NCBI GenBank assembly: GCA_031288285.1
Contig: JAITRQ010000005.1
Coordinates: 1 to 64,000 of the forward strand
DNA length: 64,000 nt
Source: Mycoplasmataceae bacterium
GTDB taxonomy: Bacteria > Bacillota_I > Bacilli_A > Mycoplasmatales > Mycoplasmoidaceae
Reading direction: 5' to 3'
Shown here: piece after piece, positions 1-64,000 of the stretch
Layout: each line of letters opens with the position of its first letter
How positions within the stretch are numbered: position 1 is the first letter of the stretch
The notes under the pieces: model-generated
Databases searched by the model: none
Told to the model about the DNA's origin: nothing
Seen by the model: the letters and a program-made list of their open reading frames with translations, nothing else
Position numbers and translations under genes: made by a program

Positions 1-1634
1 AATGCATATGAATCAATATATTCTAATGTTTTATCAACAACATTAATGGTTGAAAGTTTTTGAAAGTATCTAAAACCATTGCCGGCAATACCGTAAGTAT
101 TGTTATCCAACGTTACGGTCCTTAAACTGTCACGATTAGACAAATCAGTAGGACCATCTTGATACAAATAATCTTCACCTAAACATCATTTATGATGACA
201 GGTCTCGTTGGTTGATGTGTAATAAGAATTTGTAAATTTTAAATTTGTATAAAAAAATGCTCCCGATCCAATACTGGTCACATTATCCGGAATGCATAAC
301 TTATTAGTGACTGAAACGCATCCACTAAAAGCGTTATTACCAATCGTAATTAATGAACTTGGCAATACAATACTGCTCAATGATGTGCATTGTGAAAATG
401 CAGATTCACCTATTTCTTTAACACTATTAGGTAATTCAAGAGACCCTCCCAATGTTTTACATTGACTAAAAGCACTTGACGATACTTCTGCCAATCCATT
501 TGGTAAGTTAATATAACTTAATACAGAACATCCTGCAAATTCTGATTCACCTATGTAATAATTTTTACCACTTTGTAAATCCGTATCATTAAATAATATT
601 CCTATCCCCGGAAGAGAAGCACACCCAGCAAAAGTTGATACAGGAGAAGGAACTATTGTTGTCCCATCAGTTTGAATTGGAGCATTCTTGGTGTCATTAT
701 CGCTTCCAACTGCATGATAACTAATAGCCGTAGCAAGATTAGCACATCCCGAAAAGGATCTATCACTAATGTTATGAATTTCGGCTTTTCCACTACCTTC
801 TCCATCAAAAATTATTGCTGAAATATTATCACAATCCATGAATGATGCAGAGCCAATATCAACAGATGCACCAGCCTGAAATTCAATGGTGTCAATTTGC
901 GGCATTGCACCATCTTGTGAGAATAAACCCCTAAAAGCTCCATCAGCTACATTTTTAACCGAAGCAGGAATATATAAAATGTTACTTGCAGCTATCAATG
1001 CTCCATATTCGTTAGCAAAATTTTCTTTTTGGAAACCAAAGCCATTCAATGTTTCACTACCATCAGGATTAGTCGAAAAAACTAACGATTTTTCAGGAAG
1101 TGGTATTTCACGATCACGAAGACTTTCGGTAATGTCAGTTAAAACAAGATCGCCTTTGCGAATGTCACTCACCAATTCAGGATGATATAGCAATTGTAAA
1201 TAATCGTACGTATTAATCTTACGACCAATATCTGGCGAACTACTGGTTGTATTTTTTATGTAATTAAATTGATCAACAGTTTGTTGTTTAATCTCTGCCA
1301 ACAAACTTTGATCTGATTCACTAAGTTCACGTCCATCCTTGATTGCTTGTTTAGTTATTAAGTTGTCGGTGTAATCGTTAATTGTATCACTGTATGTATC
1401 TCAATCCGCTACTCCTGTTGTTCCTTGTACATAGTCATCAGGTGTACCATACGGTGAAGAACCGTCTAATTTAATGCCATTATCTATTTCATCATTATCA
1501 CTCGCTTTTAACTTGCTACTACTTGTCGTAGTATTATGATGCGCAAATAGACACGTACTCACAGTTCCAATACCAATAGCTGCCATCGCTAAAATGGTTC
1601 ATCCTATATTTTTTTTGTTGATTTCTTTTCTCAT
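1..1634 (-). CDS. BspA-like leucine-rich-repeat surface protein (3' end outside window)
   Basis: At least 544 residues are visible, and the frame runs off the left edge without a stop. TGA codons at 1401-1403 and 186-188 are read as Trp. The start ATG at 1632-1634 follows AAAAAGGATTAAAT, a weak ribosome site. The N-terminus (MRKEINKKNIGW, then a hydrophobic stretch ending VSTC) is an export signal. The Cys near residue 25 could be a lipidation site, but the preceding Thr is atypical. From about residue 150 on there are repeated LRR_5 (BspA/TpLRR) units of the form 'IGESAFSQCTSLSSIVLP', 'IGNNAFSGC', 'IGSGAF'. BspA-like repeats are known from surface adhesins of host-associated microbes. Adhesion is inferred here, not shown. 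It is divergent from dnaK and one of three or four LRR proteins in the window. Confidence 0.85.
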
Positions 1635-1719
1635 ATTTAATCCTTTTTCTAATCCATCAACACTTATAAAAGAAAACAATAAAAATGCTGTTTTACTGCT
1701 CAGCAGTTAGTTTATTTTA

Positions 1720-1746
1720 TTAGCACTTGATATGTTGAAGTGCTAA
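1720..1746. promoter_or_regulatory. CIRCE operator (HrcA binding site)
   Basis: The inverted repeat TTAGCACTT-N9-AAGTGCTAA matches the CIRCE consensus TTAGCACTC-N9-GAGTGCTAA with one symmetrical change per arm. It lies about 60 bp upstream of the dnaK start and next to the TATAAT at 1755-1760. This indicates heat-shock control by HrcA, although hrcA itself is not in the window. Confidence 0.93.
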
Positions 1747-1751
1747 TTATG

Positions 1752-3563
<1,812 letters not shown>

Positions 3564-4742
3564 TTATTTAATTTTAGTCTCAATAATTTTTTGATACTCT
3601 TTAATTACTTGATCACACACACTATCTCACGAGCGATACAGCGTTTTATAAGCGTTAATACCACATTCTTCATTTTGTGAAATATTTTTTAAAGCATATA
3701 GTAGTACTTTTGCTAGCGAGACTGAATCATCATTACATAAGTAACCATTTTTTTTATCTTGAATCTCACTTCCAGCATCACTTCCTCTAATACAAACTGT
3801 TGGTGTTTTTTGACTAGCCGCTTCAAGTAGTACAATTGGTGCATTATCAAATACACTAGGAACTACTAGCAGATTAGCGCGCGCATAAAATTTCGCTAGA
3901 ATGTGCGAATCATTAATAGCTCCAGTAAATAAGCAATAAGACTTTAGTCCTAATTTATTAATTTCATTTTCGTATTTTTTCCTATCTGAGCCATCACCAA
4001 TAAATACCATTTGGAATTGTTGATTTTTTTCAACTAATATTTTTAAGCTACGAATAATCAACATAATATTTTTAACTTCTATTATTCGCCCCACAAACAA
4101 TATTACAAAATATGCAGAATTAATTTTATAAGTTTGATTAATGTAAGTAATTGCACCTTGCTTGTTGGGTATTGGTAACATGTCAGTAGCATTGTGTAAC
4201 ACATTGACTGTTGATTTTAAATATCCATATGTAACTAGTGTCTTGCGTACACTAGCATTTGGAACATATACATAATCAACTCGATTAATCACTTTCATAA
4301 TGTAATGAAAAATAAATTTTCTAATTCAACGAAATTTAAGAATGCGATCAAATTCATCTTTATATTTAGTGTGAAATGTTAACACGATAGGGATATGATG
4401 CTTATGACAATATTTACTAAGTCATTTGCCAATTGTAAATGGTGAGTGAATATGCACAATATCGGGCTTAAATTGATTCAAACACCTTTTTAAATGCAAA
4501 CTTAATTGCGGTATAGGTGAACTATACACTCCCCCTCATTTATATATATTGGGTACCCTAATAACGTTGGGCTTAATAGATTTATTCAGTTTATGTTTTG
4601 GAATTATTAATAAACATTTGCAACCTTGCTTGGTTAGCTGATCATAATAATTATCCACAACTTTAATCACCCCATCCACGTACGGATAAAACGCATCACA
4701 AGCAAGCACTATTTTTAGTGGGGTTTTTAATTGAGATTTCAT
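3564..4742 (-). CDS. GT4-family glycosyltransferase (diacylglycerol glucosyltransferase-like)
   Basis: 392 residues with GT-B architecture. The N-terminal part has ACDAFYPYVDGV (acceptor side) and a 'VHIHSPFTIG' segment around residues 100-110. The C-terminal part holds ILFVGRIIEVKN and the EX7E-like donor site 'PSVFDNAPIVLLEAAS'. The HSPFTIG segment recalls the mollicute and Gram-positive enzymes that make mono- or diglucosyl-diacylglycerol. A role in membrane glycolipid synthesis is therefore the best inference, though other sugar acceptors are possible. TGA codons (for example 4536-4538 and 3627-3629) are read as Trp. It is convergent with dnaK, with the two stop codons abutting. Confidence 0.82.
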
Positions 4743-4887
4743 GACTACTAGGTGCTAATTCGATATGATTGTAAACTTATTTTTATCGATAGATATCAAT
4801 ATTATTAATTTTAAGAACCAGTCACAAAGAGTTAGCTAACTCATTATTTGCATTTATAGTTATATTCATATTAAAATTATTTCATCT

Positions 4888-6300
4888 ATGCTGAAGCAAA
4901 ATCGCAAAATTAGATTGGTAAAGTTCGGTCTGCCAATTGCAATTCTTTTAGCCATAGCTGTAGGTATATTTTCTTTTCCTGATGTGGGTGGTGCGTATTC
5001 ACCATATGTTAGTTTAGCAATAATCTATTTTTTCGATGACTGATCATTGGTGAATACTGGTGGATATATAGCTTTATTTGCATTAATTCAATTTTTTATT
5101 ATTGCTTTTGTAATTAGTATTATTGTTCTAAAGTACACATTTCATAAAAATCGTAAATTGTGATGGTCAGGTTTATGTTTAAACGCATCAATGGTTTTGT
5201 TTGTATTGACATTTTTATTTTTCATTTTTTGAATTACTTCGGGTTTATTTGGTCAATATGTAGAAAATGATCCTAGCATCGCATCTGCTGATATGGCTTA
5301 TATTATTAGCTATGGATTACCAGCGCTAATTTTGTTAACGAGTTTAATATCACTAATCATTTGATTAAATTACTATTTACCCAAAATACGTTTACGCCAA
5401 GTTAGACAAAAATTTAATTATCGTATTTTTCAAAATCACAAAATTCCTTGAAGTGGTAAAGATCATGAATTAAAAATAATTTGTATTATCGGTTTATTAG
5501 TGGCATCATTGGAAATTATATTAACAGCCATTTCGATATGACTTAATAATAACGATGTTGAAATTTACACTAATGTTTGGTTAAAAATTTGATTTGGTAC
5601 AATGCACCATTTCACCGAATTATCTAATTTATGAGTGGCAATTTTTTTCGCAATATTTTTACTTAACTATCGATTTAAATTTTTAAAAACTAGTGCATAT
5701 GTAACAATAACAATGGTTTATATTAGCGCCACTTTTTTAATTGCTGATTTTTTACTTGCACCATTTATGATATTAAATCACTCTTCGGGATATATCAATA
5801 TGGGTTTTGGTGGATTGATGGAATGGTGGGATTGGATCAAAACCACTTTGTTCCATGTCGTACAGCCAATAATAATGTTGATATTTTTTATTTTCTTTTG
5901 TAAATCACAACGCCATTATTACCCCTGAAAATTTCATAAAATTCTGATTGTGACAATGATTTTCCCAGTACTTTATTTAATTTATGCTGTCATCATCAAT
6001 TTTATGCCCATCCCCCACTTACAAAAAGTTTCTACAGATGCTAGTCCCACTTTAATTTATGGCGGTATTTCAATTTACGGATATTTTACTTGCATTAATC
6101 CTTCAATTCATGCAAACGTATTCAACTTGAATAATAATCCAGTATGAAGTGGTAAATTAATTAATATCTCTTGATACGTGGTGGCATTAGTCCTATTTTT
6201 AGGCTTGGGATCTTATTACAATTGAATTGAACGTCATACGATGATTGTTAAACATTTGATTTCAACAAAACAATACACCCCACGTTTGAATTGAAAATAA
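4888..6300 (+). CDS. multi-pass integral membrane protein (Pr6Pr/TP0381-like)
   Basis: 470 residues with about 9-11 hydrophobic spans separated by short basic loops. The first span starts near residue 13. The central segment 'HHFTELSNLW', followed by 'FHVVQPIIML', resembles the Pr6Pr / intg_mem_TP0381 group of membrane proteins, whose function is not established. The assignment rests on a remembered pattern only. There are many TGA (Trp) codons. No clear ribosome-binding site precedes the ATG at 4888. It is divergent from the glycosyltransferase and convergent with the suf operon. Comparable membrane proteins occur at 20463, 44635 and possibly 56087. Confidence 0.7.
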
Positions 6301-6316
6301 ACAATAGCTATATTAT

Positions 6317-7678
6317 TTAACTATTTAAATCAGCTTTTAATAATCGGTTCAGCTCGACCGCATATTCCATAGGTAATTCATCAACGAATGGACCAATAAA
6401 CCCTAACACTAATAAGTGCTTTGCTTGTGCTAAATTAATACCTTTCGTATTTAAATAAAATAATTTTTCTTTATCAATATCAGTAATTTTGGCTTCATGT
6501 TTGAGATAAGAAGAACTATCTCTAATAATTTCTGTCGGGATAGTATCACTTTTTGAAGTTTTGTCCAAAATTAACGAATCACACGTTACTTCACTATAAC
6601 TGTTATGTGCTCCTCGCTTAATTTCAATTAAGCCACGGTACGTAGCATTACCACCAGAATGGGCAATTGATTTAGAAATAATTTGTGAACGGGTGTTTTT
6701 ACCGATATGAATCATTTTAGCACCAGTATCTTGAATCACATTTTGGTGTGCCACAGCAATAGAGATGCAACGCGCTTTGGCATTATTGCCTGCCAAAATA
6801 GTAGCTGGATATTTCATATTTAGTTTACTACCCAAATTACCATCAATTCATTCCATTGTGGCATTAGCATCACACCGGCATCGTTTAGTTACTAAATTTA
6901 AAACATTATCTGACCAATTCTGAATTGTTGAATAACGTACTAAAGCATTTTTATGTACAAACACTTCCACAACTGCTGCATGTAAATTATTAGCAGCATA
7001 TATTGGTGCGGTACATCCTTCAACATAATGCACTTGTGCTTTTTCATCAGCAATAATTAGCGTTCTTTCAAATTGACCGACAGATTTGGTATTAATACGA
7101 AAATAAGCTTGTAAAGGACGTTTTAACTTCACGTTTTTAGGAACATATATAAATGATCCACCAGACCATACCGCAGTATTAAGTGCCGCATATTTATTAT
7201 CCAGACACGATACTAATGTGCCAAAATATGTTCGTACCAATTTGGGGTATTTAACCATTGCTTCTTCAATCGTAGTAAATATGACCTTTTTTTCTTGTAA
7301 TTCTTTAATCAGATCATGATACACTACCTCAGAATCATATTGCGCATTGCTACCAGACAGAATCGTACCATCCCCTTTAACGACATTAAGTTTTTTAAAT
7401 TCTTTATTAGTGGCTGAAACATCTTGGGTAACTGAATAATAGATATATTCATTAAAATTAATTTGTTCTAAATTTGGTCCCCAAGTAGGATTTTTTAATT
7501 TCTTAAATGCTCGATAAGCTTTTAGACGAATATTTAACATTCATTCAGGTTCATGTTTAATTTGCGAAATTTGTCGAACAATCGTCTCACTTAAACCGCG
7601 TTTAAATATTGTTGTAGGGTGAACATTACTATGAAACCCAAATTGGTAATTTTTATTGGTAATAATTTTAGACTTCAT
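6317..7678 (-). CDS. sufB: Fe-S cluster scaffold subunit SufB
   Basis: 453 residues, near the family norm of about 465. SufB is the main scaffold of the SufBCD complex, on which Fe-S clusters are built in the cytosol. Diagnostic stretches include VHYVEGCTAPIY (Cys near residue 222), YSTIQNWSDNV, and SYSEVTCDSLI with a Cys near residue 366, equivalent to the essential cluster-site Cys of E. coli SufB. There are also AHSGG and the C-terminal MEYAVELNRL. TGA is read as Trp. It is the last gene of sufCDSUB, and its ATG lies 11 bp inside the end of sufU, indicating translational coupling. Confidence 0.96.
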
Positions 7679-8114
7679 GATTTTTGTTCAATGCCTGCTT
7701 AATTGCTAAGATACCCACTTTAGCACAATTAATACGGTTTAATTGCCGATTCACATTTTCAAAAGCAATTAATTCACCTAAAATTTTTTTATTGGTTTTA
7801 CGATTATCAATCATTGATAAATAATTATCAATGAATTTGTTCGCATCTTTTACATTTTGGTTTTTTAACATGTTAGCCATGATGTCGGTAGAGGCAGTAG
7901 CAATAGCACAAGCTACACCTGCAAATTTTACGTCTATGATTTTATCATTTTTTACTTGTGTAAAAGCGGTGATGTTATCAATACAAGAAGGTGAATTATT
8001 ATTAGCGGCAGTATAGCCTTTCATCTTATCTACATCACCTTCTAATTTGTTGTGGGGATTTTCGTAATGAGTTAAGATGATTTCGCGCCGTATATCAAGG
8101 CCGTTATAAGACAT
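7668..8114 (-). CDS. sufU: SufU-type sulfur acceptor / scaffold protein
   Basis: 148 residues. SufU takes persulfide sulfur from SufS through a zinc-site thiol and passes it to the SufBCD scaffold. The three conserved cysteines are visible: C44 with D46 (SPSCID), C69 (GVACAIATAS) and C130 (RINCAK), matching the Cys-x-Asp/Cys/Cys zinc pattern of Firmicute SufU. The gene starts within the last bases of sufS (overlap 8104-8114) and overlaps sufB downstream, as expected in a sufCDSUB operon. IscU is less likely, given the neighbours. Confidence 0.93.
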   Translation of the reverse strand: MSYNGLDIRREIILTHYENPHNKLEGDVDKMKGYTAANNNSPSCIDNITAFTQVKNDKIIDVKFAGVACAIATASTDIMANMLKNQNVKDANKFIDNYLSMIDNRKTNKKILGELIAFENVNRQLNRINCAKVGILAIKQALNKNHEV

Positions 8115-9330
8115 GTTTTAGTTCGTCTCCTGGTTTAAAATTTTTGAGCGCTTTTACCAGTCGGTCCACATCTTTAGTGTCATTATATATGTAGAATGAA
8201 GCACGCACTGCCGCATCCACATCGGTAATATAGTGAGATAATTTGGCACACGCTAATCCGGCGCGTACAATAATTTTCTTATGTCCTAAATAACCAGCTA
8301 AATCTTGGGCTGAAACACCCTTGATGTTAAACAAGACAATAGGATAAATAGCGTCAGGATTAATATATTCTAAATTTTTGATTTTGGCGAATTCTTGATT
8401 GATGTATTGCTTAAGAGCTAATTCATGCTTGTGCATGCGCTCTCAACCATACGCATTAAGGTAGTCAATTGATGGAATTCAACTCAAGATACCCGCAGTG
8501 TGTGGCGTCCCGCCCTCAAATTTTCAAGGTAAAGCCGCATAAGTAAAATTGGTGGGATGAATCTGGTTATTCATACTACCACCAAAACGAATGGGTTTTA
8601 TTTGATTTAACCATTTGCTTTTGATATAAGCTAATCCTGTACCCGTTGCTGCACCCATCTTATAGCCACTACAAACAAAAAAATCAATGTTGATGTTTTT
8701 AACGTCCAATCGAGCATGTGGAACAGATTGAGTCGCGTCCACAATTACAATAACATTTTTATTTTTCTTCTTGACACCACGACATACTTCCTTGATATCA
8801 ATTTCATATCCCAACAAATTAGAGATATTCACAAACGAAACTATCTTAGTTTTACTAGTAACTGCATTAATAATCGCTGTCGCAGTGGGAAGAGTGTGTT
8901 TTGCACCAGCATAAATAATTTTGGCTTTGGTATTGTCACAAAGATTAAATCACGGTAAAAGATTACTACCATGTTCACCATAAGTTAGAACAATTTCATC
9001 ACCAGCCTTAATAAATGGTTGCAACCCGTGAGCAATTAAGTTAAGACTTTCTGTGGCTCCTGATGTAAACACAAATTCTTTGGGATCACCATTAAATAGC
9101 TTAGCCACCTTTTCTCTCGCCTGCGTGATGCGAGCAAAAATCCGGTAAGTAAAAACCGAATCTGTATTATGCGGGTTAGTAGATCATTTAGCATAGTAAT
9201 CATTGATTTCATCAATGACACATTGTGGTTTTAATGCTGATGCGGAACTATCCAAATAAGTTCAACCCGGATTGTGCTTAAATCAGGGAAAATCATGTTT
9301 TACGTTTTGGTGGAGTGGTCTTATTTTCAT
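8104..9330 (-). CDS. sufS: cysteine desulfurase SufS (PLP enzyme)
   Basis: 408 residues. It removes sulfur from cysteine, leaving a persulfide for SufU. Visible features are FTSGATESLNL (cofactor phosphate), VDATQSVPH, the PLP-lysine segment SGYKMGAATG (Lys about 224) and the persulfide cysteine in RAGLACA (Cys about 361), at the positions expected for SufS. Unusually, the residue before the PLP lysine is Tyr, whereas the family normally has His (SGHKM). Several TGA codons encode Trp. The start ATG at 9328-9330 lies 12 bp after the sufD stop. Confidence 0.95.
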
Positions 9331-9342
9331 ATATTGCCATTT

Positions 9343-9960
9343 TTAAGGCATCGCCTTATGAATAGCATCTTGGATATCATTATATAATTTCGTACTGTTT
9401 TTGCTTTGTGCTTGTGCTAATTTATTAAATAGTCCTTTTAAGATTAAATTCATTGCCAAATTGCGTTGTACACCTTTAGTCATTAAATAAAATAAATGAT
9501 CCGGATTTACATGGCCAATATTTACCGTATGTGTGGCTTGCACACGATTGGTATCAATAATCATTGAAGGGACTACATGAATTGTGGCATCATTACCAAC
9601 AATAATCCCTTCAATGTTTTGGTTTGTATTTACTTTAACGGTATTTTTATCAACCACACTTTGCATATTCACAACGGTATTGGCTTTTTGTGCTACTACC
9701 GCTCGAAAACCAATATTGCTATTGGTGTAAGAACCGTGCTTCAATGTTACATTAAAATGTTTTTGAAAATTATTATTTATAGCATATATGTAAATACTAA
9801 TATTCTTATTTGCGGGTACTGAAAACGATAAGTCCGATACGGTACTACGGTTAGCAGTGTCTACACAATAGTACATCGCATGTGTTACATTTGCGGGTAT
9901 ATTAAAATGTTTGTGAACGGATTTAGCAATATTGATATAAAAGTTCTTTACTTTCGACAT
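9343..9960 (-). CDS. sufD: short SufD-like Fe-S assembly subunit
   Basis: 205 residues, about half of a normal SufD (roughly 400-440). SufD pairs with SufB in the SufBC2D scaffold. What remains corresponds to the beta-helix core plus C-terminal helices: IEGIIVGNDATIHVVPSM, THTVNIGHVNPDHLFYLMTKG and a helical tail. The family's helical N-terminal domain is essentially missing. The start (ATG, 9958-9960) overlaps sufC by 13 bp, and no upstream in-frame extension is possible because sufC occupies the space. Position between sufC and sufS supports the name. It could be a working minimal SufD or a degraded one, but the intact frame argues for function. Confidence 0.85.
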   Translation of the reverse strand: MSKVKNFYINIAKSVHKHFNIPANVTHAMYYCVDTANRSTVSDLSFSVPANKNISIYIYAINNNFQKHFNVTLKHGSYTNSNIGFRAVVAQKANTVVNMQSVVDKNTVKVNTNQNIEGIIVGNDATIHVVPSMIIDTNRVQATHTVNIGHVNPDHLFYLMTKGVQRNLAMNLILKGLFNKLAQAQSKNSTKLYNDIQDAIHKAMP

Positions 9961-10736
9961 ACGCGGTAAGGATCTTCTTTAACAAAATCATCACTTTTTT
10001 CTAATTTCATGAATGGTTTAAATCCCTTGGTATTAATTTCGCATATCAAACTAGCTCCGCCCGTTTTAACAATACGACCCTTCACCAAAACCAATACCTT
10101 ATTAGGTTTAAGCATTTGCAAAAAATCAGTTTGATGTGAAATGACTATCGTAATGTATTTTTTACGGTCACGTAAAATTTGTTCTACTAGCTTCTTCGTG
10201 GTATCAACATCTAATCCTGAATCAATTTCATCCAATAATAAAACTTTGGGATTAAAAAAAGACATTTGCACAATTTCGCTTTTTTTCTTTTGCCCACCAG
10301 AAAAGCCCACATTAATGTCATGGGTTAGTAATTCTTCTGGTAAGTTCCATTGTTTCATGTGCTCATTAGTTTTAAAATACATGTCACTAAATGAATATTG
10401 ATTATGTTGCTTGGTATAAATTAATTTCAAAAAATCAATCATCCCTACACCATCTAATTCGATTGGATTTTGACTAACATAAAAAAAACCCAAGTCGGCA
10501 ATTTGGTTAGTAAATAATTTATTTAAAGATTTTTGATTAAAGCAAATACGACCGCTTTTTATGTCAACCGTATAGTGATGCATAATGGTTTTTAGTAAAG
10601 TTGATTTGCCTGCACCATTAGGTCCAACAATCCCAAAAATATCGCCAGTCTCAGCATAAATGTTCACATTCTTTAATATTTGGTTATTGGCCACTGAAAC
10701 TGTCAAATTTTTAATTTGTAAATGATTAACAACCAT
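9948..10736 (-). CDS. sufC: SufC ATPase of the Fe-S assembly complex
   Basis: 262 residues. It is an ABC-type soluble ATPase that drives conformational change in SufBCD. Walker A GPNGAGKST (residues 38-46), signature FSGGQKKKSE (about 145-154), Walker B VLLLDEIDSGLD (165-176) and the H-loop VISHQ are all present. The KKKSE after SGGQ and the DEIDSGLD wording are typical of SufC rather than transporter ATPases. It is the first gene of the operon. A minus-strand TATAAT (10768-10773) lies about 32 bp upstream as a candidate promoter, without a convincing -35. Confidence 0.95.
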   Translation of the reverse strand: MVVNHLQIKNLTVSVANNQILKNVNIYAETGDIFGIVGPNGAGKSTLLKTIMHHYTVDIKSGRICFNQKSLNKLFTNQIADLGFFYVSQNPIELDGVGMIDFLKLIYTKQHNQYSFSDMYFKTNEHMKQWNLPEELLTHDINVGFSGGQKKKSEIVQMSFFNPKVLLLDEIDSGLDVDTTKKLVEQILRDRKKYITIVISHQTDFLQMLKPNKVLVLVKGRIVKTGGASLICEINTKGFKPFMKLEKSDDFVKEDPYRVCRK

Positions 10737-10901
10737 CTAAGTAGTACTTCCTAATTGGAGATAGTTTATTATATATGTAATTTTGCTATAAAGATAACGA
10801 GGAGTAATACATACCGCTTATAAATATGGTTTTCAAACATAAAAATCCGTCTCAATTACCCTAAGTAATAATTAATATTATGCTAAAATAAGTCTCCATA
10901 T

Positions 10902-13900
10902 ATGAAAATACGTAATAAATTTTTACTTTCTATTGCTACTGTAGCTGTGATTTGTGCTACAACTTTATCTTTAACTTCGTGTTCTGGCATTAGTAAAGAT
11001 ATTTTAAATAACCTCGTGAGTCGTGGTGACGGTACAAAATTTGGTAGTGCTAGTTGGTTAGACGCAGATCAAGCTAGTGTACAAAATGTTATCCAACGCG
11101 CTTTAACTGATCCGACCGCTTCGAAAGCATTCAAGAAAAATGCTGTAAACCAAATTTTATACAATTGGTATAAAAATTACGCTACGGGTTCGAACACTAT
11201 TAGTGAATTTAAAAAAAACTGAACCAATTGAACTAATTCTGTGAATGATGACTACAAAAGTAAAGTGCAATCATATAAAGATAGTCATAAATCTAACTGA
11301 TCGTATTATTTTCAAAACGAAGTTTTAGATCCGGTTGGTGGTACTGAAGCTGCTTGAAAATTAGATCAAATGTATGCAAAAATTCGTAACGAATTTTTAA
11401 ACATCGCTTTTAAAGATAGTCATTTTGCGTGTGTTGACCCTAGTACTATTCAGGGATATTACAACATTGATAATACCAACATCGCTAAACCTTCGTTATC
11501 TTCACAAACTGCTGATATATTGTCATACAGTGATAGCAACCCTTTAGCACCCCAATTCTGAGATAGCATCAACTTTTATACTCACGCAACTGACACATCA
11601 CAATATCCGTTTGATGATGTTTACCGTACGTTTACCGAAATGCAATGGGCTATGTTTGATACGTATTTACAGACTAACCAACCAATTTCTACTGCAATGT
11701 GTTTGTGAAAATATAGTGCGCCTTCTACCGAAAACGGATTAAAAGATATTTACAATGCAGATATAGTTGATGGTTCTACTTTGTCTGCACCCAACTTACA
11801 ATTTCCGTATTTTGATCATGCTAATACGCCATCTAAAACTGATTCTAATATTAAATTTGCACAATTTGGTAATGATCTTTTAAACAATCAATATTATTGA
11901 AATGAATCTTATAGTGGTACCTCTATCCCTTTAAAATTGATCAACATTAAATACAGCGATGTTTCTGAAGATTCGTCTTGTATGTTTTTGTTAGATTCTT
12001 CTTCAAGTATCTCTGATTCTTTTGAAACATATGGTGCAGTCTTGTTTAACGATTGACTATACCGTAGTAGTGATAAAGCTACTCAAGATTTACTAATGCC
12101 TGCTTACAATTTTCGTCTAGATACTTCTAACCAAGTAGTCGCTGATATTATGAAAAACTTTTTGTTCACTGATAGCACCTCTACTAATCCCGCACCAACT
12201 AATGCTGCGCTAATTGATTTAACTAAATTATATAAAGCGGATACATCAACACCACATTCTATAGATTTGTTCAACCCTAAATCTACTTGATATACTGACG
12301 GGTATTACCAATTAACTAATTCGTTTAAATTAACTACTGCAACTGATTCAGTTAATACTCCTTTTATTTTAATTCGTAATGACACTGGTGTTCACGCCGA
12401 AGCTATTGATGGTGTGGATTATTTAGCTAATAACACTAGCAATTTTACTGGTACCCCTTGAAGCCGTGAACGTGAAAATGCTCTATTAAAATTTCGTACA
12501 TATTATGAAGAAAATGTAACTAATCCAATAATGGGTAAGGGTATAGACATTATTACCAAAATAAATAGTGGTTCATTTAAAACCGATAACTTAGATGACG
12601 CGGTGCTTTGGGCAGTACAAAATGACGAAGATTTCACTAATCCAGATCATAACAATTTTGGTTTAACAAGTTCAATATGAAAGTCTTTTACTGATCCACT
12701 AGATACTCAACAAGCGGCATTTACCAAAATGTGCGACTTAATTCGCATGATGAATGAAGTTATGTGATACCAAACGTTAATCACTAATTATGAAGCTGCT
12801 AATAAAAAACTCATTGCTTATAGTGAAAAGTTTGTTACTAATGCTATTTATTGGGGTGGTATGAAACCAAGTTCTGGTACACAAACACCTTCACAATGAA
12901 AAGATTTGTATGCTAATGGTCTATCTTCTAGTTTACCTTTGCAACTTAACAGTGGTAAATATAATGCCGATATAAATTATGATGTAACTTCTACAACTTT
13001 TGATCCAGAATATTTAAGTTTTTATGATGCCTCAACCATTATGATTTATGTACCTAAAATGTATCAGCAAAATACTAATAACTATAATCCCCAAACATAT
13101 ATTAATGCTGTTAATTCATGTTATCAAGATTGATATGCTTCACTAAATACAGATCAACTACCAATATGAGATAACAACCAGTCGGGTTCTGCTAAATATA
13201 GTGAACATATCATAACGCGAAACGCTCCCATCAACAGTGCATTAAACGCCATTGGTACTAGCAATACTTTTGTAAATATCATTAAATCTACGGCCTTAGC
13301 TAATTATCTTGGTAGTGATATCAACAATTACAACATTGCAAATAATTCAACAATGACTGGCGAATTACGTAATGCCATTGTTTCGCAATATTTGTCTAAA
13401 AACATGATCAACGATAGTGATAAACCATTAACTAATTATTTCAATGCCGAATCTAACGGGAGTAACATTAGTTTTGCCGACTATAAGCAAGGCATGGTTA
13501 ACCAATTCCTATCATCTAAATTAACTGATATTGGATACGTTAATAAAACATCTGATGGATATGTGTCATATTTCACATTTTTAGCCACACTTAAATACTT
13601 ATCCGATAACAATAATAGTGTGTTTATTAACTACCTACGTAGCTTGGTTGGTGGTAATGCTTCTAGTGATTTAAGTCAAAACATTCCTAGCTATATTGCT
13701 TGAACCGTTAAAGATAACTATGTGGCTAAACCATCATTTCAAACTAGTAATGACGTTACTACTGACTATGACTGAAAAACTAACTATAACGGTATGAATG
13801 AGACATTCTATCGTAATAATGATTTGACTAGTGACTCTACTGACCGTACTTATACTACTAGTACAAACTATTGAAATTTTGCAGCTATTCCTAATGCGGG

Positions 13901-14681
13901 CACAACTGCTGGCATGGGTTTTGTAGGGTTAATCAATACTAATAATACTAATGGTGTGGATAGCAAAATTACTGACGCTTTATTCAAAAATTACCCTGAT
14001 GCTAGTGCTGATAACAATTCAGGTAATGTTGGTGGCTTATACCAATACACCCAGTATAATCCCGATTGAACAGTCGATGTCGCTGGTACACGTATAAATA
14101 TTTTAAGCAACATTAACAATAACTTGACTACTCCTGCTGCGATTAATAATTTTGCGAAAAATATTAGTGCGCAAGTCCGTAGTGCTGATTTTGACAAAAT
14201 CTATCAAGCAATTCAAAGTCATGATTCGTTAAGCGATAAAAAGAAATATTTAAATTTTGCTTTCCAACAAGATCCTGACAATCAATACCCAATGTTAGAT
14301 GCATCATATTATCAAGGCATTAATGGTGGTAATGCGAATAACAAACTTTTCCGCGTTAAAGACGGTAATGATTACATGTTTAAGCCCGATTCTACAGTAC
14401 CAACCGGTGTAAAAGCCGTAGCAGTAGCGATCAATTTGGGTGATTTGGGTGGTGAAGATAGTCGCAATATTGATTATGCCAGTGTATCTACTCATTTACA
14501 AACCGTTTTTGGTAAAGAAGTATTCTATAACTTACTAGTGCAAGCCGCTATGGATAGTATGCGTCAATCCGAAGCTACTCGTGCCGCAATTAAAGCTATT
14601 GGCAAGATCAATGTGTACGACCGTCGTTGAAATGATTTGCTAGGTCAAATTTGAGTTGATAATTACAAAGACAAAAATTAA
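10902..14681 (+). CDS. very large putative lipoprotein
   Basis: 1259 residues in one frame, with many TGA (Trp) codons. The N-terminus MKIRNKFLLSIATVAVIC and the lipobox LTSC-S (Cys about residue 27) mark a lipoprotein anchored on the outer face of the membrane. The rest is Asn-, Ser- and Thr-rich, mostly hydrophilic, with no repeats obvious by eye and no second membrane segment. An early segment (EAAWKLDQMYAKIRNEFL) recalls other large mollicute lipoproteins, but I do not recognise a defined domain. The ATG is preceded by no good ribosome site. It is convergent with coaX, overlapping it by 4 bp. Function is unknown; it is probably a surface or secreted-side protein. Confidence 0.85.
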
Positions 14682-15415
14682 TAATTACCAGTTATCATTG
14701 CATAACCCAATAACACTGCGTGGTGAATAATTTTTAAATGTGCATTTTGCTTAATGTGTAATTGCTTAATGCGCCCACCCGTTAAATAAACATGATGAAT
14801 ATTGTATTTGCGTACACAGTACGTCTTTAAATTATTTATAAAACCCATAAACATATGGTACGAACCACCCGCAATAGCACTATGTGTATCGTGACCTAAG
14901 TTATTAGTCAATGATGTGATTTGATCACCATTAATTTTAATCATAGCTGTTTGGGTAGTTAAATTATTAATTCCTGTAGCAATAGAGGGGGCGATTACCA
15001 CGCCGTAAATTTTATGTGTATTAATCGCAACAGCAAAAGTTGCAGTACCAAAACATATACCCAAAGCTTTAGAGTGTAGTCGACTAATCGATAATGCAAA
15101 TGCTAGAATATCCGTGCCAATTTCACTAAGATTTAATTTAGCAAGTTGGTGAAATGAAGGTACAAAATCTTTAGCCAAAATAATTTGCGGTTTAATATGG
15201 AAAAGTGTCAACAATGTCTTAGTGAATGGTTTATTAAAAGATGGCACTACTGAGCCAAAATAGATTTTAGTAATGTTAGTATGCGCTTGAAAAAGTGATT
15301 TCAAAACAGTTAGTGTACATTGCTTAGGACGAAGCCGAAAAACATGTTGCAATTGCTTATTGTTGAATAAACCAAATTTCACATAAGTGTTACCGACATC
15401 AATAATTAACTGCAT
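14678..15415 (-). CDS. coaX: type III pantothenate kinase
   Basis: 245 residues. It phosphorylates pantothenate, the first step of coenzyme A synthesis. The ASKHA phosphate loop DVGNTYVKFG is at residues 6-15, the conserved GTD at 100-102 supplies the expected catalytic Asp, and a GTATF segment follows at 123-127. The Asp that usually sits just before that GTAT motif is replaced (CFGTAT), a departure worth noting. C-terminal VYLTGG is normal. It lies 6 bp downstream of coaD, so two CoA-pathway enzymes are paired here. Confidence 0.92.
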   Translation of the reverse strand: MQLIIDVGNTYVKFGLFNNKQLQHVFRLRPKQCTLTVLKSLFQAHTNITKIYFGSVVPSFNKPFTKTLLTLFHIKPQIILAKDFVPSFHQLAKLNLSEIGTDILAFALSISRLHSKALGICFGTATFAVAINTHKIYGVVIAPSIATGINNLTTQTAMIKINGDQITSLTNNLGHDTHSAIAGGSYHMFMGFINNLKTYCVRKYNIHHVYLTGGRIKQLHIKQNAHLKIIHHAVLLGYAMITGNY

Positions 15416-15421
15416 AACGTT

Positions 15422-15868
15422 CTATTTTTGCGCGGCAAACTTTTTAATAGCTTGGTTTAACTTGCGAACACTTGAAGAAGAAATTTGTTTCAACCTTGAA
15501 TCTGCCACCAAAAATATTGTATCAATGGATTGATCTAGTGAATAATGCGCTTGTGCAATCGTCAATTCATAACGGTAATCTTTTAAATTACGTACCGATC
15601 GCACAATATATTGACAATGTAATTTTTTGGCTAAAGTCATCGTTAATCCGCGGTTTAATACCACTATTACATTTTTAATGTTCAATTCATTAATCTTATT
15701 TTTAACCCTTCGAAAGCGTTGTAGAATTGGCATTTGTTCTTTTTTGGATACGTTAAACGATACAGCAACATATAACTTATCAAATAATTTAGCCGCGCGT
15801 TTAATAATGTCTTCATGGCCTAAGTGCAATGGGTCAAATGAACCTGGAAATATTGCAATTTTTACCAT
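15422..15868 (-). CDS. coaD: phosphopantetheine adenylyltransferase
   Basis: 148 residues, slightly shorter than the usual 160. It transfers AMP to 4'-phosphopantetheine, the penultimate step of CoA synthesis. The nucleotidyltransferase signature GSFDPLHLGH (9-18) with its paired histidines, the VRSVRNLKDYRYE substrate segment and the late ISSSSVR motif (about 129-135) are all present. It is followed directly by coaX on the same strand and is divergent from pta, which uses CoA. Confidence 0.95.
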   Translation of the reverse strand: MVKIAIFPGSFDPLHLGHEDIIKRAAKLFDKLYVAVSFNVSKKEQMPILQRFRRVKNKINELNIKNVIVVLNRGLTMTLAKKLHCQYIVRSVRNLKDYRYELTIAQAHYSLDQSIDTIFLVADSRLKQISSSSVRKLNQAIKKFAAQK

Positions 15869-15922
15869 AAATAATTAACTATTTAATATTAACCGATTAG
15901 TTATAATTAGTGTCAAACAAAT

Positions 15923-16903
15923 ATGAGCATTATCCAACAACTTAAGCAAGTATTAATCAATTCTGATTTTAAACCACGAATTGTGTATGCTGAAGGTTGA
16001 AATCCAAATATTCAAGCAGCTGCATTAGAAGTAAGTAATAACGCCATTAAACCTTTTTTAATTTTCCATACCAAAAGTGAAATTCCTAGTAATTTTCGTT
16101 TGCCACACATCATTATTGATGAAGCTGATTTATCTAAATATACTAATCTTTTATTTGAATCAAGAAAAAGTAAAGGGATGACTCTTGAAGAAGCACAATC
16201 TTTAGTAAAACAACCCAATTATTTAGCAACACTTATTGTCAAAGCTAATGATGCTGATGGTGAAATTTGTGGTATTGATTACACCACTAAAGATACTCTC
16301 AAACCAGCATTACAAATTATCAAAACTGCTCCTGGTGCTAAATTAGTTACTAGTGCTTTTATTATGGAACGAGATAACGAAATTTATGTCTTTGGTGATT
16401 GTGCTATCAATCTTAATCCCACCCCTCAAGAATTGGCAGATATTACTAAAACAATTAGTCTATTCGCACGTGACATTGGTGGCATTAGTGACGTGAGAAC
16501 AGCAATGTTAAGCTATTCCACTAATGGTTCGGGGGCTGGTGAATCAGCCACTAAAGTGCAACAAGCATATACCTTGATAAAAAACGATTCTGAATTACAA
16601 TCGCAAAATATTCAAGTGTATGGTGAAATACAGTTTGATGCTGCTTTTGTTCCGACAGTTATGGCTAAAAAAGCCAAAAATATTGGTTGAACTAAAACTG
16701 CAAATACTTTTATTTTTCCTAATATTGATGCTGGTAACATTGGTTATAAAATTGCCCAACGTATGGGGCGATTTAATGCGATTGGCCCTACACTATTAGG
16801 CATTGCATCACCCGTGAACGATTTAAGTCGTGGTGCTTCACAAGAGGATGTGGTCGGACTATCTTACATTACTGGTGTGCAGTGTTTAAAACTACGAAAA
16901 TAA
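15923..16903 (+). CDS. pta: phosphate acetyltransferase
   Basis: 326 residues, standard for Pta. It interconverts acetyl-CoA and acetyl phosphate, which with acetate kinase yields ATP in fermentation. Characteristic stretches are RIVYAEGWN at the N-terminus, NPTPQELADI, MLSYSTNGSG, the KVQQA helix, VYGEIQFDAA, ANTFIFPNIDAGNIGYK and GIASPVNDLSRGAS. TGA (16688-16690) encodes Trp. It is divergent from coaD. AckA is not in the window. Confidence 0.96.
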
Positions 16904-16913
16904 ATTTTTAGTT

Positions 16914-18149
16914 TTAGTAAATATTAGTATTTTTTAAACCTGGATAAAAGAAATAATCAATAAATGTTTTACCGGGATTAGGATACTGGGTAGTAAATTT
17001 GTTCCCAAAAAAATCTTTATTAATTACATCCACTAAACCACTATAAAAATCATTAGATATTTGTACTTTTAATAAATAGATACCATTAAAATTAATAGTA
17101 ACATCTGTACCATCGGGAAAAGTGTCACCATCAAAATGTACCTCAAAACTTTGGTTAGGTAAACCAGAAAATAATTTACTAAAAAAATCTAACACATTAT
17201 CAATCGCTTTTGAAGAAATGTCTACAGTGTCATCAATTAACTTGTCTTTTATATAGTTAACCACCAAATTATTCACTCGTAAATTGATAGAGCAACATTG
17301 TAAAGCGGTACGATTATTAGTGGAACTAGCAATTCCACCATTTCATGTAATTTGGTATCCGTTAGAAATATCTAGAATTTTATCTTGTAGTGCAGTTTTA
17401 TATTGGTCAACAGTACCTGATGCTTCAATGTTATTGAGTTCAAAGCTTTCTTTAAACACATCGAACAAATTACTAAAATTATTGTCTTTTTCTAATTGAT
17501 AAGCGCCATAAATACTATCAATCAGGTCAACCGGATTATCCCAATAACCAAATGCTTGTCCCAAATTTAGCATATCGCGATTAAATGCCACTAAACTTTT
17601 TTTAGAGCTAGTATTCATTTGGTAATTGGTGGTCGAAACTGCTGTTGTCATGCTGGTTAAAATGGCTGATGAAGGTAAAAATCCAATAATGCCGATTGCT
17701 GCTCCAGTTAAATGATTAATTCAAAAATATGGTGCACGCATCTTATCTCTAAGAAATGTGTAATCAGTGGGTATTTTATCTTTGCGTCTGATGTGCATGA
17801 AACGTTTATAAACAAAGAAATAACACGGTAATAAAATTAATAAATTACCCAAAATTAAGGTAATTAAATAAATCACCACTCCCGTGATACCAACACACAC
17901 TTCTGTTAGTTCAGATTTAGTAAAATAATCAATTTTTAACATACCAGCAATCATATCTGCTAATGATCTGCCAAAAATATAATACATAATCAAACCAATA
18001 AGAATCAGTAATCAATTACCTGCACCCCAATATAAGATTTTCTTTCAACCCACAAAAAAACCAACAATCACTGGTAATAATATTCCTATAACCAATCAAA
18101 TAATTAATGGTAGTATCAAGCCAACGGTTCTAAAATCACCAGAAAACAT
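16914..18149 (-). CDS. membrane protein with large extracytoplasmic part, unknown
   Basis: 411 residues in one frame with TGA as Trp. Three long hydrophobic spans occupy about residues 8-35, 42-70 and 85-115. After the basic KRFMHIRRKDK comes a fourth span near 145-165 (GAAIGIIGFLPSSAI). The remaining ~240 residues are polar and probably face outside. No motif is recognised. The start ATG (18147-18149) is in a short intergenic stretch, divergent from the RNase P RNA gene. It is convergent with pta at its 3' end, 10 bp apart. Confidence 0.72.
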
Positions 18150-18201
18150 AACGTAGTACTATTATAAAGCATATCTTTGCTTAAATAATCTACGACTTAG
18201 G

Positions 18202-18207
18202 TATAAT
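18202..18207 (+). promoter_or_regulatory. -10 box of rnpB
   Basis: A perfect TATAAT lies 5-6 bp upstream of the predicted 5' end of the RNase P RNA. The best -35-like sequence (TTGCTT at 18177-18182) is 19 bp away, so it is weak. Confidence 0.6.
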
Positions 18208-18212
18208 ACTAT

Positions 18213-18596
18213 CGTGAGCAATTGATCGCTATACCTAGTGTGTAGAGGAAAGTCCGTGCTTGCACAGACTGCGATGTCTGTAATGTTTTTGTAGGTGTGA
18301 AACTATAAACCCTAGAGTCATTAGCTTGACTACGGCTGCGGAGTAATCTAAGTACTTTACTGTATATGATTACGAAGCATCAAAGTGCCACAGTGACGAA
18401 CAAAAGAGAAATCTTGAAGTGAAACGCGGTAAACCCCAAAAGCAAGAAACCTAAATATTGGTAAGGGAACGAATCACTAAGAATCAAATTAAGTGATTTG
18501 AATAATTGTGTATAACAATTGTTAGACAAATGATCAATACTGCTACTAGTGTGTTAAATACTAAATAGCGGCACAGAATACGGCTTACGCTCACGA
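18213..18596 (+). ncRNA. rnpB: RNase P RNA (M1 RNA homologue)
   Basis: About 384 nt. It contains the universal core GAGGAAAGTCCGTGCTTGCA near 18244 and, at the 3' side, ACAGAATACGGCTTACGCTC. The 5' CGTGAGC (18213-18219) pairs exactly with GCTCACG (18589-18595), defining helix P1 and both ends. This is the catalytic RNA that trims tRNA 5' leaders. Its protein partner gene rnpA is at 31996. It is followed by a terminator and two tRNA genes. Confidence 0.95.
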
Positions 18597-18608
18597 AAGC
18601 TATAAGAT

Positions 18609-18640
18609 AAAAAGACCTTAATTCGTTTTTGGTCTTTTTT
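18609..18640 (+). terminator. rho-independent terminator after rnpB
   Basis: AAAAAGACC (18609-18617) pairs with GGTCTTTTT (18631-18639) across a 13-nt loop and runs into a T-rich tail (TTTTTTCTTTTT). Confidence 0.85.
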
Positions 18641-18692
18641 CTTTTTACACTTCACAAATAAATACACCATACATTTTTAAACACCAATTAAC

Positions 18693-18698
18693 TATAAT
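18693..18698 (+). promoter_or_regulatory. -10 box for the tRNA-Cys/tRNA-Arg pair
   Basis: A TATAAT lies about 22 bp before the first base of tRNA-Cys. No strong -35 is evident. Confidence 0.45.
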
Positions 18699-18719
18699 AA
18701 TATGCGTTGTTGTCAATGT

Positions 18720-18794
18720 GGTGCCATAGCCAAGTGGTAAGGTCCGAAGCTGCAACCTTCGTATTCGTCAGTTCGAATCTGACTGGCACCTCCA
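18720..18794 (+). tRNA. tRNA-Cys (GCA)
   Basis: 75 nt including an encoded CCA. Acceptor GGTGCCA pairs with TGGCACC. The anticodon loop CTGCAAC gives GCA. The T arm GTTCGAATC is standard. Confidence 0.96.
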
Positions 18795-18800
18795 TTATAT

Positions 18801-18877
18801 GCGCCCATAGCTCAATTGGACAGAGCGCTTGGCTACGAACCAAGAGGTTGTGGGTTCAACTCCTGCTGGGCGCGCCA
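18801..18877 (+). tRNA. tRNA-Arg (ACG)
   Basis: 77 nt with encoded CCA. Acceptor GCGCCCA pairs with TGGGCGC. The anticodon loop CTACGAA gives ACG (read as ICG). It lies 6 bp after tRNA-Cys, so the two are probably co-transcribed. Confidence 0.95.
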
Positions 18878-18890
18878 TATCAATTATTTG

Positions 18891-18929
18891 ATCTCACATT
18901 TTATTTTCTTGTAGATGTGAGATTTTTTT
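18891..18929 (+). terminator. rho-independent terminator after the tRNA pair
   Basis: ATCTCACAT (18891-18899) pairs perfectly with ATGTGAGAT (18915-18923) and is followed by T7. The end of its T tract overlaps the TTGACA -35 element of the next gene. Confidence 0.88.
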
Positions 18930-18969
18930 GACAATCTTTTTTTTTTTTTTTTGTTTATGGAAATATAAT
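18928..18969 (+). promoter_or_regulatory. candidate phase-variable promoter with T16 tract
   Basis: A perfect TTGACA (18928-18933) and a perfect TATAAT (18964-18969) are separated by 30 bp that contain an uninterrupted run of 16 T (18937-18952). A normal spacer is 16-18 bp, so as written the promoter should be poorly active. Slippage in the tract would change the spacing. The arrangement resembles the homopolymer in the -35/-10 spacer of the vlp genes of Mycoplasma hyorhinis (established precedent). Operation here is inferred. Confidence 0.6.
18937..18952 (+). repeat. T16 homopolymer tract
   Basis: Sixteen consecutive T lie in the promoter region of the LRR surface gene at 18985. On the sense strand it is the same length as the tract upstream of the LRR lipoprotein at 25583. 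Confidence 0.95.
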
Positions 18970-18984
18970 CATGATTACAATACA

Positions 18985-20463
18985 ATGGTAACCAAAAAGC
19001 ATTGATTGCATTGAACTACTATCAGTTTTGTAGCCATCGTTGCTACAATGTGTATGGGTATTACTTTATCTACTCATACTAATTCTTTTATTACTTTAAA
19101 ATCACCAAATCGCAATGCCATAAATGATGATTTCACTATTGACGATGCAGCATTTTTGACTAGTTGTGGATTAGATCCTGCCGATGGTAAAAGCAATCTT
19201 AAAGCAACAATTACCAAAGAGGTATCGTGGGATAAAAAAAATAACCAAATTTATGGTGAAGTATCATTAGCGGCTGAACAACCAGATTCAATCTCTACCA
19301 TCACTTCTTCTACAAGTGACCCGTTTTACCAAGAAGGATTTAACATCCCCACAGTTGTAAGGCAAAAGATCACCACAAATGGTCAAAGTACTTTTTATAA
19401 CTATAACGTTACCACATTAACTGATAATGCATTTAAATCTGCTATCCACTTAGGGGGTGATTTAACCATTTCTAATTCAATAACAAGCGTAGGTACAAAT
19501 GCATTTGATGGCTGTTCGGGTCTTAAAAAATTAGTAATTAATGCAAACATGGATAATTGAGTGAACACATTCGTTGGATGCAGTGCACTCAACACAATCA
19601 CTATTAACGGAAATATGAATAAATGCGAGAATTGCTTCCCTGAATATCCAGATTCTGTCTCTCAATTAGAAATTAATCGTAATATTGGCAAAGATAATAT
19701 CGATTGTTTCGGTGCCATTTGAAACACCATTATTATCGGCGAAACAGTAACTAATATTGCTGTACCAATTTGTCTTAATCTATCAAATGCAACTAACATT
19801 TTATTTTGTGGTCCGTTGCCAATCATGCCCGCAACTGTATTTAATACCCAAGATATTTCTAAATATAATGCTATTTGAATAAATAAAACTTTTCAGCAGG
19901 CGTATCAAACATTTTTCCCCAATTTTCATACCGTTGATAAATTGTTAGTTAATGGCTATTTTATTGGTCCAAAAACTTTCCCCAAAACTTACCAATATGA
20001 TTATTACAATAATAATCAACCATACAATGCGGTACCTGATAGAGCTTTTGACACCTTAATGCAAAGCACTATCCCTACACCCATATCTCCGGCACACATT
20101 ATTTCATCGTCATTAACATATCGCTTAGTAAATGCACCAAGTTGAGTCTATATTCAAATGATAAATAGTTATCCCGTAATTTATTGAAATAACGCTACCA
20201 CTAGTGGTAAATTTACAATTTATATGACCCAATGTTATCAATACATTATTGAATCTGAAAATCAGCGAAAAACCTATTACACCGATACATACCACTTATC
20301 TTATCCAATCTATTTTGAAATCTTGCCTATTTATACTACCCAAACCATATACGATACTATGGGAGTATTTGCTTTAGTAATGGTTACTATCCTAACCGGT
20401 TGTTTAATTGCCAATGCAGCAATTAAAAAATATAGTAAACCTAAGAAAAGGAAAAAATCATAA
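18985..20463 (+). CDS. LRR (BspA-like) membrane-anchored surface protein
   Basis: 492 residues. The N-terminal signal (MVTKKHWLHW, then a hydrophobic span) has no lipobox. LRR_5-type units follow from about residue 130: TLTDNAFKSAIHLGG, SVGTNAFDGCSGLKKLVIN, FVGCSALNTITI. The protein ends with a membrane span (about 460-480) and a basic tail KKYSKPKKRKKS, so it should sit outside the cell, anchored at its C-terminus. TGA is Trp. The start ATG (18985) is the first in frame after the TATAAT. The T16 promoter tract upstream suggests on/off variation. The stop overlaps the next start (TAATG), coupling it to the membrane protein at 20463. Confidence 0.85.
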
Positions 20464-21254
20464 TGCTTTGAAGCCCAGGACACATTAAAATATTATTGCC
20501 ATTGATATTAGCTACAATTATTTTTTTAATATTCCTATATAGATATTATCGCAAACATCCAGAAAAAAATAAATGTATACCGTTCGTGTATGTCACAATA
20601 CTGATGTTAACTGGCGAAGCAGTTAAACAACTTGTTAATTTTTTTGGTACACATCCTTTTGATGTTTGGGCATTACCATTTACTTTCTGTGCCTCTAATC
20701 TCATTTGGTATTCAGTCTTGTCTTTCACCAAAAAACACGATACTAGATTATGTAAAACTAGCTGCGCATTAGCCTATGCTATCAGCATTATAGTGGGGGT
20801 TATGATTATCATTCGTCCCGATTCTGAATTTGGTATTTCTAATGATGGTAATGTCATGGAAAATTACAATAGGTTTTGGGGGTTAATGTATCACGTTTTT
20901 GAAGTGTTTGCTGTCGTGTGATTAATTATTTGAAAACCGTGTAAATTTCAATGGAAAGACGCTATATATATCTTCCCTTCAGTATTAATGGTATTAATAT
21001 TTATGGGTGGAGTAAGTTGAATATTTGATGAAAACTGAACACAAATGTTACATTCTGATTATTATCTATTCATTCTTCCTGAAAGTATGTTCTACACCCC
21101 TTTATTCACGGTGGGTGTTATATGCTGTGATTTTGCTGTTTTTGTTGTGGGCTTTTCTCTTGGAATGTGTCTATACAAATGAGTGATACCGTATATATCG
21201 AAACAAATACAAAAGTATCATTGAATAGACAAATTGACACGCCGTATTAAATAG
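20463..21254 (+). CDS. YwaF/TP0381-like integral membrane protein
   Basis: 263 residues with about seven hydrophobic spans. The segment GEAVKQLVNFF, followed by WALPFTFCAS, fits the intg_mem_TP0381 / YwaF family (Glu-x-x-Lys then LP-x-x-x-C), whose role is unknown. The start overlaps the LRR gene stop by one base (TAATG), so it probably depends on that transcript and would share its T16-controlled promoter. It ends one base before the convergent glf stop codon. A relative occurs at 44635. Confidence 0.75.
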
Positions 21255-21255
21255 T

Positions 21256-22422
21256 TTAATAATTAATTAATATTTGCGCAACTTTAGCCATGGCATTTGC
21301 AATCGCATCGTCCATATCAAAATAGCTGTATTCAGCTAATCGTCCCAGCAAATGTAAGTTTTTTATTTTTTTAATTTCGGTTAAATATTTATTGAATATT
21401 AAATCCGTTTCAAAAGACTTGACCGAATAAAAACGGTGACTTGGTGTGCTTGCATCAGGATTGTATGCACGGGGATATTCTTTAGAAACCGTTGTAACAT
21501 TACGAATATCGTGTTGTAAAGATAATTTTTTATATTCAGTAATTCTAGTCATACTAGGGTCGGCAGGATAATTAATAACTCCGACTTCTTGATAAGCATC
21601 AACATTGTGTGTTTCTAAAACTATATCTAAACTACGATACAGTAAATAACCGTATTTATTTTCAAGCAATTCATCAACCGAACCACAATAAAATATAGTC
21701 TTTTTACACTCTGTATCATTTAAATAAGTACGATTATTTTTAATTTTTAATATATCGGGTCCATTAACGCCGTAATTTACTTTGATATTTTTGTGTTTTA
21801 ACATGTTGCGAATCATTTGGGTGTAACCACCAATTGGTACGCCTTGATATTTATCCCGCGGAAAAAAATTATTAGATTTATCTAAATGAATCATAATGCG
21901 GTCTAAGACGCTATGATCGATTTTATCCATACTTTGACCCCACATTTTAGTAGAGTAATTAACATAGATATTGTCGTACACATACTGTCCAAATGTTTGC
22001 ACGCCGGGATGTGTTGCGTTTATCAAATCATAAATTGAAATAAATTTCTTATTTTTAGCTAATTTAATAATTTGTTTAATGATTAATGAAGCATTTTTAC
22101 CCGCAAGTGCTGCGATAGATGCAAGATTTAATGGTAAAACAATTTTTTGCTTTTCTACCACCGCTAATACTTGATGTTTGTATGTATTGAATTTAGTGAA
22201 TTTACTAATAAAATCATAGACTTGTTTGTTTTGAGTGTGAAAAACATGTGGTCCATATTTGTGAATCATAATCCCATGTTCGTTAAGATAATCATAACAA
22301 TTACCACCAGGATGAGTTCGTTGTTCGTAGATGGTAACTTTGTGCCCTTGTTCTGCTAATAGCCTAGCAGCAGTTGCCCCCGAAAGTCCTGCACCGAAAA
22401 TAATTACATCTAACTTCGCCAT
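21256..22422 (-). CDS. glf: UDP-galactopyranose mutase
   Basis: 388 residues. This flavoenzyme converts UDP-galactopyranose to UDP-galactofuranose, the donor for galactofuranosyl glycans or glycolipids. The FAD site GAGLSGATAAR is at 10-20, then YEQRTHPGGNCYD, IHKYGPHVFHT and the later NYPADPSMTRITEYK and GRLAEYSYFDMDDAI, all diagnostic of Glf. The glycosyltransferases in this window (3564, 37909, 48848) are possible users of the product. A Galf-containing surface glycan is inferred. Confidence 0.97.
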   Translation of the reverse strand: MAKLDVIIFGAGLSGATAARLLAEQGHKVTIYEQRTHPGGNCYDYLNEHGIMIHKYGPHVFHTQNKQVYDFISKFTKFNTYKHQVLAVVEKQKIVLPLNLASIAALAGKNASLIIKQIIKLAKNKKFISIYDLINATHPGVQTFGQYVYDNIYVNYSTKMWGQSMDKIDHSVLDRIMIHLDKSNNFFPRDKYQGVPIGGYTQMIRNMLKHKNIKVNYGVNGPDILKIKNNRTYLNDTECKKTIFYCGSVDELLENKYGYLLYRSLDIVLETHNVDAYQEVGVINYPADPSMTRITEYKKLSLQHDIRNVTTVSKEYPRAYNPDASTPSHRFYSVKSFETDLIFNKYLTEIKKIKNLHLLGRLAEYSYFDMDDAIANAMAKVAQILINY

Positions 22423-22609
22423 ATGAGTCTATTAATTATACCTGCGGTTATATACCTGGCAATATTAAAGACACATAAATTATCCATACATTTCATGGCT
22501 GCGATCGGCATATCATATAAAATATTTTTTGATGGTATATTAATTTATTTAAAATTTCATTTTTATTGTATACTATGCTATATAGTTTCTATATAGCTAA
22601 AGAGTCAAC

Positions 22610-22795
22610 ATGTCAACATCTAAAAAATTACACAGCATATGAGTAGAAGAGGAAAAATGAAAAATAATGAAAAAAGTTGCTGATGTCACGGAATTACCAA
22701 TGAGTCGAATGATTCGTGAAATGTTTAGACTTTATTACAAAAAATTTTTGAAATATAAACAATTAGATCCAAAACTTACGATTGGGGATTTATAA
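22610..22795 (+). CDS. small putative DNA-binding protein next to the methyltransferase
   Basis: 61 residues, starting MSTSKKLHSIWVEEEKWKIM with TGA as Trp at two positions. The pattern of a short N-terminal strand followed by VADVTELPMSRMIREMF resembles a ribbon-helix-helix or short helix-turn-helix regulator. The similarity is by eye only. It ends 1 bp before the methyltransferase ATG, in the position typical for a control gene of a restriction-modification operon. Confidence 0.5.
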
Positions 22796-22796
22796 T

Positions 22797-23804
22797 ATGA
22801 ATGAAAATATGAATTCTAAGAAAAAAGAACTTGGACAATTTTTTACTAAAAAAAACATTTGGTTAACGGACCCAGTACAAAAATTTATTAAAAGCAACTT
22901 TAGAGGCATTATTTTGGATCCATTTGCTGGCGCGGGTGATATTCTTCAAGCCGTTTTTATTATGTTAAAATCCAAAGTAAAATTAGTGGGCTTTGATATT
23001 GATAAGAATTTAAAATGGAAATTTAACGACAGCTTAAACTGTATACCAATTATAAAGAATGGTTTTATCGTAACTAATCCACCATATTTATCAAAAAATA
23101 GTTGTAAGCGTAATAAATTTAATCAAACTTATAACAAATATTTTATGCAATGTAAACACGAAGATTTGTATATGATAGCCTTAGAAAAAATGATTCAAAC
23201 AGGCCTTCCCGGCATAGCTGTTGTGCCAGAAACATTTATTAACTCATCGTTCCCAAAACACAAAATAAATTTAGTAGTCATTATTGAACCGAACCCTTTT
23301 GATGATACTGAGGTGCCAATATGTGTAGTGTGCTTTAATGAAAAAAAGATTCAATCATTTAGTGATGATTATTTAATTTATAAAAATTATGATTTAATTG
23401 GTAAATATTCAGAATTATTTAAATCAGTCCCCAACCCAAATAAAATTTTAAAAGATATAAGATTCAACGATAAATTCGGCAATATTGCGATTCGTGGTAT
23501 TGATTCTACAAATCCAGAGCATAAAATTAAGTTTTGTTTGGTTGGAGAAATAAATTATGATCTTAATAAAATATCTAGTTCTTCTCGCTCTATTACAGTT
23601 GTTTCTACAAAAATAGAGTACAAAAATTCTCAATTAATTAGACTTATTAATAATTGCAATTTGATATTAAATAAATTTAGGTCTAAAACCAAAGATGTAT
23701 TATTGTCTCCTTTTAAAGGTAATAATAAAAACGGGGTTAGGAGAAGACGTTTAGATTATTTTATTGCTAGGCAAATAATTTCTAAAGCTATAGAAACTAT
23801 TTAA
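22797..23804 (+). CDS. type II DNA adenine-N6 methyltransferase
   Basis: 335 residues. Visible motifs are ELGQFFTKK at the N-terminus, motif I DPFAGAGDIL (S-adenosylmethionine binding, about residues 42-51) and motif IV IVTNPPYL (about 96-103). This is the order of gamma-class adenine methylases. The target recognition region follows; the specificity cannot be read. The ATG at 22797 is chosen because it sits 1 bp after the upstream small gene; an in-frame TTG at 22782 is possible. It is convergent with, and overlaps by 8 bp, the presumed endonuclease gene, so this looks like a complete type II system. Confidence 0.88.
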   Translation: MNENMNSKKKELGQFFTKKNIWLTDPVQKFIKSNFRGIILDPFAGAGDILQAVFIMLKSKVKLVGFDIDKNLKWKFNDSLNCIPIIKNGFIVTNPPYLSKNSCKRNKFNQTYNKYFMQCKHEDLYMIALEKMIQTGLPGIAVVPETFINSSFPKHKINLVVIIEPNPFDDTEVPICVVCFNEKKIQSFSDDYLIYKNYDLIGKYSELFKSVPNPNKILKDIRFNDKFGNIAIRGIDSTNPEHKIKFCLVGEINYDLNKISSSSRSITVVSTKIEYKNSQLIRLINNCNLILNKFRSKTKDVLLSPFKGNNKNGVRRRRLDYFIARQIISKAIETI

Positions 23805-24444
23805 TCTTAGGAAATGTAGATTCAAGAAATTCTTTGAGATTTTCTGTTGAAACCGCTCTACACCTTGAACCAACAAATTCGATATTCATAATTTCTAGTT
23901 TATTTGCGTAATAATTACCATCAGCTATGGCTAAAAAATAAACTTTTTTATCAACTACTCTTCTAGTAGATGTTAAAAAATTACACAAATCATTATAGGA
24001 ATTATCTTGAGCACCACCAGAATCTTTTGTGTATTTATGAGAACAATAAAAGTGAATACCACAATAAATAAATTCAAAATCTATGGATTTATTAGATTTC
24101 ACTCCGTTCCCAAAAGTGACGCGACCATCATTAGTTAGGATTTTGGCATTTTTACCAGATTTAGGTAAAATTTTAAATTCAGAAATACCTTCAATAGTAA
24201 TTATATAATCGCCAGCTATTTTTTCGTGAATGTTTTGTTTATTGGGGTCTTTCGCTAGAAATGCTGTCACTATTTTATCATTATCATTGATTCTATCTTT
24301 TATATCTTCCGCACATATTGAAGTTCTTTTACAAAATTCGTTAATTTTATTTGTTAGTCATTTGCTCAGTATCTCTTCCTTAACTTTCGAAATATTCTCT
24401 AGACGTTTTTGTTTGATTTTTTCTTCTCAATCTATTACCGGCAT
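23797..24444 (-). CDS. probable type II restriction endonuclease
   Basis: 215 residues with no close family recognised. Position opposite the methyltransferase, with stop codons overlapping, is the main evidence. The central segment SIDFEFIYCGIHFYCSHKYT, followed by KDSGGAQDNSYNDL, has the acidic/Lys and 'GGAQDN' character seen in several PD-(D/E)XK-fold restriction enzymes, but the catalytic residues cannot be assigned with certainty. The start ATG at 24442-24444 gives the longest frame, and TGA (for example in IDWEEK) encodes Trp. It probably cleaves the site protected by the neighbouring methylase. Confidence 0.65.
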
Positions 24445-24560
24445 GCTCTAACGATTATATCAACACACTCCGAGAGATCGTCGCAAATATTAATATATAC
24501 CAAGACACATAAATATCTCACTAAATAATTCAACGAAAAATTATGCTGTGTGCGATTATT

Positions 24561-24854
<294 letters not shown>

Positions 24855-24920
24855 TTAAAATCATCACTAAATTGTAACTTCAAAAAAGGATACAGTTTTA
24901 TGAAAAACTATATAAATGAA

Positions 24921-25583
24921 TTAAACTAGTGGGATTATTCAAGTACTTGGTAACCCTTTGAATGTACCTATTGTGATTCCAAGACCAGGATTGGGAGGTA
25001 CGATAACCGCCCCCCCCAAACTGTTAAAACCAGAAAAAGCATCATTACCGATTGTTGGTATTGCAGTTCAAGTAGAAGCGTTAATAATATTAAAACCTAC
25101 ACACCCAGAAAATCCCATATAACCAATATTATCTACTGAACTAGGAATTGTTAGCATCCCGGTAAGTCCTGAGCAATCCTCGAATGCATATTGACCAATT
25201 GTATTTAAATTAATAGCAATAGTTAAATCGAGATTAGTAATGGTGTGGTAAGCATCACCATTGTTAAATGCGTCGCGAAATGCATTATTAGCAATTGATG
25301 TTACGTTGTATTGAGTATCACCATCCAAAAATACAGGTGGTATTCATAATGTATTGTAGGCATCTAAATCAAGATCGCTTTTCAATCCGGTGATAGTTAA
25401 TGAATTACCATTTTCATCTCAATCGAAATATTCCTTAGTAAACGGAATAGAACCTTCTGGTGGGGTTGGCCCTGGTGGGTTTGAATTCTTACTACAGCTA
25501 GTAGTTGAAATGAGCATTCCGACTCCAAAAATCCCCAAAATTACACTTGGAACAACACTCAATATTCATTTGTTTTTTTTCAT
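24921..25583 (-). CDS. small LRR lipoprotein
   Basis: 220 residues. A clear lipoprotein signal (MKKNKWILSVV, then a hydrophobic core, lipobox TTSC-S) is followed by a Pro-rich linker NPPGPTPPEGS. There are then a few LRR_5 units: SIANNAFRD, TIGQYAFEDCSGLTGMLTIP, NIGYMGFSGC, TIGNDAFSGF. It is much shorter than usual for BspA-like proteins, and a remnant of an LRR C-terminus lies just downstream. A G8 run (C8 at 25010-25017) lies within the coding part near the 3' end; as written it is in frame. Upstream there is a T16 tract on the sense strand, next to a TATATT -10. A surface-exposed, possibly switchable protein is inferred. Confidence 0.82.
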
Positions 25584-25617
25584 ATATTCTCTCTTATTTT
25601 TAAATTAATCTAAATTA

Positions 25618-25643
25618 AATATACCTCAAAAAAAAAAAAAAAA
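25618..25643 (-). promoter_or_regulatory. LRR lipoprotein promoter region with T16 tract
   Basis: On the minus strand a run of 16 T (A16 at 25628-25643) is followed by GAGG and TATATT (25618-25623), a plausible -10, about 35 bp before the ATG. The tract occupies the spacer and reaches the -35 position. No TTGACA-like -35 is obvious upstream. The layout is similar to the gene at 18985. Confidence 0.5.
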
Positions 25644-25715
25644 CGACACATTTTTTTAAAAAATTATTGGTTTTTCTTGCTTCTAAAGTGGCACTTTGGT
25701 GGCAACTAATCCAAC

Positions 25716-26267
25716 TTATAGCTTAATTGACTCACCACGGATGTATCCAAATAGTATATCAACAACACGCACGATTGCTTTCTGTATTATGGGGATTTCT
25801 TGCTCACCAAAACGACCAATCACATAATTAGCTAAGTCTTCAGAAGGATTAGCGGGTTGGCCAATACCAATGCGAATGCGGGCGATATTTTGACTATGTA
25901 ATTTATCAATAATATCTTTAATACCATTGTGTCCTCCGGCCGAACCGTTTATACGATACCTTATGCCACCAATGGGTAAATAAATATCATCAGAAATAAT
26001 CAATATATTAATAATATCTATGTGATAGTAATTAGCTATCGCTGACACAAAATCACCAGATAGATTCATGTATGTAAGGGGTTGAGCCAAAATATAAGTA
26101 TGTTCACCCACAGTGATTTTGGTTATCTTGCCGTTAAACTGTGTTTGACCTAATGAAGTATTTAACTTTGCGCATAAACTATCAATCACCATAAATCCTA
26201 TGTTGTGACGAGTGCACTGGTATTGCTGTGGATAATTACCCAACCCAACAATTAATTTAATAGCCAT
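25716..26267 (-). CDS. pth: peptidyl-tRNA hydrolase
   Basis: 183 residues. It recycles peptidyl-tRNAs dropped by ribosomes. Conserved features: LIVGLGNYPQQYQCTRHNIGF with the catalytic His at about 21, PLTYMNLSG, SDDIYLPIGGIRYR and SAGGHNGIKDI. It lies 3 bp downstream of purA on the same strand, at the end of a leftward run from dnaA. Confidence 0.97.
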   Translation of the reverse strand: MAIKLIVGLGNYPQQYQCTRHNIGFMVIDSLCAKLNTSLGQTQFNGKITKITVGEHTYILAQPLTYMNLSGDFVSAIANYYHIDIINILIISDDIYLPIGGIRYRINGSAGGHNGIKDIIDKLHSQNIARIRIGIGQPANPSEDLANYVIGRFGEQEIPIIQKAIVRVVDILFGYIRGESIKL

Positions 26268-26270
26268 ATA

Positions 26271-27545
26271 TTAATTTTTAATCGTGCGGACACGATCATT
26301 ACCAACCGAAATGTAGGTGATCGGTATTCCTAAAGATTCGGCAACAAAACTCACGTATTTTTGCGCATTAATTGGCAATTTATTGTATTTAGTTGTGTGG
26401 GTAATATCTTCTGATCATCCCTTAAATGTTTTATAAATAGGTTTGCATTGGGCGTATTCTTTATCGTTGGGAACAATTTCATGAATTACTTTGTTTTTGT
26501 ACATGTAAGCCACACATATTTTAAGTGATTTTAACCCCGATAAAACATCAAGCAATGTCAAGGCTATTTCTGTCGTACCAACTACATTGACAGCATATTT
26601 AAGCATTACTAGATCTAATCAACCAATACGTCTAGGTCGTTTAGTTACTGTCCCATATTCCATGCCTTTTTGCCTAATGTATTCAGCATCGTTATCAGTG
26701 ATTTCAGCAATAAATGGTCCTTCGCCCACACGCGAAGTGTAGACTTTAACAATACTAAGCACATTGTGAATTTTAGTTGTGCTAATACCGCTACCACTAG
26801 ACACACCAGCCACAGTAGAAGAAGAGGTAACGTATGGGTAAGTACCCATGTCAATATCTAAGAAAGTACCCTGCGCTCCTTCAAACAAAATCTTTTTATT
26901 TTTTTTATAAGCATCATTTAATAAATCAATAGTATTAGTAATGTAGGGTTTAATACGTTGTCCTAATGCATAATATTCTTCTACTAAACGATTAACATCT
27001 TCAAAAGTGTAGTTAATTTTATTGAGAAAATCCACTTTAGTTTTAAAAGAAAGCGCAATCTTATTTTTTAATTCGGATTTATTGAATAGGTCAGATGTCC
27101 TTACACCTACTCGTAAAATTTTATCAGCATAACAAGGGCCAATACCACATAATGTTGTCCCCACTTTTTGATCACCTTTTAATTGCTCATAATATTTATC
27201 AATGGCAATATGATAATCCATAATGACATGGGCACGATTAGAGACAAACAAACGGTTCGTTACATCAAAACCGTTGTCTTTTAAATACGAAATTTCTTTT
27301 AAAAGAGTTTTGGGGTTAACCACCACTCCGTGACCAATAACCACTTTTTTAGAAGGCTTAAATATACCCGATGGTATTAAACGTAATTTGTATTTAACTC
27401 CTTTAACAACAATAGAATGACCAGCATTATCTCCACCCTGAAAGCGCACAATATAGTCATATGCGTCTGCTAAAATATCGGTAAATTTGCCCTTGCCTTC
27501 ATCGCCATATTGGGCTCCGATAATTAACATGCACTGCTTATTCAT
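26271..27545 (-). CDS. purA: adenylosuccinate synthetase
   Basis: 424 residues. It makes adenylosuccinate from IMP, aspartate and GTP on the way to AMP. The GTP loop GAQYGDEGKGK is at about 9-19, followed by FQGGDNAGHS, KVGTTLCGIGPCYADK and FEGAQGTFLDIDMGTYPYVT, all as expected. The C-terminal third continues through TGA codons read as Trp. The ATG at 27543-27545 is preferred to an in-frame GTG five codons earlier because it aligns with the family start. A purB gene, needed to complete the step to AMP, is not in the window. Confidence 0.96.
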
Positions 27546-27625
27546 AAAAGAAACACCCACATATTATATATATTTAGTCATTATAAAATAACACCATAAT
27601 AAATCAAAGAAACAAAAAATGTATA

Positions 27626-28048
27626 TTATATTTTTAGTAAATTAATACCAATGGTTTTATCAAATTTACGCAATATTTTTTTCTTATAACTAGTAACAAA
27701 AATTTCGGCTGTGACTGAAATAATGGCGCGATTTAAATGACCCCCAAAGACTTTTAATGTGTAATCGCTGGCATTAATATGAGCATGCAAATAAATTTCA
27801 TTATTTAGTAGTGATATATTACCACTCAGACTAGTAATTTCTAGGCTTTGTTTAAGTGTCTGTTGTATATATCTTCCTTGCTTTTGATCGTAAATACTAA
27901 TGGTTAGGCTATTAGTGGCACCAATGCCATGGAAATAACCAGTGCAAACGTGTGCCTCTTTGCAAAAATCATTAATAGCTTGAAGAATTTCATCACCCTT
28001 CTCCAAACGCAAACAATACTGACTGGCTGATATTTTAACGTATCTCAT
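27626..28048 (-). CDS. PPC-domain (DUF296) protein
   Basis: 140 residues spanning the whole PPC domain (plants and prokaryotes conserved): GDEILQAINDFCKEAH, YFHGIGATNSLTISIYD, SLSGNISLLNNEIYLHAHI and KVFGGHLNRA. The paired histidines in HAHI and GGHL are the metal-binding residues in bacterial members. Bacterial PPC proteins are often annotated as DNA-binding, but their role is uncertain. It lies between ychF and purA on the same strand. Confidence 0.88.
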   Translation of the reverse strand: MRYVKISASQYCLRLEKGDEILQAINDFCKEAHVCTGYFHGIGATNSLTISIYDQKQGRYIQQTLKQSLEITSLSGNISLLNNEIYLHAHINASDYTLKVFGGHLNRAIISVTAEIFVTSYKKKILRKFDKTIGINLLKI

Positions 28049-28086
28049 AATATTCTTGATTATATTTGGTTGAAGTTATTGGCAAA

Positions 28087-29184
28087 CTATTTATTAATTC
28101 GAAAATAACAAATGTCACCGTCTTGCATTAAATAATTTTTGCCTTCGATTTTTAATTTGCCTTGTTCCTTTACTTTTAATTCAGAACCCGACACAATTAA
28201 GTCTTGATATTTCATCACTTCAACACGAATAAATCCTTTAATGAAATCGGTATGAATTAATCCAGCACACTCTACCGCATTCATTCCATTAACAAATGTT
28301 CATGCTTTACATTCATCTTCACCGAATGTAAAAAATGTTTTTAAATTTAACATTGTATAAGTAGTAGTAATAAGTGAATCTAACCCAGGATCTTTAATAT
28401 TTAAATCTAGTAAAAATTTTTGTTTATCTACTTCTTTTAATAGTGAAATTTCATATTCAATATTAATGGCAATGGGAATGATCTGGGCATGATATTGATT
28501 GTGAATATATTTTTTTAAAGTATTGTAATGTTCATTTTGCATTGGCATAGCAATATCATCCTCATCAATATTAGCAATATATAACATTGGTTTCATTGTT
28601 AATAACTGATAGTTTTGCACAATTAACATTTCTTCGGGAGTAAATTTAATTTGGTTAGCCAAAATATTATTTTTAAAGGCATGTATTAATTCTTTGCACA
28701 CTTTGGTTTCAATTAGCGTGTACTTGTCTTGTGCGTTGATATTTAACTTACTTAACCGGCGTTCAACCATATCTAGATCAGCAAAAATTAACTCCAAATT
28801 TATAACTTCTACGTCCCTAATAGGATCAACATCAGTATAAACATGAGTAATAGTCTTCTCACTAAAACATCTAACTACATGACAAATGGCGTCTACTTCT
28901 CTAATGTTGGATAAAAATTGGTTACCCAACCCCTCGCCTTTTGACGCCCCCTTTACTAACCCAGCAATATCCACAAACTTGCATGTGGCATAAGTAGTTT
29001 TGTTGGGATGAATTAAATTGGCTAATTTATTTAAGCGCTTGTCCATCACTTTAACAATACCCACATTGGGTTGAATAGTAGCGAATGGGTAATTAGCCGC
29101 TTCTACGCTAGAATTGGTAATAGTGTTAAATAATGTGGATTTACCCACGTTGGGTAGACCAATAATACCCGCTGATAAACTCAT
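28087..29184 (-). CDS. ychF: redox-regulated ATPase/GTPase YchF
   Basis: 365 residues, the family length. It is an Obg-related P-loop protein that binds ATP and associates with ribosomes. G1 [12 protein letters not shown] is at about 9-20, [20 protein letters not shown] is the G3 region, and the C-terminal TGS-like domain ends with [12 protein letters not shown] and [13 protein letters not shown] at 28298-28300 is Trp ([11 protein letters not shown]). It starts 5 bp after the dnaN stop. Confidence 0.96.
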
Positions 29185-29189
29185 AAATG

Positions 29190-30305
29190 TTAAGTTGTTT
29201 TAATTGGCAAAATTATTGAATAATATTCGGTATTTTTAGGGTCCAAGACAGCAATGGGGGTAATGTTTGATAAGAATCTAAATTCAATTTTATTATCTTC
29301 AATGTTTGTAATTAAACTCAACAAAGCATTAACATTTAGTGAAATTTTAATATCTTCACCTTGATATCCTTCAATATTTAATTCTTCATAAGAAGTTCCT
29401 AATTCAATACTACGACAAGTAATTTTTAAAATGTTATTGGTAATATTTAATAATACTGATGGTTTTTTGTCAGTACTAGCAACAATCAATCCTTTTTCAA
29501 GAGCATTTAAAAATTTATATTTATGAATTAAAAAGTGTAATGGTTTAGTTTCTTCAATTGCTTTAGTTGGTGAAGGATATTCGCCTTCGATTAGTCTACA
29601 CGAAAATAAATAATCTTTGACTTGAATAATTAAATTATTGTGTTGGATATATATATTTAGTTCTTGATCTTGATCAATTAATTCATTAATATATTTCAAA
29701 ATTTGTACATTGATAATAATTTTAAATTTTGGTCCATTAAAATTAGTCTTGATATAGGCGAGATGAACACCATCAGTGCTTAATGCTTCTATTTGACCAT
29801 TAACCCTACTGCTATCAATTAAAATGCCTTTTAAAACTGTACGAAAATTTTCAGTCAAGCTAACAGTGTTTGATAATTTACTAATAACATTTTTGATAAA
29901 TTTAGATGATATGACTATTTTTTCGTAACTAGTAAAATCAAAATTTATACTAGGATAAGTGTGCTTTTCTTGGGTGTTAATATCAAAAGAAAATGTATCT
30001 GCTGATATCCGTAGAACAGAATTGTCGATCAATTCTAAATTTACTTTAGTGGCATTTATTTTATTAACTATATTGTAGAAAACTTTCCCATTTAGTAAAG
30101 CTACTCCATTAGATTCAATATTTAGGCCATTACTGATGGTATTTTTAACTGAAATTAATGAATTTGATCCGATTATTGTTATTTTGTTATCGGTTGTTTC
30201 TAAAAGAATGCAATTAAAAATAGGGTTGGTTGAAATATTACTAATGACGTTAGAAATAATTCTTAATGATTTATTTAGTTCTTTTTTTTCAATAGTAAGT
30301 TTCAT
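29190..30305 (-). CDS. dnaN: DNA polymerase III sliding clamp (beta subunit)
   Basis: 371 residues with the three-domain clamp layout. The N-terminal MKLTIEKKELNKSLRIISNV, central VHLAYIKTN and C-terminal SNITPIAVLDPKN, ending in ILPIK, match DnaN. It encircles DNA and tethers polymerase. It lies immediately downstream of dnaA, as in most bacteria, with about 100 bp between them. Confidence 0.95.
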   Translation of the reverse strand: MKLTIEKKELNKSLRIISNVISNISTNPIFNCILLETTDNKITIIGSNSLISVKNTISNGLNIESNGVALLNGKVFYNIVNKINATKVNLELIDNSVLRISADTFSFDINTQEKHTYPSINFDFTSYEKIVISSKFIKNVISKLSNTVSLTENFRTVLKGILIDSSRVNGQIEALSTDGVHLAYIKTNFNGPKFKIIINVQILKYINELIDQDQELNIYIQHNNLIIQVKDYLFSCRLIEGEYPSPTKAIEETKPLHFLIHKYKFLNALEKGLIVASTDKKPSVLLNITNNILKITCRSIELGTSYEELNIEGYQGEDIKISLNVNALLSLITNIEDNKIEFRFLSNITPIAVLDPKNTEYYSIILPIKTT

Positions 30306-30407
30306 GATTTATTTTTGTTTATTTTAATTTAAATATTATTATAAGTTATGTTGGTTATGTTGGAAACCGCAATTTCATAAGTATAAATTGTCAACATTTT
30401 TCCCACA
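30306..30407. other. dnaA-dnaN intergenic region, possible DnaA-box remnants
   Basis: This AT-rich spacer holds TTTCCCACA (30399-30407), one mismatch from the DnaA box TTWTNCACA, and the weaker TTGTCAACA (30388-30396). It could be part of the origin, but no cluster of good boxes is present. Confidence 0.3.
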
Positions 30408-31763
30408 TTACATTTTCTTATATAAATTCTCGATAAAGATTTTGAAATTACTATCTTTTTTAAGATATTCATTGATTTTATTAATTCCTTCCACAATAGT
30501 AGAATGATCTCGTCCACCTAAATAACTACCTATTTGAGCAAAAGGCATATTAAATTTTTTTCGTAATACATACATGCATACGTGGCGTGGCGTGGTGATT
30601 TTTTTGGTGCGAATTTTTGATTTTACAGAATCTACATCAACCCCATATGCACTACAAACGGCGGTTATCACAACGTCTGGGTCTGCATCATAACCATAAC
30701 GTGTTAGTTTCATTTGTGATTCACCAGCTAGATTTTTGGTTACGACACTACTATCAATAACAGCTTGTGAAGGTAAATTATTCAAAGCATAGAACATTAT
30801 TTGATTTAAATGTCCTTCTAAACTTCTAATATCACGACTATTACGGTTGATAATATAGTTAATAGCATCTTTGGTGAAGTTGAAATTTGGCGCTTCTTGT
30901 TGTATTTTGGTTTCGAGAATTTGTCGCATTGTATTGATATCGGGATTTTTAATGTGCACTACTAACCCCGAGTTAAATCTTGAACGCATGCGATCTTCAA
31001 AGTTGTTCAATTGATTTATTGGTTTATCAGAAGTCATAATAATGATTTGTCCATTATTGATGTTGTGATTAAAAATGTGAAATAAAATTTCATTAGCCTT
31101 ATCTTTGTTGGCTAGAAATTGAATATCATCCATTAACAGTAAATCGTAACTTTGATATTTATCTTTCAATTCTTCAATAAGTTTTTGATTGTTCAACGAG
31201 TTATATACACCACGAATAAATTCGTCGGCAGTTACATAGCGAACTTTTTTATTGGGAAAATTTTGAATAAATTCTTGTCCAATCGCGTGTAATAAATGTG
31301 TTTTACCTAGTCCCACTCCACCACTAATTAATATTGGATTTCAATATGTCTTTTTTAATAAACTTTGCACAGCATTGTAAGCTGTTTTATTAAATTCAGC
31401 GATTACTAAATTATCAAATCGATAATGTTTGTTTATGCCTATTGCTGTTGGTGAGTTTTGTGATTGAGTAGTAGAAACGTTTGGGACAGTTACAAGATTT
31501 TTAGCTACAAAGACGATATTAAATTTGGTATTTAAAATACTGTTAATAGTTTTAGCGAAAGCACTAGCAAATTCATTATTTAGCACTTGTGCGGCAAATA
31601 AATTTTTAGCTTCTAATTGAATGTTTCCACCGGTTATTTCTTTTAAGTTGATAGTGGATACAAATTCATTTCAAAACGGCTCATTATTAATGGCTGATTT
31701 TAATACTTTTTTAGTTTCGACTAACGCGCTTTGGACTAACTGTTTTTCTACGTTTGAGCTCAT
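30408..31763 (-). CDS. dnaA: chromosomal replication initiator DnaA
   Basis: 451 residues. It binds DnaA boxes and melts the origin. Domain III has the Walker A GLGKTHLLHAIG (preceded by GVGV-like Gly residues) and Walker B LLMDDIQFLA, plus SDKPINQLNNFEDRMRSRF. Domain IV ends with HVCMYVLRKKF and YLGGRDHSTIVEGINK, the DNA-recognition helix. Domain I and the linker fill about residues 1-120. The ATG at 31761-31763 is the only good start and needs TGA as Trp downstream. It is divergent from rpmH, the classic origin arrangement. Confidence 0.97.
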
Positions 31764-31859
31764 GACACGTGGGATATCTATAATACTAAAAATATTAAAA
31801 AACCTTGTAAAATCATTTTAATAGTTTATTATTGTTAATTATCTTATTAATTAAATATT
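31764..31859. other. dnaA-rpmH divergent spacer, presumed oriC neighbourhood
   Basis: This 96-bp, extremely AT-rich interval lies between dnaA (leftward) and rpmH-rnpA (rightward). Gene strand bias flips here, which is typical of the replication origin. No perfect TTATCCACA box is seen, and the interval is unusually short for oriC. Confidence 0.45.
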
Positions 31860-32006
31860 ATGAAACGTACTTATCAACCCAACAAAGCAAGACGTGCTAA
31901 AAAACATGGATTTTTATCGCGTACAGGCACTAGCAAAGGTAGACAAGTAATTAAACGTCGTATGCACAAGGGCCGTCATAAACTCACCGTTTCTGATGAA
32001 AAATAA
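31860..32006 (+). CDS. rpmH: ribosomal protein bL34
   Basis: 48 residues: [20 protein letters not shown], then [20 protein letters not shown], almost the universal L34 sequence. It is a component of the large ribosomal subunit. It overlaps the start of rnpA by 11 bp, a typical pairing, and lies divergent from dnaA across the presumed origin. Confidence 0.97.
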
Positions 32007-32334
32007 GCGTAGCGTTATTATTTTAAAAGCGACAAAATGTTTTGATCGTGTAGTGAATAGTAAAAACACTAAAAGCATTAGTAACAGCGTTTTTAAATTT
32101 AAATACATTCCCAACAAACTGGTTCAAACGCGTTGTGGATTAGCGGTTAGTAAGAAAAAATACAAAACAGCTGTTCTACGTAACAAAATTAAACGACAAG
32201 TTCGTATGATGATGCAAGATATTCTCACATCTAATCATGTAGATATAGTGGTAATTGTAAAAGAAGCTTATCAAGGTAACACGTATCAAGAAAACAAAAA
32301 ACTCTTTATAGATTTGTATAATGCTATACAATAA
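31996..32334 (+). CDS. rnpA: RNase P protein component
   Basis: 112 residues. It is the protein cofactor for the RNase P RNA encoded at 18213. The family RNR motif appears as [10 protein letters not shown], preceded by the basic [14 protein letters not shown]. The N-terminal [18 protein letters not shown] is typical. It starts inside the 3' end of rpmH, so expression is probably coupled. Confidence 0.95.
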
Positions 32335-32349
32335 AGTCTCTTATTTTTC

Positions 32350-33486
32350 ATGAGTGTAAAACCTGTTTTTTCTTTTAAAAATACTACTGGCGATGATGTC
32401 ATTAGCCCGTTTTGAGCTAAAGCGCCCACCAAAGTAAATAGGGCTAGACAAGGTGTTAAATTATTTTGAAAATGATTTAAGTTGGCACTATTTGCTTTTC
32501 TAATGATTATGGGTCTTTGGGGGTGTTTTCAGTCCATGTGAGATGGTACTGTTGCAGTAGATCCGCATGTTGGCGGGGGACTAGAATTTGGCTTTCCATT
32601 TGGGACAACGGGCGATTGACGTTACGATTTAACTGCTAATCAATCGTCGCAATACCACACATTTTCTAATTGGGACATGAGTTATGGACCGTTTTATGGC
32701 ATCTTTGTTTTTCCGGGCGCATGATTGGTATTAAATTTAATGTATGCTACAAGTAATTGAGTTGGCGGATTAAATGCATTAATGTCTATTTTTGTTTTAT
32801 TAACTATTATTCGAATATTAACTGGGGCGGCAACGTTAAGATCTTCGTTGCAAAACGAGAAAATGTCAGAAGTGCAAGGGAAAATGGCCGAAATTAATGC
32901 CAAATATAAAGATCTCAAAGACCCCGCTTCCAAGCAGAAAAAACAGCAAGAAACTATGCAGTTATATCGAAAATATAAAATTAAGCCTTTTGCCGCTTTT
33001 GAGCAAATGTTTATTACATTACCGATATTTTTAATTATTTATCGTGTAGTTACGATCGCTCGACCATTAAAAGCAACGACTTTATTTGGTATGTGAAATT
33101 TTGCCACCACACCATTAACCGCCTTATTTTCTTCTTTTACTTCTGGTGGGTGAGTTTACATTTTCTTCTTATTGATTGTCGTACCAGCACAATACGCTTC
33201 AATGAAGTTACCCCAAATTTGAGCGCGACAACGTAATCGCGATGCTAGTGCCACTAGTGGTAAAGGCGAAAAGCAACAGAAAAAAACGCGTATGATACAA
33301 AATGTTTTTGCTATCGCCATGGGAGCAATTGTGGCTTTTTCAGCGGCCGGTGTGGGTGTTTATTGGTTTTTGAACTCGCTTTTTTCTGTCGCTCAATCTT
33401 ATATTATTCACCGAATAATATTACATCGTCGTAAATCGGGCGGGAGTAAAACAGCCTCACGGTTAGCGGCTTTGGGTATTACTTAA
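32350..33486 (+). CDS. yidC: membrane protein insertase YidC/Oxa1
   Basis: 378 residues in one frame with TGA as Trp. There is an N-terminal cytoplasmic stretch and a membrane span at about 45-65, then the YidC core beginning [20 protein letters not shown]. The cytoplasmic hairpin [20 protein letters not shown] and [20 protein letters not shown] are diagnostic. Later spans include [17 protein letters not shown], followed by a basic tail. It inserts proteins into the membrane. It follows rnpA by 15 bp, the standard rpmH-rnpA-yidC order. Confidence 0.95.
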
Positions 33487-33497
33487 ACATCGATTTT

Positions 33498-34302
33498 ATG
33501 GCCCCTATGACCATACAGACAATACTTCAAAAGTATAATATCTACCCTTCAAAAAAATTGGGACAAAATTTTATCAATAATCCAAAAATATGTGAGCAGA
33601 TTATTACTAATTTAGACTTGCATCATGTTGACGCTATTTTAGAAATAGGACCAGGGCTAGGCGTTCTTACTCAACAATTATTAACATTAAATATACCAGT
33701 AATAGCTATTGAAATTGACAAGCGTTTAAGTGTAGTTTTGCGTAAAAATTATGTGTCTCCGCATTTAACCATCATCACACATGATGCACTGAAATTAGAT
33801 TGATTTATTATTTGCAAATCTTCTGCCAATGTTATATTGGTAGCCAATATACCCTACATAATCAGTTCTCAAATTATTCTTAAATTTTTACAAACGACTA
33901 ATATTCATTCGGCATATTTAATGGTTCAAACCGAAATGGCCGAACGCATCATGGCACATGTGAGTACGCATCAATACAATGCTTTTACTATACTAGTTCA
34001 ATATTATGCTAGTGTTGAAAAAATTCTTAATGTATCTGCCACCAATTTTTATCCTCAACCCCAAGTAGATTCTACAGTGGTGCGCATAGTAAAAACCGAT
34101 AAATTTTGAGATGACAAGTTTGCTTTATTTCTTAGACGTTGTTTTATGGCTAAACGGCAAACGCTATGGAATAATTTAAAACTTTGATATGACAAAAAAT
34201 TAATTAAAGATGTTTTTGATCATTTAAAATTTGATTATAAAATTCGCGCCGAAAATATTGCTGTAAATTTAATGCACCAACTATATCAAAAGTTCGAACC
34301 AC

Positions 34303-34319
<17 letters not shown>
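33498..34319 (+). CDS. ksgA: 16S rRNA dimethyladenosine transferase
   Basis: 273 residues. It dimethylates two adjacent adenines near the 3' end of 16S rRNA. KKLGQNFINNPKICEQI opens the protein, motif I is ILEIGPGLGVLTQQLL, motif IV is VANIPYIISSQI, and MVQTEMAERIMA with FYPQPQVDSTVVRI follows. TGA codons are Trp. Two ATGs (33498 and 33507) are possible starts. It overlaps ispE by 17 bp. Confidence 0.95.
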
Positions 34320-36547
<2,228 letters not shown>

Positions 36548-36575
36548 AATACATATAACTTATCGCAATATTTTA

Positions 36576-36607
36576 TTGACATTATTAAGTTAATTTGGTA
36601 GTACAAT
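36576..36607 (+). promoter_or_regulatory. candidate crr promoter
   Basis: TTGACA (36576-36581) and TACAAT (36602-36607) lie 20 bp apart, a long spacer, upstream of crr. GGAG before the ATG could be the ribosome site. Confidence 0.4.
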
Positions 36608-36643
36608 TAATGCAATAGTAGTAAAAGACGGAGAAATAAAATT

Positions 36644-37168
36644 ATGGGTTTTTTGAGTAAATTATTTGGTTCAAAAGAAACCAAATCATTAATTGTGGTA
36701 GCACCAGTAAGCGGTGAAGTGGTTTCTACCAACAAAGTGAAAGATGAGACCTTTAGTCAAAATATGGTTGGGAAGGGATTTGCTATATATCCTAGTGATG
36801 GCAACTTTGTGGCTCCGATTGATGGTGAAATTATTTTAATTGCTGAGACAGGTCATGCCTATTCAATTAAAAGCAAATCGGGTATACAAATATTAGTCCA
36901 CATCGGTTTGGACACAGTTAATATTAATACTAAACGCGATCCTGGTGCACCATTGAAAGTTTTTAATATCATAGCTAAAACTGGCGATCATGTCAAATCC
37001 GGGGCATCAATTATGACTGTAGATATAGCAGAAATTAAAAAAATGGGTTACGATTCCATCACTCCTGTTGTTGTAATTAACGACGAATATAGCGCTAATA
37101 AACAAATAAATCAATTAGTTTCTGACAAGACGGTTGTTGCCAATACGCCAATTTTGGAAATCAAATAA
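36644..37168 (+). CDS. crr: PTS glucose-type EIIA component
   Basis: 174 residues, a free-standing EIIA-Glc domain with a short N-terminal amphipathic leader (MGFLSKLFGS). The phosphorylated His is in ILVHIGLDTV (about residue 86) and the supporting His in ETGHAYS (about 71). It relays phosphate from HPr to an EIIB and so powers sugar import. No EIIBC transporter lies beside it; an unusual EIIB-like protein is at 59931. Confidence 0.94.
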   Translation: MGFLSKLFGSKETKSLIVVAPVSGEVVSTNKVKDETFSQNMVGKGFAIYPSDGNFVAPIDGEIILIAETGHAYSIKSKSGIQILVHIGLDTVNINTKRDPGAPLKVFNIIAKTGDHVKSGASIMTVDIAEIKKMGYDSITPVVVINDEYSANKQINQLVSDKTVVANTPILEIK

Positions 37169-37173
37169 TTATT

Positions 37174-37899
37174 TTATTGAATTTCTCAAATCTTTTTTAA
37201 TTCAGTTAATGTTGATTGACTGTCCATTTTTTGTACAGCCTTCGCACTAGCTAATGATCAACTAATATTCTTTTTGTATACTTGGTCATAATAAATTTTG
37301 GATTGTTCATCGTATTCGTGCAATTCTTTGATTAACAATTCATTATTGTATAGTTCATCATAACATTTGTTTACTTTGGGACGATGTGTGCCGGGCTCAG
37401 TTGAATGACCAAAAGTCATAGCGACAACAGGTATGGCCGTACCATTAACATTTAATGTTTGATTTATTTGACTAGCGAAACGTCTTAAGCCGCCAATAAA
37501 ACAAGTTCCCAAACCCATATTGATTGCTGCGTCCATGGCTTGAGTGCAAGCGATTGTTGCATCAATTGTACCGGTAATGTATTGATCCCATTGATGAGTG
37601 GTATCGGGTAAATGATGCATTTGTTGTGCAGCAATCAAACGATTAACATCCGCAAAAAAAATTACTAACAAAGGTGCTTGATCAATATGTGATTGTTGCC
37701 AATTTCACAGCATCATTTGATGTTTGATTGCTTTATTCGTAATAAATACTGCGCTAAATGATTGAATGTTCATGGAAGTTGGTGCGTTATTGATAACTTG
37801 TTTCAATTTTTGAATTTTGTCGGGTTCAATCATTTGTGGTAAGTAATTACGAACCGAGCAACGTTTTAGTAATGTTTGTAGCGTGTCATTTATTTGCAT
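37174..37899 (-). CDS. nitroreductase-family flavoenzyme (NfrA-like)
   Basis: 241 residues. It is an FMN-dependent NAD(P)H oxidoreductase of the nitroreductase/NfrA type. RCSVRNYLPQMIEPDKI is the FMN phosphate-binding start, APTSMNIQSF follows, and GLGTCFIGGLRR and AMTFGHSTEPGTHRPK are the later FMN/NADPH segments. Natural substrates of such enzymes (flavins, quinones, nitro compounds) are uncertain. It is convergent with crr. TGA codons are Trp. Confidence 0.88.
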
Positions 37900-37908
37900 A
37901 AACTAATA

Positions 37909-39627
37909 TTAGCAAACGCGGAAATACTCTGGGTGTGCTTGATAGAAAGCATCTTTAATTTTCGACGATTGAACATAAGCGTTTTTATAATGAATAAATT
38001 GGGATGGATCATATTTATTAAATTTTATAAATGACAATAAATATAAAATAATGGTGGCAAGCGCCGATAATACAAATATTCCTAGGTATGTGTTTAGTAT
38101 TATAAAAATCAATAATAAATTTGACATATTTCATAAAAAAGTGATTCATGGAACATCAATAGCGGCAAGGACACCAGCCAACACAATAAATACTATTAAA
38201 TCTCATTTAATCTTATTAAAAGCAGATCAAAATTTAACCTTTACCAGACGTTTGTTTGTGACATTAAAAACTGGCTGTTTTTTTAAAACAATAACTTTTC
38301 ATCAAGAGCGAAGAAAGTAGTTGATGAGCGAAAACACATATAGCGCCATAAAGAATGGGAAAAACAAGAATGATGAACCATTAATTTTACCATAATCAAA
38401 TCCTGCAAAGATTCCTAACAAAACAGCAGTGCAACCGCACACAATAACGGTGGTTAGAAAAAATCAGTCTGCAAAAATTACTTGTGCATCAATGCAAACG
38501 AATCAAACAAGAACACTAATTATCAATGTACCTGCGAATCCTAGAAAAGGACTGAATAATAATAAAATACTACGATTAAATCATTTTTCGTATTTTTCAT
38601 TATATTTTTCAAAAGTATTATGCTTTCTTAAAAATAATACTGATTCGGTAATGCGCGAAATGCGTGAAAAATGAGTTTTTATATTGGCGTCGTATTGCTG
38701 CGTGCACACGGTTAATGGGGAAATAATTCCTGTTCAGCCGTGCAATGCTGCGGTGTTCTCGGTATAATAATCTTCAAGTACAGTATCAGGGAATTTATTA
38801 CCAATATACTTTAAAAAATTCCCAGAAATCAAAGAAGAAGCACTATATAAATTAGAATAGTCTTTATGTAACACCGATTTCATTGAATCGCGCAAGAACA
38901 TGGTATTATTATCTAAACAGCGGCAAACATTAGTATAGATATTACTCGTCTTGTAACATTGATTCATTGGGGTAACAAAAGCTAATCTTTCAAAACGGTT
39001 ACTATAAAAAAAGCGAATGTTACATTGTACGGTATTGATGTCAAAAGATTCATCAGCATCTGCAATTAATAAATAATCAAATTTAGCATTAGAATATTTT
39101 AAAAAATGATTTAGATTGTCAGATTTACTGATGCTGCTACGATGCATTTGGTGCAAATGAATAGAATGTTTTGTGGCAAAAGTTTTTATCTCATTGATAA
39201 TTTGTGGTTTGTCTGAGCCATCAGATATTCACACTTCATAATTACTATAAGTTTGTTGACAATTTTGTAGCAGTCTAGCGGGCATGAAATCGTTGTGTGT
39301 AGTGTACACATAAACTACTTTGGGTAATTTTTTTGGCATCACCGTAGTAGAGACTATTTCCAATAATTCGTTTACATATGATTTACGAATTTTACATCGT
39401 AAAAAAGTAAAAAAAATAATATTCACAGCAATTAAACCGATCGAAATATATAAGTTGATAGATATATTTCCCAATGTACTATCACCGGGTAGTGTTAATG
39501 TATGTAACCCTATATTTAAAAATGTAAATAACGAAAAAATAGATAACAATCCACCCAATACGATATTGGCGCTTTTTCATATAAAAATAATTTTAGCGCG
39601 GAGATCTTTAGTGCGAGAATAAAACAT
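37909..39627 (-). CDS. GT2 family membrane glycosyltransferase
   Basis: 572 residues. Two N-terminal membrane spans (about 20-45 and 55-80) precede a GT-A catalytic domain that starts KVVYVYTTHNDF and has LLIADADESFD (the DxD motif, about 180). LEDYYTE is the later acceptor-side acidic motif. Four to six C-terminal spans follow. This is the layout of cellulose-synthase-like processive enzymes and related glycan or glycolipid synthases. The sugar and acceptor are not determinable. The Q-x-x-RW motif of true processive synthases is not evident (SRISR instead). Neighbouring phosphatase, nucleotidyltransferase and kinase genes suggest a glycan-building locus. Confidence 0.85.
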
Positions 39628-39654
39628 CGGTTTCCATTATATAATATTAATTTA

Positions 39655-40203
39655 ATGACTACTTTTTACTTCGTTAGACACCCCGAAACTACATTCAATA
39701 AATTAAACAAATGAGCTGGTCAAATTGAAGCACCACTTTCCAAAAACGGGATAAAACAGTCGCGCTTATTGTGTAATGATATTAAAAAATACGGAATTGA
39801 TTTCATTATTTGTTCACCAAGCCAAAGATGTGTTAATTTAGCAAAAACTATTAATACAAAGCACAATATTCCCTATGCAATTGATGTTAGATTAATTGAG
39901 AGATCATTTGGCAAATTGGAAGGACACGCTACTGATATCAACGATAAACGCGCGATCAGTTTGTGAGATTTAAATTCGGATCTAGGCTTGAATGTAGAAA
40001 AAATTCAAAATATGTATTACAAACGCGTTGTCCCAACAATACGAGATTTAATCAAAAAATATCCAAATAAAACTATTTTAATTATTTCGCATTCATGAGT
40101 GGGGCGTTTAATGAAATATTACTTTGACCCCAAAAAGGATCCTATACTTATTTTGCAAACACCACAAAATGCCACGTTAATTAAACTTAATTCGTCTTAT
40201 TAA
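39655..40203 (+). CDS. histidine phosphatase (phosphoglycerate-mutase-like)
   Basis: 182 residues. The N-terminal FVRHPETTFN corresponds to the RHG motif holding the phosphorylated His, but the Gly is replaced by Pro. IICSPSQRC, LIERSFGKLEGH and the second catalytic His in LIISHSW are as in the family. The substrate is unknown; a small phosphorylated sugar or a nucleotide precursor would fit the context. The stop overlaps the convergent nucleotidyltransferase stop. Confidence 0.85.
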
Positions 40204-40925
40204 CTATTGTGAGATAAATAGTTTTTATCAAATTTTATTACTTCGTCGGGAGTTCCTAGTGAGATAATATCCGATTTATTCATACAAAGAATATTTACCT
40301 TTTTGTCTCGATTAATCAAATATTGGTACATAGGTGCAATATATGCCTCACGATATACTTTTTTTATTTCGTTTATATATTTTTTATAGATAAATTTAAA
40401 ATCGTCATATCTTTTAAAATAATAAGAACCCACCGAACAATGAGGTGAAATTCTCCTTTTTTCAGTAACTTGTGTTGCGAAACCTTGTCGATTGATTTTA
40501 ACAAAACTTCAATGGTCTCCTTTCATTTGGGCGGTTGTGACATTGCCATCATATTTTAAAATACTACGGTTAATAATGTTCGGTTTAACACAAGTATCGA
40601 TGTTGTATATTAAAATACTTTCATTATCATCAATAAATTTATCTGCTTGCATTACCGTAGTTGCTTGGCCATCGGTTACTTTTGGTAATTGAATAATTTG
40701 ATATTTTTTTATTTTTATTTTTTTTAACTCGCTCTTTACAAACGCTTCATCATAAGTTTTCTTATTAAAAATAAAAATAAAATCTTCATGAAAAAATGTC
40801 TTTAGCGACATCATTGATCAATACAATAGACTGTGCTTGTTGGCAATAATTTTATATTTAGGTGTTTTTATACCTTGGAGTACAAAACGTGAACCACCAC
40901 CTGCCGCGGTTACGATTATTTTCAT
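40200..40925 (-). CDS. sugar/choline-phosphate-type nucleotidyltransferase
   Basis: 241 residues. The N-terminus MKIIVTAAGGGSRF is the nucleotide-binding loop of the NTP-transferase family. ILIYNIDTCVKP is equivalent to the metal-binding Asp segment (N/D-x-D), and SLGTPDEV comes near the end. It would activate a phosphorylated sugar or polyol as its NDP derivative. The start lies within the 3' end of the kinase gene upstream (10-bp overlap), so the pair is a tight two-gene unit. Confidence 0.8.
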
Positions 40926-41932
40926 TCTTTTTTAATTATATTTCAGAACCTTGTAATTCCTAAGCATATAAAAATAAGTTGTCGACGATAATGGTCAGAG
41001 TGCCAAGGGATCATACATAAAAATTGTAGTGATTCAATGAGGGCTATTTCTTCTGCAAATTGTTTAGGGAATAATCTAGTGAATATAATGCCAATTTTAG
41101 TGGTGTTAAAGTTGGATAACAATTTGTAATGGAATACATTACCATTAAATTTTAGTAAAAATTTATCTTCAATAACAAAATCATATAAACCATCTACTGA
41201 TTCATAAATTTTGGCATATTCAAAAAGCTTATCGCCATAAATCTTGCTATTACCGAAACTTCCTCGGGGATCAATGCAATATATTTTATCTGCGTTTTCA
41301 TCTATAAAAACGTTGGAAAAACATAAGTCACCATGGAAGAATGTGTAATTTTCTAGTCGTGGCGTACATATAGACTTAATCAAATTACTACTATGTTTTT
41401 TATTTATTAATTTAGATTGATTCTCAAATCATAATAAAATTCTTTTTAAACTTGGATATTTTTTTTGGTTAATGATTACGTGGTCATTAATAAAAAAAGG
41501 TGCAAATTTACTTTGGATAGAAATTTCGGTGAGGCGATCAATCGTTTTTTGTATATACATTTGTATTAATTGTTTTCTAACATTATTGTAATTAAATTTA
41601 GTAGGATGGATATTACTCATATTGTGAATCAATTCTTGGTACTTTTCAATTACGTAATTTCAATCGGTTTTACCTTTATTAAATACAAAAGAATAATGTA
41701 AAGTATCAACTGGGATAAATTTATATTTGAGAAATAATGCCGAAGAGTTTAGTGAATAAGATACAATTTGAGGAATATGTTGGGGAATAACTTTAGATGC
41801 ATATAACATCCATTTAATTTCATCAATAAATTTCTTTAATAATGAAGACGTTTTGGTAATGGTACCTTCCTTTTTGGAAATAGAAATCTGGTTAAAATTT
41901 CTTACTTGATTTTTAATTAAATGACTAGGCAC
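40916..41932 (-). CDS. choline/aminoglycoside-kinase-fold phosphotransferase
   Basis: 338 residues. The catalytic loop FFHGDLCFSNVFIDE and the metal-binding segment IYCIDPRGSFG are typical of capsule-associated phosphotransferases in the APH/choline-kinase fold, usually found beside nucleotidyltransferases. KIYGDKLFEYAKI follows, as in that group. It probably phosphorylates a sugar, polyol or aminoalcohol that the next gene converts to an NDP form. The C-terminus (RFWNIIKKEWK) runs into the start of the next gene. TGA is Trp. Confidence 0.82.
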
Positions 41933-42028
41933 GTTAAGACTAAAAAGACGATTTAATGATATGAATTGTAATTATATATACATATACCATAGTGCGCTTA
42001 TTAAATGTGGGAATTACAATTTACTATC

Positions 42029-42538
42029 TTATTTTAAAACATATAAAATCAAACGTCCCAATTTCAACGATTGACTAACGTCAATTAATCGTTGATTAGT
42101 AGAGCCGCGATATTTCGATTGAGCTGATTTTAATTTATTGATAAACGGACCATCAATTAATACATCAATATTTTTTAACAAATTCTTAATGGATATATCT
42201 TTATGTGATTTTATTAGTAGCTCTTCCCATGTATAACCGGTATAGCACCAAATATTCATATTTAATTTTGTTTTAATTTTATAAGCTAATTCAGCAAAAG
42301 CGTTTGATTGGTCCATGGGGTCACCACCAGAAAATGTTACACCATCTAAATAGGTTTGATTTTTCAAGTCATCAACTAATTCATCAATATCAAATACTTT
42401 TCCACCATCAAAGGGTCACGTCTCGGGATTGAAACATTTGTCACAACGATGCGAGCAACCTTGTGAAAAAAAGATTTTTCTTAAACCCTCACCATTCACT
42501 AAACTTTGGGGAGAGATACCAGATAATTTAATTTTCAT
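42029..42538 (-). CDS. nrdG: anaerobic ribonucleotide reductase activating protein
   Basis: 169 residues, a radical-SAM enzyme. The cluster motif FSQGCSHRCDKCFNP contains CxxxCxxC (about residues 30-37), followed by TFSGGDPM, the SAM-binding GGE/D motif. NrdG installs the glycyl radical on NrdD. It starts 7 bp after the nrdD stop codon on the same strand. Note that the NrdD here lacks the domain on which NrdG normally acts. Confidence 0.94.
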
Positions 42539-42545
42539 ATAAATT

Positions 42546-44528
42546 TTATTTTAGATGAATATTGGCACGTTCACGATTGGCTTTGGCAGCACAATCGCGA
42601 CAATAACGAATATGAAAATTAATTCCCATATAGTTGATGTTAGTTTTGGTATATGCTCAACGAATAATTTTTTCAATTTGTTCACCCGAAGGATAGTCAT
42701 CAAACTCAACATAAGAAATATGGCCACCATTGCACAACTTGTGATAAGGTGCTTCAAGCGCGATTTTATCAGCATAAGAAATAGGATGATCAACTGGCAC
42801 GTGGAAAGAATTGGTGTAAAAACCCTTAGTATTTACCCATTCAATCGGACCAAATTGTTTAACGTCCATTTTTGTGAATTTACCGCTCAAACCTTCGGCA
42901 GGAGTAGCGTAGCAACTAAAATTCATTTTATATTTTGCTTTGTATTCATCACAACGTTGTCTTAAATGGCCAATAATTTTTAAACCCAATTCTTGAGCTT
43001 GGGGACTTTCGCCGTGGTGTTGATTGATTAGAGATTTTAATGTCTCGGCTAAACCAATAAAACCGATTCCCCAAGTACCATTTTTCATAATCGGTTCAAT
43101 TGAGTCATCTAGACCCAATTTTTCTGATCCTTTCATGAGACGTTGACCAGCTACAAATGGTAAATCTTTTACTTTTAATTTAATTAATGTTTTGTGGCGG
43201 TGAATTAATTGATCTTTAGCAAAAGCAATTCTTTTGTCAAATAATCTAAAAAATTTATTAATGTCACCTTTAGCTAAAATAGCAATTCTTGGTAAATTGA
43301 TAGTAGCAGGGGCATTGTTGCCTCTCCCTTCTACTCCTGGCTCCCCATTCACATTAGACATGATGTATGTTCGACAACCCATGGTAGCTGGTATATAACC
43401 ACGATCATAGTATTCTTTATTAAAGTCGGCATCAATATTCATAAAAGTTGGATTCATACGTTGTGACGAAACGTGACAAGCAATTTGAAATAAATAGTAA
43501 TAAGGGTCATTGGGTTCGCGATTAACACCTTTTTTGACACGGAAAATAATGTTGGGGAAAATGGGTTGTTCCCCTTGACCCATGCCTTTGAGATATTGTT
43601 CTAAAAAAGATTGACAAATCATAGCAGATTCGGGTGAATCGGGTAAGCCAATATTGATGGATGAAAAAGGGACTTGTGATCCTGCGCGGGAGTGCATAGT
43701 ATTAAGGTTATAAACCACAGCTTGCATAGCTTGATTAACTTTTTTAATAAGTTCGTTATTTACTTGAGCATCAAATGCCTTTTTAGGGATTTTTAGTTCT
43801 TTAAATTTTTTGATGATTTCTTTGCGCGATAAACGCACAAATGGGGCCAAATCGTTATCAAAATTAGGATGAGATTGTCCACCAAACATATCATTTTGAG
43901 TGGCTTGTAAAATAATACATAATAATTCAGCGGCAACTTCTATGTGTTTGGGGGGATTAATGGTACCATAGCCAGTGTTAAACCCTTCAGTTAACATTTT
44001 TTTAGTAGGAATATGCAAACAATTTAGTGTTAAATTGTAGCTATCTAAATCGTGAATGTATACATCTCCCATTTCGTGAGCAGTAGCCATATCCTTGGGT
44101 AATATTTTTAACAGAACATGCCATTTATTGGCTTCAGATGCAATTCGTAATAATTTAGCGGAGAAGTTATTACCAACATTTGCATTATCTCGGTCTGTTT
44201 CCACACCAATTTTATTGATAACCTGCATGATTTCTGATTTTAATTCACGTTGTCTAGTGCGTTCGCGACGATAACTATCGTAGGCTCTAGCCAATTTGTG
44301 ATGGCCTTTGATATTTATAGTACGAACAACAATATCTTGAATTTCTTCTACAGACAATTCGCGTTGCTTAGTTTCGTAAATTTTACTAACAATTAATTCT
44401 TTTAATTTGGCGATTTCGTTAACACCAATCGTACTACCCGTGCCAGATATTGCTTTTATTAAAGCTTCAGTTATTTTAGATTCATGGAATGTGACTTTAC
44501 TACCGTCACGCTTGACTACTCGTACCAT
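42546..44528 (-). CDS. nrdD: anaerobic (class III) ribonucleotide reductase, lacking C-terminal glycyl-radical domain
   Basis: 660 residues. The N-terminal ATP-cone is VVKRDGSKVTFHESKI, then SYRRERTRQRE. The catalytic barrel shows LNTMHSRAGSQVPFSSIN, MGCRTYIMSNVNG (active-site Cys), GNNAPATINLPRIA and GTWGIGFIGLAETL. The end is YMGINFHIRYCRDC, then AAKANRERANIHLK and TAA. NrdD proteins normally continue for about 60-70 more residues with a second CxxC of the zinc site and the radical-bearing RV(C/S/T)GYL motif. Neither is present in this or the other two frames before nrdG. So the core is intact but the radical Gly is missing, unless supplied elsewhere. Confidence 0.93.
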
Positions 44529-44539
44529 AGTTTTGTGTT

Positions 44540-44618
44540 AAAAATGAGTGATATTTTTTAGATAACGATAACTATAACACTATTAATAAAATTTACAAGA
44601 AAAATATCACTCATTTTT
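44540..44618. promoter_or_regulatory. nrdDG promoter bracketed by a 19-bp perfect inverted repeat
   Basis: On the minus strand TTGTAA (44593-44598) and TATAGT (44571-44576) are spaced 16 bp. The arms AAAAATGAGTGATATTTTT (44540-44558) and its exact complement (44600-44618) flank the promoter. The pair could be operator half-sites or, as RNA, a long-range stem. It does not match the NrdR box. Confidence 0.55.
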
Positions 44619-44634
44619 TGCAATATTAAATAAT

Positions 44635-45453
44635 TTACTTTTTTAGATTAAAGTCGTACTTTAATTTTGCATATCACGGTATTTTTTTGATGTAGTTAAA
44701 ACCCATACCAACCAATCCGATAATACCACCAAAAAAGACATAACCAATAATCATGGATCAAGGATAAGTAGTGTTTGTGACTTCAGCAACAGCACCAAAT
44801 TGACCACTACCCGGAAGTCAATCATCCTTAACAACTCCAAAAGCATGAACTTGGATACCAATTGAATATGCAAACAAGATAGCATAAATAAAAAACGCCA
44901 CACATCATATAGTTCCACCGATTACCATGCGTTGCCAGTAATAACGCGTAGAGCACATAATGATAGTGGCATTAAGCAACAAAGCAAAATGCATCATGAA
45001 AAATAAATGATCTACTTTATTTCCAACAAAAATGTATGATCACGTAATACTTGCGGGATTTAATCCGTGTTCAAAGTCACTAAATGAAGCACCAAAAATA
45101 CTAATAGCACCACCAAAAAAAGCGAATGGTGCCATGATTATCAAGTATTTGCGTTTTTTGTCTAGAATCATTAATAATGGAAAGCAAAGGGCCATGAAAG
45201 GGCACATATCCAAAGATAACATGTTACTAACGCGTGTTTGGATTTTGGGGTCTGGAGCGTTTTTGGGATCAATTAATTCAATAAATATTGGTAAAAATCT
45301 TCCAAAGAAAACATAGGCAAGAGTAATTGCTCCTAGAATCAAAACAATCAAATACTTTTGGAAGTATCTGTGTAAGTATTTTGGATAAATTAAGATCAAT
45401 ATCCCTGCAGCGCAGATACTAAATATAAATAATATGAATCCTTGAGTATTCAT
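44635..45453 (-). CDS. YwaF/TP0381-like integral membrane protein
   Basis: 272 residues with seven or so hydrophobic spans. MLSLDMCPFMALCFPLLMI and PFAFFGGAISIFG, followed by a His-containing span (DHLFFMMHFALLL), fit the intg_mem_TP0381 / YwaF family also represented at 20463. Function is unknown. It lies upstream of nrdD on the same strand but is separated by the inverted repeat and nrdD's own promoter. TGA is Trp. Confidence 0.75.
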
Positions 45454-45534
45454 GGAATATTGTGGATTATATTACGATTTCAATAATTTGAAATTACATT
45501 AATGCAAAAGTGTATTAATTCATTTCCGCTATCT

Positions 45535-45540
45535 TATAAT
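45535..45540 (+). promoter_or_regulatory. -10 box for the rubredoxin-flavodiiron operon
   Basis: A perfect TATAAT lies 40 bp before the rubredoxin ATG. AAGGAAGGAA just downstream may be part of the leader. No consensus -35 is seen. Confidence 0.5.
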
Positions 45541-45580
45541 GTTTCAAGGAAGGAATAACAGTGTTTTAAAGGTATTAATT

Positions 45581-45715
45581 ATGGCTAAATATAAATGCAT
45601 TTTGTGTGGATACATCTATGATGAAGCAAAAGAAGCTAAATCATTTGATGCTTTACCCGCAGATTATAGTTGTCCAATTTGTGGAGCAGATAAAAGTCAA
45701 TTCGTCAAAGAATAA
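45581..45715 (+). CDS. short rubredoxin
   Basis: 44 residues against the usual 52-54. The two metal-binding pairs are intact: YKCILCGYIYD and YSCPICGADKSQF, four cysteines for one Fe. The loop between them (normally GDPDNGI... ) is shortened to KEAKSFDALPAD. It is a one-electron carrier and the natural donor to the flavodiiron protein encoded 2 bp downstream, so the two form an operon. Confidence 0.95.
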   Translation: MAKYKCILCGYIYDEAKEAKSFDALPADYSCPICGADKSQFVKE

Positions 45716-45717
45716 TT

Positions 45718-46920
45718 ATGTTTAAAATAGTGGACAATATTTATTCGGTTGGTGTGTTAAACCCCAACATGCGGATTTTTGATATTGTCATGCGAACGGA
45801 ATATGGCACTTCGTATAATTCGTATCTAGTACGTGGCACAAAGAAAATAGCATTAATTGATGGTTGTCACGAGAGATTTACGAAACAATTTTTTGATAAT
45901 ATTAAACAAATCGTACCTTTAAATAAAATTGATTATTTAATTGTGAATCATTGCGAACCAGATCATACTGGTGCACTAAAAGAATTAATTACTCAAATAC
46001 CGAACATTCAAATATATTGCTCCCAAGCGAGCGGTGTTTTTTTGAAAGAAATCACTAATTTACCGATTCAACCTCATATTGTCAAAGATGGTGAAAGTTT
46101 ATCTTTAGGAAATAAAACACTTAAATTCATTAATGCTCCTTTCTTACATTGACCAGATTCGATGTTCACTGCAATAGAAGAGGACAAGGTTATTTTTACA
46201 TGTGATTTTCTAGGCGCGCATTATTGTGAACCCACAATGCTTGACAGTAGCGTTGCTTATCTAGAAGCATACAAGCAGGCAATGTATTATTACTATGACG
46301 TAATTTTTAGCCCATTTAAAAAATATGTAAATGATGGGCTAGACAAGTTGAGCCAATTTGATTATCAATTTGTATGTCCAAGTCACGGACCAATTCTTAC
46401 ACGCAACGGATTGTATAGATATGTTTTTGAATCATACCGAACATGAAGTAAAATTGAGTCCATTCAATCTCGTATTCCTGTTTTTTACGCCTCAGCCTAT
46501 GGGTATACTAAACAAATTGCTCGTGCAATCAAAGAGGGTATCCAATCTGTAAATAAAAGTATCGTTGTTGATACTTATGATGCCAATATTATTGACCAAT
46601 CAACATTAAATCAATTAATCAATACTTCTATGGCCTTTTGTCTCGGTAGCCCCACATTGAATAAAAATGCTGTACCACCCATCACTAAATTATTAACTAG
46701 TATTGATGTAATTTGCAATCAGCAAAAACCAGTCTTGATTTTTGGTTCATACGGTTGAAGCGGTGAAGCCCAAAAAATACTGATGAATATTGCAAAGGAT
46801 CTTAATTTAAGGCTTTACGAAAAAAATATTCAAATACGTTTTGCACCGTCTAGTTCACAATTAAATGAAGCCAAACAAATTGCTAGTGATTTTGCAAGAA
46901 GTGTTTTGGCTAAAAAATAG
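45718..46920 (+). CDS. flavodiiron protein (oxygen/NO reductase)
   Basis: 400 residues. A metallo-beta-lactamase-like diiron domain (1-245) is followed by a flavodoxin domain (about 255-400). Iron ligands are visible in NHCEPDHTG (H78, E80, D82, H83), FLHWPDSM (H144), TCDFLGAHY (D163) and SHGPI (H223). The flavodoxin part begins VFYASAYGYTKQIA and has GSYGWSGEA. It reduces O2 to water or NO to N2O with electrons from rubredoxin, protecting anaerobic enzymes. TGA codons are Trp. Confidence 0.95.
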
Positions 46921-46999
46921 TATACGTTCTGCGATATTCAAATATTCATTAATTATTTAGGTAAACAAATTATGGGTGTAAGAGATAAATTTGTAGTAT

Positions 47000-48089
47000 T
47001 TATTGGATTTTGTTAGTTAGAACTAATGCAGTTCTGCTAAATTTGTTAATGACATATTGAAGTAGTAGGCTAACAATGATGGAAAATAGAATAGTCAAAA
47101 TTAGTACTGTCATGCAAAAAGCCACACTATAGTTCATATGAATATTTTGGTAGAGAACGATACTCACCGTTTTGTGCAATAAATATACACCCAAAGATAT
47201 TTTGCCCGATCAAGAAAATATGAATAATAATATTTTGCTCTTGGGTCTAATAAAATAGAAAATAACAAATAAACCACAGCAAAAGGCTAATGCTGACAAC
47301 GAGGATGACTCTCCATAGAAACTTATAAAATTATTGTTATATCATGTACTTCATGACTGGTTATATCCTAGACTTCAAGATCCTTTATAGAAAACACAAT
47401 AAAATAAAATGACAATACTAATTGCTAATACTGAACCACATAAAAAAATTCTATTTTTTAATGGACTATTAGTATTAGTAAGTAAATGAAGTCGAATAAA
47501 TGCACCAATCATATACATGATTGATAAGAAAAATATAGATTTTCAAATATCAAAATTCATGAAATTTACTTCTTCACCAATATAACGATTGATAGCCCAT
47601 AACATAAAGATTAAAATTAATAAGTATCATCATTTTAAAACCTTACATAATTTATTAATAGCGCTAGATAGACAAACCACAAAGAAATAACTAACAACAA
47701 ATCACCAATGCTGCATAACTGGGTTTTGGGAATTAGAAAATTCTAAATATTGGTACCAATTATCTCCATTAAGTTTGTAACCAAAACAACAATATGCTAA
47801 AAATATTGCAAATAATCACCAAACAAAAAGTGTATTAAATGATGAGAAAATTCTTTTACCTAAGTGCGAAGAAGAATTTACAATGAAAAATCCCGAAATG
47901 ATCATAAATCCGGCCACAGCGTAAGTATGGCAGAATATGTCCATTCAATGCTGCTGATCCCCCCCCCCAGGCAGCATCGCCGGCACAATGATTCAATAAA
48001 ATTGAAATAGCAAAAAATAAACGCAATAATTCCAAACCAATATATTGATACCGTTTTTTATCGATTACTTGAAATTTATGTGTTAACAT
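47000..48089 (-). CDS. acyltransferase-3 family membrane protein, out of frame at a G10 tract
   Basis: The N-terminal frame (MLTHKFQVIDKKRYQYIGLE, LLRLFFAISILLNH) reads into ten G (C10 at 47959-47968). The rest of the protein is found one base out of register: HWMDIFCHTYAVAGFMIISG, then about nine membrane spans to SGKISLGVYLLHKTV and a TAA at 47000-47002. Removing one G (or adding two) would join both parts into about 362 residues typical of O-acyltransferases that acylate surface sugars or lipids. The written sequence is therefore an off state, or a base-call error in the tract. TGA is Trp throughout. Confidence 0.8.
47959..47968 (+). repeat. C10 (G10 on coding strand) homopolymer inside the acyltransferase gene
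   Basis: Ten consecutive C occur in an otherwise very AT-rich region, exactly where the reading frame breaks. This is a strong slippage hotspot. Confidence 0.95.
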
Positions 48090-48183
48090 TACAAAATAAG
48101 AAAAGACAAATTATTTACAAACGATTATATGAACTTATTTAGAGAATAATTAATTTAGCAGTTGACAAAAATAAATGATTAAT

Positions 48184-48231
48184 AAAAAAGAGTCACAAAT
48201 ACACAGATTTATTTACATATTTAGACTCTTT
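48184..48231 (-). terminator. terminator of the minus-strand tRNA cluster
   Basis: AAAGAGTC (48187-48194) pairs with GACTCTTT (48224-48231). Read on the minus strand it ends in a T run (48184-48189), just downstream of the three tRNA genes. Confidence 0.6.
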
Positions 48232-48252
48232 AATTACTAAAATTTGGATATC

Positions 48253-48329
48253 TGGTGGAGCTTATAGGACTCGAACCTATAACCAACCGATTATGAGTCG
48301 GGGGCTCTGACCAATTGAGCTAAAGCTCC
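48253..48329 (-). tRNA. tRNA with CAT anticodon, probably tRNA-Ile2 (lysidine type)
   Basis: 77 nt with encoded CCA. Acceptor GGAGCTT pairs with AAGCTCC, and the anticodon loop is CTCATAA. The frame of the sequence (GGxxCTTTAGCTCA, ending CTATAAGxxCC) looks more like the Ile2 tRNA of Bacilli than elongator Met. If so, it needs TilS. No initiator-type GGG/CCC anticodon stem is present. Confidence 0.85.
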
Positions 48330-48335
48330 GATACA

Positions 48336-48412
48336 TGGTAGCAGGGGTGAGATTCGAACTCACGACACCTCGGGTATGAGCCGAGTTCTCTAACCAACTG
48401 AGATACCCTGCC
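48336..48412 (-). tRNA. tRNA-Met (CAT), elongator type
   Basis: 77 nt with encoded CCA. Acceptor GGCAGGG pairs with CCCTGCT (one G-U at the first pair, as in Bacillus elongator Met). The anticodon loop is CTCATAC. T arm GTTCGAATC. Confidence 0.9.
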
Positions 48413-48415
48413 ACA

Positions 48416-48492
48416 TGGTCGGGAAGACAGGATTCGAACCTGCGACCCCCTGGTCCCAAACCAGGTGCTCTACCAAGCTAAGCTACTTCCCG
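48416..48492 (-). tRNA. tRNA-Pro (TGG)
   Basis: 77 nt with encoded CCA. Acceptor CGGGAAG pairs with CTTCCCG. Anticodon loop TTTGGGA gives TGG. It is first of three co-oriented tRNAs separated by only 3-6 bp. Confidence 0.96.
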
Positions 48493-48632
48493 TTAAAGAT
48501 ATGTTTAAATATGATACTTGTAGAAACTAGGATCTCATACATCCATATCAAGTGTTTATTATACTCAAAAATGCTTATAACTTTGTGTTAGTTAAGAACG
48601 ATAACCATAAAAAATAAGATGTGTTTTTAACA

Positions 48633-48638
48633 TATAAT
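48633..48638 (+). promoter_or_regulatory. -10 box of tRNA-Arg(TCT)
   Basis: TATAAT lies 22 bp before the mature 5' end. Confidence 0.45.
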
Positions 48639-48659
48639 CAACACCTACTCGATAATTTT

Positions 48660-48736
48660 GCGCTCGTAGCTCAGTTGGATAGAGCACATGCCTTCTAAGC
48701 CTGTTGTCGGGAGTTCGAATCTCTCCGAGCGCGCCA
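48660..48736 (+). tRNA. tRNA-Arg (TCT)
   Basis: 77 nt with encoded CCA. Acceptor GCGCTCG pairs with CGAGCGC. Anticodon loop CTTCTAA gives TCT, reading AGA/AGG. It is divergent from the other three tRNAs. Confidence 0.96.
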
Positions 48737-48740
48737 AATC

Positions 48741-48778
48741 AAAGCAAGAACAATCAAGTAACGTTGTTCTTGCTTTTT
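48741..48778 (+). terminator. strong rho-independent terminator after tRNA-Arg
   Basis: AAAGCAAGAACAA (48741-48753) pairs perfectly over 13 bp with TTGTTCTTGCTTT (48764-48776), followed by T residues. Confidence 0.9.
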
Positions 48779-48847
48779 GCTTTAAAAAAGCAAAAATACA
48801 GAAGGCTTTGTAATGAATGTTTTAATTTTTTATAAGATAATTCATTG

Positions 48848-50017
48848 GTGCGAATTTTATTGATAGGTAATTTACCTTATACACGAATTGGTGGTATTGA
48901 AAAATATCATTTTAATGTCATTAAATTATTACTCAAAAATTATCCACAAGCACAAATCGATGAATACAGCATTTGTGCTGCTTTAGAATATGATCAACTG
49001 CCGCCCATTCGCCCCGCAATACCGAATGTGAACATTATCTTGAATTCTTGCTATCAGAATAATAACTACTCACATAAATTTAATATCAAACAATATTTCA
49101 AACGTATTAGACACGGTTGTGAACAAATCACAAAACTCATGGCGCAAAATCAATATGACCTTTGTGTTTGTTCGGTATTTCATCTTGCTAAAAAAATCAA
49201 ATTTAATTTAAATAAAACAATTTTTATTCAGCACATGGATGTGTCATTTTATGACAATAGCTGTTTTACAAACGATAAATGAGCTAAACTCACATTGTGG
49301 TGAATTAAATATTTTCATAAATGTATACCAGCATTAGCAATCGCTAATGTTAGAAAAATCATTTGTTACACCAAATATGACAAGATCAAGATAAAACAAA
49401 AGTTTAAATCAACGACTCATGCTCAATTTTTCAATGTTCCTTTGGGATATGAAACTCATTTGTCAGTCCCATCACGTAATAAACCGGCCATTATTGCTTA
49501 TTGTGGTCGCATTGATAATCAACAAAAAAATATTAGTTTTTTAATTAAACTAATGAAATATTTGCATAAATTAACACCGTATCAATTGGTGTTGTGGGGT
49601 GGTGGAGAAATGGTTAAAGATTTATCTAATAAACCCAATATTGTATATCGCGGTACATATTCATCCGATACAGATTTACGAAATATTTATCAAGATGTCA
49701 AATTTGCAATCAACACTTCACGGACTGAAGGTTTTTCATATTCGTTGTTAGAAGCGATGTCACTAGGTGTACCAATCATTGTTAGAGATACATATAGCAA
49801 TGCACGATTCTTAGTGAATGGTAAAAAGAACGGTATTATTATTCCTAAAAAAATGAAGCCTCAAATTGCTGCAGCACACATTGCTTCTTTGATAAATAAA
49901 ATAGATTATGAACGGATGCAGAAAAATTGTTTATCCTTCGTGAAGAACAAATGTAATATAAAGTTGGTTAATCAAAAACTTTTAACAGCTTTTTCGTCCG
50001 TTTTAGATCATAAATAA
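48848..50017 (+). CDS. GT4-family glycosyltransferase
   Basis: 389 residues from a GTG; an in-frame TTG one codon earlier is equally possible, and there is no ATG in frame after the upstream stop. MRILLIGNLPYTRIGGIEKY is the N-terminal glycine-rich start of GT-B enzymes. IIAYCGRIDNQQKNI and SRTEGFSYSLLEAMSLGVP (EX7E site) form the donor domain. It is likely a sugar transferase to a lipid or glycan; the donor is unknown (UDP-Galf from glf is one possibility). It contains several TGA Trp codons and stands alone after the tRNA terminator. Confidence 0.82.
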
Positions 50018-50096
50018 ATTGGAATTTATATCTTGTTTTGTTGATGCGTGATGAGGTTATGATATATAATCATCTCTAAATTAAGTTTGAGAAAAT

Positions 50097-50780
50097 ATGC
50101 TATTAGATACAAGAGAAAAAAGCGCGCAACAAGATAAAGAAGGATTTAATCCAAATGTGGTAAATACTCAACGAGAAGCTTCAATTGGTGGCGGTGCAAA
50201 ATTTGCCTTCTGGTTAATGTTTGTTTTTTTGTGATTAACTATCATTGGAGGCATTATCATTACTGTTTGAAAAGTACAAAAAGGTAATTATTTTAAACGA
50301 CAACAAGAAAAAATTAATGAATCTGTATCTGGCATTGATGTGCAATTAAAAAAACGTCGTGATACATTAATCAAATTAGTTGATGCTACTCAAACATCGA
50401 TTAAATTTGAAAAATCGTTGCTTACTGATATTACAAAATTACGTAATGTTAATGTTGCGCCTAATGATCCCGATGGTTTAGTTAAGCAAGATAAAGCATC
50501 ATCTAGTGCTTTATCTAGACTATTAGCTACATTTGAAAATTATCCTAATTTAAAAACCACTGACACCATTAGAGATTTAATGAGCTCTGCTGATTATATT
50601 GAGAGAGAGATTGCCGCTTCAAGGCGTTTATATAATGCCACTGCATTACAATTTAATCAAGAAATTCAAGCGTGACCATCAAATGTCATTGCATCTTCAA
50701 TGCATTTACATAGTTTCGCATTATTTGCTGCTAGCGAACAAGATAAAAAAGACGTAAATCTAAAAATGAGCGTTGAATAA
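50097..50780 (+). CDS. LemA-family membrane protein
   Basis: 227 residues. A single N-terminal membrane span (about 38-60) is followed by a helical outside or cytoplasmic domain with IDVQLKKRRDTLIKLVD, SSALSRLLATFENYPNLK, then EREIAASRRLYNATALQFNQ and WPSNVIASSMHL. These are the conserved elements of LemA proteins, whose exact role is unknown. It is 20 bp upstream of a large membrane protein of the type often paired with LemA. Confidence 0.9.
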
Positions 50781-50800
50781 AATCGTAGGTAGTTAAGAAT

Positions 50801-52597
50801 ATGCGAGACAATTCATACAACAATGAAGTATTGCATGTTGTTGATTATTTTAACAATTCATTAATTGCTAAAAATGACAAAATTGTTAATGATGTTTTTA
50901 ATCAAAAAATTGCAGCACAATCCAAAATTGATATTGGTGCTAATCGCGTAACTGCTGATAAAATTTATGATTTAGATAAAAATATATTACGTGAAAATAA
51001 AGAGGTAAATCGTTCGCGTATAGGTATTAATTTACTACGTATTTTTGGTGTATGTCTAGCTGTAGCTGGCGCTATTTTAATATTACTGGCTGTATTAGGT
51101 CCAATACCATCACTAAACACCATCTGATATAGTGTTGGTCCTGCTTGTATTTGCGTGGGTAGTGTATTGTTTGCACTAAGTTGACGCGTAAAAAAAAGCT
51201 ATTTAATTAATCGCAGTCAATTGCAAGAATTACAAGAAACGCGATTAAAAGAATTCACTACCGCATCTCAACAATTAGCAGATATTAAAAATCATATCTA
51301 TAGTGATTTAACATTTAGCATTTTTGAGCAAACATATCCACTTATTAATTTCAATCGCTTTTTTTCTGAAACTGATTATGGCAATTGAACCGAGTGATTA
51401 AAAGATGATGTGAATTCATCGGTGTTGTTTTGTATGTCGGGGAATCTCAAAACGAATCCATTCATTATTTTAAAAACAAAATCAACCGAAATGTATGATC
51501 ATGTTTATCGTGGCAGCAAGACAGTAATGGTAAGACGCATGCGTTACGTAAACAATCGACCTAGTTTTTATATGGCACCAAAAGTAATTATTGCAACAAC
51601 CACCAATCCCGCTCCTAGATATTGAACAGCTACTAAATTATTTTTTAAATCCAATGCTGCTGAATCATTAAACTTTCAAAATATGAACGAATTTAAAAGC
51701 GAGCATAAAGCAGAGAAGTATTTCAAAAAAGACAAAAACATGGAACCAATGGATAATCCAGAATTCGACCGTTATTTTCCTTGTCAACGTGATAATGAAG
51801 TGCAATTTCGAACTTTATTTTCACCTTTAGCACAAGAGGAAATAATAAAATTAATGAAAGTAAAAAGTGATTATCTTTTTACTAAACACAAAACAATTAA
51901 TATTATTACATCACCATCGTTTGAAAACATTAATTTTAATGTCAATTACAACAATTATCAGCAAGAATTTGATTATTCCAAGATTCAGGCACATTTTATT
52001 GAAGACAATAAACTCTTTTTTAAAGATATATATTTTATGTTTGCGCCAATACTTGCAATACCTTTGTATCAGCAGTACCCATATCATCAACCAATCTTTG
52101 AAAAAACAAAACAAAAATTACTTGCTTACTCTCAAAATGAATCTATTGTAAATACGATGCACAATATTGATAATTTTAAGCATCCTCAATCCGTAACTGA
52201 CAATATTTTAAAGACCAAAAGAATTTTTGCTAATGATTTATGTGAAATTAACGAAATTATCGCGCACGGCTATCGTTCTAGTTCTAGAATAGTAATTGTG
52301 ACTGTTACTGATGTAGAAGCGGGAGTCGTAAGTGTACCAGTTACAGTTATAGATTATTTTGCTGTACAAAAATCTACCAATGTTATAAATTCCTTTGTAG
52401 ATCATTCGGCAAAAGATTTTGATACTAATAATAGTAGTTTCCGCAGTGTTTGAGTTAATTACGCAAAAACACTAAATGTCAGTAATGTTTCTAAAAAAGG
52501 TAATTTTATTTCTATGATTACTAATAAAAATATTAATTCTATCGATAAAAAAACGTATAAAGATTTTTTAAATAAAATTAATAATATTGCGGCATAA
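50801..52597 (+). CDS. membrane protein paired with LemA (DUF3137-like)
   Basis: 598 residues. Two adjacent membrane spans (about 70-95 and 108-128) follow an N-terminal polar region. The rest is soluble. The family name is suggested by the LemA neighbour and the two-span layout, not by a clear motif. DVNSSVLFCMSGN and VYRGSKTVMVRR may be core strands of the domain. The last ~150 residues (IAHGYRSSSRIVIVTVTDVE onward) look like an addition. TGA is Trp. The ATG follows GTAGGTAGTTAAGAAT, with no strong ribosome site. Confidence 0.65.
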
Positions 52598-52726
52598 ATA
52601 AGTTCTGCAAATGTTCTTTATTTTATGCGTATGTTTTTATCAATAAAATCAATTAATAGTGTTTAATTATTAACCCCGCTAATTGGTGCGCTTGTATTTG
52701 GTATTAGACTGGGTAGTAAACAAACT

Positions 52727-55555
52727 ATGCAAGAAGCAATAATTGTAAAAGGTGCAAAAGAAAATAATTTAAAAGACATTAATGTTACTATTCCCAAGAA
52801 TAAAATGGTAGTAATTACGGGCTTATCAGGCTCAGGTAAATCATCATTGGCTTTTGATACTATTTATGCTGAAGGTCAAAGGCGTTATTTAGAATCGCTT
52901 TCATCTTATGCACGACAATTTTTGGGTGGTAATGAAAAACCTGATGTTGATGCTATTGAAGGTTTGTCACCATCCATTTCGATAGATCAAAAATCCGCAA
53001 CTCATAATCCTCGTTCTACCGTTGGTACAGTAACTGAAATTTATGATTACTTACGTTTACTATTTGCGCGTATTGGTCAACCATATTGTCCTAATGGACA
53101 TGGTTTAATTGAAACATTAACTACGAAGCAAATATTGGATAAAATTGTAGATAACTTTCAAGAAAATGATAAACTTCAAATTTTAGCGCCATTATTTTAT
53201 CGTGCCAAGGGAACTTTTAAAAACGAGTTAGATAAATTACGCAGTGAAGGATTTTTGCGTGTACGTATAGACGGAAGACACTATTCGCTAGATGAATTAA
53301 TTAATTTAGAAAAAAATAAATTTCACAATATTGATATTATTGTTGACCGTGTTATTGCTCACAAAGATCATGAAACTCGTTCGCGAATTAATGATGCTTT
53401 AGAGACGTCTATTAAATATGGTAATGGCAAAGTGATTATTTTAAACAACGAAAAAGAGACTTTATATTCGCAATCTCATTCATGTAAAGTATGTGGATTT
53501 AATATTCCCGAAATGGAACCCAGATTATTTTCGTTTAATGCGCCCACCGGAGCGTGTCCAATATGTAAAGGATTGGGTTTTACATACGAACCCGATGAAA
53601 ATAAAATGATTCCCAACAAAAATTTGTCTATCAATGAAGGTGGTATAGATTATTTCAAAAACACCGTTAACACTACTTCATTAGATTGGCAAAGATTTAA
53701 TGTCATGTTAAAACATTATAAGATTGATAAAGATAAACCTTTGTTTCAATTCGCTAAAAAAGAAATGGACTTAATTATGTATGGATCTGACGAACCTATA
53801 GATATTCAACTTCATTCTAGTGGTGGTAATAGTTATTCTAAATTTGATTATGTCGAAGGTGTATTGGAATTAGTCAAGCGTCGTCATTTAGAAACCACTA
53901 GTGATATGCAGCGTCAATACTACTCCAAATACATGTCTGAAAAAATGTGCGAAGCATGTCATGGTAAAAAATTATCGCCTGCAGCTTTGTCAGTGAAGAT
54001 TGATAAAAAAGACATCATTGAAGTTACTGAGCTTGGTATTAATGAGTGTATAGATTTTTTACTAAATTTAAATTTGACCACGCAACAAACACAAATAGCT
54101 AAATTGGTACTAAAAGAGATTATTGATCGATTAACATTTTTAGATAATGTCGGCCTTGGCTATTTAACATTATCACGTTCTGCCGCCACTTTAAGTGGTG
54201 GTGAATCACAACGAATTCGTTTGGCAACGCAGATCGGATCATCACTTACAGGCATTTTATATGTATTAGATGAGCCATCCATCGGTTTGCATCAAAAGGA
54301 CAACGCCAAATTGATTGATACTTTAAAGAAAATGCGTGATTTAGGTAATACTTTATTGGTGGTGGAACACGATACAGAGACAATGCTTAGTGCTGATTAT
54401 CTAATCGATATTGGACCCGGAGCTGGTGAAAATGGTGGTCAAGTGGTAGCGATTGGTACGCCTAACGAAGTGATGAAAAACGCTAATTCAATCACTGGCA
54501 AATATTTAAAAGGAACGTGAGCGATTCCCGTACCTTCGTCTAGGCGTGCAGGCAACGGACAAAAGATTGTTATCAAAGGTGCTTCGGGGAATAATTTAAA
54601 AAATATAGACGTAACTTTCCCACTTGGCAAATTTATTGTTGTAACTGGTGTATCGGGATCTGGTAAATCTACTTTAATCAACGAAACATTAGCCAAGAAC
54701 ATTCAAAAAATATTATTCATGCCGTTTGTTAAACCCGCTCCACTAAAAAATATTACAGGCATTCAAGACATTGATAAACTAATTATGGTTTCACAAGAAC
54801 CAATTGGTCGCACACCCCGAAGTAACCCCGCAACTTACACTGGTGTGTTTGATGACATTCGTGAGTTATTTGCATCACTACCCGAGTCGCGTGCTCGTGG
54901 GTACAATAAGGGACGTTTTTCATTCAACTTACCTGGTGGTAGATGTGAAAAATGTTGGGGCGATGGAGTCATACGGATTGAAATGCATTTTTTGCCAGAC
55001 GTTTATATCAAATGTGATGAATGTCACGGAAAAAAATATAACGAAGAAACATTGGCAATCAAATATAAAGGTAAGTCTATATATGATGTGTTGGAGATGT
55101 CAGTTAGTGAAGCGTTGAAATTTTTTGATAATCACCCAAGTATTAGACAAAAATTAGAACTACTAAATGATACGGGTTTGGGATATTTAAAAATGGGTAC
55201 CTCAGCTGATAAATTGTCTGGTGGTGAGGCACAAAGAATTAAATTAGCTAAATTTTTACAAAAACGTGCTTCTAAAAATACTATTCTTATTCTTGACGAA
55301 CCAACTACTGGTCTGCACACTCATGACATTAAAAATTTGATTGCTGTTCTTAATCGCATTGTAGACAATGGTTCTACCATTATTGTGATTGAGCATAATT
55401 TAGATTTAATCAAATGTGCAGACTATATTATTGATTTAGGCCCTGATGGTGGGGAAGCTGGTGGAAAAATTGTCGCTACAGGCACACCAGAGCAACTATT
55501 AACTAAAAGAAACATTTCTTACACAGCACAATATTTAGAGAAGGTTTTGCGATAG
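52727..55555 (+). CDS. uvrA: excinuclease ABC subunit A
   Basis: 942 residues, the usual length. It is the damage-recognition ATPase of nucleotide excision repair. The first Walker A is GLSGSGKSS (32-40), the second [47 protein letters not shown] and [14 protein letters not shown] are diagnostic, as are the zinc fingers CKVCG/CPIC and CEKC/CDEC. TGA at 54518-54520 is Trp. The insertion near residue 120 (PYCPNGHG) lacks the usual CPxCG finger form. No uvrB is in the window. Confidence 0.97.
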
Positions 55556-55567
55556 AAACAAAGAATT

Positions 55568-56086
55568 ATGAAAAAATTATTAATTGTGGTTGATTATCAA
55601 ACTGATTTTGTTAATGGTAGTTTAGGATTTAAAAAAGCAGTTAAATTAGAAAAAGGGATAGTGAATAAGATTAAATTATTTATTAAGAATCATGATGATA
55701 TTTTTTTTACTATGGATACGCACGATGATGCATATTTAAATACTATTGAAGGCAAGAAATTACCAATTAAGCACGCCATTGTTAACAGCGCGGGTTGACA
55801 ATTACATGGTGAAGTCAGGAAATATGCCAAATATGGTACGATTATTACTAAATCTTCGTTTGGTGCTAGCAAACTTATGACTTTGTTAACAACATCTAAA
55901 TACAAGCAAATAGAACTTGTGGGATTAGTATCGCACATGTGTGTTTTAGCTAATGCAGTCATTAGTCAAACAGCATCTCCAAACACACCGATTGTAGTAT
56001 ATCGTCATTTAACTGCTAGTTTTAACTCTAAATTACACCAGCAAGCACTAAATGTGCTGAAACATCTACATATCAGTATTAAATAA
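55568..56086 (+). CDS. cysteine hydrolase (isochorismatase/nicotinamidase-like)
   Basis: 172 residues. LIVVDYQTDFVNGSLGF carries the catalytic Asp (about 9), TMDTHDDAYLNT EGKKLP the metal or substrate side, and VSHMCVLANA the nucleophilic Cys. Members hydrolyse nicotinamide, isochorismate or similar amides. The EGKKLPIKH segment is common in Firmicute members annotated as cysteine hydrolases. It follows uvrA by 12 bp. The exact substrate is unknown. Confidence 0.88.
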
Positions 56087-56785
56087 TTATCACAATTCAG
56101 TATGCCTTACTCAATCGCGGTATCGACTTAGTGAAACATAAACACCCAAACTAGCATCAACGGTAGCATAAAAAGACACAATTACGACAAACGCTAGAAG
56201 TGAACTACCACCAATAGAAAGACTATATACTTTATCGGTATTGTAATTATGCTTAAAAATTCATGATTCTCAATTTCGATCCCAATAAACATCGTCATCA
56301 ATAGGATGAGTGGGAGAAACGTGTGGAATAGCAGTAACGCCTAGAATGTAAATAGTAATGGAGCTAATTAACATAATCAGAATAATCCGAATGTAGCTAT
56401 TAACATTAAACCAACTTCTAGTTTGACTGCGCGCATATCCTAATAGAACAACAAGAAATAATAACGTAATTAAAATCATTGATAATGATAATCACATTGT
56501 TCAGTTTTTTCATACGTGTGGATGTGTTCAATTGTTTTGGTATTGCTCTCCAGGATGATTATCTACAGTGACACTAACATTAAAAAAACCAAATCTTTTA
56601 GGATAGATATCAGGTGCAGCATAGTCAGTATTCATGTTAGCAAGAGCGTCAGAAGGCAAAACAAAAATTAAATAAATCAAAACTATAAATGTAAAAACAG
56701 AATAAATTACAGCAATAATTCATACCGCAATTCAAATATTATTAATAACTTTTTTTTGTGTTAAATCACGTAACGGACTATCCAT
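56087..56785 (-). CDS. four-span membrane protein, unknown
   Basis: 232 residues. MDSPLRDLTQKKVINN leads into a span at about 20-42, then a polar extracytoplasmic loop (DIYPKRFGFFNVSVTVDNHP) and spans at about 110-130, 145-165 and 195-215. No family is recognised. Its stop codon lies directly after that of the cysteine hydrolase (convergent). Its start is 6 bp after the stop of the HAD gene on the same strand, so it may be the third gene of a trpS-HAD unit. TGA is Trp. Confidence 0.75.
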
Positions 56786-56791
56786 TATGAA

Positions 56792-57673
56792 TTAAAGATT
56801 AAAGAATTTTCTCAATTCAATAGCTACACCATCTTCGTTATTGGTTTGCTGAGTCATATAGCGCGCTGATAATTTAGCGGTTGTAGTACCGTTTTTCATT
56901 GCGAATCCAAAAAATGCAGTACGTAACATTTCTGCATCATTATCTCCATCGCCAAAGGCCAAACAATTTTCTAATGGGATACCATAGTAACTTGATAAAT
57001 ATTTTAAAGCCATCCCTTTTGATGAAAATACACTATTGATTTCAATGATTGTGCCAAGACCAATAACATTTCAATGACGAACAATTAATGTATTAGCAAT
57101 AGATTTTATTTCGTAAGATAAATCATCAATGTATTTATCAGATTTAATGTGTAGCAAAATTGAATGGACATCAGCAGTAATGTTAGCTAATTTTGGTTTA
57201 ATATAGCTATATTTATCAGATTTACTCGTGATGTGAAAATGGTTAAATAAAGCAAATCTTTCTTTTTCAGATTTGGGTTTTTTTCAGATAAAATCTCCTT
57301 CGGTATTTTCTACTAAAATATTATTTACATGTTTTAAAATGTTTTTGTTATTCATAATTTTTCGGAGAATATCATTTGAAAAACCCAAATTCAATGGTGT
57401 AAATTTTGGATTTGAAGGATTAGTGATATATGAACCATTGTAATTTATTAATAGACTATTTAATTTCAATTGCTCATAATATTTGATTGCTGCGCGCTTA
57501 GGTCTGCCTGTTGCAATGCAAAAAATATTACCACGATCAGTGAATTTTTTGATGACATCAATGGTGGATTGGGAAATTGTGTTATTAGATTTTAGCAAAG
57601 TACCATCCAAATCAGAAACTACTAAAATTTTGGGAATATCTACCAATTGATGTTCGCGAGAATAACTAGACAT
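56792..57673 (-). CDS. Cof-type HAD hydrolase
   Basis: 293 residues. VVSDLDGTLLKSNN gives the nucleophile Asp 21 and Asp 23. CIATGRPKRAA is motif II, SSKGMALKYL has the motif III Lys, and FGDGDNDAEML is motif IV. The IIB cap lies between. Such proteins dephosphorylate sugar or nucleotide phosphates or cofactors. The start MSSYS is chosen because its ATG overlaps the trpS stop as TAATG. A longer N-terminal extension in frame would lie within trpS. Confidence 0.9.
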
Positions 57674-58683
57674 TATTTTATTAAACCTATTTTTTGATAA
57701 ATTTGCTGTAATCGGATAGTAGAAATACTTGCGCAATATTCGGCATTGAGTTTAATTTGTTTAGCAAATATGGGATATTGCTTGAGCGCCGAATAGTATT
57801 TATCTTGAAACGACTTTAAGAAATTATTTACGATTAAAGCTAAATCTTTTTTGAATACGCCATAATTTTTACCATTGTATTGTTTTTCAATTCATTCTAT
57901 TGTTTTGTTTGTGATACAACTGTAAATTACCATTAAATTACTAATCCCAGGTTGTTTAGTAGAATCATATTTTACCTGATCAAGTGAATCTGTTTTGGCC
58001 CCCATAATTTTTTTAGATGCAATTTCGGGTGAGTCTAGTAAAAAAATAGTGCCATTTTTATTAATACTAGACTTAGACATTTTTTGTTGTGGACTAACTA
58101 AATCCATGATTCGTGCACCTTGTTTGGGAATCAATGGTTGTGGTATCGTAAACATATTACCGTAACGTGAATTCATTCTTGAGGCTATATCTCTAGTTAA
58201 CTCTACGTGTTGCTTTTGATCAGCTCCCACAATTACATAATTAACATCATAAAGCAAAATATCAGCAGCCATTAATATGGGATAAGCGAACAAACCGACT
58301 GGGATATATTCAGTACCATTATGTGCAACTAGTTTGTTACTTTTATCTTTAAATTGCGTCATACGCGATAACTCCCCCATGTTAGTGTTACACGTCAAGA
58401 TTCAATTCAATGCTAGATGAGTTCATACTTCGGATTGATAAAAAATGTGCGTTTTTTTAATATCTAGACCCATGGCAATGTAAGTGGATATCAAACTGAT
58501 TTTATGTTCGTACAAAGTTTTAGGATCATAGGTTTGTGCACTTAGTGCATGCAAGTCTGCAACAAATATATACATTTCATATTGATCCTGAAATTCAATT
58601 AGTGGTTTGATTGCGCCCAAGTAATTTCCTAGTGTAATCTGGTTAGATGGTTGAATACCAGATATCGCTTTTTGTATGGTCAT
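57673..58683 (-). CDS. trpS: tryptophanyl-tRNA synthetase
   Basis: 336 residues. [17 protein letters not shown] holds the HIGH-equivalent (PSNQ...GN), [12 protein letters not shown] follows, then [18 protein letters not shown] and the KMSKS loop as [10 protein letters not shown]. It charges tRNA-Trp; in this code the organism must also read UGA as Trp. Several TGA codons occur in the gene itself. It is followed by the HAD hydrolase with a one-base overlap. Confidence 0.97.
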
Positions 58684-58761
58684 TTTTCCACATAGATTAT
58701 AACCGCTTTAATATAATAGTTGGGAGTAGGTAAGAAGGTATTTTACAACCGAGTTAACATT

Positions 58762-59178
58762 ATGGATGGTCTGAAGATATACGTAACACCTGGATGTCTG
58801 GGATGTAGACTAGCTATGGCTTTCTTTGACCGTCACTGTATTAGTTATATTAAGAAAAACATACTTAAAGAAAAATTAAAACCTGAAGAGATCATGGATA
58901 TATTGTCTTTAAGTGAAAACGGATTTGATGATATTTTGTCTACCAGAAGTAAAGAACATCAACAGAAGCGTCGTCAAATTAACAATTACACAATTGGCGA
59001 GATGATTGAGCTAATAATTTTGTATCCACAAATATTGTCTCGTCCTATAATTATCCAGTATCATAATTCTCGTCCACAACGTTTATTAATTGGTTACAAT
59101 TCAAATGACATTGAAATATTTTTAAGAGGGTTGTATGACCAAAAACCAAAACAAGCAACGATTCCAAGTCCTGATTAA
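58762..59178 (+). CDS. spx: Spx-family transcriptional regulator
   Basis: 138 residues, an ArsC-like fold. The redox CxxC is in TPGCLGCRLAMAFF (C12, C15). LSLSENGFDDILSTRSKEH, SRPIIIQYHNSRPQRLLIGYN and EIFLRGLY line up along the full length of Firmicute Spx. Spx binds RNA polymerase alpha and reprogrammes transcription under thiol stress. An ATG at 58762 is preferred to an upstream in-frame TTG (58720). The next gene, nadK, starts 44 bp before its end in another frame. Confidence 0.93.
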   Translation: MDGLKIYVTPGCLGCRLAMAFFDRHCISYIKKNILKEKLKPEEIMDILSLSENGFDDILSTRSKEHQQKRRQINNYTIGEMIELIILYPQILSRPIIIQYHNSRPQRLLIGYNSNDIEIFLRGLYDQKPKQATIPSPD

Positions 59179-59929
59179 TCAGCGCCCTAATTCTAAAAAA
59201 GTCGCTCACTACATTAAATCAATTCTAATTAAAAATGGTTGAATTTTAGATAAAACCGCACCTCAATATTTATTCATTATTGGTGGAGATGGTACCTTGG
59301 TACGTAATTTGCGTTATTATTACCATAAAGCGATTAATATCGTGAGTATCAATACCGGTAATATTGGTTTTTATGCCCATTTTCACCGCGACGATTTTAA
59401 ACGTTTTATGGAAGATATCATGAATAGTGAGAATTATTCTAATCCTTATTTATTAGAAATCTATGTTAACGACAAACATTTGAATGCAATTAACGAAATG
59501 ACCATTCAATCGCTAAATACTATTTCTATTGATATCACTATTAATGATATTTTTTATGAAACATGCAAGGGAACGGGTGTAATGATTTGTACACGAACCG
59601 GTTCTACTGGGTGAGGTAAAAGTGTTGGGGGAGCGGTTATTATGCCCAATGTAGATGCATACGAGTTAATAGAATTATCACCAACTCTTCATGTCAAAAA
59701 TATGTCAGTGAATGCGCCATTAATTTTGAATCATCGTGACCAAATAAATTTAACTAAATTTAATTCTAACCAACGATGTGATTTGATCATTGATGGTATG
59801 CGCGTTTTAACTGTTAAGCCTCATGATCACATCAAAATTAGTTTAGTTAAGTCTAAATTCAAATTATGTTTTAATAGTGGTTTACAAGAATATATATCTA
59901 AATTGCAAAAAACATTTATTAAAATTTAA
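59135..59929 (+). CDS. nadK: NAD kinase
   Basis: 264 residues. It phosphorylates NAD to NADP. IIGGDGTLVRNLR has the conserved GGDGT (50-54), SINTGNIGFYAHF follows, then the TRTGSTGWGKSVGG substrate loop (TGA as Trp) and the C-terminal LIIDGMR. The first in-frame ATG (59135) lies within spx, a 44-bp overlap suggesting coupling of a redox regulator with NADP supply. Confidence 0.95.
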
Positions 59930-59930
59930 T

Positions 59931-60293
59931 ATGAATAAATTTTTTAAATATATTTTATATGTTTTGTCATTAGGAATATTACCTTTATACATAAAACATA
60001 AAGCCAAGCATCAAATTGATGTTAAACGTCAAGAATTTATTGTTTCAAAGGAAATTAATTTTGATTTGAATTTATTAGTTAATTTATTTGGCGGACTTAA
60101 TAATATCGCAAATGTATCAAGTACCATGTCAACTGTCGCCATTACATTAAAAAATGAAATTGACATTGAAATAAAATATTTAAAAAAATTTGGTATTCGT
60201 AGTTATTTTAAAAAAAGCAATCAATATATATTGGTTTTTGGTGATAACGCACAAGTTATTGCTAATCAAATTAAACTCAAACTAGGCAATTAA
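59931..60293 (+). CDS. orphan EIIB(Glc)-like protein without the phosphorylatable Cys
   Basis: 120 residues. A hydrophobic N-terminal span (YILYVLSLGILPLYI) is followed by a domain that aligns by eye with the glucose-type PTS EIIB: LVNLFGGLNNIANVSSTMST, LKKFGIRSYFK, ILVFGDNAQVIANQIK. In EIIB the segment after N-I-x-N carries a Cys that is phosphorylated (N-I-T-N-L-D-A-C). Here that position is Thr, and no Cys occurs in the protein. Phosphotransfer by the normal route is thus impossible. It may be a regulatory or structural remnant. It is 1 bp downstream of nadK. Confidence 0.65.
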   Translation: MNKFFKYILYVLSLGILPLYIKHKAKHQIDVKRQEFIVSKEINFDLNLLVNLFGGLNNIANVSSTMSTVAITLKNEIDIEIKYLKKFGIRSYFKKSNQYILVFGDNAQVIANQIKLKLGN

Positions 60294-62092
60294 CTTTGCT
60301 TGAATTTTTTTATTCACGAGCAAACAATTTGTTTCGCATCTCGAAAAACCTTAGGACTTGTCAAATCAATATTTAATAACTTAATAGTATTCAGTGGTGA
60401 CAGTGAAGAACCTGATGATAAAAATTGGAAATATTTTTTTAGCATCGTTTGATCACCGTGATATATTGCATCAGCCACGATAATAGCTACAATTTGACCA
60501 ACAGCATATTTATAAACGTAAAAATTACCAACGTAAAAATGACTAATACGGAAAATAGTAGATAAACCATAAACATACGGTTCTTTATTAAATGATTTTT
60601 GTTCATCATTAATAAAACCTTGATATTTTTGAACCATCGCTTGGTATGTCTTTAAAATAGTCTCTTTGGTGAATGGTTCATTATTATTGATCTTTTCATT
60701 CATGATGAATTCAAAATTGGAGAAGATTATTTGTCTAGTTGTCGTGGCAAAAAAATTACTTAGCATTTTATCCAATACATAAAGTTTCATTTTTTTATCT
60801 GCTTGGTATTTATCCAGTAGACAATAATAGAGCAATTGTTCGTTAACAATGGATGCAATTTCAGCACAAAAAATCGAGTTAGTTGTATATATTTTTTGGT
60901 GTAAATTAGTGTAGTATGAATTCATCGAATGGCCTAGCTCGTGAATAATGGTCGACACAGAATTTAGCGAATTATCAAAATTCATAGATATGTAATATGC
61001 TTCTAATCCTTTTGTACCGCCAATAGAATATGCACCAGTGTGTTTATTGGGTTTAGCAAGTCAAGAAATTCATTGTTGATCAAATGCTTCTTGCACTTTT
61101 GCAAGATATTCTTCTCCTAGAGGTTTGAGTGCTACTAGCACAAGTTCTTTAGCTTGTTCAATGCTAAAATTAATATTAATTTTGATTAATTCAACATTTT
61201 TATCCCATGGTTTTAGCACATTCAAATGTAACATTTTTTTTAGTTTATTCATTGATGCGATTCGGTAATCATGAGCTAATGGCTGAAATCTACTTATTAA
61301 TGCGTATAAATTCAAAATGAAATTAGCACTAATTTCATCTTCGAAAGCAACAGCACTTACATAATCTTTGAATTTATAAATTTTGGCATTAGTATTTAGC
61401 ATTAAATAGTTGTAATATAAGGTTTGGGTTAATGTTGATTCAAAAGCATGAAATGCTTTATTAAAATTAATTCACGTTGTTTCTCTTAGTTTGCGATCTT
61501 TGGATTTAATATTTTTGGTAACATCGGCAATGGTTGTTAATGGTATCACTTGACCTTGACTATTTATGGCAGGTGAAAATTTAATGTCACTGTCTGTTAA
61601 AGTTTCAAAAATTGTTTCAAATCCACCATGAATATTGCTAATTTTAGACATCAAAACTTCTTCATCTTTAGATAAGCGATGTTCCTTGTGCCTGAAAATT
61701 AAATCAAAAGAACGCTGGTAATTTTGAATATTGTGGTCTTTCAAAAAAATGGAAATAGTTTTTCAATTTTCAATTATGATATTTTCATAATTGGCTAATT
61801 TGGTAGCAAATTCGCGACCTTGAGAATTTAATTTTTGTGATCAAGCAATTCAATGAGGATTTGTTAAATCTTCATTTAAATTGTTATGTATGTAGTTACT
61901 CAAACGATTACTAGTAATGATGTGTTGTTCGTTTAGTTTCAATCATTTTATAAAATGGTTTTTACTTTTATAAAAATGAGAATAAAGTTTAATAATTTGC
62001 TTTTGCTCAGTCAGTCAATCTTGATGAAGTTCATTGAGTGTTTGATTCTTTAAAATTTTATTTAGAGTTCAATTATATTGATGATGGTTCAT
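60290..62092 (-). CDS. pepF: oligoendopeptidase F
   Basis: 600 residues, typical for PepF. It is a zinc metallopeptidase of family M3 that cuts short peptides, useful for feeding on host or medium peptides. The zinc motif IIHELGHSMNS is at about 377-387, with the third ligand Glu downstream (CAEIASIVNEQ). GGTKGLEAYYISMNFDN and the C-terminal YAVGQIVAIIVAD are typical. TGA codons are Trp. Convergent overlap of 4 bp with the EIIB-like gene. Confidence 0.95.
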
Positions 62093-62153
62093 ACCTGAGC
62101 TATGACTATCTATTTTAATTCAATTTGCTATACTTAGTTCTAAGAATAGTAAT

Positions 62154-62453
62154 ATGAATATTAATCAGTTAATGCAACAGGCCCAGAAGTTGCAACAAAA
62201 AACTCAGCAAAAACTTGTCGAATTTGAGCAAAAAGAATTTGAATTTGACTACAAGCAAGGTTCGGTTGTTGTGCGTATGCGAGGTGATTACAAACTCACC
62301 AATATACTTGTGAATGATGTTCTAGTGGACAAAGATGATAAAACCACAATGCAAGAAATGATTGCCGAGGCAATTAATGCCGCAATTGAATCAATAACAC
62401 AAGATCGCGAAACGATTCAACAATCTGCAACTGGACATAATTTACCTATTTAA
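62154..62453 (+). CDS. nucleoid-associated protein YbaB/EbfC
   Basis: 99 residues with a coiled-coil N-terminus (MNINQLMQQAQKLQQKTQQK) and a core GSVVVRMRGDYKLTNILVND. This is the YbaB/EbfC family, small dimers that bind DNA. It is 9 bp upstream of recR, the usual arrangement, but dnaX, normally before it, is absent here. Confidence 0.94.
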   Translation: MNINQLMQQAQKLQQKTQQKLVEFEQKEFEFDYKQGSVVVRMRGDYKLTNILVNDVLVDKDDKTTMQEMIAEAINAAIESITQDRETIQQSATGHNLPI

Positions 62454-62462
62454 ATTTTATTG

Positions 62463-63059
62463 ATGAAATCTGATGCAATCGAATATCTAATTGATGCTTT
62501 TAAAGTCCTCCCAGGAGTTGGGAAGAAACAGGCAGAAAAAATCGCTTATTTTTTAGCATTAAAAAATCAAGATTGAATAAATGAATTTACAAACCGAATA
62601 ATTTTACACTGCAAGAATATTCATTTTTGTAAACAATGTAATAATTTTTCTGATGGCGAATTATGTGATATTTGTCTTAATATAGCACGCGATCATAATA
62701 AACTATGTGTTATTACTTCAACTGATGACTTGGAGAAAATTGAAAACACTAATTCCTATACGGGTATGTATTATGTACTCAACGGGGAAATTGACGTTAA
62801 AAATAAAACTAATTTATCTCACGAAGTTATTAAGAAATTTATGAATTTACTTAATCACAATAAATATCAAGAGATTTTGATTGCCACCAACTGGACCATT
62901 AATGGTGAAGCTACGGCGGTATTCATTAAGAAAATTATTAATGAATTGTCCACAGCATCAGTATATCGTTTAGCTCTGGGACTTCCAATTAATTCGGCGC
63001 TAGATTATGCTGATAATATAACGTTAAAATATGCGCTTCAAAACAAAACTAAATATTAA
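62463..63059 (+). CDS. recR: recombination protein RecR
   Basis: 198 residues. It acts with RecF/RecO to load RecA on gapped DNA. The N-terminal VLPGVGKKQAEKIAYFLA is the HhH motif. The zinc finger is CKQCNNFSDGELCDIC (CxxC-x8-CxxC). The Toprim region starts LCVITSTDDLEKIE, and MYYVLNGEIDVKN precedes ILIATNWTINGEATA, all consistent. It follows ebfC. TGA (62575-62577) is Trp. Confidence 0.95.
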
Positions 63060-63498
63060 CTTTATCGGAACGAATATTATTTTTAATTCATTCGTTTAAA
63101 TCAACCACAGTTTCTGGTGAACGTACGCGCTTAGAACGACAACTTCATGAACTAATAGTATTAAGATTAGCCACTTTTTTAATGTAATTAACAAAGCGAT
63201 TATGAGCATGATTAGGGTTAGATAAGTGTCTTGTTGTAAAAACAAAAACATCTGGTTTACAAACGTTAGGATTGGATCACTTAATATTTTTAACTCATTT
63301 CTTTAATTTAGATTGAATACCTTCAAAGTGAATTGGACTGCCCAAACCTATTAACTCATATTCTTCTAAATTAATGCTAGGATTGGTAGCGATATCTATA
63401 GCTTGACAATTTAATGTCTGGGCCATTAATTCGGCAATGTATCTGGTGTTGCCGGTTCTTTTGCTAGAACAATAAATGATAATAATTTTGTTTTCCAT
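63049..63498 (-). CDS. flavodoxin-like protein
   Basis: 149 residues. The N-terminus IIIIYCSSKRTGNTRYIAELMA is the FMN phosphate-binding loop (S/T-x-T-G-N-T). LIGLGSPIHFEGIQSKLKKW corresponds to the flavin-contacting loop. It is probably an electron carrier, possibly related to the anaerobic NrdD/NrdG or other radical SAM enzymes. It overlaps recR by 11 bp at its 3' end. TGA codons are Trp. Confidence 0.85.
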
Positions 63499-63612
63499 AT
63501 TCTCTTATTTTAATAGCACGATTATACCTATCATTATGTCATACACGTTATTTAAATGATATCTTGTTCAAGAAGATATAGAAAAATCCATTAAAATAAT
63601 TGAATATTTATC

Positions 63613-63966
63613 ATGTCTATTTTTGAATCTTTCGGTGTCGTTGCTGCTATTTGCATTGCTGTTTTTGTAATTCCTCAAGTATTTAATTTGTTGAGAACAA
63701 AAAACACAACGCACATTAACATTTGAATGTATTTGATTTATGCTGTAGGATGTTATGTATACGTAATAATCGGTATTATTAATGCTTCCATCACTGGCAA
63801 TATTTTTAATGGATTACAGTTCATTTTGGCTAATGGTACTGCATCAATTGTAACTACTATAATTTTAGTATGAAAAATTCATAATTTATTACGTGCCAAT
63901 AAATTACATGTGACTGAAGCTCAATATTGCGCATCTTTGAGATCGCCACGCAAGGAGGTATCATAA
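63613..63966 (+). CDS. SemiSWEET-like (PQ-loop) small sugar transporter
   Basis: 117 residues with three membrane spans. FVIPQVFNLLRTKNTTHIN is a PQ-loop in span 1 (Pro-Gln, then K-x-K-like polar residues), typical of bacterial SemiSWEETs, which act as dimers for sugars. The tail RANKLHVTEAQYCAS is basic and polar. The stop overlaps the next ATG (TAATG), so another gene follows in the same operon. Confidence 0.8.
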
Positions 63967-64000
63967 TGAATATTACAATGTGAATATTGAATGCCATTGC
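63966..64000 (+). CDS. start of a gene cut by the window edge
   Basis: ATG at 63966 overlaps the SemiSWEET stop, and AAGGAGG at about 63952 is a strong ribosome-binding site for it. Only MNITMWILNAI is visible; it begins hydrophobically, so it could be a second membrane subunit. Confidence 0.6.

Follow-up and report, generated by a model that had tools for sequence, protein, structure and literature searches.

A T-tract ahead of a BspA-type LRR gene as a candidate slippage-prone promoter element, one of about 28 such tracts in a mollicute-like genome

The run of 16 T's (T16) ahead of a BspA-type LRR protein gene is probably (we put this at about 0.6) a slippage-prone promoter element that tunes an LRR operon, and would be one of about 28 hypermutable T-tracts in the same genome. 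Five direct observations form the basis of this reading: the position of the tract, its membership of a genome-wide class, the bimodality of run lengths, the placement of the -10 hexamer and the types of genes that follow. The 64,000-nucleotide stretch of DNA that we analysed (the window) belongs to the assembly of an uncultured mollicute-like genome (534,199 bases in 17 contigs, 51.4% complete, UGA read as Trp). The locus is laid out as follows, in window coordinates.

18214-18591: RNase P RNA, upstream of the tRNA-Cys/tRNA-Arg pair
18720-18794, plus strand: tRNA-Cys, in the operon directly upstream of the site (18720..18877)
18801-18877, plus strand: tRNA-Arg, in the same operon
18890..18929, plus strand: intrinsic-terminator-like hairpin and U-tract of the tRNA operon, following tRNA-Arg
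18928..18933, plus strand: perfect TTGACA, most likely incidental
18937..18952, plus strand: T16 tract, the proposed slippage-prone promoter element
18964..18969, plus strand: TATAAT, the proposed -10; the LRR ATG lies 16 nt further, a short leader like those of other genes in the window
18985..20463, plus strand: BspA-type LRR protein gene, 492 aa, ORF read with genetic code 4 (UGA = Trp)
20463..21254, plus strand: TMEM164/YwaF-like membrane protein gene, 263 aa, its start overlapping the LRR stop codon

The original prediction had described a perfect TTGACA and a perfect TATAAT with T16 between them and 30 bp from one hexamer to the other, and the letters at 18928-18969, read directly, are exactly these. 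With a spacer outside 16-18, the site does not appear among the hits of a standard promoter scan of the window. The same prediction joined an LRR gene to a YwaF-like gene by an overlap, and this too was confirmed by the ORFs and by Pfam scores: the LRR ORF runs from the ATG at 18985 to a TAA at 20461-20463 that shares a base with the ATG opening the next ORF at 20463, and the two products scored above the gathering cut-offs of the LRR_5/BspA-type family (PF13306; 34.9 bits, cut-off 27.7) and the TMEM164 family (PF14808; 36.7 bits, cut-off 25), respectively. The 263-aa protein had no match in NCBIfam. We take YwaF to belong with the TMEM164 family (PF14808). The 492-aa LRR protein has an N-terminal hydrophobic signal/anchor segment and a C-terminal hydrophobic segment with a basic tail, and a search of it for a lipobox found none; it is presumably located at the surface.

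We considered TTGACA as a meaningful -35 and rejected it; it is most likely an incidental by-product of the upstream terminator, because it overlaps the terminator T-run, because such a pair of hexamers is expected by chance, and because the other promoters examined in the window carry no -35 signal. Its TT are the last two T's of the T-run that ends the tRNA-Arg terminator-like hairpin (fold -14.1 kcal/mol, z -3.3). The two strands of the window hold 45 TTGACA and 65 TATAAT; by hand arithmetic these counts predict about 0.7 pairs on the same strand with a spacing of 10-40, against the one seen. The co-occurrence of two perfect hexamers is thus unremarkable, and it is T16 that lies beyond chance. 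A control set of 22 other TATAAT sites was chosen by hand from the 65 for lying ahead of genes, with two or three doubtful choices among them; there, the closest match to TTGACA at spacers of 16-18 averaged 2.59 of 6 positions, versus 2.62 in shuffles. The available part of a report on a promoter screen in M. pneumoniae describes no strong -35 (PMC5573727). The TATAAT at 18964-18969 is credible as a -10 with a short leader, because the 16 nt to the LRR ATG match the spacing at other promoters of the window, the ATG lying 9-16 nt after TATAAT at 10 of the 18 control sites that precede protein genes. Transcription would start from this hexamer; if TATAAT occupies -12 to -7, the tract spans about -24 to -39, with 11 nt between T16 and its -10.

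Only two A/T runs of at least 9 occur in the window, both of exactly 16 and each ahead of an LRR gene; a first-order model of the window predicts about 11.7 runs of at least 9 and 0.013 of at least 16 (0.006 for T-runs of at least 16). These expectations, together with the length class found across the genome, led us to discard a chance origin of T16. The second tract and its neighborhood read as follows.

25628..25643, minus strand: the other T16 tract in the window, of class A, with GAGG-TATATT behind it
24921..25583, minus strand: LRR lipoprotein gene behind the second T16 tract
24815..24887, minus strand: decayed class B promoter, with T6, TACAAT in place of TATAAT, and (CA)15

Only some LRR genes carry such a tract. 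The window's third LRR-matching gene, at its left edge (3-1634, minus strand), lacks any tract of at least 9 upstream, and no tract precedes the LRR matches on contigs C4, C5 and C17 and at the left edge of C12.

Across both strands of the whole assembly we found 28 T-runs of at least 14 (one T14, nine T15, thirteen T16 and five T17). Contig ends truncate three of the T15, and the runs at C3:103 and C10:103 probably represent a single locus. There were no runs of 10-13 T/A anywhere in the assembly, the count of 190 T10 words being just the sum of L-9 over the 28; scaling of the window model gives an expectation of about 37 runs of at least 10 and 0.8 of at least 14. Long T/A homopolymers are thus absent from this genome save for this one class, since all 28 runs of at least 10 fall between 14 and 17. 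Most of the tracts belong to two layouts: class A, in which the T-tract is followed by GAGA, TATATT, a Shine-Dalgarno-like stretch and a lipoprotein start, and class B, in which it is followed by GAAGT, TATAAT, a leader with (CA)n and a 445-aa type of surface protein. A -10-like hexamer lies 0-12 nt downstream in 22 of the 27 tracts with downstream sequence; the corresponding controls gave 3/26 just upstream, 1/27 at 40-52 nt and a mean of 3.0 in shuffled (resampled) sequence. In most of the other tracts the -10 follows at 2-6 nt, so the LRR promoter with its 11 nt is an outlier. The stricter pattern T14-GAN{2,3}-TATAWT occurs at 17 places in the assembly and its reversed control at none.

We assigned an ORF start by hand behind 21 of the 27 tracts and could assign none behind the other 6. 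A signal- or membrane-type N-terminus, called by a crude hydrophobicity cut-off of 1.8, stands behind 18 of the 27, compared with 12 of 54 ORFs in the window background at the same cut-off; these 18 include one judged by family resemblance as its contig ends (tract #5, C4:191), one at 1.77, just below the cut-off (tract #27, C16:1), and one whose ORF is out of frame further on (tract #20, C13:1008). One tract precedes a 33-aa remnant of a signal/membrane-type gene, and another (tract #4, C3:27312) an enzyme-like ORF whose residues 1-45 score 2.08, above the cut-off. A set of tracts placed mostly before surface-type genes fits phase-variable promoters, and to this extent the phase-variable promoter of the original prediction stands, T16 being part of a genome-wide promoter set found mostly at surface-type genes; the part of it that assigned the switched -35 to TTGACA does not.

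Further details were noted at several tracts of the set. A T15 at C7:22069-22083 lies 22 nt before a gene that we named rpmG-like (ribosomal protein L33-like) from sequence alone, an odd partner for a surface-type switch. At C10:39087-39344 a pair of class B promoters points inward across 225 bp that contain no sizeable gene, the gene behind the tract at C13:1008 goes out of frame after a local duplication, and the class A LRR lipoprotein genes at C13:1-2013 have as many as 8 consecutive G within the part that codes for the signal peptide.

Contigs C3 and C10 have 221 bp in common at their ends, identical except for T17 versus T16. This could represent a length-polymorphic tract, or a read or assembly error; it is the only allele pair seen, and it concerns another tract next to a tRNA, not the LRR locus. 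Paralogous tracts within the genome differ in length despite near-identical flanks. In the decayed class B copy (24815-24887) the leader hairpin is absent and the structural gene is not intact. Slippage of T16 at the LRR locus, and an effect of its length on transcription, are what we propose from these sequence features.

A similar arrangement occurs in two relatives, G009 and G022. The strict pattern T14-GAN{2,3}-TATAWT was present in 2 of 36 genus genomes, namely our own and G009. Counting tracts with downstream sequence, a -10 follows 7 of 8 in G009 and all 16 in G022. G022 carries 16 paralogous genes with tracts of T15-T21 placed 28-33 nt before the starts of one protein family, the one tested member of which is a BspA-type LRR protein; the member at C1:133422 is apparently broken near its start. 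TTG(C/T)G abuts the tract in these G022 promoters, giving by hand arithmetic a spacer of about L+1, such that T16 corresponds to 17 bp, and a spacer switch is plausible there. In G023 only 4 of 7 tracts are promoter-like by a loose rule (2 with an exact TATAAT), and the G023 tracts are mostly not promoter-like; the tract-promoter layout is not universal in the genus. The tRNA-Cys/tRNA-Arg pair is conserved in the genus (22 of 23 relative loci read, the exception holding only the rnpB part), and within 600 nt behind the pair in the 23 relative loci there was no run of at least 10 and no T-tract. We looked in the relatives for the LRR plus YwaF locus, or for a tract at the same place, and found neither; matches of the LRR protein to other proteins were partial and mainly over the repeats. 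Accordingly no ortholog shows a length change at the LRR locus, because no relative has a tract there.

In the mechanism that we favor, T16 sits just upstream of a TATAAT that would act as the -10 in a species in which -35 boxes look unimportant, and this -10 would drive an mRNA with a short leader encoding the LRR surface protein and then, by translational overlap, the TMEM164/YwaF-like protein. Slipped-strand replication would add or remove T's in the tract; the length of the tract would in turn set DNA shape and helical phase at about -24 to -39, and through these the binding of RNA polymerase. The outcome would be a graded or on/off expression dial for the LRR operon. We read such an element as closer to the rheostat of the H. 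pylori sabA promoter than to a switch built on a 17-bp spacer. Several observations count against a dial: the spacing of T16 to its -10 is an outlier, some tracts are followed by an rpmG-like gene, an enzyme-like ORF or no ORF, and there are LRR genes without tracts.

Three other explanations have to be weighed against this dial. The tract may be fixed or drifting silently, perhaps bending the DNA or helping RNA polymerase, with expression independent of its length. This is unlikely in our view but has a precedent in the accessible part of a report on M. agalactiae (PMC2268961), in which phase-locked mutants indicated no role in switching for the T-tract that directly precedes the vpma -10; that report is the strongest reason for caution on the tuning reading. 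The narrow T14-T17 range in the genome itself agrees with a silent part, whereas the T15-T21 range among the G022 paralogs does not, and neither the missing runs of 10-13 nor the clustering at surface-type genes is explained by a silent spacer. The vpma promoter also belongs to a mollicute surface-protein gene and resembles ours in the homopolymeric T directly before its -10, but it is a single promoter at a locus switched by Xer1 recombination, compared with about 28 separate tracts here (PMC2268961).

The original prediction had itself supposed a switch through the distance between TTGACA and the -10; in a variant of this on/off model the true -35 would be a weak TTG box abutting the tract. 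Switches of this kind are described for vlp, maa2 and vmm in the accessible text of two reports (PMC2268961, PMC10502178), a TTG-like box abuts many tracts of our genome (at one of which, C8:4307, a TTGACA also lies close by), and in G022 the abutting TTG(C/T)G arrives at 17 bp with T16. At the LRR locus, however, TTGACA is the tail of a terminator, the layout TTGACA-tract-TATAAT is not common to the tract class, and the 22 other TATAAT sites score no better than shuffles. A classical spacer switch is unlikely here because a 17-bp spacer would require T3, and no observed tract is near that length, none being shorter than 14. We therefore consider this switch quite improbable at this promoter. 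As for T16 having no connection with this promoter, and having arisen by chance or by lengthening of the tRNA terminator, the tract does begin only 8 nt after the terminator T-run; yet its length class is common to 28 tracts, most of them without an adjoining terminator, and the small expectation for such T-runs in the window also stands against it, making this very unlikely.

That promoter repeats switch mollicute surface genes is already known. The available portions of the literature describe such repeats in M. hyorhinis vlp, M. arthritidis maa2 and M. mycoides vmm (PMC2268961, PMC10502178), which share with our set the simple repeats in surface-gene promoters and the gene families with a common promoter, and differ in that switching was shown there, with poly-A in vlp, while here no -35 seems to be in use and the 30-bp spacing looks unsuitable. 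For the H. pylori sabA promoter, the accessible part of the report describes a T-tract rheostat with measurements of how length affects RNA polymerase binding (PMC4081817); the likeness lies in a T-tract of similar length (T13-T17 being commonest in sabA) close to position -35 in the promoter of a surface protein, and the difference in that our case is known from sequence and comes from an unrelated lineage. Candidatus Mycoplasma girerdii, as far as the available text on it goes (PMC5476646), is a metagenomic mollicute that likewise has a BspA-type LRR repertoire with length-variable repeats, but these are for the most part dinucleotide repeats that are expected to work through frameshifts, in contrast to the mononucleotide promoter tracts described here. 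A genome-wide set of such T-tract promoters was not found in the literature searched, which included few subscription papers. If the proposed dial is real, the expression state of some 28 loci, the majority of them surface genes, could be read from tract length in metagenomic data. The gap in run lengths (none of 10-13, 28 of 14-17) is also a simple signature by which to find promoter contingency loci in other genomes; it was this signature that pointed to the 16-member G022 family with T15-T21.

The leaders of the class B promoters have a second repeat, which has no direct bearing on the LRR gene at 18985..20463. The intact-hairpin copies in our genome lie at:

C8:11176-11355: class B leader
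C14:569-746: class B leader
C16:1-167: class B leader
C16:39620-39803: class B leader

In class B leaders an ATG 7 nt after TATAAT opens a frame with (CA)8 to (CA)19, followed by a terminator-like hairpin (-15.7 kcal/mol, z -4.7 for the C8 copy; -10.7 kcal/mol, z -2.8 for the C14 copy). One reading frame in three passes the hairpin and stops just before the structural ATG, and this frame is open in all four copies (C8, C14, and the start and end of C16); as an argument for selection this is weak, the copies being recent duplicates and the stretch short. By hand frame arithmetic, the assembled sequence puts none of the four in the read-through frame. We hypothesize that the number of CA units in the leader ORF determines whether translation passes the hairpin, in the manner of the Streptococcus gallolyticus pil1 attenuator. 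In the accessible part of that report (PMC3894217) a leader-ORF repeat likewise precedes a terminator-like hairpin, the differences being GCAGA repeats at one locus there and (CA)n plus a promoter T-tract in class B. It is a more speculative and rather doubtful extension that the surface coat is largely run from -35-less promoters set only by T-tracts, with the class B (CA)n attenuator in series as a two-input random gate.

A G10 tract was also observed in the window (47959-47968, minus strand), within a gene that we take from its N-terminal sequence to be acyltransferase-like; the N-terminal part and the rest are in different frames, and the gene is likely a frameshift contingency locus that is OFF in the assembly.

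What the first reader, a model, noticed from the sequence alone, without database searches (positions are those of the whole stretch)
42546..42700. NrdD ends before its glycyl-radical domain
The enzyme keeps the ATP-cone, catalytic barrel and first CxxC (YCRDC) but stops 14 residues later. The second zinc CxxC and the RV-x-GYL motif carrying the radical Gly are missing, and the other two frames up to nrdG do not contain them. Yet nrdG, whose sole known job is to form that radical, follows at 7 bp and looks intact. Either a separate small protein supplies the radical domain in trans (as GrcA/YfiD does for pyruvate formate-lyase), or the chemistry differs, or the gene is recently broken.
Basis: partly seen in the sequence, partly recalled or inferred. 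Interest (0 to 1): 0.78.

Follow-up and report, generated by a model that had tools for sequence, protein, structure and literature searches.

The report
Anaerobic ribonucleotide reductase split in two
In a group of gut mycoplasma-like bacteria, the oxygen-sensitive enzyme that makes DNA building blocks has lost the domain that carries its essential radical, and that domain is encoded elsewhere in the genome as a separate protein of about 60 residues; [quoted passage not shown]

Summary
Read with TGA=Trp, NrdD (42546-44528, minus strand) has its ATP-cone, barrel and first zinc CxxC, then stops; intact nrdG starts 7 bp later. The missing part is in the same genome on another contig (G000:C6:20743-20928): a 61-aa ORF with the second CxxC and RVTGYL. 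All 41 related genomes with a truncated NrdD (three genera of one Mycoplasmataceae-like family; termite-gut, rumen and horse MAGs) also encode such a free-standing domain, often in the order nrdD-N, nrdG, nrdD-C. The closest fused relatives are clostridial NrdDs, and the break falls between the two CxxC pairs. Both halves are under strong purifying selection. No other ribonucleotide reductase was found in 36 genomes of the genus. So this is an obligate two-piece class III enzyme, with a zinc site probably shared across the interface (inferred, not shown biochemically). Unexpectedly, pyruvate formate-lyase is also split in about 25 genomes of the family, with a free ~85-aa radical domain that in several genomes lies beside the PFL activase gene. 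A phage contig carries a free NrdD radical domain. I know of no report of either split; function in trans needs a bench test.

The parts
42546..44528 (-). nrdD-N: class III ribonucleotide reductase body (ATP-cone + catalytic barrel + first zinc CxxC), 660 aa with TGA=Trp, lacking the glycyl-radical segment
   Evidence: AlphaFold model pLDDT 82.3, pTM 0.76; Foldseek best matches NrdD 8p2c/8p23, 1hk8
44256..44522 (-). ATP-cone domain (residues 3-91)
   Evidence: Pfam PF03477, E 9.7e-17
42591..42602 (-). first zinc pair C643-x-x-C646 (YCRDC), kept in all 42 split N-part rows examined
42657..42659 (-). in-frame TGA read as Trp624 (code 4)
   Evidence: relatives have Trp in this column (alignment A3)
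42546..42548 (-). TAA stop, 14 residues after the first CxxC: the domain break
42029..42538 (-). nrdG, radical-SAM activase, 169 aa with TGA=Trp
   Evidence: NCBIfam TIGR02491, 166 bits, cut-off 126

Best explanation
This is a natural two-polypeptide class III ribonucleotide reductase. NrdD-N (window) supplies the allosteric cone, the barrel with the substrate and thiyl-cysteine site, and half of the zinc site. NrdD-C (61 aa, G000:C6:20743-20928) supplies the other CxxC and the radical Gly30 in RVTGYL. Proposed cycle: NrdD-C docks where the C-terminal domain of fused NrdDs sits, with the Zn(Cys)4 site formed half by each chain; NrdG puts the radical on Gly30, on the free or loosely docked small subunit; the docked radical then oxidises the barrel cysteine. 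Shown here: both genes, their universal co-occurrence, their conservation and selection, the exact tiling onto fused NrdD, and the absence of another ribonucleotide reductase. Inferred: physical assembly, the shared zinc site, and activity.
For: Own genome: PF13597 positions 1-516 in the window, 517-562 in a 61-aa ORF on contig 6. Co-occurrence: 41 of 41 genomes with truncated NrdD have a free-standing C-part (33 in genus g1, 6 in g4, 2 in g8); one more (G001) has C only. Fused clostridial NrdDs run straight through the junction (YCKECG-TYLHESQ-NTCPKCGS...RVTGYLSLDERFG); C-parts keep the linker 'TYL'. On the solved P. copri NrdD the N-part aligns to chain position 689 and the C-part from 696 to 740. 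Cys pair invariant in 42/42 N-part rows; radical Gly and CPxCG invariant in C-parts. dN/dS in the closest pairs: 0.03-0.09 (C), 0.01-0.10 (N). No PF02867 in 36 genomes. NrdG accompanies NrdD; a genome without NrdD (G026) has no NrdG-grade hit. Most C-part ATGs have AGGAG-like sites upstream.
Against: No biochemistry. The own genome is 51% complete and its C-part is on a different contig with a weak ribosome-binding site; the promoter-like site upstream is no more than shuffles give. The C-part folded alone gives a poor model (pLDDT 60), so docking is argued from homology only. N-parts lost the glycine that follows CxxC in every fused clostridial form examined, so the zinc site may be altered.
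Confidence: 0.87

Rival explanations
1. The two halves are joined after transcription or translation (trans-splicing of RNA or split-intein protein splicing) so that a single full-length NrdD is made.
For: Two pieces of one ancestral protein encoded at separate places is what trans-splicing would look like.
Against: N-part tails after the CxxC are only 2-29 variable residues and C-part leaders are short, leaving no room for intein halves. In the window nrdG begins 7 bp after the stop, leaving no room for an intron half. Each piece has its own start and stop, and most C-parts have their own ribosome-binding site.
Confidence: 0.03
2. The truncated NrdD is a decaying gene and the small ORF a leftover; dNTPs come from salvage or another reductase.
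For: The genomes are small and reduced; two genomes of the genus (G002, G026) show no NrdD.
Against: Strong purifying selection on both pieces; invariant catalytic and zinc residues; universal co-occurrence; no other ribonucleotide reductase in 36 genomes.
Confidence: 0.03
3. NrdD-C is mainly a repair part, like GrcA/YfiD for PFL, and a body without a radical domain does other chemistry or works with a different radical source.
For: A free radical domain resembles GrcA in design (PMC8683613); the break frees the oxygen-sensitive part.
Against: No intact NrdD of this type exists in these genomes to be repaired: the body always lacks the domain, so the small protein must be obligate. NrdG, specific to this radical, is kept. 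Exchange after damage may still be an added benefit.
Confidence: 0.05
4. Assembly or binning artefact.
For: The window's genome is a fragmented MAG and the two pieces are on different contigs.
Against: Same break in 41 assemblies of different sources; in 23 of them both pieces lie on one contig within about 3 kb.
Confidence: 0.01

Closest known systems
Clostridial-type fused class III ribonucleotide reductase NrdD (NCBIfam NF005497; P. copri NrdD, PDB 8p23)
   Same: Same domains in the same order; 57-63% identity of the window protein to clostridial full-length NrdDs; split forms lie next to clostridial NrdDs in the tree.
   Different: One chain in all known forms; here the radical segment is a separate 52-84 aa protein and the zinc finger is divided between two chains.
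GrcA/YfiD, autonomous glycyl radical cofactor for pyruvate formate-lyase
   Same: A small free protein carrying a glycyl-radical domain that works in trans on a glycyl radical enzyme (PMC8683613).
   Different: GrcA rescues an oxygen-cleaved PFL that normally carries its own domain; here the NrdD partner never has one, and the domain is NrdD-type with CxxC, not PFL-type.
Split class II ribonucleotide reductase NrdJa/NrdJb (Pseudomonas aeruginosa)
   Same: A ribonucleotide reductase naturally encoded as two polypeptides (PMC9669993).
   Different: B12-dependent class II; [quoted passage not shown]
Split nrdD genes of phages
   Same: nrdD interrupted in several phages (PMC3653736).
   Different: Reported as sporadic breaks, some with homing endonuclease, intron or intein traces; not a clade-wide split at the radical domain. 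The phage NrdD fragment families met here (PHROGs 29160 and 4218, 158 and 333 aa) are longer than the radical domain.

Membership tests
Class III ribonucleotide reductase (NrdD) | 10-stranded barrel with thiyl and active-site cysteines | tested here: met
   PF13597 1-516, 576 bits; C170 and C385 (ATMGCRT) invariant in alignment A3; fold match to 8p23/1hk8
Class III ribonucleotide reductase (NrdD) | C-terminal glycyl-radical domain in the same chain | tested here: not met
   Absent from the window gene; present as a separate 61-aa ORF
Class III ribonucleotide reductase (NrdD) | Zn(Cys)4 from two CxxC motifs | tested here: inconclusive
   All four cysteines are encoded but divided between two proteins; metal binding not testable
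Class III ribonucleotide reductase (NrdD) | cognate radical-SAM activase NrdG | tested here: met
   TIGR02491 over cut-off, 7 bp downstream
Class III ribonucleotide reductase (NrdD) | anaerobic ribonucleotide reduction | not testable with these tools
   needs enzyme assay
GrcA/YfiD autonomous glycyl radical cofactor | PFL-type Gly_radical domain (PF01228) | tested here: not met
   NrdD-C matches PF13597 518-562 only; no PF01228 in the own genome
GrcA/YfiD autonomous glycyl radical cofactor | free-standing radical domain acting in trans | tested here: inconclusive
   Free-standing by sequence in all 42 genomes that have it: that half is met; action in trans is inferred, not tested

The most novel reading that the evidence does not exclude
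This lineage has turned the glycyl radical into an exchangeable small subunit as a general design: both central glycyl radical enzymes (ribonucleotide reductase and pyruvate formate-lyase) are obligate two-component enzymes. The activases charge free radical domains, oxygen-damaged domains are swapped rather than whole enzymes, and phages bring their own NrdD radical domain.
Probability: 0.4. Interest if true: 0.9.

Novelty: new variant of a known kind. Interest (0 to 1): 0.8.

Why it matters
In known glycyl radical enzymes the radical sits on a buried loop of the same chain, and how the activase reaches it is debated. A natural enzyme whose radical domain is a free 60-residue protein makes this directly testable: the activase substrate, the charged subunit and the catalytic body can be purified, mixed and exchanged separately. 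It is also a natural analogue of the PFL:YfiD repair system, for an enzyme essential to DNA synthesis, and it recurs in pyruvate formate-lyase of the same bacteria, suggesting selection for detachable radical carriers in microbes of oxygen-fluctuating guts.

Tried and rejected
Assembly error: rejected (41 assemblies with the same break). Frameshift or read-through to the missing part: rejected, because in the own genome the C-part is on another contig, and in relatives it usually lies after nrdG; only in genus g8 is it in frame 12 nt after the N-part stop, with a TAA/AGGAG junction. Inteins and trans-splicing: no room. Other ribonucleotide reductases: none found. C-part as a PFL-type GrcA: wrong family. 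Promoter scan of the own C-part: site ATGACA-17-TATATT found but not above shuffles. AlphaFold of the C-part alone: uninformative. The complex could not be modelled (no multimer tool; changed or fused sequences are not accepted). Single origin of the split: 37 of 40 rows form one group with modest support (81); three divergent rows (G004, G016, G018) fall apart, but one origin is not rejected (p-AU 0.36). Literature: no paper in the held library describes a split NrdD radical domain or a split PFL; subscription journals are mostly not held.

Full report
What is in the window. The organism reads TGA as Trp. With table 4, NrdD runs from 44528 to a TAA at 42546-42548 on the minus strand, 660 aa. 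It has an ATP-cone and the NRDD domain to profile position 516 of 562, and ends ...GINFHIRYCRDCAAKANRERANIHLK*. NrdG follows at 42538-42029 and is intact.

Where the missing part is. A whole-genome search with PF13597 gives exactly two places: the window gene (positions 1-516) and G000:C6:20773-20910 (positions 517-562). The second is a 61-aa ORF, MNKVTYLSPSDKTCPICGSKNIQSISRVTGYLSLDERFGSGKCEERASRVDHNNQHRRNYK (G000:C6:20743-20928, minus strand), lying inside a 25-kb contig near a dCMP-deaminase-like and a desulfoferrodoxin-like ORF (both named by eye from the translation, not by a search).

Relatives. In genus g1 (36 species, genus codes as given by the tool), 33 genomes have a NrdD ending at the same place; so do 6 genomes of g4 and 2 of g8 in the same family. 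A profile of the small protein (A1) finds a free-standing copy in all 41, plus G001, and in no other genome of 320 of the order; the other matches are the ends of fused NrdDs. Named records are MAGs from termite gut, rumen and horse labelled Mycoplasmataceae, uncultured Ureaplasma or Ca. Hennigella equi (the termite source is my reading of the isolate names, not stated in the titles). In 23 of the 41 the C-part lies within about 3 kb of the N-part, usually after nrdG. In the others, the window's own included, it has moved. In g8 it follows the N-part directly: TAA stop, then an AGGAG site overlapping it, then the ATG of the C-part 12 nt later, in frame, before nrdG. In the sampled class, the listed NrdD matches are almost all full length.

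Origin. The nearest fused proteins are NrdDs of Clostridium and relatives, which read straight through the junction. In a tree of the protein, the split forms lie with the clostridial NrdDs, apart from the NrdDs of other Mollicutes of the order, which suggests acquisition from a clostridial source and then splitting. The break falls in the zinc finger: the first CxxC stays on the body (42/42 rows), the second goes with the radical loop. In 51 of 51 fused clostridial forms a Gly follows the first CxxC; in none of the split forms does it, a sign that the site has adapted to the break. On P. copri NrdD the pieces tile: chain positions up to 689 and from 696. In that enzyme the domain is mobile, and is disordered in the dATP state although the radical still forms (PMC11226230). 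This makes a detachable version plausible.

Function. Both pieces are under strong purifying selection (closest pairs: dN/dS 0.03-0.09 for C, 0.01-0.10 for N). The radical Gly (Gly30) and CPxCG are invariant. No class I or II large subunit is found in any of 36 genus genomes, and NrdG is kept, except in G026, which also lacks NrdD. The body is predicted to fold normally without the domain (pLDDT 82, pTM 0.76) and matches NrdD structures. The C-part alone gives a low-confidence model, as would be expected for a piece that folds on its partner, though this is weak evidence. I conclude that the enzyme works as an obligate two-chain class III ribonucleotide reductase. Binding, the shared zinc site and activity are inferred.

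A second split enzyme. The PFL glycyl-radical domain (PF01228) also appears in two pieces in 22 genomes of g1 and in G051, G043 and G055 of other genera. Ten of the g1 cases and the three others were read by sequence: the PFL body (~700 aa) ends soon after ...ISNTFSIIPGALGK with a lysine-rich tail, and a separate 80-110 aa ORF carries HLNVNV...PEKYPQLTIRVSGYAV. It is adjacent to the body in several genomes, but 25 kb away or on another contig in others. In G010, G011, G020, G043 and G051 it lies next to a PFL-activase-like gene. It resembles NCBIfam GrcA3 (145 bits, cut-off 158). Intact PFL remains in 8 g1 genomes and in G287 and G289. The own genome shows no PFL but does have a PflA-like hit; with 51% completeness its PFL may simply be missing. 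NrdD is split in genomes with intact PFL (G008, G009, G012, G028), so the two splits are separate events.

A phage copy. A 43-kb IMG/VR contig with terminase and portal genes, TGA=Trp reading and 7-deazaguanine-type genes carries a free NrdD radical domain of 52 aa; no NrdD body was found in the 40 kb read.

Known context. Autonomous glycyl radical cofactors exist for PFL (GrcA/YfiD, PMC8683613), class II ribonucleotide reductases can be split (PMC9669993), and some phage nrdD genes are interrupted (PMC3653736). I found no report of an NrdD or PFL that permanently lacks its radical domain and has it encoded separately, within the limits of the held library. Hence 'new variant of a known kind', with high interest because it makes activation and exchange of the radical domain directly testable.

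Noticed in passing
L171-L182, L213-L219 (genera g1, g3, g8, g9): Pyruvate formate-lyase is also split: body of ~700 aa without its C-terminal radical domain, plus a free 80-110 aa glycyl-radical protein, in several genomes next to a PflA-like gene.
   Followed up: partly
L156:2998-3156 (IMGVR_UViG_3300001598_000013, contig 19204-19359): A phage contig encodes a free-standing 52-aa NrdD glycyl-radical domain and no NrdD body in the part read; possibly donated to the host's split enzyme.
   Followed up: partly
L222:17690-18745 and flanks: The same phage contig has a reverse-transcriptase-like gene with a probable template repeat nearby (diversity-generating retroelement-like) and queuosine/7-deazaguanine-type genes (QueC, QueD, QueE, FolE-like).
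   Followed up: no
L005:1644-1660 (reverse strand), L030: In genus g8 the two nrdD halves are in one frame, separated only by TAA and a ribosome-binding site overlapping it; this looks like the ancestral form of the split.
   Followed up: yes
L205-L210: Some genomes of the family (G029, G034, G001, G042, G044, G055) carry another, distantly related NrdD with its C-terminal domain still attached; G029's may be contamination.
   Followed up: no
L002:507-1426: The own NrdD-C gene lies near a desulfoferrodoxin-like and a dCMP-deaminase-like ORF, one an oxygen-defence and one a nucleotide-metabolism gene.
   Followed up: no
L051, L063, L066 (G004, G016, G018): A divergent subgroup has a split NrdD body with an odd region around profile positions 245-260 and a C-part with a ~15-residue insert; in G004 the C-part lies upstream of the body. 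Possibly an independent split.
   Followed up: partly

Follow-up and report, generated by a model that had tools for sequence, protein, structure and literature searches.

Does the interruption of a putative membrane acyltransferase gene at a run of ten guanines mark a gene that is switched on and off, a gene in decay, or an error of assembly? The gene lies in the window (the whole stretch of 64,000 nucleotides analysed) and runs on the minus strand from an ATG at 48089 to a stop at 47000, with the following parts:

47970 to 48089, minus strand: N-terminal acyltransferase-3 piece of 40 codons, opening with the ATG at 48089 and closing with the last full codon ahead of the tract; both R-X10-H and the first membrane helix lie here.
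47959 to 47968, minus strand: G10 tract (C10 on the plus strand), the proposed slippage switch and site of the frame break.
47000 to 47956, minus strand: downstream acyltransferase-3 piece, 318 codons plus stop, in a frame different from that of the N-terminal piece; matches PF01757 (3.3e-19).
47856 to 48089, minus strand: OFF product, 77 residues, as translated from the ATG of the assembled sequence.

The order along the gene is 40 codons, a single T, ten G (47968-47959) and then 318 codons. Both flanks are open in two different frames, bearing out the claim of a preliminary description that the acyltransferase-3 (AT3) coding frame breaks exactly at the G10 tract, and the tract-length arithmetic from these coordinates agrees with its proposal that nine or twelve G would give a protein of 362 residues. 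Further disabling mutations, named there as grounds for rejecting a switch, were not found: the 358 codons contain no second lesion and the key motifs are kept. The gene is otherwise intact and its frame is set by tract length alone, as in a contingency gene.

The downstream frame is open only when TGA is read as tryptophan, with 11 stops (including the final one) under translation table 11 and the final stop alone under table 4. TGA is used in this way across 18 window genes, where it occurs 52 times against 20 for TGG, and GGG accounts for 9% of their glycine codons. The host is a gut mycoplasma relative, with UvrA 79% identical to that of a 'Mycoplasmataceae bacterium' MAG and 71% identical to that of 'uncultured Ureaplasma sp. 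RUG14531'. Its assembly, apparently metagenome-derived, comprises 534 kb in 17 contigs at 51% completeness and contains 32 LRR_5 domain matches.

Membership of the AT3 family is supported by both pieces. The downstream piece alone matches PF01757 (Acyl_transf_3) with 69.6 bits against a cut-off of 31, covering profile positions 40-318 of 326. An R/K-X10-H motif in the first helix is given as a family criterion in PMC9558356, and R-X10-H is present in the 40-residue N-terminal piece, before the tract. The R/K-X10-H pattern also matches 12 of the 13 genus-mate rows that cover this region; the thirteenth (L024) has the motif by alignment, where it falls beyond the position limit of the pattern. 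Of the motif V-x-x-F-F-x-(I/V/L)-S-G-(F/W/Y), the downstream piece retains every position except the second F, as VAGFMIISGF. A hydropathy scan places one helix in the N-terminal piece and eight in the C-terminal piece, compared with about ten transmembrane helices in the AT3 family. The RxxR motif of the first cytoplasmic loop, which marks the OacA-like subtype of O-antigen acetyltransferases and is essential in OacA, was absent from the window pieces and from the first 130 residues of the genus-mates; the gene is therefore assigned to PF01757 only, and the OacA-like subtype is not claimed.

AT3 proteins carry acyl groups across the membrane onto sugars, according to the same source (PMC9558356). 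The window encodes GT4 enzymes besides a GT2 protein, and three of its genes bear on a possible acceptor:

21256 to 22422, minus strand: UDP-galactopyranose mutase (TIGR00031, 3.4e-114, above cut-off).
37909 to 39627, minus strand: GT2-domain glycosyltransferase of 572 residues (PF00535, 3.3e-6), multi-helix and synthase-like by eye.
48845 to 50017, plus strand: GT4 glycosyltransferase adjoining the acyltransferase, past tRNA genes (PF00534, 7.9e-22).

The presence of the mutase suggests a capacity for galactofuranose polymer or glycolipid synthesis, which would supply a candidate acyl acceptor, and the combination with GT2 and GT4 enzymes in the window makes such a polymer or glycolipid a plausible substrate. 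Family membership together with these nearby polysaccharide or glycolipid genes suggests that the acyltransferase is a surface-modifying enzyme. A search for its promoter gave nothing above chance: the region has 10 consensus sites, 10.1 being expected, and none was placed for the acyltransferase.

The tract itself is far longer than base composition would predict. G/C runs of length 5 occur 22 times in the window, and runs of lengths 6, 8 and 10 once each. Under Markov models of order 0-4, the expected number of runs of at least 10 per window is 0.0012-0.0052 (one observed) and of runs of at least 8 is 0.05-0.14 (two observed); in first-order simulations, a run of at least 10 arose in 1 of 100 and one of at least 8 in 6 of 100. 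Scaled to 534 kb, 0.01-0.04 runs of at least 10 would be expected. The whole assembly contains five distinct tracts of G8 or longer and a single run of at least nine G, the G10 of the acyltransferase, in agreement with the earlier remark that such a run is very unusual for this genome. The tract is thus a non-triplet repeat within the coding frame and longer than chance, as seen in contingency genes. A possible hairpin formed by ATGCTGC...GCAGCAT flanking the G10 was rejected: about 4% of randomly chosen positions have arms of at least 7, among 45 distinct tracts only 2 have arms of this length, and the fold does not surpass that of shuffled sequences (z -0.78).

All five tracts of G8 or longer in the host genome fall in genes of contingency type, namely the acyltransferase, HsdM and HsdS of a type I restriction-modification system and two LRR_5 (BspA-like) lipoproteins, and the four other than the acyltransferase are G8 and in frame. 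LRR lipoproteins, HsdM, HsdS and acyltransferases are textbook classes of contingency gene. In HsdS (L007, own genome C16:9686-9693), the G8 lies in frame between the two halves of the protein, and a slip there would alter or drop the second recognition domain. Long T tracts accompany surface protein genes as well, and the window includes:

25010 to 25017, minus strand: second window G8, in frame near the 3' end of the LRR_5 (BspA-like) lipoprotein gene at 24921-25583.
25628 to 25643, minus strand: T16 on the coding strand, 44 nt 5' of the ATG of the same lipoprotein gene (24921-25583) and immediately followed by a TATATTTAA-like box, as in tracts of the promoter-spacer type.
18937 to 18952, plus strand: T16; 32 nt further on lies an ATG of another LRR_5 surface protein gene, whose ORF ends at 20463.

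Tracts of T15-17 (L005, L228 and L229 among them) precede the start codons of several LRR or lipoprotein genes by 32-56 nt, with a TATATTTAA-like box adjoining in several, and they are probably promoter-spacer switches; the promoter-spacer switches of other mycoplasmas have the same tract placement. Repeats of (GT/CA)12-20 were also observed at 24815-24844 in the window and elsewhere in the same genome (C3:2616, C8:11229, C10:39141 and 39264, C14:623 and C16:39673), those on C3, C8, C10 and C14 lying about 37 nt from an A/T16-17 tract in a module-like arrangement. Separately, two overlapping ORFs on opposite strands at 22782-24444 in the window, one of them methyltransferase-like, resemble by eye a type II restriction-modification pair.

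Comparison across the genus extends this pattern to other AT3 genes. PF01757 matches numbered 17, in 13 of the 36 genus genomes (host genome included). A repeat was counted if it lay in the match or no more than 250 nt 5' of it and was a G/C run of at least 7, an A/T run of at least 12 or a dinucleotide repeat of at least 8 units. By this definition 7 of the 17 AT3 loci, the window gene included, bear a repeat, compared with none of the 26 FprA loci (Fisher p 0.0006) and none of the 5 UvrA loci; a stricter cut gives 5 of 17 against 0 of 26 for FprA (p 0.006). The seven loci are:

Window AT3: G10, out of frame.
G004 AT3: frame lost exactly at a G7, which occupies the same TM1-TM2 loop (helix 1 to the ISG/ITG motif).
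G024 AT3: G9 just before TM1, in frame.
G023 AT3: (AC)13 preceding helix 1, with the ATG in another frame.
G002 AT3: G9; the locus is a fragment abutting the end of a contig.
G021 AT3: (TG)10, about 200 nt upstream.
G010 AT3: short (AT)8 inside an open frame.

The positions of the repeats differ among loci, so that they look like repeated independent gains within one enzyme family. The remaining 10 loci carry no repeat, and in one of the genomes (G011) the AT3 frame is interrupted between the same pair of motifs with no G-run present, indicating that plain decay or assembly error occurs in this family too. No ortholog of the window gene was identified among the relatives searched; matches were obtained in 3 of 40 genomes, being the gene itself and two proteins at 28-30% identity. 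Nor is there an AT3 neighbour near FprA in six genus-mates (L194-L199, ORFs by eye), and the PF01757 search of the genus placed none there, suggesting that the window gene is a local gain or has been lost elsewhere. A search of viral_contigs by flank pattern, with tract length left free, returned 0 other copies.

A second gene family in the genus gives a closer view of how frame follows tract length. The SGGEF(F/Y)TP region of HsdM could be read in 12 of the 21 HsdM_N loci, and a G-run at the conserved SGGEF motif is present in five of these 12 copies (L212/L006 in the own genome, C16:8119-8126; L204, L206, L207 and L213). Two of them, in G000 and G009, are in frame, both with G8; the copies in G022 (G7), G020 (G9) and G011 (G8, with TCA replacing TCG ahead of it) are out of frame, and the break in G020 (L076) falls between the HsdM_N and N6_Mtase domains. 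All seven copies without a G-run are in frame. As read from these assemblies, the same codons bear the G-run across five species and the frame state tracks tract length, making HsdM a likely phase-variable type I methylase (phasevarion). A search for MutS by its MutS_V domain found none in the 36 genus genomes (control, 11 of 14), suggesting that slip errors in G-runs could persist uncorrected.

Taken together, the exact frame break, the intact flanks, the contingency tracts of the same genome, the genus comparison and the lack of a detectable MutS argue for the on/off phase variation put forward in the preliminary description, and we place the probability that the acyltransferase is a phase-variable (contingency) gene switched by slippage in its G10 at roughly 83%. 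During replication the G10 would slip and gain or lose one G, and without MutS the slip would go uncorrected, leaving a clone that holds cells of mixed tract lengths. An in-frame tract (ON) would give an integral-membrane AT3 enzyme of 362 residues; with the tract out of frame (OFF), translation would yield the 77-residue product that ends after the first helix, and OFF would be the majority state captured by the assembly. The ON enzyme is predicted to pass an acyl group, probably acetyl, from acyl-CoA over the membrane to a surface glycan or glycolipid, such that each population may be a mixture of acyl-modified and unmodified cells. We infer reversible tract-length change in living cells, the existence of ON cells and the surface-sugar target.

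The alternative that survives best, although unlikely, is a simple pseudogene, in which a one-base slip in a chance G-run inactivated the acyltransferase and the gene is now decaying. The OFF state is the only one seen, no ortholog shows conservation, and the G011 gene demonstrates a broken AT3 frame without a G-run; however, a decaying gene fits poorly with 358 codons free of a second lesion, with retained key motifs, with a G10 that is itself improbable by chance, and with repeats that recur in the AT3 genes of other species and in the host genome's other contingency genes. Less probable again is a homopolymer error of assembly or consensus, with the true majority tract in frame. Homopolymer length is a common indel error and the host sequence, with its 17 contigs and 51% completeness, is apparently metagenome-derived, but the tract is interior to an 83-kb contig, and A/T runs of up to 8 within other window genes leave long frames open. 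Even with such an error, an in-frame G tract of near this length would be a slippage-prone switch that happened to be ON. Programmed ribosomal frameshifting or transcriptional slippage, by which each cell would make some full-length protein from unchanged DNA, is the least probable. G-runs can be slippery for both ribosomes and polymerases, but the HsdM frame state across species tracks DNA tract length rather than a fixed slippery site, seven HsdM copies are ON without any G-run, and a stimulatory hairpin is not above chance.

The proposed switching of the acyltransferase has counterparts in other bacteria. Poly-G tracts control lot3/pglI in Neisseria, and in M. agalactiae the secretion of beta-(1-6)-glucan is reportedly poly(G)-controlled, in work attributed to Gaurivaud in 2016. 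Among AT3 enzymes, H. influenzae oafA is phase-variable, as is rhamnose acetylation by an OafB homologue in S. Typhi (PMC9558356); these share ON/OFF switching of an AT3 enzyme with the proposed behaviour of the window gene and acylate a surface sugar, but act on Gram-negative LPS/LOS, and the S. Typhi switch is epigenetic (PMC9558356). Within the mollicutes, CpG methyltransferases of M. agalactiae vary by a poly(G) within the coding frame that turns them ON or OFF by frameshift, and in one population the tract may be one or two G longer or shorter (PMC9465063). These belong to other enzyme families and to a cultured ruminant pathogen, unlike the gut MAG lineage described here. Capsular polysaccharides of cultured mycoplasmas are phase-variable as well (PMC11658790, PMC9051441). 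In Ca. Mycoplasma girerdii, metagenome reads reveal mixtures of repeat lengths in BspA-like, HsdS and methyltransferase genes, one of the switching methyltransferases being controlled by a G8, and the majority allele is often OFF (PMC5476646). Its strain UC-B3 resembles the host in being an uncultured mollicute with many BspA-like surface proteins, the same repeat-bearing gene classes and an assembled OFF state, but differs in having mainly dinucleotide repeats, two length-variable homopolymers only and, in the available text of that report, no acyltransferase among the affected genes (PMC5476646). The window acyltransferase, as a proposed switch, is a further case of a known type of slipped-strand switching, with read-level precedent in Ca. 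M. girerdii for BspA-like and restriction-modification genes. The open-licence papers searched yielded no account of a mollicute with a phase-variable AT3 acyltransferase; if real, the switch would mean that wall-less gut bacteria with tiny genomes turn the chemical decoration of surface sugars on and off in the manner of Gram-negative pathogens.

It is possible, although we rate the prospect at somewhat less than even, that a poly-G contingency code extends across the genus, with switches placed at obligatory Gly-Gly codons (as in HsdM SGGEF) or, in surface proteins and the enzymes that modify the surface, within signal peptides and early loops, where G slips would toggle the methylome, the lipoprotein coat and sugar acylation independently in each cell. 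Such a code would give a combinatorial surface to organisms whose DNA totals no more than about 1 Mb. Runs of at least nine G are present in 24 of the 36 genus genomes. In a sample, rather than a census, of the first such places per genome (L058-L087), tracts were located in or beside genes for LRR_5 proteins (L079, L082), glycosyltransferases (L066, L078), PAP2 proteins (L060, L080) and DNA methyltransferases (L076, L081), and, by eye, at lipoprotein-like N-termini (L063, L065, L074, L086, L087); many tract-bearing ORFs of the sample have no Pfam match.

Some individual loci of the genus survey differ in form. Runs of G19 and G21 are located at or near contig ends (G021:C16:71-89; the end of G046:C20, L077) and are possibly sequencing artefacts. 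L081 (G050:C1) encodes a D12-class adenine methyltransferase in which a nine-base G/C run separates the N-terminal motif from the body, and the two are read in different frames. In G042, poly-C/poly-G pairs about 30-90 nt apart occur in at least five places (e.g., C16:14422-14433 with 14473-14481), resembling hairpins or invertible elements.
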